Part shown: positions 1 through 64,000 of the stretch, piece by piece | Position numbering within the stretch: the first letter of the stretch is position 1 | How the letters are laid out: the number at the start of each line of letters is the position of its first letter | NCBI RefSeq assembly: GCF_013402795.1 | Contig: NZ_CP058595.1 | Location: 1,523,501 to 1,587,500, forward strand | DNA length: 64,000 bases | Source of the DNA: Costertonia aggregata | GTDB taxonomy: Bacteria > Bacteroidota > Bacteroidia > Flavobacteriales > Flavobacteriaceae | Reading direction: 5' to 3' | Translations under genes and position numbers: made by a program | The notes under the pieces: generated by a model | The model's input: only the letters and a program-made list of their open reading frames with translations | The model's database searches: none | Told to the model about the DNA's origin: nothing

Positions 1-532
1 GGTAGCACCTGGCCCGGGCTCGGAAGTTTTTCGTATCGTCAACTTGTCCGATATGTATATTGAGGTTGACGTTCCCGAAACATACTTGGATGGTATAACG
101 GTAGGGAAACAAGCCAAAGTGTACTTTCCGGTATTGGGAGATACCATTGATACTAAAGTTAGGCAAACGGGCAATTTTATAAGCCCAAGTAATAGGGCTT
201 TTAGTGTTGAAATCCCGGTTCCGAACAAGAAAGGAAACATTAAACCCAACCTAACGGCCAAAGTAAACATCAACGATTATTCCAGTGACAATGCTATAGT
301 CATTCCACAAAGTATCATTTCTGAAAATGCCGAAGGCGAACAGTATGTGTATGTGGCCAAGCCTGTTGAAGGCGAAAAACATGCTACGATTGCCAAGCGT
401 ATTGTAACCACGGGGAAAACACAGGGAAGCAATGTTGAAATTTTATCCGGAATTTCAGATGGCGATTACCTTATCAAAGAAGGGGCAAGAAGCGTAAAAG
501 ATGGTCAAAAAGTGGAAATAAAAAATGGGTAG
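1..532 (+). CDS. RND efflux periplasmic adaptor (HlyD/MFP family), 3' part
   Basis: The reading frame is open from base 2 and has no start inside the window, so the 5' part lies outside. The visible ~176 residues match the C-terminal half of a membrane fusion protein. A segment reading VFRIVNLSDMYIEVDVPE begins the beta-barrel, followed by the membrane-proximal domain (VVIPQSIISE, then GISDGDYLIKEGARSVKDGQKVEI). Such adaptors link an inner-membrane RND pump to an outer-membrane TolC channel. The permease gene follows 150 bases later on the same strand, which supports the call. The TAG stop at 530-532 is formed by the first unit of a heptamer repeat. The TTG at 44 is internal, not a real start. 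Confidence 0.9.
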   Translation, partial: VAPGPGSEVFRIVNLSDMYIEVDVPETYLDGITVGKQAKVYFPVLGDTIDTKVRQTGNFISPSNRAFSVEIPVPNKKGNIKPNLTAKVNINDYSSDNAIVIPQSIISENAEGEQYVYVAKPVEGEKHATIAKRIVTTGKTQGSNVEILSGISDGDYLIKEGARSVKDGQKVEIKNG

Positions 533-639
533 ACGGTAGACGGTAGACGGTAGACGGTAGACGGTAGACGGTAGACGGTAGACGGTAGACGGTAGACGGT
601 AGACGGTAGACGGTAGACGGTAGACGGTAGACGGTAGAC
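528..639. repeat. Perfect heptanucleotide tandem repeat, 16 copies of GGTAGAC
   Basis: Sixteen uninterrupted identical 7-bp units fill 112 bp between the adaptor and permease genes. The first unit supplies the adaptor's stop codon, so copy-number change would not alter the adaptor protein but would change the intergenic distance by 7 bp steps. The tract ends 43 bp before the permease ATG. Perfect identity of all units implies recent or ongoing slippage. Long open frames seen across it on the minus strand are a by-product of the repeat. Confidence 0.97.
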
Positions 640-682
640 AAAAATAAATTTTAAAACTCATCAACTTATAAACAAATCAAAA

Positions 683-3600
683 ATGAGTAAGCAGAAAAAA
701 AACGCCGATAAAGAATTTAAGCTATCCTCATGGGCAATAGACAACCCGTCTGTAATCTATGTCATGATTGCTATTTTCTTGTGGATAGGCTTTTCGGCAT
801 ATCAAGCTATGCCCCGTGAGGATTTTCCCGAAATCGTTGAGACCAAAGTATATATAAGCACCCCTTACCCGGGCAACACCGCAGAAGACATAGAACGCTT
901 GATTACCGATCCGTTAGAGGATAGGCTCAAAAACGTAAGTAACGTTGTTGAAATCACTTCTACATCCCAAGAGGACTATTCTATCATTACCGTTGAGTTT
1001 GATGAGGAACTTTCGGTTGAACAAGCCAAACAAAAGGTCAAGGACGAAGTTGATGGTGAAAAAGCGGGCGAAGATTGGCCTACTTTTAACAATGCCAAGG
1101 TAGAGCCCAATGTTTTTGACTTAAACCTGTCGGAATCCTTTCCGATCATGAACATCAATTTTACGGGGGATTATCCGGTAGAAAAGCTAAAGGAGTTTGC
1201 AGAGTACTTACAGGACGAAATCGAGGACCTCTCAGAGATTAAGGAAGTCAGTATTCGCGGTGCACAGGAAAAGGAAGTTGAAGTTGCCGTGGATGTCTAT
1301 AAAATGATGGCCGCGAAAGTCAGTTTTCAAGATGTAATAGGCGCCATAAGCAATGGCAACATGACCATGTCGGCCGGTAATATCAGAAGTGACGAACAGC
1401 GTAGGACCATACGTGTTTTGGGAGAAATCAAAGACCCACAACAACTGAACGATTTTGTGGTAAAATCGGAAAACGGTGCGATATACCTTCGTGATATTGC
1501 AAAAGTCAGTTTTTCGGAAGAGGACAAGACTACCTATGCCCGGGAGTTTGGCGAAAGTGTTGTAATGCTTGACGTAAAAAAGCGCTCCGGTAAAAATATG
1601 ATCGAGGCTTCCCAAAAAATTAGGGCAATCGTAAAAGAGGCCCAGGCGGATTATTATCCGTCGGATTTAAAAATATCGATCGCCAACGATTCATCGGAAA
1701 GAACCTTGAACCAAGTAGACGACTTGGTGAACAATATTATTTTCGGGATTATCTTGGTAGTTACCGTATTGATGTTTTTCCTAGGCTTCCGGAACGCACT
1801 CTTTGTTGGTTTTGCCATACCTATGTCAATGTTCATGTCTTTCGCCATTCTCAACCTTTTTGGCTATACTTTGAATACGATGATTCTCTTTGGGATGATC
1901 ATGGGTCTGGGGATGATGGTAGATAACGGTATCGTGGTCGTTGAGAACGTATACAGATTGATGGACGAGGGCATGTCCCGTACCGAAGCTGCAAAAAAAG
2001 GTATCGGTGAAATTGCATTCCCGATCATTATATCGACCCTTACCACGGTAGCGGCATTTGTGCCCTTAGGATTGTGGCCCGGTATTTTTGGGCAGTTTAT
2101 GATATACTTCCCCATTACCCTATCCGTGGTATTGGGCTCATCATTGTTCGTGGCCATTTTTATGAACTCCATGTTGGTCTCCCAATTTATGGAAATCGGC
2201 GAAAAGGAATTAAAGGTAAAGCAGCTCATTCGCATTAGCGCCATATTGGGCGGACTTGGCCTGTTTATATTGCTATTTGGCGGTGCTATGCGAGGTCTGG
2301 GTACCGTTATGATACTTACGGCCATCATGTTCTGGGTGTACAAGTATGTTTTAAAACGATGGGCTTTGCGTTTTCAAAAAAACACCATGGTACGTTTTGA
2401 AAATTGGTACGAACGTAGAATCGTACATGCCTTGCGCGGTAAAAACGTATACTGGTATTTTAGTATTACCTTCTTTTTGTTGATTGCCGTATTTATGCTT
2501 TTCGGGGCATCGATCGGGGCGGGGCGCACAAAAATCGAATTCTTTCCAGATAATATTCCCAATGAAATCTATGCCTATATTGAATATCCCGAAGGCACGT
2601 CCATAGAAAAGACCAATAAAATCACCAAAGAAATTGAAAAAAGGGTGTACGAAGTGGTCAAGCAGGATAAATACCAATCGCCAACAGGTGAAAATTATCT
2701 AGTGGAGTCCGCCGTTTCGCAAGTTGGTGAAGGTGCGGGAAACCCGCAGACCGATGGCGGTTCGTCCGCAGAAATGCCCCACCGTGGCAAAGTCACCGTC
2801 TCTATGCAAGAGTTCAAATACAGGAACGGGTTGGACACTGAAGACCTGAGAAAGGAAATTCAGGAAGCGCTCACGGGAATATACCCCGGTGTGGCAATTT
2901 CAGTCGAGAAAGATGCCGCCGGACCGCCTGCAGGATATCCCATAAATATTGAGTTGGAAGGTAAAGATTATGCCGAGCTCATTAATACGGCCGAGGATAT
3001 CCGAAATTTTATCAATACCAAAAATATTGCAGGTATCGAGGAACTTAAGATAGATGTAAATAAAAGTAAACCCTCGATGCAAGTGGTCGTAGACCGTGAA
3101 AAAGCCGGGGAACTTGGCGTTGGCGTTGGCCAGGTAGGGCAACAATTGCGCAGGTCGCTATTTGGTGAAAAGGCAGGGGTCTATAAGGTAGATGGTGAGG
3201 ATTATGATATCAATGTTCGTTTTAACGAGGATATCCGCTATGATAAAAATGCGCTGTTCAATCAAAATATCATTTTCAGAGATCCGGCCAACGGGCAGAT
3301 CAAGGAAATTCCTGTCGCCGCCGTTGCCACACAAAAAAATTCTTCGGGCTTTAGTGCCATAAAGCACCGTGACAAGAAAAGGGTGGTAACCGTATACTCG
3401 GGATTAAAGCCAGGTTTTAGCGATGCGGGTGCTATTGTTGCCGAAATCCAAAAAGAAATGGAAAACTATAAAGGGCTGCCTGAGGATATAAAAATCGATT
3501 TTACGGGACAGATCGAGGAACAGAACAAACAAATGCAGTTCTTGGTAGGGGCCTTCTTTTCGGGTCTTGGCCTGATTATGCTGATTTTGATATTTCAATT

Positions 3601-4180
3601 TGGCGGTATTTCCAAACCCTTGATTATCATGATCGCCATTTTCTTAAGTTTCATAGGGGTTTTTGGTGGCTTGATGTTGACCGGTTGGTCATTCGTCATC
3701 ATGATGACCATGATGGGTATCATATCCCTTGCGGGTATTGTAGTGAACAATGGCGTAGTACTGCTAGATTATACCCAGATTCTCATTGACCGTAAAAAAG
3801 TGGAATTGAATATGGACGATAAGGACTTATTGTCTATGGAGCAAGTGACCGAAATTATTACCCGAGGTGGTAAGGCAAGGCTACGGCCCGTGATATTGAC
3901 GGCCATCACTACGGTCCTGGGGTTGATACCATTGGCGATAGGGTTGAACATTGATTTTTTCTCGCTATTCTCGGAGTTTGACCCAAAAATTTACATCGGT
4001 GGGGATAATGTGATTTTCTGGGGACCTTTGGCATGGACGGTAATCTTTGGTCTGATCGTGGCCACTTTCCTTACCCTGATCATTGTTCCCGTATTGTTCA
4101 ACATTGTGTACCGTATTAAAATTGGTTTGCGTAAAGGCAAAAAGAAAGTAAAAGAGGATATTTTGGATACGGCGGCCTAA
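683..4180 (+). CDS. RND family efflux permease (AcrB/MdtB-like)
   Basis: At 1165 residues this is slightly longer than the usual 1030-1100. RND permeases are inner-membrane proton antiporters that drive substrates through an adaptor and an outer-membrane channel. The sequence has TM1 at about 30-50 (VIYVMIAIFLWIGFSAYQAMP), a first porter domain (TPYPGNTAEDIERLITDPLE), a TM2-6 block near 350-500 and a second TM block near 950-1145. The TM4 motif GLGMMVDNGIVVVEN carries an Asp at about 414, the expected proton-relay position. The pseudo-repeat in the second half reads GIVVNNGVVLLDY. No outer-membrane factor gene is visible; it may lie upstream. The substrate cannot be read from the sequence. 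Confidence 0.96.
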   Translation: MSKQKKNADKEFKLSSWAIDNPSVIYVMIAIFLWIGFSAYQAMPREDFPEIVETKVYISTPYPGNTAEDIERLITDPLEDRLKNVSNVVEITSTSQEDYSIITVEFDEELSVEQAKQKVKDEVDGEKAGEDWPTFNNAKVEPNVFDLNLSESFPIMNINFTGDYPVEKLKEFAEYLQDEIEDLSEIKEVSIRGAQEKEVEVAVDVYKMMAAKVSFQDVIGAISNGNMTMSAGNIRSDEQRRTIRVLGEIKDPQQLNDFVVKSENGAIYLRDIAKVSFSEEDKTTYAREFGESVVMLDVKKRSGKNMIEASQKIRAIVKEAQADYYPSDLKISIANDSSERTLNQVDDLVNNIIFGIILVVTVLMFFLGFRNALFVGFAIPMSMFMSFAILNLFGYTLNTMILFGMIMGLGMMVDNGIVVVENVYRLMDEGMSRTEAAKKGIGEIAFPIIISTLTTVAAFVPLGLWPGIFGQFMIYFPITLSVVLGSSLFVAIFMNSMLVSQFMEIGEKELKVKQLIRISAILGGLGLFILLFGGAMRGLGTVMILTAIMFWVYKYVLKRWALRFQKNTMVRFENWYERRIVHALRGKNVYWYFSITFFLLIAVFMLFGASIGAGRTKIEFFPDNIPNEIYAYIEYPEGTSIEKTNKITKEIEKRVYEVVKQDKYQSPTGENYLVESAVSQVGEGAGNPQTDGGSSAEMPHRGKVTVSMQEFKYRNGLDTEDLRKEIQEALTGIYPGVAISVEKDAAGPPAGYPINIELEGKDYAELINTAEDIRNFINTKNIAGIEELKIDVNKSKPSMQVVVDREKAGELGVGVGQVGQQLRRSLFGEKAGVYKVDGEDYDINVRFNEDIRYDKNALFNQNIIFRDPANGQIKEIPVAAVATQKNSSGFSAIKHRDKKRVVTVYSGLKPGFSDAGAIVAEIQKEMENYKGLPEDIKIDFTGQIEEQNKQMQFLVGAFFSGLGLIMLILIFQFGGISKPLIIMIAIFLSFIGVFGGLMLTGWSFVIMMTMMGIISLAGIVVNNGVVLLDYTQILIDRKKVELNMDDKDLLSMEQVTEIITRGGKARLRPVILTAITTVLGLIPLAIGLNIDFFSLFSEFDPKIYIGGDNVIFWGPLAWTVIFGLIVATFLTLIIVPVLFNIVYRIKIGLRKGKKKVKEDILDTAA

Positions 4181-4197
4181 AACGGAAAACTCAAATA

Positions 4198-4872
4198 ATG
4201 ATAGATGGCTTACCAAACTGGATAAATTGGGCATTCATAGCAACATTTTTCGTAACTATAGCTCTTTTTCATCTTGCGAACGGCAGGTCAAAAAAATTAA
4301 GCCTTTTTATTGTTGTTTGGAGCTTGTTTCATGCTGTTTTGGCGTATAACGGGTTTTACAACAAAACAGATTTGTTTCCGCCCAGGTTTCTTTTGGTGTT
4401 GATACCCTCGTTATCGTTTCTGATATTTGGTCTTTTAAAGAAGAATCGAGAGCAGATACTAGCCAAAAGGAATATTAGGGCCAGTACGTTTTTGCATGTT
4501 ATAAGAATACCGGTCGAAATCATGCTCTTTTATTTGTATCTCTATAAAACAATGCCTCAACTAATGACGTTCGAGGGGCGTAATTTTGATATTATTGCAG
4601 GTATATTGGCCCTTGTATCCGGTATTCTTTTTTACGTAAAGAGCGTAGGGAAAACATTTTTACTCGTTTTTAACGGTATAGGGTTGCTCCTTATCTTATT
4701 TGTGTTTGTCAACGGTATTTTATCTAGCGAGTTACCTATTCAAATGTTCGCCTTTGATCAACCTACAAAAGCATTGGAATATTTTCCGTTCGTTTTGCTC
4801 CCCGCCACCATCGTGCCCATTGTAATATATACCCATATCATAGACCTGATATTGTTGATGAGGAAAGTTTAA
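4198..4872 (+). CDS. Multi-spanning membrane protein of unknown function
   Basis: This 224-residue protein starts 17 bases after the RND permease stop, so the two are probably co-transcribed. It has six or seven hydrophobic segments (for example WAFIATFFVTIALFHLA near the N-terminus and FLLVLIPSLSFLIFGLL near 62-78) with short charged loops and no signal peptide. I do not recognise a family with certainty. The position invites a role linked to the efflux pump, but nothing in the protein itself shows that. Confidence 0.75.
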   Translation: MIDGLPNWINWAFIATFFVTIALFHLANGRSKKLSLFIVVWSLFHAVLAYNGFYNKTDLFPPRFLLVLIPSLSFLIFGLLKKNREQILAKRNIRASTFLHVIRIPVEIMLFYLYLYKTMPQLMTFEGRNFDIIAGILALVSGILFYVKSVGKTFLLVFNGIGLLLILFVFVNGILSSELPIQMFAFDQPTKALEYFPFVLLPATIVPIVIYTHIIDLILLMRKV

Positions 4873-4873
4873 A

Positions 4874-5569
4874 TTAAAACGAAAATCTTACAATGGGAGC
4901 AAATGTAAGACTCTCGACGCCTATGAAGCTATAAAAAATTTGGCCTCGAACTCCTATTGACACATAATCTTTTAAAGGAAACATATAATCCAAAGCAGCA
5001 AAAGCACCGCCATCATCAACAACTCCCCCTGTATCATTTATACTTGCCACAATAGCCTGATCAAACTCATTGAAAGAAACAAAAGTAAAAGTTTCAAAAT
5101 GTTGATAGATAAATAGCCCAACAGAAAGATTTAGATTTTTGTTAAATCTCCTCCTAAAATGAACGGTGTAGTGGCGAACTTCTCGACGCAATCTAAAATC
5201 TTGAAAAGAAAGCAACGTCGGGATGCCGTTCTCTACGGGAACAATATTAATAAAGTCTGGGCCTTCTACAAGCTGAACAGATTCATAAAAGCCTTGATCT
5301 GTAACTCTACGGGTAGCGGCATGTTGAGCATAACCAATACCTATGTAGTCAGTATCAGAAATTTTATAATCCAAGGAAAATTCCAAACGAGGTCCAATAT
5401 TTGGCGTTTCGTAATCATTTTCAAATGGAGAGCTAAAACTCAAGGTGGATGTGTATTCACTGTATAACATGCCATAGCCCAGCATAAATTGAAACTTATC
5501 TTCTTGTGAATACAAAGAATGTAATGATAAAACGTAAATTAAAACAATCAATGAAAGTTTGCGCTGCAT
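4874..5569 (-). CDS. Exported protein, probable outer-membrane beta-barrel
   Basis: The 231-residue product begins with a cleavable signal peptide (MQRKLSLIVLIYVLSLHSLYSQ) and continues in alternating hydrophobic/polar strands rich in Tyr, Phe and Gly. It ends in Phe (FAPIVRFSF), which is typical of outer-membrane barrels. It runs convergent to the preceding gene with only one base between the stops, and lies 20 bases downstream of another barrel-like gene on the same strand. The two are similar in size and style and are likely co-transcribed. Function unknown. Confidence 0.7.
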   Translation of the reverse strand: MQRKLSLIVLIYVLSLHSLYSQEDKFQFMLGYGMLYSEYTSTLSFSSPFENDYETPNIGPRLEFSLDYKISDTDYIGIGYAQHAATRRVTDQGFYESVQLVEGPDFINIVPVENGIPTLLSFQDFRLRREVRHYTVHFRRRFNKNLNLSVGLFIYQHFETFTFVSFNEFDQAIVASINDTGGVVDDGGAFAALDYMFPLKDYVSIGVRGQIFYSFIGVESLTFAPIVRFSF

Positions 5570-5589
5570 TGAATTAGGTATAAATTTTA

Positions 5590-6261
5590 TTAAAAGCGTT
5601 TTCCAATCAATAATCCCACGAATATATGATTGGCCAAAATGGGTTCAGTAAATAATATTCTTGAAGAAATATCGGATAAGCTATGCACATCCACACCAAT
5701 GTTGAGCCCATACTTCCATCTATAATAATAGGAGAGGCCTAAGTTGAGAAAAGCTTCGTCTACGGTTTCTTGGCGTATTTCCGTATCTAAATCTATAATC
5801 TCATTAGTTTCGATGTCAAACGAAAAAGAAGTTATGTCCTGTGTCAAAGATTCTGAAGTGTAATAACCGATCCCTGCACTGGCCCCAAAAAAATGTCGTT
5901 GTTTGTTGATAAAAGCAAAATATGCTTTTATCCCAGCAGCATAAATCTCAATCTTACCAGGCTCAAAAAGACCTACATCTGCACCTATTGGGCCTAAACG
6001 CCTTTTAAGTTCATCGGCATCCTCAAAATAGCTGACAGTACTATTACCACTTGCTCGCGATAAAAATACATCCAGAACAAAACTTTTACCCAAGTTGCGC
6101 TGATAGCCCAAATTAATACCAAATCTATTTTCGCGGTTTCCCATATCCCACAAAGTAGGGTGGCCAGCACTTATGTAAACAGCATTCTTCTCCGAAAAAC
6201 TATTTGTTTGTGAAAACAGTCCAAACGTTGCAAGAAGAAAAAAAATAGATATATATTTCAT
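5590..6261 (-). CDS. Exported protein, probable outer-membrane beta-barrel
   Basis: This 223-residue protein has a signal peptide (MKYISIFFLLATFGLFSQ) and amphipathic strands such as FGINLGYQRNLGKSFVLDVFLS, here split by loops, ending in Phe (GLLIGKRF). The pattern fits a small 8- to 10-stranded barrel. It is the middle member of three exported-protein genes on the minus strand, with a 73-base gap to the upstream lipoprotein gene that contains a perfect 10-bp hairpin. No family assigned. Confidence 0.7.
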   Translation of the reverse strand: MKYISIFFLLATFGLFSQTNSFSEKNAVYISAGHPTLWDMGNRENRFGINLGYQRNLGKSFVLDVFLSRASGNSTVSYFEDADELKRRLGPIGADVGLFEPGKIEIYAAGIKAYFAFINKQRHFFGASAGIGYYTSESLTQDITSFSFDIETNEIIDLDTEIRQETVDEAFLNLGLSYYYRWKYGLNIGVDVHSLSDISSRILFTEPILANHIFVGLLIGKRF

Positions 6262-6277
6262 AATTTAAATTTGATAG

Positions 6278-6306
6278 TTCCAGAGGCCAAAAATGAGCCT
6301 CTGGAA
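6278..6306. terminator. Hairpin between lipoprotein and barrel genes
   Basis: TTCCAGAGGC (6278-6287) pairs perfectly with GCCTCTGGAA (6297-6306) around a 9-base loop. It lies 28 bases after the minus-strand lipoprotein stop. There is no clear U-run in either direction, so it may be a processing or stability hairpin rather than a full terminator. Confidence 0.55.
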
Positions 6307-6334
6307 TCTTATATTAGTAAAATTGTACTCTTTA

Positions 6335-7789
6335 TTAGTGCAGCTTGGTATAAAAATGATTAAAAAAGTAAAAGAATTTTTCATTGGGACTGGTCTTTTT
6401 GTTCCAGTATCGTCCTTTATAGAATCTCGTTTCAGGATATAAATCATTAGATCCCACTATAGACACTAAAGCTAATTTTCTTGAAATAGGAAATTTGGTT
6501 CTAAATTTTGAAGCTCCAACCTTAACTTTAACTTTATAGGATATTGACCCTTCGACTTTAGGTACTATCTTACCATCTTTAATTTCTGCGCCAACTTTAG
6601 CCGTCAATTCTGCTTCTTGGCTTGCTTTCAAATGATGGTTAGTGAAAATAGCAATCATTTGTTCGGCCTCGGTCATATTCCAATCCTCATCGAATACAGC
6701 CTTATAATCATGCCACCAACCCCTCTTGTCTCCTTTCATTCTATATTTAGTTTTAAAAAAATTAAATACCCTAGCCCCAGAAAATATCTTACCATCAACA
6801 ACGGTTGGGTTACCATCTAATGAACCTCGCTTCACTTCTAATTTTAAGTGTGTTCTTCCAAAGCCACCCCAACCGGAATTCTTTGTCCCAAATTGCATCA
6901 TCCTTGTAGATAAGATATCTTCTTCCTTTATACTAGCTGGATTTACATTGTAAGGCAATAATTTTGGCCCGCCATTATATGGTGGGGGCAAATCATCATC
7001 TCCAATTGGTATTGGGAACACTTCTGCGAAATCACATGGTCTTCCGGGTATATCACAGTCGTCCATATAGCCTATTACGAGAACTTTATTTTCGTACAGA
7101 TAATCATCATTTTGATAGCCTACTGATTGTAATTCTGGGCCACGACCTGTGTTGCTATTTATAACTCGATAGACTTCATTTGTTTCTGTATATTCTACAG
7201 GACTATACGTTAAAAACAATTCTTCAGATTTGAAAGACTTATCTGTTTTCTCACCAACGTCGTAAGGATAGTATAAATGTAACTCTTCATTTGCTAAAAG
7301 CTCTAATAAGTCATCGGCTGTTTTTTTTGAATTAGTCTCTCCTTTTCTGGCTACATTGTCAGGAATATTGTACTTTTCATATATTGCAAAGTATGCATCA
7401 TTACTTCTATCCAGTTCATTTTTAAGCACTTCTTTTAAAGTTGAATTATCCCTAAACGAAGCAACAACGTTTTTCTCCAAAAAAGTTTTTTCACTCTTAG
7501 AAATCGTCTTTTCATTGCCTAGCATATATGATAACGATACTAATTCGCCGTAACGATCAACATTACGCATGCTAGATAACATTTCTTCCTGAACTTTTGT
7601 ATTTGTCATAGCCTTTCCCAAAAGTAGAGTTACGTTTTTTAAAAACTCATCTTCTTGAATGGACGTGCCATTTGCGAATTCAGATTGATTATTGTCTATA
7701 ATCTCTTCATTTTGGATTTCATTTTGACACGACCATATGAGTAAGGTCAAAATAAGTACAAATACTATCTTTATATTATATAATTTCAT
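6335..7789 (-). CDS. Lipoprotein of unknown function, 484 aa
   Basis: The N-terminus (IKIVFVLILTLLIWSCQN) is a lipoprotein signal with lipobox Cys at about 21, so the protein is likely anchored in the outer membrane or at the surface. Residues 45-190 look helical and polar. Residues 190-290 contain a proline-rich stretch with PIPIGDDDLPPPYNGGPK. The C-terminal ~190 residues contain a Trp/Gly-rich segment (NSGWGGFGRTHLKLEVKRG), then GWWHDYKAVFDEDWNMTEAEQM, and a basic strand-rich end. I do not recognise a family. It heads a three-gene group of exported proteins that looks accessory compared with the flanking efflux and housekeeping genes. Confidence 0.75.
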   Translation of the reverse strand: MKLYNIKIVFVLILTLLIWSCQNEIQNEEIIDNNQSEFANGTSIQEDEFLKNVTLLLGKAMTNTKVQEEMLSSMRNVDRYGELVSLSYMLGNEKTISKSEKTFLEKNVVASFRDNSTLKEVLKNELDRSNDAYFAIYEKYNIPDNVARKGETNSKKTADDLLELLANEELHLYYPYDVGEKTDKSFKSEELFLTYSPVEYTETNEVYRVINSNTGRGPELQSVGYQNDDYLYENKVLVIGYMDDCDIPGRPCDFAEVFPIPIGDDDLPPPYNGGPKLLPYNVNPASIKEEDILSTRMMQFGTKNSGWGGFGRTHLKLEVKRGSLDGNPTVVDGKIFSGARVFNFFKTKYRMKGDKRGWWHDYKAVFDEDWNMTEAEQMIAIFTNHHLKASQEAELTAKVGAEIKDGKIVPKVEGSISYKVKVKVGASKFRTKFPISRKLALVSIVGSNDLYPETRFYKGRYWNKKTSPNEKFFYFFNHFYTKLH

Positions 7790-7842
7790 TAATTACATGT
7801 TTTAAATTCAAATTTTTTTAACGGTTCTTCTACGAGGAATCT

Positions 7843-7850
7843 TACCTTTG
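7843..7850 (+). promoter_or_regulatory. Bacteroidota-type -7 element TACCTTTG
   Basis: It matches TAnnTTTG exactly and predicts a transcript start at about 7855-7858, which is where the paired 5' arm of the candidate RNA begins. No good -33 TTG is visible at the usual distance, so it is only half a promoter by sequence. Confidence 0.4.
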
Positions 7851-7857
7851 TAATCTT

Positions 7858-7959
7858 ACCTCTGGTTGTAGTTGGCTCTATTTCATGGGCTTTCGTTTTT
7901 TAATGGTTAGACATCGCTTAGTATTAATCTTTAATCAACGTTACACCAGAGGTTTTTTT
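7858..7959 (+). ncRNA. Candidate structured small RNA, about 100 nt
   Basis: ACCTCTGG (7858-7865) pairs perfectly with CCAGAGGT (7946-7953). The helix extends inward with small bulges: T66-A45, then GTA 7868-7870 with TAC 7942-7944, then GTTG 7871-7874 with CAAC 7936-7939 less 7940-7941. This gives about 16 bp joining the two ends. The 3' arm runs into seven T residues, as in an intrinsic terminator, and a TAnnTTTG element sits just upstream of the 5' arm. A closed-ended RNA with promoter and terminator is the simplest reading. It does not match any RNA family I know; 6S, tmRNA, SRP RNA and RNase P RNA can be excluded by size or motifs. Confidence 0.45.
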
Positions 7960-7967
7960 ATATGACA

Positions 7968-7988
7968 AACTATGTAAACATAGTTTAC
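7968..7988. promoter_or_regulatory. Overlapping palindromes, possible operator
   Basis: GTAAAC (7974-7979) and GTTTAC (7983-7988) form a perfect inverted repeat with a 3-bp centre. An overlapping one is AACTATG (7968-7974) with CATAGTT (7979-7985). The compact symmetry suits a dimeric DNA-binding protein. The adjacent response regulator is an obvious but untested candidate. Confidence 0.35.
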
Positions 7989-8058
7989 AAGTACCTCAGA
8001 TGAAATTGTTAAAGAAATCTAAAATTAACAAAAGAAATATAGAAACAGGGGAAATACA

Positions 8059-8093
8059 CCTTACATGTTGTAAGGTTTAAGCCTTACTTTTTT
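8059..8093. promoter_or_regulatory. Three alternating arms CCTTAC / GTAAGG / CCTTAC with T-run
   Basis: CCTTACA (8059-8065) can pair with TGTAAGG (8069-8075), and GTAAGG (8070-8075) can instead pair with CCTTAC (8082-8087), followed by TTTTTT on the plus strand. The two hairpins share the middle arm and exclude each other. The second is terminator-like for plus-strand transcripts. Alternatively it is a three-half-site protein-binding array just after the response-regulator stop. Confidence 0.45.
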
Positions 8094-8102
8094 GTAGGGG
8101 TA

Positions 8103-8801
8103 TTATATAATACCTTTTTGTTTGGAAGCATGCAATAAATCTGCAATGCTAGGCTTATTCATATTGAATACTTTCGCAATTCGACGTTTTCTGGCCTCTA
8201 TGCCCGACGTGGTCAAAGGAACGTAATTGGTAAGTTTATTCACCTTGACCCCTTTTGACAACAAGTAAAGTATCTTTCGGTCAATATCGTCCAAATTTAA
8301 TTTTACACCCACATCTTGTTTAAAGAAATCTATCGTTGTTTGGCTATAGACATTGTTCCCTTTTAAGACTGCTACGATATCATTTTGAATACTTATAAAA
8401 TCAATCTCGGATTTTATCAAAAGACCTTCCGGATTAATATATTTCAAAATCATATGAAGACGATGATTGCTAGTAAGGGAAGTAACCACTATAATCTTCG
8501 TCTTTGGCAAGTTTTTACGTAGCAAAATACCTAAACCCTCACCAGAGTTGCCCGCTAAATAATCTCCCGAACGCAGTCGGATGTCTAAAATAACAAGATG
8601 TAAATCATCATCAACCCCTAGAATAGCTTCTTTTGCACTGCTGAAATCATTGTAGATATCTAAATCAAAATTGCTAAAAGATGTATTGTTCGAAATATTT
8701 TCAAACACCAGACGGTAAGCGTCACATAGTAATGGTTCATCCTCGACAATTAATATGCTCGTTTTATCAATGTGTGCATTTTTAGATGATAGGGACATCA
8801 A
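8103..8801 (-). CDS. Response regulator with C-terminal helix-turn-helix (orphan)
   Basis: The 232-residue protein has a receiver domain at 14-150. Acidic residues E20-D21, the phospho-acceptor Asp73 (LVILDIR), Thr107 (VVTSLT) and Lys130 (LLIKSE) all fall at the expected positions. The C-terminus (170-232) looks like a LuxR/sigma-type helix-turn-helix (DIDRKILYLLSKGVKV, later GIEARKRRIAKVF). Such proteins bind DNA when phosphorylated by a histidine kinase. No kinase gene is next to it, so its partner is elsewhere or it is an orphan. The flanking non-coding DNA with palindromes is a possible target. Confidence 0.88.
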   Translation of the reverse strand: MMSLSSKNAHIDKTSILIVEDEPLLCDAYRLVFENISNNTSFSNFDLDIYNDFSSAKEAILGVDDDLHLVILDIRLRSGDYLAGNSGEGLGILLRKNLPKTKIIVVTSLTSNHRLHMILKYINPEGLLIKSEIDFISIQNDIVAVLKGNNVYSQTTIDFFKQDVGVKLNLDDIDRKILYLLSKGVKVNKLTNYVPLTTSGIEARKRRIAKVFNMNKPSIADLLHASKQKGII

Positions 8802-8931
8802 AAACTATTTTGGTATTAACGATACATTGTAAAGTTAATGGACAACCCATTGAAAACAAAATATATTCGCTTGTAGAAATTACCAAATAGTCGTTTTCGC
8901 AATCGGCCCAAGGTTAAGATGTTTGCCCATG

Positions 8932-8966
8932 AAAAAAGGCCCGATAGTTAAACTATCGGACCTTTT
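8932..8966 (-). terminator. Rho-independent terminator after the MORN-like gene
   Basis: CCGATAGTT (8941-8949) pairs with AACTATCGG (8951-8959), with two more G-C pairs outside. On the minus strand the stem runs into six U residues (8932-8937). It lies about 20 bases after the stop of the 8986-9339 gene. A T4 on the other side makes it weakly bidirectional. Confidence 0.88.
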
Positions 8967-8985
8967 CATATAATTAAGGAAAACT

Positions 8986-9339
8986 TTATTTATTCACGGC
9001 TACCGCCTCGCCATTGTTCCATTTGACCACACTGGCTATGGCATTGTTGTCATAATCAACCTCGGTTAGTTGTTGGCCTTTCCAAAAGAACCATTTTCCG
9101 GTCTTTACTCCATTAACATATTCGCCCATGGCGATTTTTTTACCTTGGGCATCATACATTTTCCATTTACCGTTAAGAGTTCCATTGAGAAAATATCCGG
9201 TTTGGGCAATGTTTCCGTTATCGTGAAAGTAGGTCGCCTCGACCATGTCCCCGTTTTTTTCAAATTTGGGTTCTATGTTTTGTGCTACAAGAGTTACCGT
9301 GCAAAAAAAAGCTGCCATCATTAGTATCTTTTTCATCAT
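8986..9339 (-). CDS. Exported MORN-variant (YwqK-like) repeat protein
   Basis: The 117-residue product has a signal peptide (MMKKILMMAAFFCTVTLVAQ) followed by three to four short repeats of the form G-x-x-NG-x-x-G-K-W, for example GYFLNGTLNGKWKMYD and GEYVNGVKTGKWFFW. These are the MORN_2/YwqK repeats common in secreted Bacteroidota proteins. Their molecular role is unclear despite the YwqK 'antitoxin' family name. A TAnnTTTG element lies upstream on the same strand and an intrinsic terminator follows, so it is a single-gene transcription unit. Confidence 0.82.
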   Translation of the reverse strand: MMKKILMMAAFFCTVTLVAQNIEPKFEKNGDMVEATYFHDNGNIAQTGYFLNGTLNGKWKMYDAQGKKIAMGEYVNGVKTGKWFFWKGQQLTEVDYDNNAIASVVKWNNGEAVAVNK

Positions 9340-9380
9340 ATCTGGGATTAAATTAAACTTCGTTATTTACATTAACGTTA

Positions 9381-9388
9381 CAAATATA
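9381..9388 (-). promoter_or_regulatory. -7 element TATATTTG (minus strand)
   Basis: It matches TAnnTTTG on the minus strand 42 bases before the start of the MORN-like gene. The surrounding 9340-9560 region is very AT-rich. Confidence 0.45.
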
Positions 9389-9562
9389 CATTTATTTTAC
9401 TATAAATAAACATTCACATAACTTTTTGTTTACATAAAATTTACATTAAATCTATAAAAAACTGGAATTCAATATTTTAATTCATTAAAAAATCAATTTT
9501 TAAATCGATGAAAATGATTGAAAAACGGTTGTTTTAATACCGTCTTACTACGTTTTACTTCT

Positions 9563-9570
9563 TAAATTTG
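9563..9570 (+). promoter_or_regulatory. -7 element TAAATTTG of aspS
   Basis: It is an exact TAnnTTTG match ending 22 bases before the ATG at 9592. It overlaps an in-frame TTG at 9568, so that TTG cannot be the translation start of a transcript from this promoter. Confidence 0.6.
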
Positions 9571-9591
9571 CCTTTTAAACCATGTTTAGCG

Positions 9592-11346
9592 ATGTACAGA
9601 GACCATACTTGCGGCGATTTGCGCGAATCACATATAGATCAGGAGGTAATATTGTGCGGCTGGGTACAAAAAACCAGGGATAAAGGTTTTGTGGTTTGGG
9701 TAGACCTTAGAGACCGTTATGGCATCACCCAATTGGTGTTTGACGGGGACCGCACCTCAAAAGCCCTTTTGGAACAGGCCCGGAACCTAGGTAGGGAATT
9801 CGTGGTGCAAGTAAAGGGAAAGGTGATTGAAAGGGCATCAAAAAACACCAATATTCCCACGGGGGCTATTGAGGTTCTTGTAGAAAGCCTTACTGTTTTG
9901 AACGAATCGAAAACACCACCTTTTACCATAGAGAACAATACCGATGGCGGGGAAGACCTACGGATGAAATACCGCTATTTGGACATCCGTAGAAACCCGG
10001 TTAAAAACAATTTGATTTTTAGGAGTAAAGTCGCCATTGAGGTGCGCAAATATCTATCCGATCACGGGTTTATTGAAGTTGAAACCCCATATTTGATAAA
10101 ATCCACCCCAGAGGGAGCGCGCGATTTTGTAGTGCCAAGCCGTATGAACCAAGGCCAGTTTTATGCCTTACCGCAATCGCCACAAACCTTCAAACAATTG
10201 TTGATGGTGGGCGGACTGGACAAATATTTTCAGATCGTAAAATGCTTTCGCGATGAGGACCTTCGTGCCGATAGGCAACCGGAGTTCACTCAGATAGATT
10301 GTGAAATGGCCTTTGTGGAGCAGGAAGATATCCTCAATACTTTTGAAGGGTTGACGAAATATCTATTAAAGGAAATCAATGGTGTAGACATTAAGGAGTT
10401 TCCTAGGATCACCTATGATGAGGCTATGAAAACCTATGGCAATGACAAACCGGACATACGTTTTGGAATGGAGTTTGGCGAACTCAATGCGGTTACGCAA
10501 CACAAAGATTTTAATGTGTTCAATACCGCCGAATTGGTGGTTGGCATTGCGGTTCCCGGAGCGAACAGTTACACAAGAAAAGAGATTGACAAACTCACGG
10601 ATTGGGTAAAAAGACCACAGATAGGGGCTTTGGGCATGGTATATTGTAGATGTAACGACGATGGCAGCTACAAATCATCGGTTGATAAATTTTATGACCA
10701 AGAAGATTTGGCCCATTGGGCTAAAATCACTGGAGCACAACCAGGAGATCTCATTTGTGTGCTATCAGGTAGCACAAACAAAGTGAGGGCGCAATTGAGC
10801 GCACTTCGTATGGAAATGGCGGTACGGCTCGGGTTACGTAAAGCCAATGAATTCGCACCGTTATGGGTAGTAGATTTTCCTTTGTTGGAACTGGACGAGG
10901 AAACCGGACATTACCACGCCATGCACCATCCTTTTACCTCACCCAAACCAGGACAAATGGAATTACTGGAAACCGACCCCAGTGCGGTTAGCGCCAATGC
11001 CTATGATCTGGTTCTGAACGGCAATGAAATCGGTGGAGGTTCCATTCGTATTCACGATACCGAAATACAAAGCACCATGTTCAAGCATTTGGGCTTTACA
11101 CCCGAAGAAGCAAAAGCACAATTTGGCTTTCTTATGGATGCTTTTCAATACGGAGCGCCACCGCACGGGGGCATCGCTTTTGGATTGGATAGGTTGGTGG
11201 CTATACTCGGCGGACAGGAAACCATACGGGATTTTATAGCTTTTCCCAAAAACAACAATGGCCGTGACGTAATGATCGATGCTCCCGCTCCCATTGACGA
11301 TGGCCAGCTAAAGGAACTCAATTTAAAACTTGATATAAAGTCATAG
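9592..11346 (+). CDS. aspS: Aspartate--tRNA ligase
   Basis: The 584-residue class II synthetase charges tRNA-Asp with aspartate. The N-terminal OB-fold anticodon-binding domain contains [20 protein letters not shown], a family hallmark. Motif 2 is [18 protein letters not shown] at about 218-235, and motif 3 is [12 protein letters not shown] near 527-538. A GAD-type insertion lies between about 290 and 410, as in bacterial AspRS. I chose the ATG at 9592 because the protein then begins [13 protein letters not shown] like other AspRS. The upstream TTG would put codons inside the promoter. A strong intrinsic terminator follows at once. Whether it is discriminating or also charges tRNA-Asn cannot be told here. 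Confidence 0.98.
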
Positions 11347-11350
11347 AATA

Positions 11351-11378
11351 AAAATCCCGCTGTTCTGCGGGATTTTTT
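11351..11378 (+). terminator. Rho-independent terminator of aspS
   Basis: AAAATCCCGC (11351-11360) pairs perfectly with GCGGGATTTT (11367-11376) around TGTTCT, ending in a T6 run. It begins four bases after the aspS stop. Confidence 0.95.
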
Positions 11379-11406
11379 AATACTTTTAATAAAGTTATGT
11401 AGTAAA

Positions 11407-13191
11407 ATGCCCAACCTGCCGAAAAGACTTTTTACCAAATTCCTAAAGTGGCGCTATAAAAACATATCCCACAAGACGTTTACGCACATGATGAGCGTTG
11501 TAGTGGGTTTGTTGGCTGGCCTAGTATCGGTCACGATAAAGAACCTTACCTACTTTATTGAATCCTCTCTTGAAAACGGTGTCATTTTTTTCAGTAATGA
11601 GCTCTACTTTATTTTACCCATCATTGGCCTTGCCCTCGTATACCTGTACGTAAAATTTGTACATAGGGAAAAGTTGGAACATGCCGTCTCCTCCATTCTA
11701 TTTGCCCTGTCCAAAAAAAAGGGAATCATTGATCTAAAAAAAATATATACCCCGCTCATAACCGCTCCCTTAACGGTTGGTTTTGGTGGCTCGGTAGGGT
11801 TATTGGGGCCGGCCGTGGCATCGGGTTCGGCCATCAGTTCCAATTTAAGTCGGTTTTTTCATATCAATGCAAAGACCCGTTCTTTATTGATTGCTTGTGC
11901 TTCTGCCGGTGCCATTTCATCTATTTTTCAATCCCCTATCGCCGCCATCGTTTTTGCGGTAGAGGTTTTTAGTTTGGATTTTACCATGCTCTCTGTATTA
12001 CCGCTTTTATTGGCATCTATATCGGGCGTATTGACTTCCTATTTTTTTCTCGGCAATGAAGTACTGTTTAATTTTTCGCTAAATGACAATTTTGAGATCA
12101 AGGATACCCTTTTTTATGTTCTGTTAGGTGTTGGTACTGCCGTGGCGTCTATATATTTTACCAAGATGTATTTTGGTATCCTTAAACTCTTCAAACCCTT
12201 AAAAAGTCCAAAATATCGCCTTTTGGTGGGCGGTATGGCCATTGGGATAATGTTATATTTTATACCGCCACTTTATGGTGAAGGCTTTGGCTTTATCAAT
12301 AATCTTTTGGACGGAAATCACGCTGCCGCTTTGGGAAAAACCCCTTTTGATGCCTATTTAAACAATATTTGGGTAGTCATTGCCCTATTGTTCGGCATAA
12401 CGATTTTTAAGGCAGTGGCCATGACCACAACGTTTGCCGCCGGTGGTGCCGGTGGTATATTCATCCCTACCATGGTCATGGGCAGCGCACTGGGGAACGT
12501 TGTCGCCAAGGTCATCAACAATATAGGCCTAGGGTTTTCGGTTTCTGAAAGCAATTTCACGTTGATAGGTATGGCCGGGCTTATCGCAGGAGTATTGCAT
12601 GCTCCTTTGACTTCAATATTCCTGATTGCAGAAATTACAGGGGGTTATGAGCTTTTTGTGCCATTGATGATTACGGCATCCATATCTTATTTGATTACTA
12701 AAAACGCGATTGACCATACGATTTATACACGTGAACTGGCAGAACAGGGTGCGCTGTTGACACATGACAAAGACGAAAACGTGTTGACGCTCATGCAACT
12801 TAAAGATGTTATCGAAAATAACTTTAAAACGGTATCCCCTAACATGACGTTGGGAGATATGCTCCACGAATCCGTAGCAAAATCTACCCGAAACATATTT
12901 CCGGTAGTCGATACGGAAAATGCCTTGGTCGGTATAATCTTGTTGGACGATATTAGGGAATTCATGTTCGATACCTCATTGTACGATACCCTAAAAGTGG
13001 AGACTTTCATGCACAACGCCCCGGAGTATATTTTTTATGGGGAAGACAGTATGAAAATCGTAATGCGAAAGTTCCAGGACAGCGGTGCGTGGAACCTACC
13101 CGTTATTCAACAGGGCAGATATTTGGGATTTGTTTCAAAATCAAAGTTATTGACCGCTTACCGCAGGGAACTTATCAACTTCACAAAATAA
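11407..13191 (+). CDS. ClC-family anion channel with two CBS domains and altered gating residues
   Basis: The 594-residue protein has a ClC membrane domain (about 20-435) and a cytosolic CBS pair (about 455-585). Family motifs are GSVGLLGP at 129-136, FQSPIAAIVFAVEVF at about 174-188, GGIFIP near 349-354 and a Tyr near 428. The position of the external gating glutamate (E148 in E. coli ClC-ec1, in GREGP) is Leu133. The internal proton glutamate (E203) is Val187, while the preceding Glu186 is kept. The 54-residue spacing agrees with E. coli (55). Loss of both glutamates is known from channel-type ClCs such as ClC-K, so passive anion conduction is more likely than H+/Cl- exchange. It is a stand-alone gene between two terminators. 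Confidence 0.92.
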   Translation: MPNLPKRLFTKFLKWRYKNISHKTFTHMMSVVVGLLAGLVSVTIKNLTYFIESSLENGVIFFSNELYFILPIIGLALVYLYVKFVHREKLEHAVSSILFALSKKKGIIDLKKIYTPLITAPLTVGFGGSVGLLGPAVASGSAISSNLSRFFHINAKTRSLLIACASAGAISSIFQSPIAAIVFAVEVFSLDFTMLSVLPLLLASISGVLTSYFFLGNEVLFNFSLNDNFEIKDTLFYVLLGVGTAVASIYFTKMYFGILKLFKPLKSPKYRLLVGGMAIGIMLYFIPPLYGEGFGFINNLLDGNHAAALGKTPFDAYLNNIWVVIALLFGITIFKAVAMTTTFAAGGAGGIFIPTMVMGSALGNVVAKVINNIGLGFSVSESNFTLIGMAGLIAGVLHAPLTSIFLIAEITGGYELFVPLMITASISYLITKNAIDHTIYTRELAEQGALLTHDKDENVLTLMQLKDVIENNFKTVSPNMTLGDMLHESVAKSTRNIFPVVDTENALVGIILLDDIREFMFDTSLYDTLKVETFMHNAPEYIFYGEDSMKIVMRKFQDSGAWNLPVIQQGRYLGFVSKSKLLTAYRRELINFTK

Positions 13192-13207
13192 TTGAAGTTG
13201 GTTTTTT
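13176..13207 (+). terminator. Terminator overlapping the ClC stop codon
   Basis: CAACTTCA (13176-13183) pairs with TGAAGTTG (13193-13200) around a 9-base loop, followed by GTTTTTTC. The TAA stop of the ClC gene lies within the loop side of the hairpin. Confidence 0.8.
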
Positions 13208-13208
13208 C

Positions 13209-13216
13209 TAAATTTG
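13209..13216 (+). promoter_or_regulatory. -7 element TAAATTTG before the 83-aa membrane protein
   Basis: It is an exact TAnnTTTG match four bases before the ATG at 13221, placed directly after the ClC terminator. A transcript from it would be nearly leaderless. Confidence 0.5.
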
Positions 13217-13220
13217 CTAC

Positions 13221-13472
13221 ATGAAATACGTAATCATTTTAGTGGTACTTGCCTCTTTCGGAGCTATTGTCTACGGATTTAGTTTGGATGAAGAACAGGC
13301 CGATTTAGCCAATAAATATATCGGCTCGGGAACTTTGGGATTGTTTTTTGTCGCCATGCCGCTTTTTCTCTTAACCGAAAGCCGGGGAAAAAAGATGAAA
13401 GATTATATGCTGAACGAAGAAAACATTCGAAAAATGAACGAACGTGAAAAACAAAAGCCTGGTAATCAATAA
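13221..13472 (+). CDS. Small two-helix membrane protein, 83 aa
   Basis: Two hydrophobic segments (YVIILVVLASFGAIVYGF and TLGLFFVAMPLFLLTE) frame a short acidic loop (LDEEQADLANKYIG). The basic tail ends NEREKQKPGNQ. It resembles the small conserved 'isoleucyl-tRNA synthetase-like' membrane proteins annotated in Flavobacteriia, but I cannot assign a function. It precedes the cold-shock gene by 48 bases on the same strand. Confidence 0.75.
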   Translation: MKYVIILVVLASFGAIVYGFSLDEEQADLANKYIGSGTLGLFFVAMPLFLLTESRGKKMKDYMLNEENIRKMNEREKQKPGNQ

Positions 13473-13520
13473 TATCGAAAAAAATTATAACTTTAAGAAG
13501 TAATTTTTAATTTTTAACCG

Positions 13521-13715
13521 ATGACTGGAACTGTAAAATTTTTTAATGAATCCAAGGGCTACGGATTTATTACCAACGACGAAACCGGAAAAGATATTTT
13601 TGTTCATGCCACTTCCTTGAACGGAATACAATTAAACGAAGGAGACAAAGTGGAATATGTAGAGGAAGAAGGTAGAAAAGGCCTTGTGGCAGGGCAGGTA
13701 CAAGTAGTGGGGTAA
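13521..13715 (+). CDS. Cold-shock domain protein (CspA family)
   Basis: At 64 residues this is a single cold-shock OB fold. RNP1 is SKGYGFIT (11-18) and RNP2 is DIFVHAT (25-31), with the leading VKFFNESKG. These proteins bind single-stranded RNA and DNA and melt secondary structure. The C-terminus EEGRKGLVAGQVQVV is typical. An AT-rich leader (TAACTTTA, one mismatch to the -7 consensus) precedes it. Confidence 0.96.
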   Translation: MTGTVKFFNESKGYGFITNDETGKDIFVHATSLNGIQLNEGDKVEYVEEEGRKGLVAGQVQVVG

Positions 13716-13838
13716 GTTTGTTTTTAATACAGTCGTTTCCGACCATACGGGAGAAATCCAAAACATTCTTTATGTATTTTCCCCATACGTTCCAATGATA
13801 TTTTACGGGCCTGTTTTCAAAACTATATGTTTATCTCG

Positions 13839-14288
13839 CTAGTTCAAGTTTCTTCTTTGGATAAAGAAACGTTTCAATAAATCCGCAGCTTCGTTTTCCA
13901 TAATCCCCCCTACGATTTCGGTTTTAGGATGTAATTTTGTGCCCATGGCCCCAAAGCCCCTTTCCGTATCGGTGGCAGCATACACTATCTTTGATATTTG
14001 GCTCCAATACAAGGCCCCGGCGCACATTTGGCAAGGTTCCAACGTTACATAAAGCGTGCAGTTTTGAAGATACTTACCGCCTAAAAAATTAGCCGCTGCC
14101 GTTATTGCCTGCATTTCGGCATGTGCGGTGACATCGTTCAATTGTTCGGTAAGATTGTGCGCTCTTGCGATAATCTTGTTTTGAACCACGATAACGGCAC
14201 CAATAGGAACTTCTCCCTTTTCAAAAGCGGCCTCTGCTTCCTGTATTGCCCTTTTCATAAAATATGCATCGTCAAACGGGAGAATCAT
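13839..14288 (-). CDS. tadA: tRNA-specific adenosine deaminase TadA-like
   Basis: The 149-residue zinc deaminase carries H56-A-E58 (TAHAEMQAI) and P85-C-x-x-C89 (LEPCQMCAGALYW). These are the zinc ligands and proton shuttle of the cytidine deaminase superfamily. The PCQMCAGA and GAMGTKLHP context matches TadA, which converts A34 to inosine in tRNA-Arg(ACG). A related nucleoside deaminase (guanine deaminase-like) cannot be fully excluded. It faces the cold-shock gene convergently and has its own upstream TAnnTTTG. Confidence 0.9.
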   Translation of the reverse strand: MILPFDDAYFMKRAIQEAEAAFEKGEVPIGAVIVVQNKIIARAHNLTEQLNDVTAHAEMQAITAAANFLGGKYLQNCTLYVTLEPCQMCAGALYWSQISKIVYAATDTERGFGAMGTKLHPKTEIVGGIMENEAADLLKRFFIQRRNLN

Positions 14289-14325
14289 GTTCTTTACAAT
14301 AAAAAAATTGTGCTAATTTCTGTTT

Positions 14326-14333
14326 CAAAAATA
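14326..14333 (-). promoter_or_regulatory. -7 element TATTTTTG (minus strand) of tadA
   Basis: It matches TAnnTTTG on the minus strand 38 bases before the tadA start, in the tadA-dxs divergent gap. Confidence 0.45.
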
Positions 14334-14377
14334 ACATATTCAAAAATCAATCTAGCGTCACCATCCCTAAATTAATG

Positions 14378-14385
14378 TACTTTTG
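14378..14385 (+). promoter_or_regulatory. -7 element TACTTTTG of dxs
   Basis: It is an exact TAnnTTTG match ending nine bases before the dxs ATG, implying a very short 5' leader. Confidence 0.5.
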
Positions 14386-14394
14386 TTGACTTAA

Positions 14395-16167
14395 ATGAAA
14401 CTGTTAAACACCATTCATTCCCCTGCTGACCTTCGCAAACTAAAAAAAAGCGAACTCCCCGAACTTGCCCAAGAAGTAAGGGCCTTTATCATTGATATCG
14501 TTTCCGCAAAGGAAGGCCATTTAGGTGCCAGTTTGGGCGTTGTGGAATTGACCATTGCCCTGCATTATATTTTTGATACTCCGACCGATAAACTCATTTG
14601 GGATGTAGGACATCAAGCCTACGGACATAAAATACTGACCGGTAGAAAAGAAAAATTCGATACGAACAGACAACTTGGTGGAATAAGCGGTTTCCCCAAA
14701 CGAAACGAAAGTACATACGATGATTTTGGAACGGGGCACAGCTCAACATCTATTTCCGCTATTCTGGGAATGGCGATAGCTTCCAAATTAAAAGGGGCGC
14801 TACAAAAACAACATATTGCGGTCATCGGCGATGCCTCCATTGCCAGTGGCATGGCCTTTGAAGGGCTGAACCATCTTGGCGTGACCCATACCAACGTTCT
14901 CATTATTTTGAACGACAACACCATTGGTATAGACCCCAGTGTTGGGGCCCTGAAAAAATATCTGACCAACGTAAAAAAGGGCATAGCCAAGGATGAAAAC
15001 ATATTTGAATGCCTTAATCTCACATATTCAGGGCCTGTTGATGGGCATAATATAGATATATTGATTGCCGAACTGGAACGATTAAAATCAGTGCCAGGAC
15101 CTAAATTATTGCACGTCATCACCACAAAAGGAAAAGGACTTCAAAAGGCCGAGGAAAATCAAGTGGCCTATCATGCCCCCGGTAAATTTGATAAAAATAC
15201 GGGCGAGTTGATACATAAAGCCACTTTACAGAAAGAACCGCCAAAATATCAAGATGTGTTTGGCCATACCTTGGTAGAACTCGCCAAAAAAAACCAAAAA
15301 ATCATTGGGATAACCCCGGCCATGCCCACCGGAAGTTCCTTAAAGTACATGATGGAAGAAATTCCGGATAGGGCCTTTGACGTGGGCATTGCCGAACAAC
15401 ACGCCGTTACTATGGCAGCTGGGATGGTAGCCGAAGGGCTTGTCCCTTTCTGTACTGTTTACTCTACCTTTTTACAGCGTGCCTACGACCAAGTCATACA
15501 CGATGTAGCCCTGCAAGGGCTTCCCGTTATCTTTTGCCTGGATCGTGCGGGATTGGTAGGGCAAGACGGGGCTACGCACCATGGCGTTTTTGATATTGCT
15601 TTCTTGAGGTGCATTCCCAACTTGATCGTATTTTGCCCATTGAACGAATCCGAATTGCGCAACATCATGTACACGGCACAACTTGGGCTAAAAAACCCAA
15701 TTGCCATTCGTTACCCTAGAGGTAGGGGCGTGACCTTGGATTGGAGGACAAATTTTGAAAAGATAAATATCGGCACCGCAAAGGAAATCAAAAAAGGAAC
15801 GAAAATTGCTATATTATCGGTCGGGCACATAGGAAACAGAATTTCTGAAATCATAGAACAAGCAGCATTTACCAAGGAAATAGGGCACTATGATATGCGT
15901 TTTGTAAAACCCCTGGATACCGATATGTTGAATACTGTTTTTAAAAAATATGAATCTATAATAACAGTTGAGGATGGCTGCAAAAAAGGTGGTTTTGGCA
16001 CTGCCGTATTGGAATATGCCAGTGAGATGAATTTTAAAAACACCATAAAAATTTTAGGAATAGATGATACTTTTGTGGAACACGGAACGGTCGAGGAGCT
16101 TTATAAAATAGTGGGGCTGGACGATGAGTCAATAAAAAAACAAATTGAAAACCTGCTGAAACAATAG
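14395..16167 (+). CDS. dxs: 1-deoxy-D-xylulose-5-phosphate synthase
   Basis: This 590-residue thiamin-diphosphate enzyme condenses pyruvate with glyceraldehyde 3-phosphate, the first step of the MEP isoprenoid pathway. Diagnostic segments are WDVGHQAYGHKILTGR (about 67-82), the ThDP/Mg site GDASIASGMAFEGLNH with NDNTIGI, the transketolase Pyr domain with DVGIAEQHAVTMAAGM, and the C-terminal domain with EDGCKKGGFG. It is somewhat shorter than the 620-640 residues of proteobacterial DXS, which is normal for Bacteroidota. The DUF3078 gene starts four bases after the stop, so the two form an operon. Confidence 0.97.
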   Translation: MKLLNTIHSPADLRKLKKSELPELAQEVRAFIIDIVSAKEGHLGASLGVVELTIALHYIFDTPTDKLIWDVGHQAYGHKILTGRKEKFDTNRQLGGISGFPKRNESTYDDFGTGHSSTSISAILGMAIASKLKGALQKQHIAVIGDASIASGMAFEGLNHLGVTHTNVLIILNDNTIGIDPSVGALKKYLTNVKKGIAKDENIFECLNLTYSGPVDGHNIDILIAELERLKSVPGPKLLHVITTKGKGLQKAEENQVAYHAPGKFDKNTGELIHKATLQKEPPKYQDVFGHTLVELAKKNQKIIGITPAMPTGSSLKYMMEEIPDRAFDVGIAEQHAVTMAAGMVAEGLVPFCTVYSTFLQRAYDQVIHDVALQGLPVIFCLDRAGLVGQDGATHHGVFDIAFLRCIPNLIVFCPLNESELRNIMYTAQLGLKNPIAIRYPRGRGVTLDWRTNFEKINIGTAKEIKKGTKIAILSVGHIGNRISEIIEQAAFTKEIGHYDMRFVKPLDTDMLNTVFKKYESIITVEDGCKKGGFGTAVLEYASEMNFKNTIKILGIDDTFVEHGTVEELYKIVGLDDESIKKQIENLLKQ

Positions 16168-16171
16168 TTAA

Positions 16172-17263
16172 ATGCATCGTATTCTCTTTTATATATTTCT
16201 TTTTTGTTCCGTTCTAAAGTTGGTCGCCCAGGACAGTATTCCCGAAGTTGCTGTAGATACTACAAGAATCGATACCATAGTCATACGCTCCACACAGGAA
16301 AAAATTAAGTTTATACCCCGAAGTGTAGAGCTGTCAAATCCCGTTATCACTTTTAAAAAAACAAAACCGCTCACAAAACCGTTCAAACGTTTTAGGGTGC
16401 CGTCTTTTTGGGAAAAAATAAACGAGTTCGGCATGAATATAAGTGAAGTGGCCTTTGTAAACTGGAATGCGGGTGGGAACAACGCCATTACCGGGCTCGG
16501 CAATCTAAGATTCGCCAGAAACTACAAGTTCAGATACGTACAATGGGACAACGAACTGGCGCTACGCTACGGTCTTAATGCCCAGGAAGAACGTAAGTTG
16601 AGAAAAACCGATGATGCCATAAGGCTAAGTTCTACTTTTGGATACCGTAGGGATACCATAAGTAACTGGTACTACTCCGTAAAAGCGAACTTTAACACAC
16701 AGTTTGCCAACGGTTTCAAATATCCGGACAGGACAACACCCATATCGCGGTTTATGGCACCGGGCTATTTATTTCTTGGAGCGGGAACTTCTTATATCCC
16801 GGAGGGGCAAAAATTTAACTTATACATATCCCCTTTAACGCAAAAGGCCACTTTCGTGTTAGACGAGGACTTGGCCAACAGAGGGGCTTTTGGGGTCAAA
16901 AAAGCAGTTGTGGCCGCAGACGGCACCATCCTGGAAGAAGGGGAGAACATTTTTATGGAACTTGGTTTTTTGGTCACGAACACGTGGGAGAAAGAGGTTT
17001 GGAAAAACGTTTTTATGAGGCATCGCATGAGTTTGTATACCGATTATCTTAGGAGTTTTGGTAATGTAGATCTAGATTGGGAACTTAATTTTGATCTGGT
17101 CGTGAACAAGTACATAAATGCATCAATAGGTACGCACGTAATTTTTGATGACGATATCAAATTTGATAGACAGGTTGCTACCGATGGTACCGTGATTGAC
17201 CCTGGAACACCGCGCATACAGTTTAAGCAAGTCTTGGGCGTAGGGGTAAAATATAGTTTTTAA
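16172..17263 (+). CDS. DUF3078 exported protein, probable outer-membrane barrel
   Basis: The 363-residue product has a signal peptide (MHRILFYIFLFCSVLKLVAQ). Its DUF3078 signature runs from about 90: FVNWNAGGNNAITGLGN, then YVQWDNELALRYGLNAQEE. It ends with strand-rich sequence closing in Phe (GVGVKYSF), as in outer-membrane barrels. DUF3078 has no established function. The dxs-DUF3078 pairing is common in Flavobacteriia. Its stop codon overlaps that of the convergent dgt gene. Confidence 0.92.
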   Translation: MHRILFYIFLFCSVLKLVAQDSIPEVAVDTTRIDTIVIRSTQEKIKFIPRSVELSNPVITFKKTKPLTKPFKRFRVPSFWEKINEFGMNISEVAFVNWNAGGNNAITGLGNLRFARNYKFRYVQWDNELALRYGLNAQEERKLRKTDDAIRLSSTFGYRRDTISNWYYSVKANFNTQFANGFKYPDRTTPISRFMAPGYLFLGAGTSYIPEGQKFNLYISPLTQKATFVLDEDLANRGAFGVKKAVVAADGTILEEGENIFMELGFLVTNTWEKEVWKNVFMRHRMSLYTDYLRSFGNVDLDWELNFDLVVNKYINASIGTHVIFDDDIKFDRQVATDGTVIDPGTPRIQFKQVLGVGVKYSF

Positions 17264-18603
17264 AGCTCTCTCCCCATAATTTTGTTATGAATATGTACTG
17301 CAGCACTGTCGGAAAGGCTAGCTACATAGCAGCAGGCATTTAGCAATATTCTATAAAAAGAGACATCGGTATTTTGATAGGGTTTGGGCAGGGTCTTGAG
17401 CATGAGGTCGTGATAGTTTGATGTAGTCCCGTCCTTTTTTCTTATTAAGGCATGCGTATAAACATCTAAAATATCGGCCAAGATTTTATAGCCTGCAATC
17501 TCTTTTTCTATGACTTCCTTGGATTGATATATTTTTTTGACACTCACGTCGATGATATCGGCTATTTGGGCTTTGTATTCGCTTTTATCCATGAGTGAAA
17601 CCGTGAAGTCTCCCCGTAAAATAGCAGTTTCATTGGCCAGAAAAACAGCCACGGCATCTTGTATCAACGTATTTATGGCCAAGGCACGCAGATAGCTTAG
17701 CCTATCCTCCATAAATGCCATGGCATTGTACTTTTTGGTATTGATACGGTCCTTGACCAATTTGATCAAGTATTCCAAAGCAAAATCCTCGGGTATCAGG
17801 CCAAGATTGATACCATCTTCAAAGTCGATTATGGTGTAGCAAATATCATCGGCAGCCTCTACCAAAAAAGTTAAGGGGTGGCGATGAAAACTGATATCCT
17901 CCCCATTTCTCGTCTGTATCAAACCAAGTTCGCCAGCGATTTCTTTAAAAGTATCTTTTTCAGTCTGAAAGAAACCAAATTTTTTGTCCGCGATGTGTTT
18001 TGTGGGTTTTTTGGGTAGCGATTCTTTGGGGTATTTCATAAATGCACCTAGAACCGAATAACTTAATCTGAGTCCGCCTTTCACCCCTTCCCTATTTTCC
18101 GTCAACAATCGAAACCCATTGGCGTTGCCTTCAAAATCAATAATATCTTGATACTCTTTTTGGGTCAGGAGCGATTTGAATTTTTGTCCGTTCCCATTTT
18201 TGAAGTACTCCCCGATAGCTTTCTCACCGCTATGCCCAAAAGGCGGGTTACCTATGTCGTGCGCCAAGGATGCCGCAGCGACTATGGCTCCAAAATCATT
18301 GAACCTATACCCATGTACTTCATGTAAATGCGGATGTTTTTGCAAAAGCTCTTTGCCCACCAGCCTACCAAGACTACGACCTACAACCGATACTTCTAGA
18401 CTATGGGTTAGGCGTGTGTGCACAAAATCGGTCTCGGAAAGGGGAATTACTTGTGTTTTGTCCTGTAGACTCCTAAAGGCCGACGAAAAAATAATACGGT
18501 CATAGTCGACCTCAAAACCCAAACGGGTTTCATCTTGTTCTTTTCGCAACCTTTTGCCGCTATCACCATAGCGTTTTAAAGAGAGTAATTGTTCCCAATT
18601 CAT
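17260..18603 (-). CDS. dgt: Deoxyguanosinetriphosphate triphosphohydrolase (dGTPase)
   Basis: The 447-residue HD-domain protein hydrolyses dGTP to deoxyguanosine and triphosphate. Near the N-terminus are FSSAFRSLQDKTQV and THSLEVSVVGR (first metal His), followed by the HD pair in ASLAHDIGNPPFGHSGE at about 115-131. The fourth ligand lies in a segment reading EAADDICYTIIDFEDG. I start it at the ATG giving MNWEQLLSLKRYGD, because the ten upstream residues in the open frame are not conserved-looking. It overlaps DUF3078 by four bases at the 3' end. It controls dNTP pools, as does the ribonucleotide reductase further on. Confidence 0.93.
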   Translation of the reverse strand: MNWEQLLSLKRYGDSGKRLRKEQDETRLGFEVDYDRIIFSSAFRSLQDKTQVIPLSETDFVHTRLTHSLEVSVVGRSLGRLVGKELLQKHPHLHEVHGYRFNDFGAIVAAASLAHDIGNPPFGHSGEKAIGEYFKNGNGQKFKSLLTQKEYQDIIDFEGNANGFRLLTENREGVKGGLRLSYSVLGAFMKYPKESLPKKPTKHIADKKFGFFQTEKDTFKEIAGELGLIQTRNGEDISFHRHPLTFLVEAADDICYTIIDFEDGINLGLIPEDFALEYLIKLVKDRINTKKYNAMAFMEDRLSYLRALAINTLIQDAVAVFLANETAILRGDFTVSLMDKSEYKAQIADIIDVSVKKIYQSKEVIEKEIAGYKILADILDVYTHALIRKKDGTTSNYHDLMLKTLPKPYQNTDVSFYRILLNACCYVASLSDSAAVHIHNKIMGREL

Positions 18604-18774
18604 ACGGCATTGTAATTTGCAACTAATATACATGAAATCGGATGTTTTTATAAGCCAACTTCTTTCAGAAAAGCTATATTTACAGGATTGCTATACTGCA
18701 CCAGTAGGTTTCATAACCTTATTTTAACCTTGGTCAATGATTAATATGGCATTTTTGCTTTTATTTTAACTTTA

Positions 18775-21024
18775 ATGGGAGAAAATATTTATTTGTTCAT
18801 GATTATCGCTCTGGCCGTTTTAGCGATAACGGACCTAGTGGTAGGGGTAAGTAATGATGCGGTCAACTTTTTGAATTCCGCAATCGGCTCAAAAGCCATT
18901 TCTTTTAGGACAATAATGATAGTGGCGAGTGTAGGCATCGCCTTTGGTGCCATCTCTTCCAGCGGAATGATGGAAGTGGCCCGAAAAGGTATCTTTAACC
19001 CATCGGAATTCGTATTCGCCGAAATCATGATCATCTTCATGGCGGTCATGATCACCGATATTTTATTGTTGGACTTTTTCAATACACTGGGGATGCCAAC
19101 GTCTACGACAGTTTCCATTGTATTTGAGCTTTTAGGGGCTGCCGTAGCTATTTCTTTGATTAAAATCGTGAATTTGGACGGTGGTTTTAGCGACCTCCCA
19201 GATTATATCAATACAGATAAGGCAACCGAAATCATACTTGGTATTTTACTATCGGTCGTTGTAGCTTTCTCGGTAGGTATGATAGTACAATTTGTTTCCA
19301 GAATACTCATATCCTTTAAGTTTCAAGAAAAGCCGAAGTGGGTCGGTGCCATATTTGGCGGCTTTGCCATTACATCTATCATCTATTTCATCATCGTGAA
19401 GGGCCTTAAAAGTGCATCTATCTTCAGCCCAGGGATATTGGTGTTCATCAATGAAAGTCCCGAGATGTTCTTGTTGGTGAATTTTGTGCTCTGGACACTG
19501 TTGTCATGGTTGGTCTCTTCAATCTTCAAACTAAACATTTATACGATTATAATCGTTTTGGGAACATTCGCATTGGCCATGGCATTTGCAGGTAACGATC
19601 TGGTGAATTTTATCGGGGTGCCTTTGGCCGCTTTGGCATCTTATGATGGCTGGGTGTCATCGGGAGCATTAGCATCGGAATACACTATGGAGGGCCTTTC
19701 AACGGCCGTACAGACCCCAACATACCTCTTGTTGGCCTCCGGGGTAATCATGGTCATTACCTTGTGGTTTTCGTCCAAGGCAAAAAATGTCGTAAAAACC
19801 AGTGTAGATCTTTCCAGACAAGATGAAGGCGATGAACGTTTTGAACCTAATTTTCTTTCCCGTCAAATCGTAAAATATTCCATAAAAGCCTCGGAAAATC
19901 TAGGTGGAATAGTACCTGCGGCGATAGTTAGAAAAATTGACAAGCAATTTGAAAAACCGTATGTCTACATCCCAAAGAGCAAGGTCCAGGACTTGCCCGC
20001 ATTTGACCTGGTACGTGCGGCCGTTAACCTCATGGTAGCCAGTGTACTCATATCTCTTGCCACATCAATGAAGTTACCGCTTTCCACAACGTACGTTACG
20101 TTTATGGTAGCCATGGGCACCTCTTTGGCGGACAGGGCCTGGGGTCCGGAAAGTGCAGTATATCGTGTTGCCGGGGTTCTTAATGTCATTGGCGGTTGGT
20201 TCTTTACCGCGTTCAGTGCCTTTACGGCCGCTGCGATTATTGCATATATTATTCATTTAGGGGGTATTTGGGCCATAGGTTTTCTGCTTATCATTGCTTT
20301 TGCGCTGATCGGTAAAAACTATCTCTCCCATAACAAAAAAATGAAGGAGAGCAAGTTGGAAGAAAAACTGGAAAGGGCCGAAAGTAAATCTATCATAGGG
20401 GTTATCGAGGAAAGTTCCTCGAATATTTCCCTTACCATCAACAGGGCCAACAAGATATACTCACAAAGTATTTATGGACTTTCAAAGCACGATATCGATA
20501 TACTTAAAAAAAGTAAAAAAGGTATCAACAAACTGGATAATGAAGTAGAAGGGCTTCGTGACAATATATTCTATTTCATCAAAAATTTGGATGAATCGAG
20601 TGTGGGCACCAGTAACTTTTATATTACCATTCTTAGTTATTTGCAAGATATGACCCAATCTTTGGAATATATCGCAAAGGCGGGATATAAGCACGTCAAC
20701 AACAATCACAAAAAATTACGGTTCAATCAAATCAAGGATTTAAAGGAAACCGATGTATATGTTGGCCAATTCTTTTCAGATATAAAAGAGATTTTTGATT
20801 CAAAGGACTTTCTTAAGCTTACAGAACTTATTGTCAAAAAACAAGATCTTTTCGAAAAGGTAGATTTGAAAATTCAAAAACAGGTAGAACGTACACGTAC
20901 AGACGAATCCAGCCCAAAAAACACGGCCCTTTATTTTAGCCTGTTGTTGGAAACCAAGGATCTATTGGTCGCTACGATGAACCTATTGGAAATTTATGAC
21001 CAACACGCCAATGTCAAGGTCTAA
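18775..21024 (+). CDS. PiT-family inorganic phosphate transporter with PhoU-like tail
   Basis: The 749-residue protein pairs a PiT membrane domain (about 1-515) with a cytosolic helical tail (about 520-749). The two PiT signatures are VGVSNDAVNFLNSAIGSKA near 23-41 and FAGNDLVNFIGVPLAAL near 275-291. They replace the GANDVANA motif of classical PiT with the SNDAVNF variant seen in Bacteroidota. PiT proteins import phosphate with H+ or Na+. The tail has repeated heptad-like helices (EEKLERAESKSIIGVIEES, then LDNEVEGLRDNIFYFIKNLD) resembling the PhoU-like family, usually a separate gene. The next gene follows by 12 bases. Confidence 0.9.
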   Translation: MGENIYLFMIIALAVLAITDLVVGVSNDAVNFLNSAIGSKAISFRTIMIVASVGIAFGAISSSGMMEVARKGIFNPSEFVFAEIMIIFMAVMITDILLLDFFNTLGMPTSTTVSIVFELLGAAVAISLIKIVNLDGGFSDLPDYINTDKATEIILGILLSVVVAFSVGMIVQFVSRILISFKFQEKPKWVGAIFGGFAITSIIYFIIVKGLKSASIFSPGILVFINESPEMFLLVNFVLWTLLSWLVSSIFKLNIYTIIIVLGTFALAMAFAGNDLVNFIGVPLAALASYDGWVSSGALASEYTMEGLSTAVQTPTYLLLASGVIMVITLWFSSKAKNVVKTSVDLSRQDEGDERFEPNFLSRQIVKYSIKASENLGGIVPAAIVRKIDKQFEKPYVYIPKSKVQDLPAFDLVRAAVNLMVASVLISLATSMKLPLSTTYVTFMVAMGTSLADRAWGPESAVYRVAGVLNVIGGWFFTAFSAFTAAAIIAYIIHLGGIWAIGFLLIIAFALIGKNYLSHNKKMKESKLEEKLERAESKSIIGVIEESSSNISLTINRANKIYSQSIYGLSKHDIDILKKSKKGINKLDNEVEGLRDNIFYFIKNLDESSVGTSNFYITILSYLQDMTQSLEYIAKAGYKHVNNNHKKLRFNQIKDLKETDVYVGQFFSDIKEIFDSKDFLKLTELIVKKQDLFEKVDLKIQKQVERTRTDESSPKNTALYFSLLLETKDLLVATMNLLEIYDQHANVKV

Positions 21025-21036
21025 AACACGATTATA

Positions 21037-21750
21037 GTGCTCAAAATCCTCTTTTTTACCATAACCCTTGCAGGGTGTTCTTTGGGCATGGCCCAAAAAA
21101 TTTCAGGGGAAGCACTATTGGACAAGGCCATTGCATACCACGACCCAAATAATCATTGGAATACCTTAAAAACGGAACTTACCGTTACCATGACCTCTCC
21201 CGATACCGGAAAACGGGTAAGCAATATCATAATCGATTTTCCAAACGAATATTTCTCCCTCATTGCAACAAGGAACGGTGTTATCACGGAACAAATTCTA
21301 CATAAAGACGATTGCAGGCTATCCCTGAACGAGGATAGCGATATTTCCAAAGAAAGTGCAAAAAAATATCGGCTTACCTGCGAGCGTGCCCGTATGATGA
21401 AAGACTACTACACGTATTTGTACGGTCTGCCCATGAAATTAAAAGACCCCGGCACAAAAATACATCCAGATGTTCAACAAAGGGGTTTTAAAGGAAAACA
21501 ATACTTGGTACTCAAAGCGGAATATGAGGCTAAGGTGGGAAACGACATATGGTACTTTTATTTTGATCCCAAGACCTATGCCATGAAAGTGTATCAGTTT
21601 TTTCACGATGAAGAAAAAAACGATGGGGAGTATATCTTACTAAAAGACGAAGAAATAATTTCAGACATTAAAATGCCCAAGACCAGGGAGTGGTATTACA
21701 ATTTGGACGACACTTATTTAGGCACCGATGTTTTGTCCAAGCATATATAA
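21037..21750 (+). CDS. Exported protein, DUF6503-like
   Basis: The 237-residue product uses GTG as start, since no ATG precedes the signal sequence (LKILFFTITLAGCSLGMAQ). It resembles the DUF6503 family: LLDKAIAYHDPNNHWNTLKTEL, strands reminiscent of LolA-like outer-membrane lipoprotein-sorting folds, and YYTYLYGLPMKLKDPG. The fold similarity suggests binding of a hydrophobic ligand, but this is inference. It lies 12 bases after the phosphate transporter and is probably co-transcribed. Confidence 0.72.
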   Translation: MLKILFFTITLAGCSLGMAQKISGEALLDKAIAYHDPNNHWNTLKTELTVTMTSPDTGKRVSNIIIDFPNEYFSLIATRNGVITEQILHKDDCRLSLNEDSDISKESAKKYRLTCERARMMKDYYTYLYGLPMKLKDPGTKIHPDVQQRGFKGKQYLVLKAEYEAKVGNDIWYFYFDPKTYAMKVYQFFHDEEKNDGEYILLKDEEIISDIKMPKTREWYYNLDDTYLGTDVLSKHI

Positions 21751-21893
21751 AATATCGATATAATGGCTCAACACTTTTTCAATCTATCAGCTTTTTCTTA
21801 CTTAGGGTAGATAAAAATCCATTTTTTACCGATGTACGACGAATTTCCACCCAAATTGTCAAATACTGGATTTTTTTCACTAATTTTTATGTA

Positions 21894-21906
21894 CACTATT
21901 ATAGTG
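21894..21906. promoter_or_regulatory. Palindrome CACTATTATAGTG in the leader of the small STAS-like gene
   Basis: CACTAT and ATAGTG form a perfect inverted repeat with one central base, 33 bases before the ATG at 21939. It could be an operator. No other strong signal is seen in the 188-bp gap. Confidence 0.3.
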
Positions 21907-21938
21907 AAATTCGATTTTATAAGAATAGTACTACTTTT

Positions 21939-22364
21939 ATGGGCTGGGGCGAGACACAAAAACTTATTGTTGAACGTAATCTTGATATCGGAAGGTTTCG
22001 GTTTTATGAGAATATTACCGTTGGCGAGATAAAAGAAGGTGTTCATGTTACCTTTGAAAGCGCAGTACTGCCCCTACAAATTGCCGAGCAGATTTATGGC
22101 GACCATAAGCCGGTCGTTTATATTTCAAATCGCATCAACTCTTATTCTATTGATCCCATAGGCTATTATGAGGCCATCAAATTATTTCCCAACCTAAAGG
22201 CGTTCGCCATCGTGTCGAACAAGCGACATAGAAAAATGTTAGCTTCGCTCGAAAAACTGTTCATGCGGAAACCTATTCGTGTTTTCGATACCGTGGATGA
22301 GGCTTTTGAATGGGCGGCACAACTCTTGGAAAATGACGGATTACATCAAAAATTATCGACTTAA
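21939..22364 (+). CDS. Small cytosolic protein, STAS/SpoIIAA-like fold suspected (paralogue 1)
   Basis: I start this 141-residue protein at the ATG giving MGWGETQKL, because homology to the gene at 25039-25440 begins there and the upstream open frame is low-quality sequence overlapping the previous gene. Shared blocks are RFRFYENITVGEIKEGVHVT, FESA..LQIAEQIYG, PVVYISNRINSYS, LFPNLKAFAIV and VFDTVDEAFEWA. The layout of about five strands with a helix after a nucleotide-free loop suggests an STAS or SpoIIAA-like alpha/beta fold. Function unknown. Confidence 0.75.
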   Translation: MGWGETQKLIVERNLDIGRFRFYENITVGEIKEGVHVTFESAVLPLQIAEQIYGDHKPVVYISNRINSYSIDPIGYYEAIKLFPNLKAFAIVSNKRHRKMLASLEKLFMRKPIRVFDTVDEAFEWAAQLLENDGLHQKLST

Positions 22365-22378
22365 AAAGGGTGTCTAAA

Positions 22379-24868
22379 TTATTTATTGGGTTCTAAAAGA
22401 TCGTCTATTCTTGCGAGTATATCCTCATAATGATATTTGGTAATCGTATTTACCCCTGAGTTTTTTGCGGTTCTAATTTTTCTGGAAAGCCTGTTCAGCT
22501 CACCACGTACAAGTGGCCGTACATCCGAAGTTTCTACATTATAGAACAATGTACTTTCAAACCCTGGTCTGGAATACCTGCTCTTGGATGCTTCATTGGT
22601 CATTAGATAGGCCATACGCTCAATATAGGAACGCTGTAAATTTCTACGATACAGGTCTACATTGGATTTTTTATCAACCTCTCCCCAAATACCTTTGGAT
22701 AGTTCTTGCATCATCTGTAATGCGCTATAATATTCATTGTTGATGGTTTCAGCATCAATCAACCTACCTATCCTATCAAAGCTCAAAATAGAGTTTAAAT
22801 ATCTTGTCTGCAATCTCCTTACTTTTTCAAAATGGCCCGCATGGTCTATATTTTGTAAAATATCCTTGTCAACAAGCCATTTGGGTGTTTCAAAAATATT
22901 TTTGTGCAGCCACGACATCGATTCCTGCTGTGATTTTTTATCCAAGTGGGTATAAATATACCCTTCTTGCTCTGGAGTTTTGATATTCTCATACACGCCA
23001 CCTATATTATTGGCCACATGGCCTACATACCTACTGTACACACTCAACAATTCGCCATAGAGCTCCTCTAAATCTTCATAATTATTCGTTTGGCCAGAAG
23101 TCCACTCTACAAGGTTATTGGCCACATATTTTAAATTTTTTAAACCATAATCACTAGCTGCTATTGGATCATCCCCAATACATTCGGCCTGCGACTGTGG
23201 GTCAAATCGACTCGATTGACGACCAAACTTGTATTTGGCATCGCCGTCTTTTTCCAAAATCCACTTGTTTAAAGTTGATCTTTCAGCTTCGGGTGAGTCG
23301 GCATCCAATATGCGTCTGTAGCCCCAATTTACCGCATAGTGGTCATATGGTCCCATTTGGCGTATAAACCGAATGTTCTCGTCCCCGGGCTGAGCAATAT
23401 AATTATACCGGGCATAGTCCATAATACTGGCGGCGATACCATTTTTTTGTGTAAATGCACCGTCCCTATATGATTCAACGGGATAGGAATAGCTAGCGGC
23501 CATATTGTGCGGAAAACCGAGGGCATGCCCGACCTCGTGCGCAATCACCATACGCATCATCTCTCCTATTTCTTCATCGGGCGTGTTTAGGGTTCTTGCG
23601 GAAGGGTTGGCTGCACCCGTCTCCAATAAATATCGATTTCTATAACTTCTTAAATGATTGTGATACCAAATTATATCGCTCTCGATGATTTCCCCGCTTC
23701 GTGGGTCGGAGACACTGGGCCCCACGGCATTTCTTGTGGTGCTCGCTACATATCTTACTACGGAGTATCTAATATCTTCTGGACTAAAATCGGGATCCTC
23801 TTCGGGAGTTGGTGCATCTTTAGCTATGATCGCATTTTTAAATCCGGCTGTTTCAAACGGTTTTTGCCAATCTTCTATGCCTTGCTTTATATATTTTTGA
23901 AGGTTTTCGGGTGTTCCGGGATCCAAATAATATACAATGGGCTTAACAGGTTCAACCAATTCTCCGCGTGCGTACGCTTCTGAATCTTTGGGTTCTAATC
24001 TCCAACGTCGTATGTAGGTTTTTCTATCTGCTTTCAACTCATCACTGCCAAAATCGTATTGGCTTACCGTAAAAAAACCGACCCGAGGATCATATAGCCT
24101 TGGCTGCATGGGTTTTTCCGGAAGCAAGATCATAGACTGGTTCATCTGCAAACTAATAGAACCTGTGGATGCTTGCGATGGTGGCTCGGCGGCTTCATAG
24201 GTGAAATCCTGTTTGACCTCGATATTCTCCGGGAAACTCTTGGCGCTATTGATAAAGCTACGTGCCTTATCTAACTTACGTACTTTGTAACGCTTTCTTA
24301 AACTGGAAGGTAGACCGCTTATGGCGAGAATATCCTGTTCAAAAAAATCTGTGACGTTGATTACCGCTGCTGTTGAATCAGTATTGAAAGCTTTTATATC
24401 AAAAGCAAACAAAGTAGGCTCATAATTATTTACCTGAACCGAATTGCTAATGGCTTTTGTACTATCGGCAACATTGTTATACGATTTTACCTTAATCAAA
24501 ATTTTATCCTGAAAACGTTTCCAGTGCACGACCTGTTCATTGGTCTTGGAACCTGCGTTCACATAACCGCCACCCAGACCGTTAGGAATTTGGGAAATTC
24601 TACTTACCCATAACATATCTTTCCCCAACGTAGAAAATGGGATTTCATAAAAATAATCATCAGCTATCTTATGTACATGAAAAAGCCCTTCATCCGTCTT
24701 TGCATCTTTCGTAATGACTTCATTATATTTTTTAATGCCACCCTTTTTTACCGATGGTTTGGCAGCTTGTTCTTTCTTGGATTTATTTTTCTTTTTGAAA
24801 AGCTGGGCAGATGATGAATAGTTAATGCAAAGAATGGTCAAAATTGCCAGCAATACCGTTTTTTTCAT
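22379..24868 (-). CDS. Exported zinc metalloprotease (DUF5117/DUF5118 type)
   Basis: The 829-residue protein has a signal peptide (MKKTVLLAILTILCINYSSSAQ) and a Lys-rich linker. The pro-region (about 50-330) matches the DUF5118/DUF5117 pair. The catalytic zincin domain has HEVGHALGFPH at 444-454, which supplies three His ligands and the general base Glu445. The Met-turn SIMDYARYNY follows about 35 residues later. The C-terminal ~280 residues are helical. Related proteins are widespread, large and of unknown physiological substrate in Bacteroidota. It is flanked by two paralogous small STAS-like genes on the opposite strand. Confidence 0.92.
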   Translation of the reverse strand: MKKTVLLAILTILCINYSSSAQLFKKKNKSKKEQAAKPSVKKGGIKKYNEVITKDAKTDEGLFHVHKIADDYFYEIPFSTLGKDMLWVSRISQIPNGLGGGYVNAGSKTNEQVVHWKRFQDKILIKVKSYNNVADSTKAISNSVQVNNYEPTLFAFDIKAFNTDSTAAVINVTDFFEQDILAISGLPSSLRKRYKVRKLDKARSFINSAKSFPENIEVKQDFTYEAAEPPSQASTGSISLQMNQSMILLPEKPMQPRLYDPRVGFFTVSQYDFGSDELKADRKTYIRRWRLEPKDSEAYARGELVEPVKPIVYYLDPGTPENLQKYIKQGIEDWQKPFETAGFKNAIIAKDAPTPEEDPDFSPEDIRYSVVRYVASTTRNAVGPSVSDPRSGEIIESDIIWYHNHLRSYRNRYLLETGAANPSARTLNTPDEEIGEMMRMVIAHEVGHALGFPHNMAASYSYPVESYRDGAFTQKNGIAASIMDYARYNYIAQPGDENIRFIRQMGPYDHYAVNWGYRRILDADSPEAERSTLNKWILEKDGDAKYKFGRQSSRFDPQSQAECIGDDPIAASDYGLKNLKYVANNLVEWTSGQTNNYEDLEELYGELLSVYSRYVGHVANNIGGVYENIKTPEQEGYIYTHLDKKSQQESMSWLHKNIFETPKWLVDKDILQNIDHAGHFEKVRRLQTRYLNSILSFDRIGRLIDAETINNEYYSALQMMQELSKGIWGEVDKKSNVDLYRRNLQRSYIERMAYLMTNEASKSRYSRPGFESTLFYNVETSDVRPLVRGELNRLSRKIRTAKNSGVNTITKYHYEDILARIDDLLEPNK

Positions 24869-24970
24869 GTTTGGTCGTTTCCTGTTCTGTGATTAAAAAT
24901 AAGGATACAACTTATAATAAGGTTTGTTTTTGTTTAATATTAACATTTGATAAAATTCTAAAAAGATTTA

Positions 24971-24999
24971 CCATTTCATCTATTTTTTTTGATGAATGG
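24971..24999. other. Hairpin with U-rich loop upstream of the second STAS-like gene
   Basis: CCATTTCATC (24971-24980) pairs with GATGAATGG (24991-24999) with one bulged base, around a loop of mostly T. It is about 40 bases before the ATG at 25039 and could act in its leader. Confidence 0.35.
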
Positions 25000-25038
25000 C
25001 CAAGTATATTGTAATTTAATCTGAGAATAATAAACTGT

Positions 25039-25440
25039 ATGAGCCCCAAGCTAGATAGAACACTTACACGCAAACACGATTTGGAAGTTGGATATTTTTA
25101 TTTCTACAAAAATTTCGTGATTTCCGAAATAAAGGAAGGCATGAGCATTACTTTTGAAAATGCAACAGAAATGTTGCGCCTGGCCAAGACCTATTTTGGC
25201 AATACGACCCCTTTTGTTTATATAAGCAACAGGAAAAACTCATATTCCTTTAATCCCACCGCACATTTTAAGACCACTCAAATGTTTCCTAACATTAAAG
25301 GGTTCGCAGCGGTTGTTTATGACGATATGAACCGTGATATCGCAGAGATGGAACAGTCTTTTCTAAACGTTCCCGTTAACATCTTCACTCATTTGGACAA
25401 GGCCATAGATTGGGCCGAGGAAATCATAGTGATGGATTAA
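25039..25440 (+). CDS. Small cytosolic protein, STAS/SpoIIAA-like fold suspected (paralogue 2)
   Basis: The 133-residue product aligns along its whole length with the 21939-22364 product. Matching blocks include FYFYKNFVISEIKEGMSIT, FENATEMLRLAKTYFG, PFVYISNRKNSYSFNP, MFPNIKGFAAVVY and IFTHLDKAIDWAEEI. The conserved VYISNR-NSYS loop is the clearest shared motif. The pair brackets the metalloprotease gene. No family is assigned with confidence. Confidence 0.78.
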   Translation: MSPKLDRTLTRKHDLEVGYFYFYKNFVISEIKEGMSITFENATEMLRLAKTYFGNTTPFVYISNRKNSYSFNPTAHFKTTQMFPNIKGFAAVVYDDMNRDIAEMEQSFLNVPVNIFTHLDKAIDWAEEIIVMD

Positions 25441-25454
25441 AAAGCACTGATTCT

Positions 25455-26042
25455 TTACTTCCTGTAAAAGTTCATCTCGTCCATATATTTCCATACGCTT
25501 TCGGGTAGCATAAGCCTAATATTCTTTCCCTCTGCATGTTGCTTGCGGATAAAGGTCGATGAGATTTCCATAATAGGGGCTTCGACCCTATGTATTTTTG
25601 GATGTTGCTTGAACCGATGTTCTAAGGCTCCTGCCGAAATTCTTGGATATACGTACAGATCGTAATTCTCCAGTATAACGTCATGGTTTTTCCATTTATG
25701 GAAGCCTTTGAGATTATCTTCTCCCATAATAAGACAAAAATGATGGTCTTCCCCGTATTTTTCGTCCAAATGTGCTAAAGTGTGTACCGTATAATTGGGT
25801 TGGGGCAAATCAAACTCTATCTTACTTGGTTTTAATTTGGGATAATCTTGGGTGGCTTCAAATACCATTTGGTATCTATGATGATTGTCCAACAATGTTT
25901 TTTTGGTCTTAAACGGGCTTTGGGGAGTTACGACAAACCAAACCTCATCCAAATCTGAAAACTCCGCCATATGGTTGGCGATGATCATATGGCCTATGTG
26001 TATGGGGTTAAAAGTTCCAAAATAAAGCCCAACTCTTTTCAT
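25455..26042 (-). CDS. nadD: Nicotinate-nucleotide adenylyltransferase
   Basis: The 195-residue nucleotidyltransferase adenylates nicotinate mononucleotide in NAD synthesis. The N-terminal GTFNPIHIGHMIIANH contains the (H/T)xGH motif, and the C-terminal ISSTFIRKQHAEGKNIRLMLPESVWKYM contains the ISxTxxR motif. The middle LIMGEDNLKGFHKWK is typical of NadD. It follows gmk by 32 bases on the same strand, in the order yicC, gmk, nadD that is usual for this group. Confidence 0.96.
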   Translation of the reverse strand: MKRVGLYFGTFNPIHIGHMIIANHMAEFSDLDEVWFVVTPQSPFKTKKTLLDNHHRYQMVFEATQDYPKLKPSKIEFDLPQPNYTVHTLAHLDEKYGEDHHFCLIMGEDNLKGFHKWKNHDVILENYDLYVYPRISAGALEHRFKQHPKIHRVEAPIMEISSTFIRKQHAEGKNIRLMLPESVWKYMDEMNFYRK

Positions 26043-26074
26043 TGATAGGATTTTATTGCCTCGCCACCGAAGCT

Positions 26075-26665
26075 TTATATCGTTTGGTTAGGGCCAATAC
26101 CCACGAATTTGGCCACAAGCGTTTTGGCTTCTTTGAGCGCTATATCCAAATCGTAATTTTTGATGACGGTGTCAAACTGGGGTGCCGTAGCCAATTCAAC
26201 CGATGCCTTGGCAATTCGCATATTAATTTTATCATCGCTTTCGGTACTTCGCTTTTTAAGGCGGATCTTGAGCTCGTCAACACTCGGTGGTTTTACGAAG
26301 ACCGCCAAGGTTTCATTGGGGAATTTTTTCTTTATACGCAGGCCACCGGCCACGTCAATATCAAATATCACGTTTTTACCTTCGGCCCATAAGCGCTCAA
26401 CTTCACTTTTTAAAGTGCCATAAAAATTGTCTCGATACACTTCTTCCCATTCCAAAAAATCATCGTTTTTGATATGCTTTTTAAACTCGGAAACAGACAT
26501 GAAATAATAATGTTCCCCGTTCTTTTCTTTCCCGCGGCGTGGCCTTGACGTTGCAGATACCGAAAATGCCAAATTAAGCTCCGGTTGCTCCAATAAATAC
26601 CTAACTATGGTGGTTTTACCACTCCCCGAGGGTGCCGAAAATATAATTAGTTTACCTCCTTTCAT
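26075..26665 (-). CDS. gmk: Guanylate kinase
   Basis: The 196-residue enzyme phosphorylates GMP to GDP with ATP. The P-loop is FSAPSGSGKTT near residues 7-17. The GMP-binding segment is SATSRPRRGKEKNGEHYYFMS, and the lid region is RLKKRSTESDDKINMRI. I use the ATG that gives MKGGKLIIF; two further upstream codons in the frame begin with TTG. It lies between yicC and nadD. Confidence 0.96.
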   Translation of the reverse strand: MKGGKLIIFSAPSGSGKTTIVRYLLEQPELNLAFSVSATSRPRRGKEKNGEHYYFMSVSEFKKHIKNDDFLEWEEVYRDNFYGTLKSEVERLWAEGKNVIFDIDVAGGLRIKKKFPNETLAVFVKPPSVDELKIRLKKRSTESDDKINMRIAKASVELATAPQFDTVIKNYDLDIALKEAKTLVAKFVGIGPNQTI

Positions 26666-26675
26666 ATACAAAATA

Positions 26676-26683
26676 CAAATTTA
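26676..26683 (-). promoter_or_regulatory. -7 element TAAATTTG (minus strand) before gmk
   Basis: It is an exact TAnnTTTG match ten bases before the gmk ATG, implying a near-leaderless mRNA if used. It falls in the 43-base gap after yicC. Confidence 0.4.
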
Positions 26684-26708
26684 AGCTTAACGATTAGGAC
26701 GGTGAGCA

Positions 26709-27566
26709 CTACAATACATTAAGCATTTGTTCCTTGATTTTTTCAAGTTCGTCCTTCATTTGAACCACCAATTTTTGCATGGGTGCATAATTGGCCTTAG
26801 AGCCTATGGTATTGATTTCACGACCGATTTCCTGAGAAATGAAACCTAACTTTTTTCCGTTGGAATCATCAGATTTTAATGTGCTTGAAAAATAGTTCAA
26901 GTGGTTTTTCAACCTTACTTTTTCTTCGGTAATATCGTACTTTTCCAGATAGTAGATAAGCTCTTGCTCAAAACGGTTTTCGTCTACTTCCGCTTTAATG
27001 TCATCTATCGCTTTTTGGAGCCGTTCCCTAACATCAGCCTGCCGATCTGGATCTATCGCAACGACTTTTTCCAAAAGTGTGTCCAATTTTGCTATACGCT
27101 CCAAAAAATCATTTTCGAGCACGCTGCCCTCCTCCGACCGAAAAAGGTTGATCTCAACAAGGGCGTTTTGTAAGGCTTCTTGTATGGCCTTGTACTCTTG
27201 TGGGTCAACATCTTCACGTTCGGTTCTTAGGGCATCCGGCATACGCAAAGCCATTTCCAAAAGCCTCATATCATCCCCTGCGGCGATAGCTCCCAACTGT
27301 TTCATATACTGTTTGACTACAGGCTCGTTAACATGTGAGGATGTCTCGTCGCCGGTGGTCTCCACATATAATCCAAAATCAATCTTGCCCCGTACCAAAG
27401 AGCTTGCGATTATCTTACGCAGCTCCAGTTCTTTTTCTCGGTAAGAAGATGGCATACGGGCGTTTAAATCCAAGCTTTTACTGTTTAGGGATTTTAGCTC
27501 TACGGTGATTTTTTTATTGGGAAGTTGTATTGCATGTTTCCCGAAACCGGTCATGGATTTGATCAT
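26709..27566 (-). CDS. yicC: YicC/YloC family endoribonuclease
   Basis: The 285-residue protein starts with the invariant MIKSMTGFGK, continues VELKSLNSKSLDLNARMP, and ends with the DUF1732 region (FISQEIGREINTIGSKANYAPMQKLVVQMKDELEKIKEQMLNVL, here only named by its parts: EIGREINTIGSKA and VVQMKDELEKIKEQ). Members act as endoribonucleases in E. coli and B. subtilis. It has its own -7 element and leads the yicC, gmk, nadD group, a conserved linkage. Confidence 0.93.
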   Translation of the reverse strand: MIKSMTGFGKHAIQLPNKKITVELKSLNSKSLDLNARMPSSYREKELELRKIIASSLVRGKIDFGLYVETTGDETSSHVNEPVVKQYMKQLGAIAAGDDMRLLEMALRMPDALRTEREDVDPQEYKAIQEALQNALVEINLFRSEEGSVLENDFLERIAKLDTLLEKVVAIDPDRQADVRERLQKAIDDIKAEVDENRFEQELIYYLEKYDITEEKVRLKNHLNYFSSTLKSDDSNGKKLGFISQEIGREINTIGSKANYAPMQKLVVQMKDELEKIKEQMLNVL

Positions 27567-27587
27567 GGAATGGAATTAAATTTGTCG

Positions 27588-27595
27588 CAAAGATA
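27588..27595 (-). promoter_or_regulatory. -7 element TATCTTTG (minus strand) of yicC
   Basis: It is an exact TAnnTTTG match 22 bases before the yicC start. The same octamer precedes the DUF3109 and TerB-DnaJ genes. Confidence 0.5.
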
Positions 27596-27610
27596 ACCAA
27601 ATTAGAGGCT

Positions 27611-27967
27611 TTACTTTTTGGGCTTTCCGTTTTTATCAAATCGTTTGTTGAGCAAAGTTTCACATTTGTACATGCCGATGCCCAGACCCAATAGAAGAAT
27701 AAAAATGGATGCCATCACTACGGTGCCCGAATCAAAGATAAAATATAGGAGAGTACTCGAAAACAACGTGACCAAACCTATGTAATATATCATTTTTGAA
27801 CCTATGGCATTGGCATAGTCCCAAATGTGTTGGTTGGCCATACTTCTTCTGGTGCGATAACCATATATATGGTTTATTTCCTTGGGCGGATATTTCATAT
27901 AAAGCCAGCCCAAAATAGTAAATAACAGCCCATTGAAAATGGCCAGAAAAAACTGGAACAAGTCCAT
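27611..27967 (-). CDS. SdpI family membrane protein
   Basis: The 118-residue protein has four probable TM helices (FFLAIFNGLLFTILGWLYM, then MIYYIGLVTLFSSTLLYFIF and MASIFILLLGLGIGMY) and the SdpI hallmark IYGYRTRRSMANQHIWDYAN at about 34-53. In B. subtilis SdpI gives immunity to the SdpC toxin; most relatives are uncharacterised. I start at the ATG giving MDLFQFF because the seven codons upstream run into the previous gene. It follows the DUF1080 gene by two bases. Confidence 0.88.
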   Translation of the reverse strand: MDLFQFFLAIFNGLLFTILGWLYMKYPPKEINHIYGYRTRRSMANQHIWDYANAIGSKMIYYIGLVTLFSSTLLYFIFDSGTVVMASIFILLLGLGIGMYKCETLLNKRFDKNGKPKK

Positions 27968-27969
27968 TT

Positions 27970-28776
27970 TTACAACTCCCTGACCCAAATATTCCTGTAG
28001 CTTACCCGGCTGTTATCCTTGTGGTCCTGTAATTGGATCGGTGCCTTGCCATGGGCTTCATATTTTGGCCATCCTATGTATTTTATTATCCCTTCGATTT
28101 CAAAATGGTTTTGAATGAGTACGCCGTTATGCAATACCGTAACGTATGCCGGGCTTACCAACTCTTCATTTTCAAATTCAGGGGCCTCAAAGATAATGTC
28201 ATATGTGTTCCATTCACCTGTTGGGGCGGATGCCATAGCTAAGGGAATTCCTTGTTTGTAGACCGAGCCAACTTGCCCGTTGGTGTAGGTAGGATTGTCA
28301 TTATTGTCCAAGACCTGAATTTCATAGCGTTGTTGGATAAAAATACCGCTATTTGCCCGGGCTTGTCCTTTATTCAATACTTCTGCGGGGGATTTCCATT
28401 CTACATGCAGTTGTATGCTGCCAAAATTTCTTTTGGTCTGTATGTCTCCCGCTTTGTCCTTTACGGTCATACTCCCGTCATCATTTAAATGCCATTGCGC
28501 CGCCGTGCTATCAACAGCGCTTATCCATTCGTCTAAATCAGTACCGTCAAAAAGTACAATGGCGTCAGTGGGTATTCCCTTGTCGTTTACAGTCACTTTC
28601 GGCGGTACCGGCTTGTAGACTTCTGTTGCTTCCGGAGTGGTTGGCTCCTCTCCTTGATACTTTTGATCGGTGTTGACTTCTTTGATTTGGTTTTCTTGGG
28701 GAATATTTTTTTTAGGGCTTTCTTGACAACCCAACAAAATACTTATCAATGTCAAACAAAAAACATACTGTTTCAT
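27970..28776 (-). CDS. DUF1080 lipoprotein (3-keto-disaccharide hydrolase family), copy 1
   Basis: The 268-residue product starts MKQYVFCLTLISILLGCQ, a lipoprotein signal with Cys at about 17. A charged linker follows, then a DUF1080 concanavalin-like domain from about 75 (DAIVLFDGTDLDEWIS) through HVEWKSPAE, NSGIFIQQRYEIQVLDN and the closing LQDHKDNSRVSYRNIWVREL. The family includes hydrolases of 3-keto-glycosides. The upstream open frame overlaps the neighbouring DUF1080 gene and is not part of the protein. One base separates it from that gene. Confidence 0.9.
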   Translation of the reverse strand: MKQYVFCLTLISILLGCQESPKKNIPQENQIKEVNTDQKYQGEEPTTPEATEVYKPVPPKVTVNDKGIPTDAIVLFDGTDLDEWISAVDSTAAQWHLNDDGSMTVKDKAGDIQTKRNFGSIQLHVEWKSPAEVLNKGQARANSGIFIQQRYEIQVLDNNDNPTYTNGQVGSVYKQGIPLAMASAPTGEWNTYDIIFEAPEFENEELVSPAYVTVLHNGVLIQNHFEIEGIIKYIGWPKYEAHGKAPIQLQDHKDNSRVSYRNIWVREL

Positions 28777-28777
28777 A

Positions 28778-29548
28778 TTATAATGCTTTAATCTTAATGT
28801 TTCTGTAGGATACGACATCCCCATGGTCTTGAAGGCCAATTTTCCCGGTCTTGTAGTCGGCAAAACCATCCCATCCCTTAAATTTTGATTTTTCCAACAT
28901 AGCCTTCAATTCATCTCCACCAACGGGAAAGGTGGCTATTTCAACTCCGTTGAGCACGGAACTTCCTGTATTGGTCTCATGATTTACCGTTATGACAGCT
29001 GTATTCCATTCCCCTGCTGGTTTGGTCACGTCCTTTGCGGGTTCTACCAAATCATATAATGCACCGGCCTGTCTATTTCGCCCATTTTTCGCATCAGGAT
29101 GCTTTGTATTGTCCAACACCTGTATTTCCAAACCTGTCTGATAGGGCTCCACGTATTTTTCATCCTCACTTATGCCCCAAAAAATACCGCTATTTCCTCC
29201 CTCTGCAATTTTCCATTCCAACGAGAGCACAAAACTGGTAAATGAATCCTTGGTGACAATGTTGAAGGTTTTATAGCCTTCGCCGTTTTCATCCTTCCTT
29301 TCTTCCGGTAGCGGTGGGTCAAATACCAGTGCATTGTTCTTTATTGACCAATGCGAGGGCTGCCCTCCTTTAAAAGCCTGCCAATTATCCATAGAAGTAC
29401 CATCAAAAAGAACGGTCCATTCATTTTCATGACTTACTTCCTCACTTTCAGAAACTGTTTCAGCAACATCAAGATCGCTCTTTTGCACTTTTTCCTTGCA
29501 ACTTAATAGTACAAGTCCAACTAGCATTAAAAATATTCCTTTTTTCAT
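28778..29548 (-). CDS. DUF1080 lipoprotein (3-keto-disaccharide hydrolase family), copy 2
   Basis: The 256-residue product begins MKKGIFLMLVGLVLLSCK (lipobox Cys near 17). Its DUF1080 domain starts at about 45 with WTVLFDGTSMDNWQAFKGG. It contains SLEWKIAEGGNSGIFWGI, LEIQVLDNTKHPD and ends GKIGLQDHGDVVSYRNIKIKAL. It differs clearly from copy 1, so the two probably differ in substrate rather than being a recent duplication. It sits in an apparent operon with the isomerase upstream (87-base gap) and copy 1 downstream. Confidence 0.9.
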   Translation of the reverse strand: MKKGIFLMLVGLVLLSCKEKVQKSDLDVAETVSESEEVSHENEWTVLFDGTSMDNWQAFKGGQPSHWSIKNNALVFDPPLPEERKDENGEGYKTFNIVTKDSFTSFVLSLEWKIAEGGNSGIFWGISEDEKYVEPYQTGLEIQVLDNTKHPDAKNGRNRQAGALYDLVEPAKDVTKPAGEWNTAVITVNHETNTGSSVLNGVEIATFPVGGDELKAMLEKSKFKGWDGFADYKTGKIGLQDHGDVVSYRNIKIKAL

Positions 29549-29635
29549 GTCATTATGTTTGATATGGTAATATAGTACTTCAACTATATTCAGCGGTTTT
29601 TTTTCTCCGAACAACATAGAACAAGCTATTGAAGC

Positions 29636-30688
29636 CTAAATTCCCAATATTTTCTTTAGCGTTGTTTTATCGATTTCCGCACCGGCGAAATCATCAAAGG
29701 TTTTTTGGGTAGCTTCGATAATATGGTCTTGTATAAAGATTGCCCCTTCTCTGGCTCCTTGTTCGGGGCTTTTTATACAGCATTCCCATTCCATCACCGC
29801 CCAAACATCACAACCGTACTGTGTTAATTTGGAAAAAATGGTCTTGAAGTCTATTTGACCGTCTCCCAGTGAGCGATACCTTCCCGCCCTGTCTCCCCAG
29901 TCGTTATAACCGCCGAAAGCTCCTTTTTTACCTGTTGGGTTAAATTCCGAATCCTTCACATGAAAAGACTTTATAAACTCATGGTAATGATCTATGTACG
30001 TAATGTAATCTAACTGTTGCAGCACAAAATGGCTTGGGTCGTAAAGGATGTTAACGCGTTTGTGGTTGCCCGTGCCCTCTAAAAACCGCTCAAAGGTGTC
30101 CCCATCGTGAAGATCTTCGCCCGGATGTATTTCATAGCATACATCAACCCCTTGCTCGTCAAAATGGTCCAAGATGGGCAGCCAACGTTTGGCCAGCTCC
30201 TCAAACCCCATTTCGACCAGGCCGGCAGGTCGTTGCGGCCATGGGTGCCATGTATGCCACAATAACGCTCCCGAAAAAGTAGCATGGGCGGTTATGCCCA
30301 AACGTCTGCTGGCCGTAGCCGCTTTTTTTACCGTTTCAATAGCCCATTGTGTACGCGCCTTTGGGTTGTTCTTGACATTATCCGGGGCAAAATTATCGAA
30401 CATTAAATCATATGCGGGGTTTACCGCAACCAGTTGCCCTTGTAAATGTGTGGAAAGCTCTGTTATCTCAAGTCCGTACGAATTTACTTTTCCCTTTAGT
30501 TCATCACAGTAGGTTTGGCTCTCGGCAGCCTTGTCCAAATCAATCAGAAAATTTTCCCAAGTCGGAATTTGAATTCCTTTATATCCCAAACCTGATGCCC
30601 ATTTGCACATCCCCTCCAAAGAATTGAAGGGAGCTTTGTCATCTACGAATTGCGCTAAAAAAACCGCGGGTCCTTTAATTGTCTTCAT
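29636..30688 (-). CDS. Sugar phosphate isomerase/epimerase-like TIM barrel protein
   Basis: The 350-residue protein has no signal peptide and is likely cytosolic. It belongs to the xylose-isomerase-like TIM barrel superfamily: GYKGIQIPTWE near 34-44, VDVCYEIHPGEDLHDG near 180-195, NILYDPSHFVLQQLDY near 214-229, SFHVKDSEFNPTGKKG near 240, and AVMEWECC near 305. These hold the metal-binding Glu/Asp/His residues of the fold. Homologues often sit with Gfo/Idh/MocA and DUF1080 genes. The substrate is unknown; a keto-sugar is likely from context. Confidence 0.88.
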   Translation of the reverse strand: MKTIKGPAVFLAQFVDDKAPFNSLEGMCKWASGLGYKGIQIPTWENFLIDLDKAAESQTYCDELKGKVNSYGLEITELSTHLQGQLVAVNPAYDLMFDNFAPDNVKNNPKARTQWAIETVKKAATASRRLGITAHATFSGALLWHTWHPWPQRPAGLVEMGFEELAKRWLPILDHFDEQGVDVCYEIHPGEDLHDGDTFERFLEGTGNHKRVNILYDPSHFVLQQLDYITYIDHYHEFIKSFHVKDSEFNPTGKKGAFGGYNDWGDRAGRYRSLGDGQIDFKTIFSKLTQYGCDVWAVMEWECCIKSPEQGAREGAIFIQDHIIEATQKTFDDFAGAEIDKTTLKKILGI

Positions 30689-30836
30689 AAGTGTTTCTAA
30701 ATCTGTTTATTGAAAATAGATATGTTCAAATACTAAGAATTATATCCTATATTTAAAGAGAAATACTTTCATTGAATTTATTGCTAGTGAAGCTATAAAT
30801 ATAGGAAATACCAGTAGAAAAAGATAAAAATCGATA

Positions 30837-32540
30837 ATGAATACAGAAGAACAGTATGATGCCATTGTTGTAGGAACGGGAATCAGTGGCGGTTGGGCCG
30901 CCAAAGAACTTTGTGAAAACGGGTTAAAGACCTTGGTCTTGGAAAGGGGCCGCATGGTAGAGCACATAAAGGATTATCCTACCATGAACGATGACCCTTG
31001 GGATTATGAACTAAAAGGTGAACTGTCTTCCGAAGATAAAAAAAAGTATCACATACAGAAAAGATTGGGGTGGGCCCCGAAAGAAGATGTAAAGCACTTT
31101 TTCGTCAACGATTTGGACCACCCATACGTAGAGACCAAACGTTTTGATTGGATACGCGGCTATCAAGTGGGCGGGCGATCGTTGACCTGGGGCCGGCAAA
31201 GCTATCGTTGGAGCGACATTGATTTTGAGGCCAACAAAAAAGAGGGTATAGGTATAGATTGGCCCGTTCGGTATGCCGACATCGCACCTTGGTACGATAA
31301 AGTAGAGGAATATATCGGGGTAAGCGGTCAAAACTTAGGTCTAAAACAGCTTCCCGATGGTAAATTTCTTCCTCCGATGGAGTTGAACTGTGTAGAACAA
31401 GGGCTTCAAAAATCTATTGCAGATAATTTTGATGATGGGCGTTTGTTGACCATAGGCAGGGCTGCACACATTACCGATAAAGATGCACAAATCGAGGGAC
31501 GCGGCGTTTGCCAAAATAGAAATAGATGTTGGAGAGGTTGCCCTTTCGGGGGCTATTTTAGCAGTAATTCTTCAACATTGCCTGCCGCTGAACGTACCGG
31601 GAACATGACGCTCCGGCCAAATTCCATCGTATACGAAGTAATTTATGACGACAAGACCAAGAGAGCTGTTGGTGTTCAAGTAATCGATGCAGAAACCCAC
31701 GAAAAAATAGAATTTAAAGCCAAGGTAATTTTCCTTTGCGCCTCTGCGATGGCTTCCGTAGGAATTCTAATGCAATCCAAATCAGAACGTTTTCCCAACG
31801 GACTAGGCAACGATTCAGATGCTTTGGGTCGTGGCATAATGGATCACCATTATAAATTGGGTGCAACAGCTAAAGTCGAGGGGTATCTTGATAATTATTA
31901 TAAAGGACGGCGGGCGAACGGGTTTTATATTCCACGTTTCGTAAATCTGGACGAAAAAACAAGACGAAAAAACTACCTCCGCGGTTTTGGGTATCAAGGT
32001 GGCGCAAGCAGAGGGGATTGGTCGCAATCGATTGCGGAAATGGGATACGGAAAGAATTTGAAAAAGGAAATTCTTAAACCTGGACAGTGGCAAATAGGAG
32101 TAACTGGTTTTGGGGAGTTTTTACCCTACGACGACAACAGGGTTACGCTAAGTGAAACCAAAAAAGACACATGGGGATTACCGCAATTGGATTTTGATGT
32201 TGAGTTCAAGGAGAACGAATATAATATGCGAGAGGATATCAAAAAACAGATTGTGGCCATGTTCAAAGCCGCAGGTTTTAAGGACGTGACCTCCTACGAT
32301 GAGGCTTCGGGACCTGGACTGGGCATACACGAGATGGGAGGGGCAAGAATGGGGAGCAGTCCTAAAACATCCATAGTGAACAAGAACAACCAGGTGCATT
32401 TAGTGCCCAACGTCTACGTAACCGACGGTGCTTTCATGAGCTCGTCTAGCTGCGTAAACCCATCGCTCACCTATATGGCTTTTACCGCTAGAGCGGCAAA
32501 TCATGCCGCACAACAATTTAAGGCCGGTAAATTTTCTTAA
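30837..32540 (+). CDS. GMC family FAD-dependent oxidoreductase, copy 1
   Basis: The 567-residue protein has the FAD dinucleotide-binding motif VVGTGISGGWAAKEL (about 11-25) and the ribose Glu in LVLERG. A Cys cluster CQNRNRCWRGCPFGG near 222-236 is typical of the gluconate/glucoside dehydrogenase branch. The catalytic pair is His498 (LGIHEMGG) and Asn541 (VNPSLTYMAF). It lacks a signal peptide. Enzymes of this branch oxidise sugars or glycosides, including C3 of hexosides. Unlike copy 2, no small-subunit gene follows; it may share that partner. It is divergent from the isomerase/DUF1080 operon. Confidence 0.92.
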   Translation: MNTEEQYDAIVVGTGISGGWAAKELCENGLKTLVLERGRMVEHIKDYPTMNDDPWDYELKGELSSEDKKKYHIQKRLGWAPKEDVKHFFVNDLDHPYVETKRFDWIRGYQVGGRSLTWGRQSYRWSDIDFEANKKEGIGIDWPVRYADIAPWYDKVEEYIGVSGQNLGLKQLPDGKFLPPMELNCVEQGLQKSIADNFDDGRLLTIGRAAHITDKDAQIEGRGVCQNRNRCWRGCPFGGYFSSNSSTLPAAERTGNMTLRPNSIVYEVIYDDKTKRAVGVQVIDAETHEKIEFKAKVIFLCASAMASVGILMQSKSERFPNGLGNDSDALGRGIMDHHYKLGATAKVEGYLDNYYKGRRANGFYIPRFVNLDEKTRRKNYLRGFGYQGGASRGDWSQSIAEMGYGKNLKKEILKPGQWQIGVTGFGEFLPYDDNRVTLSETKKDTWGLPQLDFDVEFKENEYNMREDIKKQIVAMFKAAGFKDVTSYDEASGPGLGIHEMGGARMGSSPKTSIVNKNNQVHLVPNVYVTDGAFMSSSSCVNPSLTYMAFTARAANHAAQQFKAGKFS

Positions 32541-32627
32541 CATTACAATAGTTGTTACATTTATGTGTTTTGAACGTTCCTTATCAAAACAAAGGGATTA
32601 TTAGGATAACTTGTTTATATAGATTCA

Positions 32628-33092
32628 ATGGAGAATGCTTCGGCCAGGAATATGTGGGGAGACTATTTGGATGCCCATTTAGAGGATGCTTTTAAAGAAG
32701 CGCCCAAAGTGATACATTTTTGTGATAACGAAAAAGATGCCGATGAATGTGCTGCACTTGTAAAGGCAGGCATTAAAAAGGCAACATCACCTTCTTTATT
32801 GGGATTGCAGTACCGCAACGAACCATTGCCAAAAATCGGTGAATTTATGGTCGTTACCAATTGGGAAGGCAAAGCACAATGTATTGTAAGGACCACTGCG
32901 GTAAGCTTAAAGCCTTTCTTTGCGATAGAGGCTGCATATGCCCAAATCGAGGGAGAAGGAGATAAATCCCTTCCGTACTGGAAAAAAGTTCACTGGGACT
33001 ATTACGAACGGGAACTGGCACCTTTTGACCGCGTTCCGAGGGAAAGCATGATTATCGTTTGCCAGGAGTTCGAAAAGGTTTTTCCGGAATAG
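32628..33092 (+). CDS. ASCH domain protein
   Basis: The 154-residue protein matches the ASCH fold (PUA-like barrel): WGDYLDAHLEDAF, ALVKAGIKKATSPSL, the GEFMVVTNWEGKAQCIVRTT core, and a later acidic segment AYAQIEGEGDKSLPYWKKVHWDYY. ASCH domains are predicted RNA- or nucleotide-binding, and some cleave acylated cytidine. It is unlikely to belong to the sugar pathway around it. A perfect 34-bp palindrome follows. Confidence 0.85.
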   Translation: MENASARNMWGDYLDAHLEDAFKEAPKVIHFCDNEKDADECAALVKAGIKKATSPSLLGLQYRNEPLPKIGEFMVVTNWEGKAQCIVRTTAVSLKPFFAIEAAYAQIEGEGDKSLPYWKKVHWDYYERELAPFDRVPRESMIIVCQEFEKVFPE

Positions 33093-33110
33093 CGTTACAC
33101 TAAAGATCGA

Positions 33111-33144
33111 TTAAGAAGAGCCGAACTAGTTCGGCTCTTCTTAA
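33111..33144. terminator. Perfect 34-bp palindrome between convergent genes
   Basis: The 17-base arm 33111-33127 (starting TTAAGAAGAGCCGAACT) is the exact reverse complement of 33128-33144. It lies between convergent ASCH and Gfo/Idh genes, so a bidirectional terminator is most likely. Both sides end in CTTCTTAA rather than a pure T-run. Confidence 0.85.
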
Positions 33145-33168
33145 TGACATATTTTGACGAATAGTACG

Positions 33169-34305
33169 CTATTCCAATGCTACCCAAACATTTCCTTTTT
33201 TATGGGACGCAACGGTAGCTTCGATAAAATTCATCCCACGCACGCCATCTTGCATGGTCGGGAATTCTCCGTCATTATACTTTTCTCCCCTGATGGCACG
33301 TGCTGCACCCAAATAAATATTGGCCATGGAATCAAAGATGCCTTCCGGATGGCCTGGGGGCAACTTTGTACCGTCCAAAGACAATTCAGAATTATACTCG
33401 TGACCGGGCTTATATATCTTAGTGGGTTCCGTGTCGCTCATCATGTATAAAAAGTTGGGGCGTTCCTGCTCCCAACGAAAGGCCGCTTTTTCACCATAAA
33501 TGGCAATGGCCAATCCGTTCTCCTCTCCCGTTGCGACTTGACTTCCCCGAATCACACCTTTTACATGGTCTCCCATGCGAATAAGGACCGTACCGTCCAC
33601 ATCCATCTTATTGTCTTCATAGATATAGTTGAAGTCACATAAAAGTGATTTCACTTTTAAGCCCGTGGTATACTCTACCATATTAAAAGCATGAACGCCA
33701 ATATCACCCATACAAGAACTTATTCCAGCTTTTTCAGGGTCCAATCGCCAAACCGATGAGCGTTTTTCCTGATCGTGTATTATGGTATTGATCCACCCTT
33801 GATAATATCTGGCGTCTATTTTATGTATTTTCCCCAATGCCCCCGCCTTAATCATTTCGCGCATTTGCCGTACCATAGGGTAACCGGTATAGGTATGTGT
33901 CAAGGCAAAAACAGTTCCCGCCTTTTTGTGGGCCTCCCGTAAAATTTTAGCTTCTTCGAGAGTGGTGGTCATCGGTTTTTCGCAAATGACATGAAAACCG
34001 TTGTCCAACAGCTTTTTGGCCATGGGAAAATGAAGAAAATTAGGGGTTAATACTGAACATACTTCAATACGTTCGTCTTTGGGAAGTTTCATTTCCTCTT
34101 CGATAAGCGTATCAAAATCTTTGTAAATTCTGTTTAAGGGAATATCTATTTCTTTTGCAAAAGACATACTTGCTTCAAAATCCGGATTAAAGACCGCTCC
34201 GGTTATTTGGTAGTTGTCATTAATATGTGAAGCTACCCTATGCAAAACCCCGATCAATGAATCGCCTCCGCCACCTAATATTCCTAGTCTTATTTTTTTT
34301 GCCAT
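33169..34305 (-). CDS. Gfo/Idh/MocA family oxidoreductase
   Basis: The 378-residue NAD(P)-dependent dehydrogenase has a Rossmann start LGILGGGGDSLIGVLHR (7-23) and the family motif CEKPMTT with Glu109-Lys110-Pro111. The substrate domain includes ARYYQGWINTIIHDQ and SCMGDIGVHAFNMVEYTTG, which holds the usual catalytic Asp and His. It lacks a signal peptide, so it acts in the cytosol, reducing or oxidising a sugar carbonyl. It follows the MFS gene by 23 bases. In this locus it may reduce a 3-keto-sugar to a common hexose. Confidence 0.92.
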   Translation of the reverse strand: MAKKIRLGILGGGGDSLIGVLHRVASHINDNYQITGAVFNPDFEASMSFAKEIDIPLNRIYKDFDTLIEEEMKLPKDERIEVCSVLTPNFLHFPMAKKLLDNGFHVICEKPMTTTLEEAKILREAHKKAGTVFALTHTYTGYPMVRQMREMIKAGALGKIHKIDARYYQGWINTIIHDQEKRSSVWRLDPEKAGISSCMGDIGVHAFNMVEYTTGLKVKSLLCDFNYIYEDNKMDVDGTVLIRMGDHVKGVIRGSQVATGEENGLAIAIYGEKAAFRWEQERPNFLYMMSDTEPTKIYKPGHEYNSELSLDGTKLPPGHPEGIFDSMANIYLGAARAIRGEKYNDGEFPTMQDGVRGMNFIEATVASHKKGNVWVALE

Positions 34306-34328
34306 AAGTAAAATCTATCTATTTAAAA

Positions 34329-35507
34329 TTATACTTCTTCTATTATTGTTGAATTTCTTTTTTTCATGTAAAGGTACAGTCCTGTAAAGGCCAATATCAA
34401 AATTGCTGGTAGTATTGACATTGTTCTCAACGCTTCGCCTGCATCTGCATTATCCATAAGCATTCCCATAAGCGGTAAAACTATGGATACCGACAACATG
34501 CCCGCTCCGCCCATTATTGAAAGTCCCAACGCCCCGGTTTGGGGTAAATATTCCGCCACAAAACCCAACATGGTGGGCCAAAAAAAAGTGACTCCCACAG
34601 CAAATACGGCAGCAGCAGCAAACGTCATACCGCCACTTGTAATCGTCAGTAGCCATAACCCGATGAATGTGAAAATTGCAGAAAACAATAACATTCCCGC
34701 AGGTTGCAACTTATGGATGACCTGTCCCGCAAAAGCCCTTCCCAAAGCCATTATACCGTTGATAAAGGCCAGTACGAGCAACGGGCTTTCAACCGATGTT
34801 TTTAAAAGTGACTCAATACGTTGTGTTGTACCCAGTTCTGATGCCGCCGTGAGCAACATACATATGACCATGAATATGAAAAGCGGGTTGGCCAAACTTG
34901 CATACATATTTTTTGTGCTTATCCCCATTTGTACCCGCTCCGTAACCGGGAACTTTTGTCCTAAGAACAATATAGCATAAACAATCAGAGGTATAAATAA
35001 AGTGCCTACCATAATTTGCCAGCTCAATCCCATAATGTCCATAACGAGCCAGCCCACTAGAGCTCCTATCACTATACCGCCAGGAAACCAGACATGAAAC
35101 CGATTCAACATTTTGGTCTTGTTCTTGGTATACATTGAAGCAATCATCGGATTCAAGGCGGCCTCTACCATACCATTACCGATGCCTACAAATAAAGTGG
35201 CAATAAATAAAGACGACATATCCTTTGCCATTATAGTCCAGACAATACCTATTGCATGCATGATAAAAGCTAACCAAGTAATCTTTTTAATTCCAAGAGA
35301 ATCTACCAATGGTCCCCCGATTATCATCGCCAAGGTAAAACCCCAAAAGGCGGGCGTAAAGGCATATCCTATCTGTTCTAAAGTAAGCCCTACGCCTTCG
35401 GGTCCAAAAACTGTTTCCAATCGTGCCCTGATAGCAAACGTCATAGCCGTTACTATAAGTGCCATACAGGAGGCCAAAAACAATCTGTTTTTATTGATAC
35501 TTTCCAT
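34329..35507 (-). CDS. MFS transporter
   Basis: The 392-residue protein has twelve hydrophobic helices. Loop 2-3 carries GGPLVDSLGIKKITW, a variant of the MFS signature G-x-x-x-D-x-x-G-x-x-K. ALNPMIASMYTKNKTKMLNRFHVWFPGG marks the loop after TM4-5 (given in parts: ALNPMIASMY and NRFHVWFPGG), as in sugar porters of the FucP/NagP type. It is the first gene of a pair with the Gfo/Idh enzyme, so uptake of the sugar derivative processed here is the likely role. Confidence 0.9.
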   Translation of the reverse strand: MESINKNRLFLASCMALIVTAMTFAIRARLETVFGPEGVGLTLEQIGYAFTPAFWGFTLAMIIGGPLVDSLGIKKITWLAFIMHAIGIVWTIMAKDMSSLFIATLFVGIGNGMVEAALNPMIASMYTKNKTKMLNRFHVWFPGGIVIGALVGWLVMDIMGLSWQIMVGTLFIPLIVYAILFLGQKFPVTERVQMGISTKNMYASLANPLFIFMVICMLLTAASELGTTQRIESLLKTSVESPLLVLAFINGIMALGRAFAGQVIHKLQPAGMLLFSAIFTFIGLWLLTITSGGMTFAAAAVFAVGVTFFWPTMLGFVAEYLPQTGALGLSIMGGAGMLSVSIVLPLMGMLMDNADAGEALRTMSILPAILILAFTGLYLYMKKRNSTIIEEV

Positions 35508-35609
35508 TTTGTTATGTGTTATGTTAGTTGATTTTTAAACATCGTAAGATAAATAATCCAATATACTCTAGGTCACATTTTCGCTGAACGGCAGCCCCGG
35601 TTAATTCAA

Positions 35610-36053
35610 CTACCTTTTGTAATGAATATAATCTGTTTTTAAAGGTTCAAGGTCATTTGCCCTAAAATTCATGGCAATTTGCCCTCTATGGTGGGCGGAG
35701 TGGTTTATAATATGAAACAACATATCTTGAATGGTGTTCGTGAACAACCTACCTTCGGTATTTTCATAATCGATACGCTTTTCAAAATCATCGGTATGGG
35801 TTATGATATCAAAGGAATTTCTTTGATTTTCATAATGAATATCGTCCCAATCGTTACTTTCATGTATTTGAAACACCCCATACTCAGATGTTTTGCCCAC
35901 TATACGCATATTCCATATATGATGGGCATTTAGAATATGACTAAAAAGTACATTGCTTTTTTCCGGAATGTTTTTCATGATATTGAACTCTTCGATATAC
36001 TTTTTATTACAATAAAAATTATAGTCAAAAAGCTGATTAAGAAAGGCTTTCAT
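35610..36053 (-). CDS. DinB family protein
   Basis: The 147-residue protein matches the DinB/YfiT four-helix bundle. A first His lies in HILNAHHIWNMR (about 40-51), and a second pair in HIINHSAHHRGQIAMNFR (about 114-131); together these form the usual His metal triad. Members include metal-dependent thiol transferases; this one's substrate is unknown. It is 23 bases downstream of the lipoprotein isomerase gene on the same strand. Confidence 0.88.
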   Translation of the reverse strand: MKAFLNQLFDYNFYCNKKYIEEFNIMKNIPEKSNVLFSHILNAHHIWNMRIVGKTSEYGVFQIHESNDWDDIHYENQRNSFDIITHTDDFEKRIDYENTEGRLFTNTIQDMLFHIINHSAHHRGQIAMNFRANDLEPLKTDYIHYKR

Positions 36054-36076
36054 AAAAAAATCAGTTTGGTTTGGTG

Positions 36077-37078
36077 CTAATTTAGCTTTTTCGCAGCTGT
36101 CACCAATAATTCTTTGGTTGCCAATATGCCTTCTTTTTCGCCCATTTCATCACCTTCGTACTCAACACCTATAAAACCCGTGTAACCTGCATTTTTAACT
36201 ATTTGCAACATTTTTACGTAATCTATTTTTGTCTCATCGCCATTGGTGTCAAAATTGTACGCCTTTGCACTTACCGCCTTTGCAAAGGGCATCAACTCTT
36301 TTACTCCCTTGTAAATATCATACTCTTCAGCGCAAGGCCCATCATAATACGAGCCGTTTTCCCTTTTGACACAAAAATTACCAAAGTCTGGCAACGTTCC
36401 GCAATTTTCCATATCGACTTCGGTCATAACTTTGCTCAACAAAGCGGCATTGGACGATAGCCCACCATGATTCTCCACGATAACGTTGATGTTTTTGTTT
36501 TTGGCGTATGTGGAAAGTTGGGTCAATCCGTCTACAGAACTTTTTACCCACTCTTCCTCCGTTTTATCTCCGGATAGATTTACACGAATGGAGTGGCACC
36601 CCATAGCGGCAGCGGCATCAACCCATTTATAGTGATTTTCTATGGCTTTTTTTCTTTCCGATACGTTTGATGTCGCCAGATCACCCTCCCCATCGATCAT
36701 AATCAAAAGGTTCTCCATACCGTGCTTTTTTGCTTCGGCGTTACATTTCTCCACGAAAATGCCCATAGCCTCTTGGGAATAGCCTTCTTTTTCCAATTCG
36801 GGCCGGTATAATTGACTCACATATTCCAATCCCGTAAAACCCCATTCCTTAGCTTTTTCGGCAAAAGTGTAAGGATCTACTCCTTCTTCGCGTATCATTC
36901 TGTTGATTGACCATTGGGCCAAAGAGAGTTCAAAAAAGGGTTCGGTAACATCAGTAGCGGTGTTTTCCACTACCGCGTTTTCTTCAGTTTTTTTTACTTC
37001 TTTACATGCATAAATTCCTAATACTGATAACACTAGGATAAACACTGTGCTTTTTTTAAAAAAACGCTTTCTTTTCAT
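36077..37078 (-). CDS. Lipoprotein sugar isomerase/epimerase-like TIM barrel
   Basis: The 333-residue product has a lipoprotein signal (KKSTVFILVLSVLGIYACKE, Cys at about 25), so this TIM barrel works outside the cytoplasm. The domain begins FELSLAQWSINRMIREEG near 49, with GFTGLEYVSQLY, NINVIVENHGGLSS, NCGTLPDFGNFCV, SAKAYNFDTNGDE and GFIGVEYEGDEMGEKEG supplying the putative metal ligands. A periplasmic member of this superfamily fits processing of keto-glycosides before import. It is divergent from GMC copy 2. Confidence 0.9.
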   Translation of the reverse strand: MKRKRFFKKSTVFILVLSVLGIYACKEVKKTEENAVVENTATDVTEPFFELSLAQWSINRMIREEGVDPYTFAEKAKEWGFTGLEYVSQLYRPELEKEGYSQEAMGIFVEKCNAEAKKHGMENLLIMIDGEGDLATSNVSERKKAIENHYKWVDAAAAMGCHSIRVNLSGDKTEEEWVKSSVDGLTQLSTYAKNKNINVIVENHGGLSSNAALLSKVMTEVDMENCGTLPDFGNFCVKRENGSYYDGPCAEEYDIYKGVKELMPFAKAVSAKAYNFDTNGDETKIDYVKMLQIVKNAGYTGFIGVEYEGDEMGEKEGILATKELLVTAAKKLN

Positions 37079-37220
37079 TTATTCGTATGGTTTAGGGTCT
37101 TGTTTTGAATATAACCAATTATCTACAACGTTATAGTAAGATTATCGCAATAACTATAACGACTAAAAGTAGAGAATTAATTTTATATTTAATAAATTTA
37201 GGGAATAAACAATTCTGTAC

Positions 37221-38933
37221 ATGAGTAAATTTTATTACAACGAGGAGCAAGAATCGTATGATGCCATTGTCGTAGGGACCGGTATAAGCGGTGGATGGGC
37301 TGCCAAGGAACTTTGTGAAAACGGTTTAAAGACCTTGGTCTTGGAGCGTGGTAGAATGGTAAAACATATTGAAGACTATGAGACCGCCAATATGGATCCG
37401 TGGGATTTCCCCAATGCGGGACAGCCCACAAGGGAAGATATTGCCAAACAGGAAAAACAAAATAGAACGGGGTATACCACGAATGCCGCAAGTAAAATGT
37501 GGTTCGTGAACGATTTGGAGCACCCATATAATGAAAAGAAACGATTTGATTGGATGCGCGGTTACCACGTTGGAGGGCGCTCCCTGCAATGGGGCCGTCA
37601 CAGTTACCGTTGGAGCGATATAGATTTTACGGCAAATGCAAAGGAAGGTATCGCTATTGATTGGCCCGTTCGCTATAAGGATATCGCCCCATGGTACGAA
37701 AAAGTAGAGACCTACATTGGTGTGAGCGGTGAAGCTCTTAACCTTCCGCAACTACCGGACAGTAATTTTTTACCCATGATGGAGCTGAACTGTGTTGAAC
37801 AGGACTTTAGGGAAAAAGTTGCAGAAAATTTTGATGGTCGCGTTGTAACCGCAGGACGGGTCGCCCACATTACCGGAACCAAGAATTTTGATGGTAGAAG
37901 TAAATGCCAATATAGAAATAGATGTATCAGAGGTTGCCCGTTTGGGGCTTACTTTAGTAGTTTATCCTCTACCTTGCCAGCAGCAGAAGCTACCGGAAAC
38001 ATGACTTTACGCCCAGACTCCATTGTACACGAGGTAATGTACGATCCTGATACCAAAAAAGCGACTGGGGTAAAGGTGATAGACCGTGTTACCAAGGAAA
38101 CGTTTGAATTTAAGGCAAAAGTCATTTTTCTTTGTGCGTCGGCCATTGCATCAACATCTATCCTAATGCAATCCAAATCTGATCGTTTTCCCGATGGTAT
38201 GGGCAACGACTCCGACCAGTTGGGCCGCAATATTATGGATCACCAGCTTCAGGTCGGGGCTTCGGGAAAGTTTGATGGCTTTGATGATAAGTATTACAAA
38301 GGAAGAAAACCCAATGGCATCTATATCCCCAGGTTTAGAAACTTGGGCGGCAAATCCGATAGAGATGACTATAAGCGTGGATTTGGATACCAAGGTGGTG
38401 CATCTAGAGGTAACTGGGAAGATACTGTTGCCGAACTGTCCCATGGAAAAGATTTAAAAGATGCCGTTCTAAAACCTGGCGGGTGGACTTTTGGTATGAT
38501 GGGCTTTGGAGAGGTACTACCACATCAAGACAACAGGTTTACATTGGATTACGACAAAAAAGACCAATGGGGACTACCCACGGTAACCTTTGATGCCGAA
38601 CTTCAGGAAAATGAACTGAACATGAGAAAGGATATGCAGGAAGCAGCCGTGGAAATGTTGGAAAAAGCCGGGCTACGTGATGTCCAGGGTTACGATAACC
38701 CAAGTGCTCTGGGACTTGGCATACATGAAATGGGCACGGCACGTATGGGAAGCAACAGAAAAACATCAGTAGTGGATAGAAACAATGCATTACACGATGT
38801 CTCCAACGTTTATGTTACAGATGGTTCATTTATGACCTCGGCCAGTTGTGTAAACCCCTCTTTAACCTATATGGCCTTTTCAGCAAGGGCCGCTAACCAT
38901 GCCGCACAACAACTTAAAAAAGGAAATATATAA
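37221..38933 (+). CDS. GMC family FAD-dependent oxidoreductase, copy 2 (catalytic subunit)
   Basis: The 570-residue enzyme is closely similar to copy 1: VVGTGISGGWAAKELCENG in the FAD site, the Cys cluster CQYRNRCIRGCPFGA, and the catalytic His502 (LGIHEMGTA) and Asn545 (VNPSLTYMAF). It has no signal peptide of its own. The next gene overlaps its stop (TAATG) and encodes a Tat-lipoprotein partner of the gluconate 2-dehydrogenase subunit 3 type. Hitch-hiker export through that partner is therefore likely. The two-gene pattern resembles bacterial glucoside 3-dehydrogenase. No cytochrome c electron acceptor gene is in the window. Confidence 0.93.
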   Translation: MSKFYYNEEQESYDAIVVGTGISGGWAAKELCENGLKTLVLERGRMVKHIEDYETANMDPWDFPNAGQPTREDIAKQEKQNRTGYTTNAASKMWFVNDLEHPYNEKKRFDWMRGYHVGGRSLQWGRHSYRWSDIDFTANAKEGIAIDWPVRYKDIAPWYEKVETYIGVSGEALNLPQLPDSNFLPMMELNCVEQDFREKVAENFDGRVVTAGRVAHITGTKNFDGRSKCQYRNRCIRGCPFGAYFSSLSSTLPAAEATGNMTLRPDSIVHEVMYDPDTKKATGVKVIDRVTKETFEFKAKVIFLCASAIASTSILMQSKSDRFPDGMGNDSDQLGRNIMDHQLQVGASGKFDGFDDKYYKGRKPNGIYIPRFRNLGGKSDRDDYKRGFGYQGGASRGNWEDTVAELSHGKDLKDAVLKPGGWTFGMMGFGEVLPHQDNRFTLDYDKKDQWGLPTVTFDAELQENELNMRKDMQEAAVEMLEKAGLRDVQGYDNPSALGLGIHEMGTARMGSNRKTSVVDRNNALHDVSNVYVTDGSFMTSASCVNPSLTYMAFSARAANHAAQQLKKGNI

Positions 38934-39580
38934 TGGATAGAAGAAAAGCATTAAAAAATATGGGGCTCGCTTTGGGTTATACCGTGGCCACCCCAACTTT
39001 GATCAGTATAGTACAGGGCTGTAAAAATGAGAAAATCATTGAATGGACCCCTGATTTTTTCACAAAGGAGCAAGGCAATGTGCTCACCACCTTGGTAGAT
39101 ATCATTCTACCGAAAACCGATACGCCTGCCGCATCGGAGGTAAATGTGCATGTGTTTATAGATCGTTTTATAGATCAAGTTGTCGAAAAAGAACAGCAGG
39201 ACTTTATAAAAATGACGATGGCCAAGTTTGTCGATAAGGCCCTAAAAGATTCCGGTAAAGAAAAAATCGCTGATTTAAATGCCGAGGATTTAGAACCTGT
39301 ACTTGCATCCGCATTGAAATACACCAAAGAAGAGGAAATCAAGAACTTCGATATGATCAGGGGCTACAATGAAGCCGTGGAGCAGGGCAGTGAAGCTGCT
39401 TTGGACGATTCTATATCGCGCTTCGCTTTCGCCAATAACCTGAGGGGCATGACAGTTTGGGGCTACAAAACCTCAGAATACGTGGGAGAAGAAGTGTTGG
39501 CGTATCTTCCTGTTCCCGGAGAATATATTGGCTGTGGGGATTTACAAGAATTGACAGGTGGCAAGGCATGGTCTTTATAA
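38933..39580 (+). CDS. Gluconate 2-dehydrogenase subunit 3-like protein (Tat lipoprotein)
   Basis: The 215-residue protein starts with a Tat-like signal (DRRKALKNMGLALGYTVA) ending in a lipobox (SIVQGC, Cys at about 30). The domain has the family features: FTKEQGNVLTTLVDIILPKTDTPAA, split here as LTTLVDIILPKTDTP, then VHVFIDRFIDQVVEKEQQ and the C-terminal NLRGMTVWGYKTSEYVGEE. Such subunits escort the GMC catalytic subunit through the Tat system and hold it in the periplasm. Its start overlaps the GMC stop by one base, indicating translational coupling. Confidence 0.9.
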   Translation: MDRRKALKNMGLALGYTVATPTLISIVQGCKNEKIIEWTPDFFTKEQGNVLTTLVDIILPKTDTPAASEVNVHVFIDRFIDQVVEKEQQDFIKMTMAKFVDKALKDSGKEKIADLNAEDLEPVLASALKYTKEEEIKNFDMIRGYNEAVEQGSEAALDDSISRFAFANNLRGMTVWGYKTSEYVGEEVLAYLPVPGEYIGCGDLQELTGGKAWSL

Positions 39581-39598
39581 TTAAAACTTATCAATATT

Positions 39599-39624
39599 TA
39601 ATAATCGGTACTTATTGATTATTA
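39599..39624. other. AT hairpin next to the start of the Tat TIM-barrel gene
   Basis: TAATAATC (39599-39606) pairs with GATTATTA (39617-39624), ending four bases before the ATG at 39629. It is weak, but well placed to affect translation. Confidence 0.35.
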
Positions 39625-39628
39625 TAAA

Positions 39629-40552
39629 ATGAAGAGAAGAAATTTCATAAAAACTTCGGCCCTTACCAGTGGATCACTTGCACTCGGTGGGGCCTTTTCT
39701 TATTCCAAAACTGCCAGACCTGTAAAAGCACATACGTTCAATTTAAAATATGCCCCACATTTGGGCATGTTCAAGCATCTTGCCGGGAAAGACCCTATTG
39801 ACCAATTGCATTTTATGGCGGATCAAGGCTTTACCGCTTTTGAGGATAACAATATGCGTGAACGTGATATTGCCTTACAAGATAAAATGGCAAAAGCGAT
39901 GCAAGATGTAGGCATTACCATGGGTGTATTCGTGGCCCACAAAATCTATTGGAAAGAGCCTAACCTTGCTTCTGGCAATATTTCCAAAAGGGAAGAATTC
40001 TTGGGCTATATAAAAACATCCATAGAGGTTGCCAAACGTGTAAACGCCAAATGGATGACCGTTGTACCGGGTCATTTAGACCTAAAACAAAACATGGGCT
40101 ACCAAACCGCAAATGTGGTGGAAACGCTCAAACAGGCTTCTGCCCTATTGGAACCCCATGATTTGACCATGGTTCTTGAACCTTTGAATTTTAGGGATCA
40201 CCCCGGGTTATTTTTAACAAAATCTCCCCAAGCCTATGCTGTTTGCAAAGCTGTGGATTCCCCCTCCTGTAAAATTCTTTTTGATATTTATCATCAGCAA
40301 ATACAAGAAGGTAACCTTATTCCCAATATAGAGGCTTCATGGGATGAAATAGCTTATATCCAAATTGGGGACAACCCCGGAAGAAAAGAACCTACTACAG
40401 GGGAGATAAACTACAACAATGTGTTTAAATTTATTCATAGTAAAGGTTTTGATGGTGTTTTAGGGATGGAACACGGCAACTCTAAACCGGACAAAGCTGG
40501 TGAGCAGGCCGTGATAGATGCCTATAAAAAAGTGGATGATTTTCTGCAATAA
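39629..40552 (+). CDS. Tat-exported hydroxypyruvate isomerase-like TIM barrel protein
   Basis: The 307-residue product has a twin-arginine signal (MKRRNFIKTSALTSGSLALG). The barrel includes QGFTAFEDNNMRERD, VNAKWMTVVPGHLDL, MVLEPLNFRDHPGLFL, CKILFDIYHQQIQEGNLI, YIQIGDNPGRKEPTTGE and GFDGVLGMEHGNS. The Glu/Asp/His/Glu pattern is that of hydroxypyruvate isomerase-like enzymes. It is the third isomerase-like protein of the locus and the second predicted outside the cytoplasm. It follows the subunit-3 gene by 48 bases. Confidence 0.9.
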   Translation: MKRRNFIKTSALTSGSLALGGAFSYSKTARPVKAHTFNLKYAPHLGMFKHLAGKDPIDQLHFMADQGFTAFEDNNMRERDIALQDKMAKAMQDVGITMGVFVAHKIYWKEPNLASGNISKREEFLGYIKTSIEVAKRVNAKWMTVVPGHLDLKQNMGYQTANVVETLKQASALLEPHDLTMVLEPLNFRDHPGLFLTKSPQAYAVCKAVDSPSCKILFDIYHQQIQEGNLIPNIEASWDEIAYIQIGDNPGRKEPTTGEINYNNVFKFIHSKGFDGVLGMEHGNSKPDKAGEQAVIDAYKKVDDFLQ

Positions 40553-40620
40553 CACGTTAGTTGGTATATTTTAATCCTCAAAATACACATGATATAATAC
40601 GTATTGAAACCAATCGATTT

Positions 40621-40668
40621 GCAGAAAAGTGTATTTCATCGGTTTTTTTAGCACTTTTTCGATGAAAT
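40621..40668 (+). other. Two crossing stems (pseudoknot or alternative hairpins)
   Basis: AAAAGTG (40625-40631) can pair with CACTTTT (40652-40658), and ATTTCATCG (40633-40641) with CGATGAAAT (40660-40668). The pairs cross, so they form either a pseudoknot or exclusive hairpins. A T7 run (40643-40649) sits in the loop. It lies about 50 bases before the first 28-codon ORF. Confidence 0.45.
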
Positions 40669-40716
40669 GCAGCTTTTCAATGTAAGATACTGACTACATT
40701 TTACGTTATTTGTAAC

Positions 40717-40803
40717 ATGACCCCCGATTTCTACGTACTTTTTGCTTATGCTATGTTGTTGTTAGTTTCCAAAATAGTCTACAGACACTATTTCAAAAAC
40801 TAA
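40717..40803 (+). CDS. 28-aa single-helix membrane peptide (micro-ORF 1)
   Basis: ATG at 40717 to TAA at 40801-40803. The peptide starts MTPDFYVLFAYAMLLL and ends in the basic tail YRHYFKN: one hydrophobic helix with positive charges at the C-terminus. It has exactly the same length as micro-ORF 2 and shares nine of 28 positions with it without gaps (M1, L8, Y11, L14-L16, S18, Y25, K27). Two such ORFs by chance in one gap are unlikely, though composition bias inflates the match. Small respiratory-type subunit or type I toxin-like peptide are possible roles. Confidence 0.5.
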   Translation: MTPDFYVLFAYAMLLLVSKIVYRHYFKN

Positions 40804-40829
40804 TACGCACTATTGCCACACAGTGATGG

Positions 40830-40853
40830 TTTTCATGCACTAGTGCATGAAAA
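40830..40853. other. Perfect 24-bp palindrome between the two micro-ORFs
   Basis: TTTTCATGCACT (40830-40841) is followed directly by its reverse complement (40842-40853). It may be a transcription end for micro-ORF 1, an operator, or an RNA processing site. No T-run follows. Confidence 0.7.
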
Positions 40854-40865
40854 TATTGACAAAAA

Positions 40866-40898
40866 TTTGTCTTGACCATTATCTAAAAGTTATGTTTG
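40866..40898 (+). promoter_or_regulatory. Full Bacteroidota-type promoter for micro-ORF 2
   Basis: TTTG at 40866-40869 and TATGTTTG at 40891-40898 are separated by 21 bases, matching the -33 TTG / -7 TAnnTTTG consensus and its usual spacing. The predicted leader to the ATG at 40959 is about 55 bases. This is the best complete promoter match I found in the window. Confidence 0.6.
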
Positions 40899-40958
40899 AG
40901 TAATCTTTTTGTGTAGTTCGTCCGTATATTATTACAGAACCCCGATAAAAATACCGAG

Positions 40959-41045
40959 ATGGATAATTATATTATTTTTTTGATTGTATACGGAACGTTA
41001 CTTTTATCCTCTTATGCCATTACAAAAACATATCTGAAAAAGTAG
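40959..41045 (+). CDS. 28-aa single-helix membrane peptide (micro-ORF 2)
   Basis: ATG at 40959 to TAG at 41043-41045. The peptide starts MDNYIIFLIVYGTLLLSS and ends with the basic tail KTYLKK. It has the same length and layout as micro-ORF 1, with the shared core Y-x-x-LLL-x-S and a final aromatic-x-Lys. A full-consensus promoter lies upstream, which supports expression. It is 172 bases from the 3' end of the convergent nrdA gene. Confidence 0.55.
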   Translation: MDNYIIFLIVYGTLLLSSYAITKTYLKK

Positions 41046-41217
41046 TTTCTCCTTAGTTCAAGAACCAAACCATCTCTTTTGAATGCTACTTGTGTGTAGC
41101 TTTATATTATAATCGTTTCATACAAACAAAAACACCTTTTTCATGCCAAACGGAACAGGGCAATCCAAAGGTGCTTTTCATAAATATAAACACTAATTTT
41201 TCTAGGGACTCAAAAGC
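41046..41217. other. Gap between micro-ORF 2 and nrdA
   Basis: I see no gene and no strong terminator here, although micro-ORF 2 and nrdA converge on it. Confidence 0.5.
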
Positions 41218-43707
41218 TTATGAGCCGCACATAAGGCAATCATCATCAGCTTGGCCTTCTTTTGCACGTGCTATCATTTCCTTCATTTCAGCAGGTGTCA
41301 TAGGCTGTATATCCGATTCTTGCGTTTGTGGGGTTATCGCTGTTGCCTTTACTTCCATAGCGGAAGCATCTTTATCAGATGGTGCAGTAGCGATAGCTTC
41401 TGCTTCGGCAGCAACACTTACAGGAGCCGCTTTCTTTTTGCTATTGTCCAATGTGAATTTTATCGCATCTACCGCAGCTTTGGTCCTTAAATAATACATT
41501 CCTGTTTTTAGACCGCTTTTCCATGCGTAAAAATGCATGGAAGTCAACTTGGAATAGTTTGCGTTCTCCATAAACAAGTTAAGGGATTGGCTCTGGTCGA
41601 TAAAGTATCCTCTGTGTCTGGACATATCAATGATATCCTTCATGCTGAGTTCCCAGACCGTTTTATACAAGTCCCTAATATCTTGGGGTATGGTTTCAAT
41701 ATGCTGTATAGATCCGTTGGCACGCATTAATTCCTGTTTCATGTTCTCGTTCCATAAACCTAATTCAACCAGATCTTCCAATAAGTGTTTGTTCACAACG
41801 ATAAACTCACCGGACAATACCCTTCTCGTATAAATATTTGAAGTATAGGGCTCAAAGCATTCATTGTTCCCTAAAATCTGTGAGGTAGATGCCGTTGGCA
41901 TCGGCGCCACAAGTAAAGAATTACGAACCCCGTTCTTTTTTACGTCCTTTCTTAACTTTTCCCAATTCCAACGTCCCGAAAGCTCTTCGTCCTTGATACC
42001 CCAAAGATTGTGCTGAAATTCGCCATTCGCCATGGGAGAGCCTTTGTAAGATGAATAGGAACCCTCTTCTTTCGCCAATTCCATAGAGGCGGTAACCGCA
42101 GCAAAGTAGAGTGTTTCAAAAATCTCTTGGTTAAGTTTTTTGGCAGCATCGCTCGTAAAGGGCAAACGCAACATAATGAAGGTATCTGCCAAACCTTGCA
42201 CCCCAAGGCCGATAGGCCTATGACGCATATTCGAGTTTTCTGCCTCTTTTACGGGATAATAATTTCTATCGATTACCCTATTCAAATTTTTGGTGACCCG
42301 TTTGGTTACCTTAAACAGCTCCTTATGGTCAAACGCACCATTTTTCACGAACATGGGTAACGCAATGGATGCCAAATTACATACAGCGACCTCATCGGGC
42401 GAAGTGTATTCCAGAATTTCCGTACATAGGTTTGAAGAACGTATGGTACCCAGGTTTTTTTGGTTACTCTTACGGTTGGCAGCATCTTTATAGAGCATGT
42501 ATGGTGTTCCCGTTTCAATTTGGGATTCCAATATTTTTTCCCAAAGTTCGCGTGCCTTTACGGTTTTTCTTCCTTTACCGGCAGCTTCGTAACCTGTATA
42601 CAGTTTTTCAAACTCATCGCTGTGGCACTCAAATAGCCCAGGGCATTCATTAGGGCACATAAGTGTCCATTCCTCATTGGTTTCTACCCTTTTCATGAAG
42701 AGGTCAGAAATCCACATGGCATAGAACAAATCGCGAGCACGCATTTCTTCTTTGCCATGATTTTTTTTCAAATCCAAGAACTCAAAGATATCCGCATGCC
42801 ATGGTTCCATATAAATAGCGAAACTGCCTTTGCGCTTTCCACCACCTTGATCTACGTACCTAGCAGTATCATTAAATACCTGCAGCATAGGGACAATACC
42901 GTTAGATGTACCATTGGTTCCGGCAATATAGGAACCTGTGGCCCTTACATTGTGAATTGACAGCCCTATGCCACCGGCAGATTGGGAAATTTTTGCAGTT
43001 TGCTTTAAAGTATCGTAAATACCATCAATACTGTCATCTTTCATCGCCAAAAGAAAACAGGAGGACATCTGTGGTTTTGGCGTACCGGAGTTGAAAAGTG
43101 TGGGAGTAGCGTGTGTGAAGTACTTTTTGGACATTAGCTCGTAGGTCTCGATTGCCGAGTCCAGATCATCCAAATGAATACCTACGGAAACGCGCATCAA
43201 CATATGCTGTGGACGTTCGGCGATCTGGCCATTTAACTTTAAAAGATAGGAGCGTTCCAACGTTTTAAAACCGAAATAGTCGTAGCCAAAATCCCGGTTA
43301 TAAATGATAGTGGAATCCAATCGTTCCGCATTTTCCTGTATCACTTTGTATACTTCATCGGATAACAAAGGGGCTTTTTTTCCCGTTCTTGGATTTACAT
43401 ATTCGTATAGATCCTTCATGGTTTCCGAGAAGGATTTTTTTGTGTTCTTATGTAAGTTGGAAACAGAGATACGGGCTGCTAACTTGGCATAATCGGGATG
43501 CGTTGTCGTCATAGTAGCCGCAATCTCAGCCGCTAGATTATCCAGTTCGGAGGTCGTCACCCCATCATAAAGCCCTTCAATGACACGCATGGCCACTTTT
43601 AGCGGGTCTACCAACCCATTAAGGCCATAACATAATTTTCTAACCCTGGCCGTGATTTTATCGAACATGACCAGTTCTTTTCGTCCGTCTCTTTTTACTA
43701 CATACAT
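41218..43707 (-). CDS. nrdA: Ribonucleoside-diphosphate reductase, large subunit (class Ia)
   Basis: The 829-residue subunit reduces NDPs to dNDPs. An ATP-cone ([18 protein letters not shown] onward, about 1-90) gives allosteric activity control. The active site holds Cys217 (SSCFLLAM) and Cys443 (VAVCNLASI) as the redox pair, and Asn426-Cys428-Glu430 (SNLCTEI). The tyrosine dyad lies in [12 protein letters not shown] near 745. The tail is Ala/Lys-rich, unusually long and low in complexity, and ends with CLMCGS carrying the mobile redox Cys pair. It follows nrdB by 125 bases, with a terminator-like hairpin between them that may lower nrdA expression. Confidence 0.97.
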
Positions 43708-43788
43708 GTGCTACATTTTATTTAAGGTGATATATAGGGGCCTAACCTAATTTTCTGTTAAAAAATTAACATTTTTGGGGTAGGTCAC

Positions 43789-43813
43789 AAAAACCCCTTT
43801 TCAAAAAGGGGTT
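43789..43813 (-). terminator. Terminator-like hairpin between nrdB and nrdA
   Basis: AACCCCTTTT (43792-43801) pairs with AAAAGGGGTT (43804-43813). Read on the minus strand the stem is followed by T5 (43789-43793). It starts 20 bases after the nrdB stop, so it would end or attenuate transcripts before nrdA. Confidence 0.75.
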
Positions 43814-43832
43814 GACCAATGTGTACTACTAT

Positions 43833-44819
43833 TTAAAAATCCGCATCAAAACTTATTTTTTGAGCATCTTCGTTTTTATCTTTATTAAGAACACCTGCTT
43901 TTTGGTACTCCGACACTCTTTTCTCAAAAAAGTTGGTTTTACCTTGTAGGGAAATCATGTCCATGAAATCAAATGGGTTGGTAGAATTGTATACTTTATC
44001 ACATTCTAATTCCACCAATAATCTATCCGTTACAAACTCTAAATATTGTGTCATCAATTTAGAGTTCATACCAATTAAACTTGCAGGAAGCGACTCTGTG
44101 ATAAACTCACGTTCAATATCCAAAGCATCGGTCAAAATTTGGGTAATACGCTCTTTGGGCACTTTGTTGATCAAATGTTTATTGTGCAGATGAACGGCGT
44201 AGTCACAATGCATACCTTCATCTCTGGATATGAGCTCATTTGAAAAGGTAAGCCCGGGCATTAAGCCTCTTTTTTTCAACCAAAAAATAGAACAAAAAGC
44301 TCCGGAGAAGAAAATACCCTCGACCGCTGCAAAGGCAATCAAACGCTCCGCGAAACTTGGTGACTCTATCCAGTTCAATGCCCAGTCCGCCTTCTTTTTG
44401 ATTGCGGGGAAGTTTTCAATGGCCTTGAATAGAATGTTTTTCTCTTTTTCATCTTTCACATAAGTATCTATCAAAAGGGAGTAGGTTTCCGAGTGGATGT
44501 TCTCCATCATAATCTGAAAACCATAGAAAAACTTAGCCTCTGCATACTGTACTTCGCTTACGAAGTTTTCGGCCAAATTTTCATTAACGATACCGTCCGA
44601 AGCGGCAAAGAAGGCTAAAATATGCTTGATGAAATAACGCTCATCATCATTTAATTTATTGTTCCAATCGGTTAAATCTTCGTGAAGATCGATTTCCTCG
44701 GCCGTCCAAAAACACGCTTCACATTTTTTATACCATTCCCACAAATCATCGTGTTTGATAGGGAAAATCACAAAGCGGTCATCATTTGCTTCCAAAATAG
44801 GCTCTACAGCTGCGGACAT
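43833..44819 (-). CDS. nrdB: Ribonucleoside-diphosphate reductase, small subunit (class Ia)
   Basis: The 328-residue ferritin-like subunit generates the radical used by NrdA. Metal ligands are Asp75, Glu106 and His109 (MENIHSETY) on one side, and Glu167 (AAVEGIFF), Glu201 and His204 ([11 protein letters not shown]) on the other. Spacings 75 to 106 and 167 to 201 equal those of E. coli NrdB. The radical tyrosine is Tyr113, so this is a tyrosyl-radical enzyme rather than a Tyr-less subclass. The C-terminus ([10 protein letters not shown]) would dock on NrdA. It is the promoter-proximal gene of the pair. Confidence 0.97.
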
Positions 44820-44845
44820 AATTATATTTTTAAAAGATTAGTGTA

Positions 44846-44868
44846 AAACGGGTGAACATTACCCGTTT
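44846..44868 (-). promoter_or_regulatory. Leader hairpin of nrdB
   Basis: AAACGGGT (44846-44853) pairs with ACCCGTTT (44861-44868) around seven bases, 27 bases before the nrdB start. It may be an attenuator or regulator site. A NrdR-box pair is not evident. Confidence 0.45.
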
Positions 44869-45035
44869 ATTGGGACTAACAAAGATGTGCAAATGTGATC
44901 GGTTTACGAAGGGTGTTTTATCATTTTCACTACAAAGTTTTTAACACAAGTTGTTGAAATCTAGGCTCACAAGTGATGTTCATTACTGTTACGATAAAAA
45001 AAATTTATCGTGATTTTTATCTAAAGATTCAACAG

Positions 45036-45293
45036 AAAAAAATAAACCAAATAGTATGTAAGAACATACTATTTGGTTTATCAATTTTACCGGTTTATGG
45101 TCAAACCATAACGAATGCCACTTGATTTTATGAATACCGCCAGACCTGTACGATTTGACCGATTATCAAAATTTAAAATCACTTAAATTGGGTTTGCTGA
45201 TCTAGGTAGTTCCCCCGAAACCTAAAAATCGTGCAAGATTCCTTAACCAATGTTTGGTTTTGGTTGACCAATTAGTCGTAATCAATCGGTTAG
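45036..45293 (-). ncRNA. Candidate non-coding transcript with strong terminator
   Basis: An 18-bp perfect stem (arms 45042-45059 and 45064-45081, loop AAGA) is followed on the minus strand by seven U residues (45036-45042), a textbook intrinsic terminator. The nearest minus-strand gene ends 300 bases upstream. A minus-strand TATTTTTG at 45299-45306 could start an RNA of about 255 nt ending there, with no ORF of note. Alternatively it ends read-through from the 45386-45934 gene. Confidence 0.35.
45042..45081 (-). terminator. 18-bp stem intrinsic terminator (minus strand)
   Basis: The stem starts ATAAACCAAATAGTATGT on the plus strand and is perfectly symmetrical around AAGA. The A7 run on its left is the U-run for minus-strand RNA. 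Confidence 0.85.
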
Positions 45294-45385
45294 ACTATCA
45301 AAAATAGCAAGACACTCCTTTTTTAATTGAAATGTCTCAAAATCGCACCTGTAGCCTGGCAGTTTCATAAATACTCAAATATATT

Positions 45386-45934
45386 TTACTTTTCGACTGC
45401 CGTAAAATTCCCTTTTACGGTTATATTTTTTCCATTTGTGTTTTGTAATGTAATTGTTATAAATCCACTAATTACTTTATCATTAAAGTGTGATATGGTT
45501 ATTTTACCGTTACGTGCAAAAAAGGGAGTTTCTCCCAATCCCGCTATATCTGCAAATCCGAATACACCATCAAAACAGTTTAAGAAACCATCAATGTTCT
45601 TAGCGACCTTATATGTTCCTTTGGTAATGCCCTCATTTGTACCAGCCTTGGAAACCAAAAACCCAAAAGCGTGCCCATGAGCGGTTGCTTTGTTTTGTAA
45701 GTTGAACTGTAGCGTGGAAAAAGGTGTGCCATCACTATCTATTTCGATTTTGGATTCAAAATTTATGTCCCCTTTCAGCTTTTTGTCAAAATCCCCGGTC
45801 GTGGTAAATACGTAGCTGCCGTTCTCCAAATCAATTGGGTCAACGGGTGTATTGAGCGTACCATTGGAAAAGAAAAGTAGTGGCACCAGCACCCAAAAAC
45901 TTATTTTTGATATTTTGACAAAAAATTGTGGCAT
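45386..45934 (-). CDS. Exported beta-sandwich-like protein of unknown function
   Basis: The 182-residue protein has an N-terminal hydrophobic signal (KISKISFWVLVPLLFFSNG). The rest is strand-rich: GSYVFTTTGDFDKKLKGDINFE, split as GSYVFTTTGDFDKKL, then HAFGFLVSKAGTNEG and NDKVISGFITITLQNTNGKN. The closing pattern G-x-I-T-I...G-N-F-T-A resembles the small secreted DUF6252-like beta proteins of Flavobacteriia, which is a weak comparison. A 53-residue gene precedes it by 29 bases on the same strand. Confidence 0.7.
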   Translation of the reverse strand: MPQFFVKISKISFWVLVPLLFFSNGTLNTPVDPIDLENGSYVFTTTGDFDKKLKGDINFESKIEIDSDGTPFSTLQFNLQNKATAHGHAFGFLVSKAGTNEGITKGTYKVAKNIDGFLNCFDGVFGFADIAGLGETPFFARNGKITISHFNDKVISGFITITLQNTNGKNITVKGNFTAVEK

Positions 45935-45963
45935 ACTATATTTTCATTTGTTATTGAAAGCTG

Positions 45964-46125
45964 TTATTGATCTTGTGAAACAATTTCGCTGGCCAATAAA
46001 TCACTACCATCCTCACTATCAACAATGAGACTTTTCTCATAGTTTGAATTTTCAGAACTGTCGGTCATTACCGCAAAAACCAATGTAGCTATCAAAATCG
46101 TGAATAAAATAAAACTCTTTCTCAT
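45964..46125 (-). CDS. 53-aa exported or membrane-anchored small protein
   Basis: ATG at 46123-46125 and TAA at 45964-45966. The peptide starts MRKSFILFTILIATLVFAVM, a clear signal or anchor, followed by an acidic, Ser-rich tail (TDSSENSNYEK, then DSEDGSDLLASE). It is 29 bases upstream of the beta-sandwich gene, suggesting co-transcription. It is short enough to be missed by length-filtered gene calling. Function unknown. Confidence 0.6.
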   Translation of the reverse strand: MRKSFILFTILIATLVFAVMTDSSENSNYEKSLIVDSEDGSDLLASEIVSQDQ

Positions 46126-46498
46126 GGTCTATTATTTAAAGGTTTTGTTTTTCTAAACTTGATTTTACTTAACAGGGACTCAATTTTTGATAGGTTAAAG
46201 ATAACGGCAACCCACATATTCAAAAATGCAATTTGTATAACTTGCACTATATCCTGTATAAATGGTAAAAATCCAAATCCTTGTACTTACCCATCAATAA
46301 AGTATTGAAAATCAATTATTTAAGTAAAAATAATGCCTTTTACAATATATTCATGTAATTATACCGTAGATAAAAACCTACAAATTGACAGGTTTTCGGT
46401 GATTTATTACCAATTATACCATAAACAAACCCATTGATACATGTTTAGGTGCAGCCCATATGCAATACCGCTATTTTTGATTAACTTACCTTTATATT
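46126..46498. other. 373-bp divergent regulatory gap
   Basis: No gene is seen. It contains a 7-bp hairpin AAAACCT/AGGTTTT (46373-46379 / 46390-46396) and the -7 element of the LytTR gene near its right end. Confidence 0.5.
46472..46479 (+). promoter_or_regulatory. -7 element TATTTTTG of the LytTR gene
   Basis: It is an exact TAnnTTTG match ending 19 bases before the ATG at 46499. Confidence 0.5.
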
Positions 46499-47233
46499 AT
46501 GTTAGACGCAGTAATAGTAGACGACGAGATAAAAGCCCTACAAAGCTTGACTTGGGAGCTGACCAATTTTAGTGATGAAATTAAGGTTATGGCTTCCTTT
46601 ACCGATTCTTCGGAAGCATTGAGCTATTTGGAAAGCAATACTCCCGACTGTCTTTTTTTGGATATTGAAATGCCCAAAATGGACGGTTTTCAATTTATCC
46701 AAAATCTGAAGAACAAGGATTTTCCGGTAGTCATTACAACGGCGTACAATCAATACGCCATAAAAGCCTTAAAAAATGAGGCGATAGACTATTTGTTGAA
46801 ACCAATTGATACCGATGATTTAAAGGATACCATTGTCAAAATCAAAAAGTTCAATTCAAAAAACTACACTGCGGAAAGGCTAGAAAAGATTTTGCTCAAC
46901 TTCAATTCAAAGTCCATCAACAAAAAAATAACCATCAATACCGATGGTAAATTATTGTTCTTGGAGAACGATGAAATACTTTATGCGGAATCTGATGGAA
47001 ACTACAGCACGATTTATCTTTCTGACGGGCAAAAAATCGTATTGACCAAAAAGCTGAAAGAGGTAAATGAACTCTTACCCGGAGATTCTTTTTTTAGAAT
47101 ACATAATTCATACATCATCAACTTGAACAAGATAAAGGAATTTTTAAAGACCGATGGTTACGTAGTTCTCCAATCCAATCATAAAATACCGGTTTCCCGC
47201 CAAAAAAAGTCAGATTTTTTAGATCTGATTTAA
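46499..47233 (+). CDS. LytTR-type response regulator
   Basis: The 244-residue protein has a receiver domain (1-115) with Asp8-Asp9, phospho-acceptor Asp55 (LFLDIEMPKMDG), Thr80/81 and Lys101 (YLLKPID). The LytTR DNA-binding domain (about 140-240) contains ILYAESDGNYSTIYLSDGQ, FFRIHNSYIINLNKI and the final VSRQKK. LytTR regulators bind paired direct repeats upstream of targets. The TPR-containing LytS-type kinase follows by 13 bases and is the likely cognate sensor. Confidence 0.95.
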   Translation: MLDAVIVDDEIKALQSLTWELTNFSDEIKVMASFTDSSEALSYLESNTPDCLFLDIEMPKMDGFQFIQNLKNKDFPVVITTAYNQYAIKALKNEAIDYLLKPIDTDDLKDTIVKIKKFNSKNYTAERLEKILLNFNSKSINKKITINTDGKLLFLENDEILYAESDGNYSTIYLSDGQKIVLTKKLKEVNELLPGDSFFRIHNSYIINLNKIKEFLKTDGYVVLQSNHKIPVSRQKKSDFLDLI

Positions 47234-47246
47234 CCATTGAACGCCT

Positions 47247-49265
47247 TTGAAAAAAAACCAACATAGCCTCAATTTTCTATTTTCCCTTGCCCTGGCATTC
47301 GGAAAATATTTTTTTTTCATAGGTTTTTTGTTGTCGCCCCTTCAGGTATTTTCACAAGGTGGCCCAGATAGTTATAAACTAAATGCCGAGGGTATTGTCC
47401 AAAAAATACCGGATAGCTTTAAAGAAACCGTTGATAGCCTTTTTACAAAAGCGCCCGAAACTTTTGTAGGTATACATTCAGTGCTTAGGAACAAACGAAC
47501 CGATACCATACTCATGCGCTATGTAGAACGTTTGGCAGCCGAAAAAAAATATGCGGCGGGACAGTCCTATGCCCTCAACGAACTGGGAAGAACCTACCGT
47601 AACAAGTCACTATATTCCCAGTCCATAGCGCTGCATCAAAGAGCACTGGATATTGCCGAGACCGCCGATAACTTGGAGTTTAGGGTCTCTAGCCTAAACA
47701 ATCTCGGGGTGGTATACCATCGTATATCATCGGTAAGGACGGCTATGGACTATAACCAAAAAGCATTGGAATTGGCCGAAACCGTCAAAAACCCATCGGA
47801 CGGCCTAAAAAGAAGCATCAACGTATCGCTGAACCGTATCGGTAATCTTTACCAAACCTTGAAACAATACGACCTGGCCATCGTACAATTTAGAAAGTCC
47901 TTAAAGCTAGAGGCAGAACTGGGCAATAAACTTGGCCAAGCGGTAAACTATCAAAATATCGGCGAATGCCAAGAACTTCAAGGCAATTTACAAGAAGCCC
48001 TAAAAAACTATGAAACTTCACTTTCGTTCAACGAACAGATAAATTCGGATATGGGAAGGGTCATCTGCAACACCAGCATTTCACAGGTGTACATAAAGTT
48101 GGGGCAATCTACCAAAGCGGTTCCAAAATTGGAAAAATCCCTACAGCTGGCAAAAACTTTGGGCGACGGCTTTCTCATAGCGCCTGCCGAGGTAAACCTG
48201 GGATGGGCACAAATGTTGACAGGCAATTATGACGAAGCAGAAAAAAGCATGTTGGGCGGACTGAAAACGGCCGAAAAATTGAATCTTGAAGAGTACATGT
48301 CCAAAGCAAGTCACCTACTATCCGAACTTTTCAAAAAAAGGGGAGAATATGAAAAAGCCTTGGACTACAAGGACAAGGCACAGCAAATTGATGAAAAAAT
48401 TCTCGAAGAGAGCACAGTACGGTATGTCAACGATATTATTTTTAGATATGATTCCGAAAAGAAGAGCAGCGAAATAGAAAAACTGGTGAAACAAAACGAG
48501 ATTACCCAGTTAAAGCTTAGAAAAAACCGTACAACGCTTATCATCGGGGGGATTGCCCTAGCGTTATTGGCGGGCATTTTTTATATACTCTATCGCCAAT
48601 TTCAATTAAATAACGAAAAAAAGTTGTTGACTTTGGAACAAAGTATGCTCCGAAGTCAAATGAATCCGCACTTTTTGTTCAATTCCTTGAATTCCATCAA
48701 GCTGTATATTATCAATAACGAGAAGAAGAATGCGGTGTATTACCTAAACAAGTTCTCCAAATTGGTACGTAAAATACTCGAAGCCTCCTCTTTAAAAGAA
48801 ATCCCGTTAGCGGAGGAATTGGAGACCGTGGAACTTTATATGAATATAGAAAACATCCGTTTTTCAAACGAAATCGATTTCAATATCATGATCGATGACA
48901 ATATTGACGTCCACACCATTAAGATTCCGTCGTTGATATTACAACCTTTTTTAGAGAACGCATTATGGCACGGCCTATCCTCAAAAGAAGGAAGCAAAAA
49001 AATAGATTTACGGGTAAGCAAACAGGACTCCAATTTTATACAAATTTCCATTACCGATAATGGCGTAGGAAGGGATGCCTCCGAAAAAATAAAGGAAAGT
49101 AAGGTATTGAAGCGAAAATCGGTCGGTATCGATATTACCAAAGAGCGTTTGGCCAATTTTTCAAGAGATTATCAAAACTCGTTTAATGTGGATATTGTGG
49201 ATCTGTATGACGATAATAGTAAACCCGCAGGCACCAAGGTAATATTATATATTCCTACGATTTAG
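47247..49265 (+). CDS. TPR-containing sensor histidine kinase (LytS/YehU type)
   Basis: The 672-residue protein uses a TTG start; no ATG exists before the signal region (LNFLFSLALAFGKYFFFIGF). A periplasmic region with about six TPR-like repeats (about 95-400, for example AAGQSYALNELGRTYRNK and AVNYQNIGECQELQGN) is followed by one TM helix (TTLIIGGIALALLAGIFYIL, about 431-450). The His_kinase domain has the conserved His475 in SQMNPHFLFNSLNSIK and a GHKL ATPase domain (ISITDNGVGRDAS). Signals are probably sensed through protein contacts of the TPRs. It overlaps the convergent DUF3109 gene by 11 bases. Confidence 0.93.
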   Translation: MKKNQHSLNFLFSLALAFGKYFFFIGFLLSPLQVFSQGGPDSYKLNAEGIVQKIPDSFKETVDSLFTKAPETFVGIHSVLRNKRTDTILMRYVERLAAEKKYAAGQSYALNELGRTYRNKSLYSQSIALHQRALDIAETADNLEFRVSSLNNLGVVYHRISSVRTAMDYNQKALELAETVKNPSDGLKRSINVSLNRIGNLYQTLKQYDLAIVQFRKSLKLEAELGNKLGQAVNYQNIGECQELQGNLQEALKNYETSLSFNEQINSDMGRVICNTSISQVYIKLGQSTKAVPKLEKSLQLAKTLGDGFLIAPAEVNLGWAQMLTGNYDEAEKSMLGGLKTAEKLNLEEYMSKASHLLSELFKKRGEYEKALDYKDKAQQIDEKILEESTVRYVNDIIFRYDSEKKSSEIEKLVKQNEITQLKLRKNRTTLIIGGIALALLAGIFYILYRQFQLNNEKKLLTLEQSMLRSQMNPHFLFNSLNSIKLYIINNEKKNAVYYLNKFSKLVRKILEASSLKEIPLAEELETVELYMNIENIRFSNEIDFNIMIDDNIDVHTIKIPSLILQPFLENALWHGLSSKEGSKKIDLRVSKQDSNFIQISITDNGVGRDASEKIKESKVLKRKSVGIDITKERLANFSRDYQNSFNVDIVDLYDDNSKPAGTKVILYIPTI

Positions 49266-49827
49266 TGTGTTCTTGGGCCACTTGCTCCAATGCTTTGTAC
49301 CAAGCGGCCCCAAACTTGCGCACCAAAGCTTCTTTTACAAATTTGTAGATGGGCACCTTTAATTCTTCACCAAGGGCACAGGCAGCATCACATATTTCCC
49401 ATTTGTGATAGTTTACCGCTGTAAGTCCGGTATATTCCCGAACCCTAACAGGGTATAGATGGCAGGAGACCGGTTTTTTCCATGTAGTCGCACCTTGGTT
49501 GTATGCTTCCTCCAAACCGCATTTTGCCGTACCGTTTTCCGAAAAAACAACGTAGGCACATTCGCTACCGTTTACTAAAGGGGTTTCCCACTCACCATCG
49601 TCCCCTTTTATAAAGGCGCCTTGCCGTTCAATCTCATCAATACCTTCTTTGCGTAAAAAGGGTTTTACCTTACTGTAGATATCTACCAAGATCTCGGTTT
49701 CCTTATCGTCCAAAGGTGCGCCCGCATTACCATCTACGCAACAGGCGCCTTTACAGGCACTGAGGTTACATACAAAATCGTTTTCCAAAATTTCTTCGGA
49801 AACTATGGTTTTTTCCAGTTGAAACAT
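49255..49827 (-). CDS. DUF3109 family cysteine-rich protein
   Basis: The 190-residue protein carries the DUF3109 pattern: FVCNLSACKGACCVDGNAGAP near 18-38, ECAYVVFSENGTAKCGLEEAY near 86-106, and CHLYPVRVREY near 119. The Cys cluster (CxxxCxxxCC plus later Cys) suggests metal or Fe-S binding, as in related YkgJ zinc/iron-chelating proteins. No function is established. It has its own TATCTTTG element upstream. Confidence 0.9.
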   Translation of the reverse strand: MFQLEKTIVSEEILENDFVCNLSACKGACCVDGNAGAPLDDKETEILVDIYSKVKPFLRKEGIDEIERQGAFIKGDDGEWETPLVNGSECAYVVFSENGTAKCGLEEAYNQGATTWKKPVSCHLYPVRVREYTGLTAVNYHKWEICDAACALGEELKVPIYKFVKEALVRKFGAAWYKALEQVAQEHTKS

Positions 49828-49845
49828 GCTGTAATGTTAAGATGG

Positions 49846-49853
49846 CAAAGATA
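49846..49853 (-). promoter_or_regulatory. -7 element TATCTTTG (minus strand) of the DUF3109 gene
   Basis: It is an exact TAnnTTTG match 19 bases before the start codon. Confidence 0.5.
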
Positions 49854-49923
49854 CTTTTTTAATGAATATTGTCTTCTTAAAATTATTTTGATATGCCTGT
49901 AATCCAAACCTATTATTTAAGCG

Positions 49924-49931
49924 TAAATTTG
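49924..49931 (+). promoter_or_regulatory. -7 element TAAATTTG of the MarC-family gene
   Basis: It is an exact match ending 19 bases before ATG 49950. Its position excludes the upstream in-frame ATG at 49893 as start. Confidence 0.55.
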
Positions 49932-49949
49932 CAAAAATTTTTAAGGGGT

Positions 49950-50528
49950 ATGACCTTTCATTTTAATTTTAAGGAGATAGCAACGGCCAGCATGATTTTA
50001 TTCGCCGTAATCGACATTTTGGGGAGTATCCCCATTATCATTGGCCTACGCAGCAAAGTGGGGCACATACAGTCCGAAAAGGCATCCATTGTAGCCGCCT
50101 GCATCATGGTCGCTTTTTTGTTCGTGGGTGAGGAAATCTTAAAACTCATAGGGATAGATGTAAACTCATTTGCCGTGGCCGGGGCATTCATTATTTTCTT
50201 TTTGGCCATTGAAATGATTTTGGGCGTTACGCTCTATAAAGATGACATGCCCGAAAGCGCATCTATAGTGCCCATAGCGTTCCCGTTAATTGCTGGGGCC
50301 GGTACAATGACATCTATATTGTCCTTACGTGCGGAATATTATGTGGAGAATATCATTGTTGCCATTATCGTAAACATTATTTTTGTATATCTGGTACTGA
50401 AGTCGTCCAAAAAAATTGAAAAATTTCTTGGCAACAACGGGCTAAATGTAATTCGAAAAGTATTCGGGGTCATTTTATTGGCGATTGCCGTTAAGCTGTT
50501 CGCCGCAAACATAAACCAGCTTTTCTAG
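49950..50528 (+). CDS. MarC family integral membrane protein
   Basis: The 192-residue protein has six TM helices and the MarC-family opening ASMILFAVIDILGSIPIIIG, then IGIDVNSFAVAGAFIIFFLA, here the second TM pair, and PIAFPLIAGAGTMTSIL. The MarC/NAAT family is of uncertain function; some members were proposed to carry neutral amino acids. I chose ATG 49950 because of the promoter just before it and because earlier codons are not hydrophobic or conserved-looking. Confidence 0.88.
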   Translation: MTFHFNFKEIATASMILFAVIDILGSIPIIIGLRSKVGHIQSEKASIVAACIMVAFLFVGEEILKLIGIDVNSFAVAGAFIIFFLAIEMILGVTLYKDDMPESASIVPIAFPLIAGAGTMTSILSLRAEYYVENIIVAIIVNIIFVYLVLKSSKKIEKFLGNNGLNVIRKVFGVILLAIAVKLFAANINQLF

Positions 50529-50590
50529 GCATTTGACCTTAAACATGAATTAGGTTGGTTTGTAAAGGTCAAGAAGAAAAAATACATACT

Positions 50591-50794
50591 ATGAACAAGA
50601 TACTAACCATTATTCTTATCGTTTTGGCCGTGGCCTTGATAGCCTATAACGTTACTTTGATCGATTTTCAAGACCCTTTACAAGGTAACAGCGTTATCGC
50701 CTTGATCGGCATAGTAGCATCGCTTTGCGCTATAGTTTTATTGCTCATTTATATGACTTCAAAAAAAATTCAACGAAAAATAGACGAGGATTAG
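50591..50794 (+). CDS. Small two-helix membrane protein, 67 aa
   Basis: The peptide starts MNKILTIILIVLAVALIAYN, has a short loop (VTLIDFQDPLQGN), a second helix (VIALIGIVASLCAIVLLLIY) and a basic tail (SKKIQRKIDED). It is 62 bases after the MarC gene and overlaps the convergent S41 protease stop by four bases. Function unknown; similar short proteins are common in Flavobacteriia. Confidence 0.75.
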   Translation: MNKILTIILIVLAVALIAYNVTLIDFQDPLQGNSVIALIGIVASLCAIVLLLIYMTSKKIQRKIDED

Positions 50795-52416
50795 TTTTGG
50801 GATTCGATTTCCTCTACCTCACTTTGTTGAAATGTAGGCCTGTCCAACTCCATAACTTTATTGAGCATGTCATCTCCTCGGCTTTTTATTTTGGCGTAGG
50901 TATTGGGGTCAAAAAGCTGTTCGGCCAAAGTGGCCTTTAGATATAGTTTTATTTTGTCCTCGTAGTCATAAAAGCCCATTCGTATACCTCGGTTTAAACA
51001 ATAGTCCACAAACCGTTCAAAAAGGATATCATCAACGGTAAAGTCCTGAACAAATTCTTTTTTGGTGTAACCGCTGTACTCTTTTCGGTTTTTGTCCAGA
51101 TGTTCAAAGACAAAATAGTTGAGAAATCCACCACCGTCCATACTGTTTACGGCCTCGTCCTCATTAGACCCAATGGGCACAAAAACATCGGGAATGATTC
51201 CCCCGCCGCCATATACTATTTTGCCTTTGGATGTTTTGAACTTTAAGGAATCTGCGACTTTAATACTATCAACTGAAACCAGTTCGCCATTGTGGTAACG
51301 ATCTGTGAACTTCTTATAATAATCCTTATTTCCTTTTTTATAGTCTTTTTGAATAGACCGCCCCGTTGGCGTGTAGTATCGTGAAACGGTCAAGCGTACC
51401 GCAGAGCCATCGCCCAATTCCATTTCGCGTTGAACAAGGCCCTTCCCAAAAGAACGGCGCCCAACAATGGTGCCTATGTCGTTGTCCTGTAACGCACCAG
51501 CTATAATCTCGCTAGCCGATGCTGAACGCTCGTTAATGAGAACATAAATGGGCTTGTCCTCAAAGCTACCTTTGTCCGTAGCGTAACTTTTGTTGATTTT
51601 TCCCTTTTTGTTTTTGGTAAACAATATCAATTTACCATCTTTCAGGAATTCATCTGCCATTTTTTCTGCAATGCCCAGATAACCACCAGGGTTGTCCCTT
51701 AGGTCTAAAGTCAATTTTTGGGCCCCGCTCCGTTGCAACTCCCTCAATGCCTTTTTGAATTCTTTATAGGTAGATTCCGCAAACCGATTGATTTTGATAT
51801 AACCCATATCCGGTGTAAGCATATAGTAGGCTACGACACTTTTGATAGGAACGATATCTCGTTTTAAGGTTACCGTAAACGTTCTGTTCTCCTCTTTACG
51901 ATATACTTTTAATTTAACAGGACTGCCTTTTTTGCCCTTAAGCGTGTTGATTACCGTTTTTTCGCCAATTTTACCCCCATAAAGCGTATCGTTGTCCGCC
52001 ATAAGGATACGGTCTCCCGGTTTTATTCCTTTTTTGTGGCTAGGACCGTTCTCCACGGTACGGATAACGGCTATAGTGTCGCGATATCTATAAAAATTGA
52101 CGCCGATACCCACAAAATCACCTTTCATGCTCTCGGTAACACTCTCCATCTCGTCTTTTGGAATGTGAACGGAGTGTGGGTCCAATTTTTCCAAGATATT
52201 ATTTATGGTAACATCAACAATGCTATCTGTATTGACCTCATCTACATATTCATGGTCAATGTAGTCAATGAGCCGATTTAACTTATCTTTTTTGGAATTC
52301 GTAGTGAACAACCTTTCAGGTGTGTCGTTAAAATGGAGCTTGCCCCCAATGAAGATTCCCAAAGCCAAGGCAGCGCCTATAAATGTGGGGAGTAAATAAC
52401 TATATTTCTTTTTCAT
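50791..52416 (-). CDS. S41 family C-terminal processing peptidase
   Basis: The 541-residue protein has an N-terminal membrane anchor (YLLPTFIGAALALGIFIGG), a PDZ domain (about 95-185: FVGIGVNFYRY, GPSHKKGIKPGDRIL) and an S41 protease domain. The catalytic Ser lies in SASASE at 298-303, the Lys is Lys325 (FGKGLVQ), and the substrate-site segment is LDLRDNPGGYLGIA (about 237-250). A helical C-terminal region follows. CtpA-like enzymes trim periplasmic proteins. I start at the ATG giving MKKKYSYL; an earlier in-frame ATG at 52476 would overlap the upstream gene. Confidence 0.94.
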   Translation of the reverse strand: MKKKYSYLLPTFIGAALALGIFIGGKLHFNDTPERLFTTNSKKDKLNRLIDYIDHEYVDEVNTDSIVDVTINNILEKLDPHSVHIPKDEMESVTESMKGDFVGIGVNFYRYRDTIAVIRTVENGPSHKKGIKPGDRILMADNDTLYGGKIGEKTVINTLKGKKGSPVKLKVYRKEENRTFTVTLKRDIVPIKSVVAYYMLTPDMGYIKINRFAESTYKEFKKALRELQRSGAQKLTLDLRDNPGGYLGIAEKMADEFLKDGKLILFTKNKKGKINKSYATDKGSFEDKPIYVLINERSASASEIIAGALQDNDIGTIVGRRSFGKGLVQREMELGDGSAVRLTVSRYYTPTGRSIQKDYKKGNKDYYKKFTDRYHNGELVSVDSIKVADSLKFKTSKGKIVYGGGGIIPDVFVPIGSNEDEAVNSMDGGGFLNYFVFEHLDKNRKEYSGYTKKEFVQDFTVDDILFERFVDYCLNRGIRMGFYDYEDKIKLYLKATLAEQLFDPNTYAKIKSRGDDMLNKVMELDRPTFQQSEVEEIESQN

Positions 52417-52459
52417 TGGGTAAACAATTTCAAAGTTCGTTTTAAGGGGCAATATTTCT

Positions 52460-52900
52460 TTAGGGAACACTTTCAATATTGGGCATATGCTCCAATTGTA
52501 CGCCAGCCCTTTTTAAAAAATCCAATCCGGTGGAATCTTTGTATCCCTTTTGATATACTACACGTTTTATGCCGGATTGGTGTATCAACTTACTGCAATC
52601 CTTACATGGTGATAGGGTTATGTACAACGTCGCCCCTTCACAGGATTGGGTGGAAGAAGCCACTTTGCTTATCGCATTGGCCTCTGCATGTAAAACATAC
52701 CATTTGGTATTTCCATCTTCATCTTCACATATGTTCTCAAACCCGGTAGGGGTACCGTTATAGCCGTCAGAGATTATCATCCTATCCTTAACGATGATCG
52801 CACCTACTTGTTTGCGTTGGCAGTAGGATAGTTTTCCCCATTCCAAAGCCATACGCAAATAGGCCTTATCGTACTTTTCTTGCTTGCTGTCTTTTGCCAA
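52460..52900 (-). CDS. dCMP deaminase family protein
   Basis: The 146-residue zinc deaminase has His71-Ala-Glu73 (VLHAEANAI) and Pro98-Cys99-x-x-Cys102 (LSPCKDCSKLI). It includes the ComEB/dCMP-deaminase style CQRKQVGAIIVKDRMIISDGYNG, split as QVGAIIVKDRMIISDGYNG. It probably converts dCMP to dUMP for dTTP synthesis, complementing ribonucleotide reductase. It directly precedes the S41 gene. Confidence 0.92.
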   Translation of the reverse strand: MAKDSKQEKYDKAYLRMALEWGKLSYCQRKQVGAIIVKDRMIISDGYNGTPTGFENICEDEDGNTKWYVLHAEANAISKVASSTQSCEGATLYITLSPCKDCSKLIHQSGIKRVVYQKGYKDSTGLDFLKRAGVQLEHMPNIESVP

Positions 52901-52959
52901 AATAATCAGAAACGTATAAATATCTAAGATACCTTCTTTATAAAAGCCCTACAACCCAA

Positions 52960-52980
52960 TTTAACTAATATTTAGTTAAA
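52960..52980. terminator. AT-rich perfect inverted repeat after the HupE-like gene
   Basis: TTTAACTAA (52960-52968) pairs with TTAGTTAAA (52972-52980) around TAT, starting two bases after the minus-strand stop at 52982. It is all A-T but for one pair, so it could equally be an operator. Confidence 0.4.
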
Positions 52981-52981
52981 C

Positions 52982-53566
52982 CTAATTCGGGAACGTATTA
53001 ATGAGCATGGGTATTGTGATACACATGATAATAATTGAAGTAATGGTTATAAAAATCGGTTTTTTGACCTTAAAAACTATTTGGGACAAAAAGGCGATGG
53101 TCAAAATACAGAGAATAATGAGTATTTGTGAAACTTCGATACCCGTAGCAAAACCCAACAAGGGCAAAAGTTTTTCTTCTTCCTCGGCCATAAGCATTTT
53201 AAAGTAGTTACTAAAGCCAAAACCATGTATCAAACCAAAAAAAGCGGTAGCCAGGGCATGTAGATAAAAGCCGGTAGCCTCAATAGCATTTTTGGCAAAA
53301 ACAAGATTGAAGATGGCGGTCAAGAATATGGTAACGGGAATCAAAAACTCTATAAGGCCAGAATCCACGGTCATTACCTCATAGACCGATAACGCCAGCG
53401 AACTACAATGGGCAATGGTAAAAATAGTCGCCAAGAGCACAATATGCTTCCATTTTTTGAAAGTAAACGGAACGGCCAAGGCCGATAGGAACAAAATATG
53501 GTCATAGGCTGAAAAATCCAGCACATGACGCAATCCCAATTGAACGTAAAACCAAAATTCTTGCAT
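52982..53566 (-). CDS. HupE/UreJ family membrane protein
   Basis: The 194-residue protein has six TM helices and the family motifs AYDHILFLSALAVPF (about 18-32) and FGLIHGFGFSNYF (about 111-123). HupE/UreJ proteins transport nickel or cobalt next to hydrogenase or urease genes, but no such genes are visible. The Bacteroidota versions are annotated on similarity only. It has its own -7 element, which overlaps the end of the TerB-DnaJ gene. Confidence 0.87.
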   Translation of the reverse strand: MQEFWFYVQLGLRHVLDFSAYDHILFLSALAVPFTFKKWKHIVLLATIFTIAHCSSLALSVYEVMTVDSGLIEFLIPVTIFLTAIFNLVFAKNAIEATGFYLHALATAFFGLIHGFGFSNYFKMLMAEEEEKLLPLLGFATGIEVSQILIILCILTIAFLSQIVFKVKKPIFITITSIIIMCITIPMLINTFPN

Positions 53567-53590
53567 TTACATTATATTTATCTGATACAT

Positions 53591-53598
53591 CAAATTTA
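53591..53598 (-). promoter_or_regulatory. -7 element TAAATTTG (minus strand) of the HupE-like gene
   Basis: It is an exact match 25 bases before the start codon, overlapping the stop codon of the upstream gene at 53596. Confidence 0.45.
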
Positions 53599-54333
53599 AA
53601 CGATTCCCCGCTCTTTTTGAATGGTCTCATAGGCTTTTTGCACACGTTTGAACTTTTCTTCCGCTCCTTTTTTAATGGCTTCATCTTTGGTAATGACCTT
53701 GTCCGGATGGTATTTTTTTGCCATGGCCCGGTAGGCCTTTTTTACCTCATCATCACTGGCAGATTTTTCTATCTCCAAAATCTTATATGCCGTATCTGCA
53801 GATTTGATGAACATGGCCTTGATACTTTCAAAATCTCGAAACGAAACCCTTAAATACCCTGAAATTTCTTGTATCCTATTAATTTCAGCATTACTTACCG
53901 CTCCATCGGCCTGGGCAATGCCAAATAAAAAATGCAACAATTGCAAACGTACTTCGTAACGTGTGCGCTGGTTCAAAAAAGTACAGATACGTTGTGCGGA
54001 AATTTCCCTTTTTTTATTGATTTCGTTAAAGGTCCTAAAAATGGCGTTCGCCTTTTCTTTACCATAAGTGCTTACGAAATACTGTTGTACATAGTTCATT
54101 TCGCTTTTGCTTACCGTACCGTCAGCCTTTATAACCAGTGAGCACAGGGAGAGCAGATTCAATTCAAAATCGGCCGGGGTGACCTGTTGTCTTCCAATAT
54201 CCCTAAAAACGGTGGTAGGACCACCTCCGCTACTGTTCAGGTTGTCAATAAAACTTCCCAACAAAAACCCAACGATAGCTCCGGGAAACCTAAATATGAA
54301 ATATCCTAGAATGGCCGTGAACCATTTTACCAT
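53596..54333 (-). CDS. TerB-DnaJ (DjlA-like) membrane co-chaperone
   Basis: The 245-residue protein has a Gly-containing N-terminal TM segment ([20 protein letters not shown]). A TerB/DjlA helical domain (about 55-160, [20 protein letters not shown] and [18 protein letters not shown]) is followed by a C-terminal J domain (about 172-245) with the HPD motif in [11 protein letters not shown]. This is the DjlA layout; DjlA stimulates DnaK ATPase at the membrane. It has a TATCTTTG element just upstream. Confidence 0.92.
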
Positions 54334-54351
54334 AGCGTATCAAAATTTCGG

Positions 54352-54359
54352 CAAAGATA
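54352..54359 (-). promoter_or_regulatory. -7 element TATCTTTG (minus strand) of the TerB-DnaJ gene
   Basis: It is an exact TAnnTTTG match 19 bases before the start codon. Confidence 0.5.
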
Positions 54360-54460
54360 GGATTTTAGCCCCTAAAAATAGGGCTAAGGAAAAGTTAAGG
54401 CGTTTGTACTACCTAAGACAAATTTCTTACCTTTACAGGCCTAATGTAAAAAGAAAACAA

Positions 54461-54871
54461 ATGTATCCCGCAGAATTAGTAAAACCGATGAGAGATGACT
54501 TGGCCAATGCCGGGTTTGAAGAATTATATACAGCAGAAGCCGTTGAAAAGGCGATCAATCAAAAAGGGACTACCTTGGTGGTGGTAAATTCGGTCTGCGG
54601 TTGTGCCGCTGCCAATGCACGGCCTGCCGCCAAAATGAGTTTGCAGCACGCAAAAAAACCGGATCATGCCGTAACCGTTTTTGCAGGTGTAGATACCGAA
54701 GCGGTCAATGCCGCCAGAGGTTTAATGGTGCCGTTCCCTCCTTCGTCCCCCAGTATGGCCTTGTTCAAGGATGGGGAGTTGGTACATATGATAGAACGCC
54801 ATCACATTGAGGGCAGACCCGCTGAGTTAATCGCTGAGAACCTTATGGGTGCTTACGAGGAATTCTGTTAG
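54461..54871 (+). CDS. BrxA/BrxB family bacilliredoxin
   Basis: The 136-residue thioredoxin-like protein has the signature Cys46-Gly-Cys48 (NSVCGCAAANARPAAKMS), typical of YphP/YqiW bacilliredoxins. These remove bacillithiol (or another low-molecular thiol) from proteins. FPPSSPSMALFKDGELV and ERHHIEGRPAELIAENL complete the family pattern. The ATG at 54461 gives MYPAELVKPM, as in other members; the longer open frame upstream runs antisense through the TerB-DnaJ gene. A strong terminator follows. Confidence 0.95.
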   Translation: MYPAELVKPMRDDLANAGFEELYTAEAVEKAINQKGTTLVVVNSVCGCAAANARPAAKMSLQHAKKPDHAVTVFAGVDTEAVNAARGLMVPFPPSSPSMALFKDGELVHMIERHHIEGRPAELIAENLMGAYEEFC

Positions 54872-54905
54872 TGAAACCCTTTTGAGCTAAGAATACTGTT
54901 TGATC

Positions 54906-54948
54906 AAAGACCTGTTGGTTTTGAAAACCTCACAGGTCTTTTTATTTT
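54906..54948 (+). terminator. Rho-independent terminator after the bacilliredoxin gene
   Basis: AAAGACCTGT (54906-54915) pairs with ACAGGTCTTT (54932-54941), with an inner GGTTTT/AAAACC stem (54917-54922 / 54924-54929) and a T-rich tail TTTTTATTTTT. Confidence 0.93.
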
Positions 54949-54954
54949 TATACC

Positions 54955-55692
54955 ATGCAGAAGGTATTGGCCTATATACTTACTCCTTTTTTTTACATCG
55001 CTTTTGGACTGTGTCTGCTTATTTTTCATCCGGTTCAATGGTTTTGCCATAGGGTTTTCGGGTATTCGGCACACGGTAAAAGTGTGGCCCTGCTCAATTG
55101 GTGTCTAATGCGGTCCACGCATTTTTTGGGCACATGGTATTCCTTTAACAATCCCCATGAAATCCCAACGAACAGGCCCCTTATTATCGTGCTCAACCAT
55201 CAGAGCATGTACGATATTCCGCCAATAATCTGGCATATGCGCAGGCACCATCCTAAATTCGTGAGCAAGATAGAGTTGGGCAAGGGTATACCCAGTGTTT
55301 CATACAACTTAAGACATGGTGGCTCCGTTTTGATTGACAGAAAGGATAGTAAACAGGCCTTGACCGAAATTGCCAAGCTTGGCAGGTATATCGAAAAACA
55401 CAGCCGCAGTGCCGTTATTTTTCCCGAGGGTACGCGTAGCCGAACCGGCCATCCCAAAAAATTTCAGCCAACGGGATTGAAACTTTTGATGAAACAGGCA
55501 CCATCTGCCTTAATTGTACCTATCAGTATAAATAATTCATGGAAGATGCTGCGGTATGGAAAATTCCCGAACGGTGTAGGTTCGCACATTACCTTTGATG
55601 TGCACGAGCCTATTGAAAATACAGGAGATTTGGATATTCTTGTGGCAAAAACAGAAAAAACCATCAACTCAGGCATACATTCTTTCGCATGA
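54955..55692 (+). CDS. plsC: 1-acyl-sn-glycerol-3-phosphate acyltransferase
   Basis: The 245-residue membrane enzyme makes phosphatidic acid from lysophosphatidate. The catalytic HX4D motif is His82...Asp87 (NHQSMYDIP), the substrate motif is FPEGTRSR at 156-163, and an N-terminal TM helix (YIAFGLCLLIFHP) anchors it. It begins just after the bacilliredoxin terminator and overlaps the HD gene by ATGA, so the two are translationally coupled. Confidence 0.92.
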   Translation: MQKVLAYILTPFFYIAFGLCLLIFHPVQWFCHRVFGYSAHGKSVALLNWCLMRSTHFLGTWYSFNNPHEIPTNRPLIIVLNHQSMYDIPPIIWHMRRHHPKFVSKIELGKGIPSVSYNLRHGGSVLIDRKDSKQALTEIAKLGRYIEKHSRSAVIFPEGTRSRTGHPKKFQPTGLKLLMKQAPSALIVPISINNSWKMLRYGKFPNGVGSHITFDVHEPIENTGDLDILVAKTEKTINSGIHSFA

Positions 55693-56348
55693 CGGATTCC
55701 GAAATCGTAGAGCAGACCATTGCATTTGTAAAGGAAACCTTATCAGGAGCCGAAGGCGGTCACGATTGGTTTCATATTCAACGTGTTTTCAAAAATACCT
55801 TACTCATAGCCAAAGATGAAAAAGTAGATATACTGGTCGTGAGTCTTGGAGCTTTACTGCACGATATCGCCGATGCCAAATTTTATGATGGTGATGAAAC
55901 CGTAGGACCTAAAATGGCCAAAGAGTTCTTGAACGATCTAAATGTACATCATTCAACCATTGACCATGTTGTAAAAATCATCGAAAGTATTTCATTTAAA
56001 AATTCGCTGGATACCAAAGCAAAAAAGTTTCGTTCCAAAGAACTAGAAGTAGTCCAAGATGCCGACCGTTTAGATGCCATGGGGGCCATTGGTATTGCAA
56101 GGGCCTTCAACTATGGCGGATTTAAAAATAGGGCATTGTACCATCCCGAAATACCGCCAAACCTCAAAATGAGCAAGGAAACCTACAAAAAATCCAATTC
56201 GCCCACTATCAATCATTTTTACGAGAAGCTGCTTCTTTTAAAAGACAAAATGAACACAGCTACCGGAAAAAAAATTGCTGAACAAAGACATCAATTTATG
56301 CTGGATTATCTAGAGCAGTTTTACGGGGAATGGAACGGCAATCTATAA
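55689..56348 (+). CDS. HD domain phosphohydrolase
   Basis: The 219-residue protein has the YedJ-like HD layout: HDWFHIQRV (His25-Asp26, His30), LGALLHDIADAKF (His58-Asp59) and VVQDADRLDAMGAIGIAR near 120-137. These supply the metal ligands. The family includes uncharacterised nucleotide phosphohydrolases. Its start lies within the plsC stop (ATGA). Confidence 0.9.
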   Translation: MTDSEIVEQTIAFVKETLSGAEGGHDWFHIQRVFKNTLLIAKDEKVDILVVSLGALLHDIADAKFYDGDETVGPKMAKEFLNDLNVHHSTIDHVVKIIESISFKNSLDTKAKKFRSKELEVVQDADRLDAMGAIGIARAFNYGGFKNRALYHPEIPPNLKMSKETYKKSNSPTINHFYEKLLLLKDKMNTATGKKIAEQRHQFMLDYLEQFYGEWNGNL

Positions 56349-56353
56349 AACCA

Positions 56354-57754
56354 TTAGGTACTCTTTTTAGGCAATTCTCGGGTCAACCATCCTCTTCTAC
56401 TTGCTGTAGCAATCGCATACGGTGTTATCCAAAACAGTCCAAAAGTATATAAAATACTATAGGAATACGCCCAAAAGGACTCCGTTAGGTTGTTATACCT
56501 TTTCGCATAGAACAGCACCGGGAACGTTGTCAATATCAATATGCTAAGAAGTGTTGAACTTAAAAACAATAACGGATGCGTCAAAACAAAGAACAACATA
56601 AACAGTAAAAAGGGATAGCTCATAATTATTTTTGAGAATTGGCTAACAAATAGGAGTCTTGTACCCATCTTGGAGCCTTCCCTAAAATTATTGAAAACAT
56701 ACTTAGACATTTGAATGTTCTCACGAACATTGCTTCTGCCCCACCTGATGAACATTTTGTAAAGGCCCTTATATTTTTCGGGTACGTTGGTATAGGCATA
56801 TGCATTTCTCTGGAACAATACATGATATCCCTGTTTTAGGATCATATTGGTCATGGCCCTATCTTCACCAATATCGGAAGGTTGGCCCATAAAGGTCTGG
56901 TTTATCCAATCGGGAAGACAAGCAAAGACCGCAGAACTGCGATAGGCCGCCAAAGCTCCGGGAGTACAAAGAACCGAGTTTAGGTTGCTTTCCGCAGAAC
57001 GCACAAACTCAAAGCTCAGCACAAAACTGATGTCCAACATTTTGGGAAGTAAGGCCTCCTCATTGTTCAATACACGAATGTTGCCGGCTACCGCGCCACA
57101 TTTTTTATTTGTGATGAAAGGGCTTACCAAATTACGCAACGTATCCGACTTTACGATGGAGTCACTGTCTACGGTAACGAAGATTTCTCCCTTTCCTTCA
57201 TTGAAACCGCGATATAGCGCATGGCGTTTCCCCATGTTTTTGGGCTGTTGGTATATCGCCAGTTTTTTCCCAAGCGCTTTTTTGGCTTCTTGCATCCAAT
57301 ACCAGGTGTCGTCTTTACTCCCATCGTCTATCGCCAACAATTGTAACTTTTTCATGGGAAAATCACTTTCGGCCAAGCTCATTAATGTACTCCATACCTG
57401 CTTTCCTTCATTATAGGCCGGTACGATTACCGTACAGGTAGGCAGTTCTTCATCGGTGACCGATTTTATGGGTCTGTACTTGATATATTGATAGAGGGTA
57501 TAGATAAAAAATCCTACTTTGAATATAAATAGGCTTATCGCTACGATCATAAAGGCCAAACCTAAAGTTGAACCGGCCCTTTCTGCATGAAATCGTTCAA
57601 AATCACTATGTAATATGTAAAATAGGTAGGATGCGCCAATCATGAGTACGAACGTAATCCCCATAACAAAAACGCCCCAAGCGTTGGCCGTATTAAAGAA
57701 TGTTGTTATTTGGTTTTTGAAATTTCGAATTGAATTCATAAAAGTTCTTTGCAT
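56354..57754 (-). CDS. Membrane glycosyltransferase family 2 (HAS/IcaA-like)
   Basis: With the ATG at 57754 the protein has 466 residues. ATG 57808 is an alternative; I prefer 57754 for its A-rich upstream context. Two TM helices precede the GT2 domain (CTVIVPAYNEG, LLAIDDGSKDDT near 140-150, VTVDSDS near 194-200, GEDRAMT near 296-302). The QxxRW site reads MFIRWGRS, with Met in place of Gln. Several TM helices follow (FLLFMLFFVLTHPLLFLSS). This is the topology of processive polysaccharide synthases such as hyaluronan or poly-GlcNAc synthase. The polymer is unknown and no partner genes are visible. Confidence 0.87.
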   Translation of the reverse strand: MQRTFMNSIRNFKNQITTFFNTANAWGVFVMGITFVLMIGASYLFYILHSDFERFHAERAGSTLGLAFMIVAISLFIFKVGFFIYTLYQYIKYRPIKSVTDEELPTCTVIVPAYNEGKQVWSTLMSLAESDFPMKKLQLLAIDDGSKDDTWYWMQEAKKALGKKLAIYQQPKNMGKRHALYRGFNEGKGEIFVTVDSDSIVKSDTLRNLVSPFITNKKCGAVAGNIRVLNNEEALLPKMLDISFVLSFEFVRSAESNLNSVLCTPGALAAYRSSAVFACLPDWINQTFMGQPSDIGEDRAMTNMILKQGYHVLFQRNAYAYTNVPEKYKGLYKMFIRWGRSNVRENIQMSKYVFNNFREGSKMGTRLLFVSQFSKIIMSYPFLLFMLFFVLTHPLLFLSSTLLSILILTTFPVLFYAKRYNNLTESFWAYSYSILYTFGLFWITPYAIATASRRGWLTRELPKKST

Positions 57755-57902
57755 TTTCTTGTTCTCTTGATACTCTACTATTGTATGTTTTTTCGTTAAA
57801 GCAAACATGTATACGCAAACATTATCCGTTTGAATTTTATTTAAATGAATTTTAAGAAACCCTAAGAAATAATTAACTCCGATTTGCCTCACGAGGGAGG
57901 AT

Positions 57903-58976
57903 CTAGAACAATTTCATTTGTCCGTTTTTATAAATGTCATGTAGATCGGTTCGCAATTTTGGAAAGGTTTTGCCCCTAAAATAAGTATGTCTCGCCAATT
58001 TGACCAAATCATGTATTTGAGTAGCAATTTTGCCTTCGCCCCTATTTCTGACCCCAAATCTGCTATCGTTCAAAGTCCCTCCATGACATTCTTGAATTTG
58101 ATGCAAAACCTTGTCCGCTTTATCCGGTAATGTCTTTCGTATCCAATCTGTGAATATCGCTCCAATGGCACCGTTCAAACGCACTACCGTAAAGGCAAAG
58201 GAAGTGGCACCATGTTCCGAGACCGCTTTGGCCAAGTTCATTATCTCATGGCTATTGATTCCCGGTATGATAGGGGCCAACATGGCATTGACCGGAATAT
58301 TGTTTTCCGATAAAACCCGAATGGTCTCCAAACGCTTTTTAATGGTCGTGGTCCTTGGCTCCAAAATTCTTCTGGTTGCCTCGGAAAGTGAGGTAACCGA
58401 TATGTTTACGGCGACCAATTGGTGCTGGGCCAATTGTTTTAAAATGTCCAAGTCGCGTAGTATCAATGCATTTTTGGTTATGACCCCTACAGGATGCCGA
58501 TATTTTAAAAAAACTTCCAAACAGGCACGGGTAATCATGAACTTTTTTTCCGCGGGTTGGTAACAATCCGTATTTCCGGATAAAACAATGGTGCAGGCTT
58601 TCCAGTTTTTACTTTTTAGCTGAGCTTCCAACAACCGCGGTGCATCCTTTTTGACCAAAATCCTACGTTCAAAATCAAGCCCTGCACTATAGCCCCAATA
58701 CTCGTGCGTATTTCTAGCATAGCAGTAAATGCATCCATGTTCGCAACCTTGATAGGTATTCATTGAAAACATCATTCCAACATCGGGACTGGTCACTTTA
58801 TTTACAATGGTCTTGGGAAAAACTGAAATATACTGTGTTTTGTTGTTATCTGCTTCTTCGCCTTCGATACGGCAAAACTCCAAGAAATCATCCCGTGTTT
58901 CGTAGATATGTTTTAAAAAAGCATTAGGTGTGTTCTGTTGAGCCCCTCTACCTTTTATCGCTTTGTTTAATTTCAT
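57903..58976 (-). CDS. PA0069/Rv2578c family radical SAM protein
   Basis: The 357-residue protein has the 4Fe-4S motif Cys78-x3-Cys82-x2-Cys85 (YQGCEHGCIYCYARNTHEY), characteristic of spore-photoproduct-lyase-like radical SAM proteins of this family. Further blocks are LSGNTDCYQPAEKKF and VNISVTSLSEATRRILEPR. Its substrate is not known. The next minus-strand gene begins about 150 bases on. Confidence 0.93.
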   Translation of the reverse strand: MKLNKAIKGRGAQQNTPNAFLKHIYETRDDFLEFCRIEGEEADNNKTQYISVFPKTIVNKVTSPDVGMMFSMNTYQGCEHGCIYCYARNTHEYWGYSAGLDFERRILVKKDAPRLLEAQLKSKNWKACTIVLSGNTDCYQPAEKKFMITRACLEVFLKYRHPVGVITKNALILRDLDILKQLAQHQLVAVNISVTSLSEATRRILEPRTTTIKKRLETIRVLSENNIPVNAMLAPIIPGINSHEIMNLAKAVSEHGATSFAFTVVRLNGAIGAIFTDWIRKTLPDKADKVLHQIQECHGGTLNDSRFGVRNRGEGKIATQIHDLVKLARHTYFRGKTFPKLRTDLHDIYKNGQMKLF

Positions 58977-58992
58977 TTTATTGGATTTATTC

Positions 58993-59000
58993 CAAATTTA
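58993..59000 (-). promoter_or_regulatory. -7 element TAAATTTG (minus strand) of the radical SAM gene
   Basis: It is an exact TAnnTTTG match 17 bases before the start codon. Confidence 0.5.
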
Positions 59001-59176
59001 TGGAAATAATCCATTTATATTATTTCAAAATAGTTAATTAACAAAGAAACCGATTGGTAGGAAAATAACTATTTCTTAATCTCTCGTTCATAGGTGTTTT
59101 TTAAATATTTGATGCGCTGTACTATAAGGCACTTCACATTTAAAATCGCTAACTTTAAAAAGCAAATAAGTTCAAC

Positions 59177-61669
59177 ATGAATTTTTCTATATACACCAAA
59201 AACCTTTACGTCCATACGCTGTTCTTGTTCTTTTTTTGTGGTTCCCCGTATTCAATGGGAAGAACGACCAACGATTGCGGATATGGGAATCCCAACTATA
59301 CGAGCGTGGAATATATTTCACCGGAAAAGATATATGTGCACTGCGACAAATCCAACTATGTCGCAGAAGAAAATATTCGTTTCAAGGTGTACTTGGTCAA
59401 TTCGGGCACCAATACGCTTGGTACCAATAGCGGGGTAGCCTATATAGACATTATAGACCCGCTCAATAAAATAACCGATACCAAAATAGTCAGGATTACA
59501 GACGGTACGGGCCACGGTACAATACCCTTACCATTTGATGTACCCGAAGGCCGCTATATATTAAGGGCCTACACGAACCACATGCGAAACTTCGGCCGTT
59601 CATCTTTTTTCGAGAAAGCTGTTTATGTCCGTGCAAAGTTCTCCACCACCAAAATATCATCCTACATGAACATGGATACCCCCAAAGCATCGGAACTGGA
59701 AGCGAGGTTCTGTCCCGAAGGCGGGCAGCTGGTCTCGGGCTTCAACAACAAAATAGGCTTCAAGGTCTTTGGAAAAAATGGAAAGGGTGTTGATGTCAAA
59801 GGTCAAATAATAGATGGCAAAGGCAATAAAGTCACCGAGTTCTCCACCTCAAAATTTGGCAGGGGACAATTTTATTTTTTGCCCAAGAGCGGGAAAAGCT
59901 ATTCCGCAAAAATAGATCATGACGGCAACACGGTCTACTTTGACCTCCCCGCCACTATCGATAAGGGAGTGGCCATGCGAATTGTCGAAGTGCGGGAGCA
60001 TTATCGGGCAAATATAGAATCATCGCTACAAAAGGGCATAAACCAATACTCTTTTGTCGGAAAACAAAGGAACGGTGAGGTTTTCAGTTCAAAAATCATG
60101 GGCACTACCGCCAATGCGGTGATAGAAATCCCGAAGCGGGTATTGGAAACGGGCATTGTCAAATTCGAGCTCAGGAACACGCGTAACGAAATCGTTTGTG
60201 AGAGGATGGTCTTTCGCGAGAAGCAAGAAACAGAAAGCTTACAGTTGGATGTTACCGAAGACGGTACCGGAAAAAAGGTACTGGTCAATTTGGTTTCCCC
60301 TTCGCATAACGCCCCAAGGGAAAGGAATGTGCACGCATCGGTCTCGATAATAAAAGGGCAAGGGCAAAACGTGCCCTGGGAGGCACCGGGAATCGAAACA
60401 TACCTTCTATTGACTTCGGAAGTTATCGGCCCCCTTGAAAATCCCGGACATTATTTGGACCCCAGTACACCCGACCGTAAGAAAGATATGGATATCCTGA
60501 TGTTGACCGAAGCGTGGAAAGATTACCATGCCCTGAACGGAACAACGGACCTAACCGACCCGGAATTCGACTATGAAACGGGAATACGGTTGAGCGGTAC
60601 GATTAAAAGCGCCTACAATAGGAAGATACCGGCCGTAGCAAAAGTATCGCTATCCTACAAGAGCGGGGAAACCATGGGCTTCGACGAGACCGTTTCCGAT
60701 GCCAAAGGCAGGTTCGTGTTCAGAAACCTGGATTTCCCCGATACTACCTCTGTTATGCTACAGGCCCTGAACATTTCTTCGGAGAACGAAACATCCAAGG
60801 GCGATTCGGACTATCACATTGAAATGCACGGTTTTTCACCACCGGACGTGTCGTATCTGAAAGAGCCATATGAAAAAAAGGGTGTCGCCTACCATGGGAG
60901 AACCAAAAGGTTCAACCTTGTAAACGACTCCCTGTATGAAGTGGATGGGGACGTGATCGCACTGGAGGGCGTTGATGTAGCGTCGAAACGGGTACGGGAA
61001 GAAAAAAGGGACTATTCCAAAAAAAGGATATTATACAAACAGGCCTCCCAGACCCTGGATCTTAAAGACTACCCCGAATTGGGTTTTATGGACATGTTAC
61101 AGGTTCTACAGAACAGAGTGCCAGGTCTTTCGGTTAGAGGTTTCCATGTTTATTTAAGGGGTCCTTCCAGTCTTAATGAAGGTAGCAATGCAAGCCCGGA
61201 AGGCTATGGGTCGGCTTTAATTCTATTGGACGGTACACCGGTAAGTGGAAGTATTTTAGGTGAAATATTAACATCCGCCGTAGACTTTATAGATATCCTC
61301 AAAGGCCCTAGGGCGGCGATATACGGTTCCAGGGCGGCGAACGGGGTAATAGCCATTTATACCAAATCGGGCAACGACGGCACCGGTACATCCAGCGTTC
61401 CCTCCAAAGGCTCCAACGTTACGTTCGTGCACCCGGGGTTCCGGTCAACGGCCCCCGCAAAACCGCAAAGCGCAAGTACCGGCAGTTTCAAAGGTGACGG
61501 TTCCGCAACCGTGCTTTGGCAACCCGCTTTGACATTTGGGAAGGGCGGGAAAGCTGAAATTTCGCTCGATGGCATCACTAAAGAACCCGGTAGGTACAGC
61601 ATAACTATCCAAGGGATCACTTCGGGAGGCACCCCCTTGAACTTGGCCAAAACACATATCGTAGACTAG
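59177..61669 (+). CDS. Exported MG2/TonB-plug protein without a beta-barrel
   Basis: The 830-residue protein starts with a signal-like segment (LYVHTLFLFFFCGSPYSMG). An alpha-2-macroglobulin MG2-like domain follows (about 45-140: PEKIYVHCDKSNYVAEENI, GRYILRAYTNHMRNFG), then several beta domains, a carboxypeptidase-regulatory-like fold (about 470-535: GTIKSAYNRKIPAVAKVSLS) and a TonB plug (about 625-735: LLDGTPVSG, GPRAAIYGSRAANGVIAIYT). The C-terminal ~95 residues hold a low-complexity Gly/Ser/Thr/Pro linker and one more beta domain, not a barrel. It cannot itself be a TonB receptor; it may bind or cap another outer-membrane protein. Confidence 0.85.
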   Translation: MNFSIYTKNLYVHTLFLFFFCGSPYSMGRTTNDCGYGNPNYTSVEYISPEKIYVHCDKSNYVAEENIRFKVYLVNSGTNTLGTNSGVAYIDIIDPLNKITDTKIVRITDGTGHGTIPLPFDVPEGRYILRAYTNHMRNFGRSSFFEKAVYVRAKFSTTKISSYMNMDTPKASELEARFCPEGGQLVSGFNNKIGFKVFGKNGKGVDVKGQIIDGKGNKVTEFSTSKFGRGQFYFLPKSGKSYSAKIDHDGNTVYFDLPATIDKGVAMRIVEVREHYRANIESSLQKGINQYSFVGKQRNGEVFSSKIMGTTANAVIEIPKRVLETGIVKFELRNTRNEIVCERMVFREKQETESLQLDVTEDGTGKKVLVNLVSPSHNAPRERNVHASVSIIKGQGQNVPWEAPGIETYLLLTSEVIGPLENPGHYLDPSTPDRKKDMDILMLTEAWKDYHALNGTTDLTDPEFDYETGIRLSGTIKSAYNRKIPAVAKVSLSYKSGETMGFDETVSDAKGRFVFRNLDFPDTTSVMLQALNISSENETSKGDSDYHIEMHGFSPPDVSYLKEPYEKKGVAYHGRTKRFNLVNDSLYEVDGDVIALEGVDVASKRVREEKRDYSKKRILYKQASQTLDLKDYPELGFMDMLQVLQNRVPGLSVRGFHVYLRGPSSLNEGSNASPEGYGSALILLDGTPVSGSILGEILTSAVDFIDILKGPRAAIYGSRAANGVIAIYTKSGNDGTGTSSVPSKGSNVTFVHPGFRSTAPAKPQSASTGSFKGDGSATVLWQPALTFGKGGKAEISLDGITKEPGRYSITIQGITSGGTPLNLAKTHIVD

Positions 61670-61751
61670 CGCCGTATACTCCGTGTACCAGTGTGGATTG
61701 TATTGAAAAAATTAACCGTAATATAGATGAACATCCACAATAATGATTGCA

Positions 61752-62180
61752 TTACGGTCTTTCTAGTACCATGATTTTAGAATCGGGATGCGCTAAATAT
61801 AGTTTTCCATTTGATTCAAAATCGATTTTTAACTTGGGGGAGACTTGAGAAGTCCCTTCGATGTTTAGTATAAATCCAAAAAAAGACGCTCCATAAGGGC
61901 CTTCTACCGCAAGTGTAGAAAACACTCCTGAAACAGAGAGGCTTCCATCCTCTACGGAATAATTGCCACCATAGCTGTTTGTCGGCGTGCTTCCGCCAAA
62001 CCCTCCATTTTTATCAAAAGTGATTCTGATTATTTGGTTTTCTGGAGCACCAGTTCCATTGATTTCGACAACATGCCATTCTCCCAGAATTCTCGATTGG
62101 TTAAAAAAATCTGGGACAGTACCGGTATCGCAACCCATCAGAATCACGAAAAAAAGGGGCAGACCAATATATTTTCCCAT
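61752..62180 (-). CDS. Small lipoprotein, lipocalin/META-like
   Basis: The 142-residue product starts MGKYIGLPLFFVILMGCD, with lipobox Cys at 17. The body begins LGEWHVVEINGTGAPENQI, followed by ITFDKNGGFGGSTPTNSYGG and short strands, which resembles the META/HslJ or lipocalin-like secreted domains of Bacteroidota. No specific function. I start at the ATG seven codons into the open frame because the signal peptide begins there. Confidence 0.75.
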   Translation of the reverse strand: MGKYIGLPLFFVILMGCDTGTVPDFFNQSRILGEWHVVEINGTGAPENQIIRITFDKNGGFGGSTPTNSYGGNYSVEDGSLSVSGVFSTLAVEGPYGASFFGFILNIEGTSQVSPKLKIDFESNGKLYLAHPDSKIMVLERP

Positions 62181-62240
62181 TATAGATAAGTGATTATACA
62201 TTTATAAGATGGGAAAAAAGTGAAGTGTTGCGTTCGGTGT

Positions 62241-63788
62241 TTAAAAAGAAACCTTTACCAATTGCTTTTTACTGCCTCGTTTGGCATAAAAGAGCATTTC
62301 CTCGTCTCTATTATCCTTCAATGGTTGGGATACCATTAGGGGCAAACGGGCTTCTTTATCGTCGATTATTTTTTCAAAATCCATTTTCCCTTCGCCGTTT
62401 AATCGAATCAAGAAAACATTTCTATTTCGGCTCAGGCCCTGTTTAAAAATAAGTCGCTCACCTCCTAAAAGTTGGGGGTTTTCACTTGCCGTGCTTATGA
62501 AAAAATAGGTGTCGCTCCCTTTTACAAAAGAGCTATATGACGCATAGGCCCCGTCGTTTTGGGTAACTTCGGATTTATTGATGTTCCTTGCCCAGACCAA
62601 ATTACCGGCAACGTCTAGCTTAACGCTTACGATATCGTTATGATGAAAACGCTCTACACGCAACCTGCCACCGCTTGAATTGGATTGCACGCTGGAGGTC
62701 ACAAAATATTCCTCTGCATTAAAGAGAATATCGTTGTTGGGCGTTATGGCTACATTCTTAAAAACAAGGTTGTTGATATCGTCACCGCCACCACGACCAA
62801 ACTTATCATCCATAAACTGCTTGGAAAACGGATTATACTTTTTTGAATTGATGGCCAAGTTGTTTGGACTAACGTTAAAATACGTAATGCCATTATAGCG
62901 ATTATCCTTCCTATCCGAATAAAAACCAACACAGAACAGTTTGTCACCGTATACCAAAGGGGTCAGTGCCTCGGGATATTTACCTGGGTCGGTAAACGAT
63001 TGTGTTTTTATTCCCGTACCTGATAATTGTACCAGTTCATATTGAAATTTTCGTTCCTGAACCGAGAACCTTTTTTTCTTAAAGTAGGCTTTCCCCGTTA
63101 AATACACCTTGTTCAAAGATGGGCTAACGGCCATATTTTCAAAAGCGTAATTTTTTTCCTCTACCGCGGCGGAGAAATCATGTTCCATCAATTTATCCAA
63201 TTGGGCATTAAAGACATAGATGTAGTGTTGGTTGGTTTTTTTCTTTTTGAAATGTGTGGTAATCGCAAAGGCGGATTTTACGTCATCGAACAGAACCGAA
63301 GTAGTAAACCCAGAAGAAAAATTGCGGTTATAATAGTTTTTGTCCAGTGCATTATCCACAGGGTCAGAGGCAATACTCAACAAGGTTTCCTTGGTAAAAC
63401 CAAAACTGGCCAAAGAGGTTCTGTGTGCCGTATACTCATATGCCCCTTTAGTGTAGTTGTAATTGAGGAACAAGAGATATAATTGACCGTTCTTAACGTA
63501 ACCATCTATAAATTCAAGTCCTTTGAGCTTGTAGTTATATTCGTTGACCAGCTCCAGATTTTTATTGTAATGCTCGATCAAATATCCTTTTGGCTTCAAA
63601 ACAAGCCCTTGATAATAAGCACGTACCATAACAGAACCACCGTCGCCATCATCGGCAATAGCGACCAAGTTGGAATATTTGTGCCTATCGTTATACTTTT
63701 CTCCGAATGTATATGCAACAGGCATTTTTTGAGCATTGAGCAAGCTTCCTGAAACCAATAGGAAAAAGATGACCAGTTTGTTTTTCAT
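62241..63788 (-). CDS. Exported protein of unknown function, 515 aa
   Basis: The protein has a signal peptide (KLVIFFLLVSGSLLNAQ) and a repetitive beta pattern of short strands with motifs such as NAVYxxG-like turns (LNKVYLTGKAYFKKKR, YGDKLFCVGFYSDRKDN, GSDTYFFISTASENP). This suggests a beta-propeller. It is followed on the same strand by the small lipoprotein gene after 60 bases. I do not recognise a named family. Confidence 0.72.
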   Translation of the reverse strand: MKNKLVIFFLLVSGSLLNAQKMPVAYTFGEKYNDRHKYSNLVAIADDGDGGSVMVRAYYQGLVLKPKGYLIEHYNKNLELVNEYNYKLKGLEFIDGYVKNGQLYLLFLNYNYTKGAYEYTAHRTSLASFGFTKETLLSIASDPVDNALDKNYYNRNFSSGFTTSVLFDDVKSAFAITTHFKKKKTNQHYIYVFNAQLDKLMEHDFSAAVEEKNYAFENMAVSPSLNKVYLTGKAYFKKKRFSVQERKFQYELVQLSGTGIKTQSFTDPGKYPEALTPLVYGDKLFCVGFYSDRKDNRYNGITYFNVSPNNLAINSKKYNPFSKQFMDDKFGRGGGDDINNLVFKNVAITPNNDILFNAEEYFVTSSVQSNSSGGRLRVERFHHNDIVSVKLDVAGNLVWARNINKSEVTQNDGAYASYSSFVKGSDTYFFISTASENPQLLGGERLIFKQGLSRNRNVFLIRLNGEGKMDFEKIIDDKEARLPLMVSQPLKDNRDEEMLFYAKRGSKKQLVKVSF

Positions 63789-63814
63789 GTTAACGGTTTT
63801 TAATCTGTAAAAGG

Positions 63815-64000
63815 CTATTCCCCGGGGAAATCGGCTTTTCTTTTTTCCAGGAATGCAGTAGTACCTTCCTTAAAATCGGCCGTTCCAAAACAGCGTCCAA
63901 ATGCTGCTATTTCCGCTTCGTAACCATTATCGGTAGAACTAAAACCAGCATTTATCGCTTTTATTGCATGTTTTATGGCAACAGAGGAATTTTTCGATAT
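63815..64000 (-). CDS. Enoyl-CoA hydratase/isomerase, 3' end only
   Basis: The last 61 codons are visible; the gene runs off the right edge. The segment includes IKHAIKAINAGFSS, then AFGRCFGTADFKEGTTAFLEKRKADFPGE, given here as FGTADFKEGTTAFLEKRKA. This is the typical crotonase C-terminus (helix ending with EG-x-x-AFLEKR-x-P-x-F). The enzyme family hydrates trans-2-enoyl-CoA in fatty-acid breakdown. It lies 26 bases upstream of the 515-aa gene on the same strand. Confidence 0.88.
   Translation of the reverse strand: MSKNSSVAIKHAIKAINAGFSSTDNGYEAEIAAFGRCFGTADFKEGTTAFLEKRKADFPGE

Follow-up and report, generated by a model that had tools for sequence, protein, structure and literature searches.

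The window (64,000 nucleotides of Costertonia aggregata, contig NZ_CP058595.1) contains two short open reading frames in tandem, located between a gene for a xylose isomerase-like TIM-barrel protein (39629–40552, + strand; PF01261) and the convergently oriented nrdA gene for the large subunit of ribonucleotide reductase (41218–43707, − strand; PF02867, PF00317 and PF03477). The two frames, A (40717–40803, + strand) and B (40959–41045, + strand), each comprise exactly 28 codons plus a stop codon, as an earlier reading made from the sequence only had described them. Their predicted products, peptide A (MTPDFYVLFAYAMLLLVSKIVYRHYFKN; basic C-terminus) and peptide B (MDNYIIFLIVYGTLLLSSYAITKTYLKK), are both 28 aa long with one TM helix and share nine identical residues in register, compared with a mean of 4.2 upon zone-wise shuffling of B (P = 0.004). 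A terminator-like hairpin is located 40 nt 3' of B (41085–41100, + strand). An Rfam search of the window gave no match, and a DNA similarity search returned solely short dispersed motifs.

Peptide searches with A and B in 249 genomes of the family retrieved homologues at the same place. In 52 of the 53 distinct loci read, all from the Maribacter/Zobellia/Eudoraea part of the Flavobacteriaceae, B lies beside a convergent nrdA, usually 80–420 bp from the nrdA stop codon (1.2 kb in one case). Slightly fewer than half of the 53 loci have a match to the A motif upstream of B, and one locus (L097) carries three peptides in tandem. Matches of B within long proteins (L019, L026, L027 and L030) represent unrelated hydrophobic stretches and were rejected as fusions. 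The 3' untranslated sequence of nrdA just past the stop codon (~75 bp) is near-invariant in six Eudoraea-type genomes (L094, L102, L107, L125, L136 and L155).

A codon-pattern scan (M-D-[NK]-Y, six hydrophobic residues, Y) across the genomes of 84,980 species matched 77 stretches. Those within the Flavobacteriaceae group each form the start of an open frame of 27–28 aa with the C-terminus of the family, and the named hosts are Zobellia, Eudoraea, Maribacter, Muriicola, Saonia, Kriegella, Pricia, Ulvibacterium, Croceitalea and Aurantibacter. Outside this group, frame lengths are scattered (11–308 aa) and C-termini unrelated, except for one loose look-alike on a Clostridium contig (L130). Matches in 296 genomes of the order were confined to the same family, bar one weak one.

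Extra matches of the A profile at another locus, outside the window, revealed a third paralog, C (G000:C1:2044448–2044531, − strand; E 1.6e-15 in the own genome), with the consensus MDxYIITLGTYLILMLFFKVYFAVAxKE. It is located between uvrC and the gene for 5-formyltetrahydrofolate cyclo-ligase, ~35–60 nt before the latter and on the same strand (L239–L247). In E. coli, this position beside the cyclo-ligase gene is that of 6S RNA (ssrS-ygfA), a likeness which is probably coincidental. About 69 of the 397 family genomes have a strong-score C match. Of the 39 genomes having B at E ≤ 0.001, 38 contain such a match; by the same tally, nine genomes contain C without B. The A, B and C profiles can be aligned over their entire length at scores of 36–38, compared with at most 28 in column shuffles retaining the composition (120 per profile pair, none of which reaches the observed score), i.e., their similarity extends beyond hydrophobic composition. 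Common to the family are an M-x-x-Y-x3-L-x2-Y core, a single TM helix and a length of about 27–37 aa; the A peptide of C. aggregata itself has D4 in place of Y4 and retains L8, Y11 and L14. As shown by computation, A, B and C share ancestry. Comparison with Pfam, NCBIfam and PADLOC families yielded no match above cut-off, comparison with PDB chains none at all, and literature searches found no description of such a microprotein family. This family of about 28-residue single-helix membrane microproteins in marine flavobacteria is undescribed.

Substitution patterns address the coding status of these genes. Within genus-level groups, the pN/pS ratio of B ranges from 0.03 to 0.17, reaching 0.26 in the most distant group, and that of A from 0.11 to 0.57 (0.59 in a distant pair). 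For C, a comparison across genera gives 0.14, its synonymous sites being close to saturation. Differences among B genes are distributed over codon positions 1/2/3 as 143/62/509. Homologues and purifying selection, two of the properties on which the proposal of a peptide pair had been made to depend, were both found. Short open reading frames are common and the expected noise of such frames in this region is high, so one could consider A and B to be chance frames, their conservation reflecting an RNA or DNA element instead. However, the excess of third-position differences, amino acid conservation across genera, the fixed length and the conserved start and promoters all speak against this explanation, which is refuted by the codon-level pattern and retains practically no probability. 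Owing to their conservation, A and B stand far beyond chance frames, and it is almost certain that A, B and C form one family of genuine protein-coding genes. In footprints of the relatives, the conserved blocks are restricted to three places: the open reading frames, the promoters and the 3' end of the nrdA region.

The paralogs have separate, conserved promoter regions. Upstream of B, an ECF-sigma-like promoter is formed by GTAATC (40900–40905) and CGTATA (40923–40928) with 17 bp in between (+ strand), and GTAATC-N17/18-CGTATA precedes B in about 49 orthologs with the constant 17/18-bp spacing. RTAATC-N17/18-CGTATA has one other match only in the own 3.9-Mb genome, and a relaxed search pointed to one plausible further site before the gene of a multi-pass membrane protein (L205). 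In Flavobacterium psychrophilum, a CGT box at −10 (SM6) was assigned to ECF sigma factors (PMC9723704), and motif resemblance suggests the B promoter to be of the ECF-sigma type; SM6 differs, however, in being associated with genes of type IX secretion. The upstream regions of the sigma-factor genes of the own genome contain no GTAATC-N17/18-CGTATA, and GTAACA...CGT boxes are present there. One of these genes, encoding a second 287-aa primary-type sigma factor (L172; G000:C1:650552–651229), is preceded at ~40 nt by GTAACA-N16-CGTATA, a sequence similar in form to the promoter of B.

Two other elements between A and B had been highlighted by the sequence-only reading. The string proposed as a full −33/−7 promoter of B, TTG-N16-TATGTTTG (40872–40898, + strand), is indeed present but probably incidental, since a comparable TTG...TAnnTTTG string occurs within 160 nt upstream of B at only about 4 of 53 loci, while the orthologs conserve GTAATC/CGTATA just downstream. 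Similarly, the perfect 24-bp palindrome TTTTCATGCACTAGTGCATGAAAA (40830–40853) exists as described, but it has no second copy within 3 mismatches in the own genome, is unique to this genome and not conserved in relatives, and was therefore rejected as a functional part.

The promoter of A consists of GTAAGA (40682–40687), N16 and CGTT (40704–40707) on the + strand, 13 nt before the ATG. Since 23 of 24 A genes have a CGT[TC] box only 12–16 nt ahead of their ATG, the predicted mRNA leader of 0–4 nt suggests a nearly leaderless transcript; in F. psychrophilum, only 5.5% of mRNAs are leaderless (PMC9723704). Further upstream, a LytTR-like half-site is present once per strand, TGTATTTCATCG (40630–40641, + strand) and the inverted TGCATTTCATCG (40660–40671, − strand), and nowhere else in the window. 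The two half-sites, 30 bp apart, form a strong dyad (z −4.8). The corresponding hairpin (40617–40690; z −4.8) could alternatively be an RNA structure located where the upstream gene ends.

LytTR operators are composed of two repeats of 9–11 nt with 11–13 nt between them (PMC4847170), an arrangement from which the inverted half-sites of A in the window, at 30 bp distance, deviate. TGCATTTCATCG half-sites resembling such operators are carried by many A genes as well as by C. Most C paralogs have a half-site about 79–87 nt upstream; it lies at about −84 and is often accompanied by another at about −63, forming a putative LytTR operator in many C genes. Among 30 C upstream regions, 28 contain a half-site with at least 10 of 12 matches, vs 0.5% of shuffles. 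The half-site of C, TGCATTTCAT, repeated at a period of about 21 bp, is similar to the LytTR repeat of YpdB, GGCATTTCAT (PMC4847170). Judged by this motif resemblance, the half-sites of A and C may be sites of LytTR regulators. Elements of the form TGTATTTCATCGG-TTTTTTTT-GCATTT recur in other flavobacterial genomes (L005, L006, L007, L010 and L011), beside a PorU-like gene in L011 and a PorX-like regulator in L007, and possibly represent a LytTR operator shared with genes of type IX secretion.

A, B and C are very probably one-helix proteins of the inner membrane. Because the charge of all three peptides increases toward the C-terminus, an N-out/C-in topology is expected. The most conserved positions of A and B are Y4, L8, Y11, L14/15 and S18, and conservation shows a weak helical periodicity near 102 degrees (P about 0.02 for each peptide). 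No such periodicity is apparent in C, which is too conserved to display it. The charge trend together with the periodically conserved positions of A and B favours packing against a partner helix. Accordingly positioned residues could allow the peptides to act as separately induced regulatory or accessory peptides that contact a partner TM helix via their conserved face, a role to which we assign an even chance.

This role has to be weighed against several known types of small membrane proteins. The main rival, tentative in our judgement, is a stress-induced, membrane-perturbing peptide of the YohP/TisB kind without antitoxin, which would act on the bilayer and lower membrane potential and metabolism in starvation without any protein partner. 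Such action would agree with the size, the single hydrophobic helix, the basic C-terminus and the separate, apparently stress-type promoters. It has a counterpart in the 27-aa YohP of E. coli, which is linked to starvation and lowers the membrane potential (PMC12719787). YohP and the present family have in common their length, a single TM helix, encoding by an independent small gene and apparent regulation by stress, but no established sequence link. Moreover, Y4, L8 and Y11 are conserved at fixed positions throughout the three paralogs and in many genera, which exceeds what general hydrophobicity would require. YohP is not known to have this motif or a set of paralogs. Another alternative is a structural component of a transport or respiratory complex; a small subunit of this kind, like CydX or KdpF, would share size, topology and conserved helix face with the family. 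CydX-type subunits, however, are usually encoded in the operon of their complex, whereas A and B are solitary genes with unrelated neighbours (nrdA and the TIM-barrel gene), outside any operon with a membrane complex; considering also the lack of family or PDB matches, this assignment is improbable.

Least credible among these roles is a family of type I toxins, as suggested by the sequence-only reading, with tandem duplicates like those of Ldr, Ibs and Zor. TisB, ZorO, IbsC and LdrD are likewise small and hydrophobic, some of them in tandem, and ZorO was found by a search using tandem duplication as criterion (PMC8309996). The present family differs from these toxins in its vertical, syntenic inheritance and in that B and C are under strong purifying selection; C also had no match in plasmid and phage collections. 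Footprints outside the open reading frames and promoters contain no conserved block for an antisense RNA, a result with which a short antisense RNA inside a frame would be compatible. Since no such block was found outside frames and promoters and inheritance is vertical, A and B are unlikely to be type I toxins, a reading of very low probability.

In the favoured case of partner-helix packing, each peptide would be made from its own small transcript once a particular regulator fires: B would be switched on by an ECF sigma factor, A via its ECF-like promoter and LytTR-type sites, and C by a LytTR-type response regulator at a TAnnTTTA-type promoter. Following presumed translation, each peptide would sit N-out/C-in in the cytoplasmic membrane, where the face formed by Y4, L8, Y11, L14/15 and S18 would pack against a partner TM helix, conferring a regulatory or accessory subunit role. 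This partner could be a membrane complex common to the paralogs or a further member of the family, and the paralogs would then represent condition-specific versions of one small subunit. Going further, one may speculate that the three paralogs, under different regulators (ECF sigma, LytTR or both) and with A leaderless, serve a single membrane complex as interchangeable subunits, each specific to a condition, a doubtful proposal.

Annotation often overlooks genes of such small size, and the present family lacks a Pfam or NCBIfam model although it is conserved in many genera of marine flavobacteria. Since Zobellia and Maribacter are culturable hosts carrying it, the family is amenable to experiment. 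It also poses the question of why one cell would maintain three copies under different switches. The nested distribution, with C being the most widespread and B nearly always accompanied by C, together with distinct promoters and a common helix face, may offer a compact system for the study of how tiny membrane proteins choose their partners.
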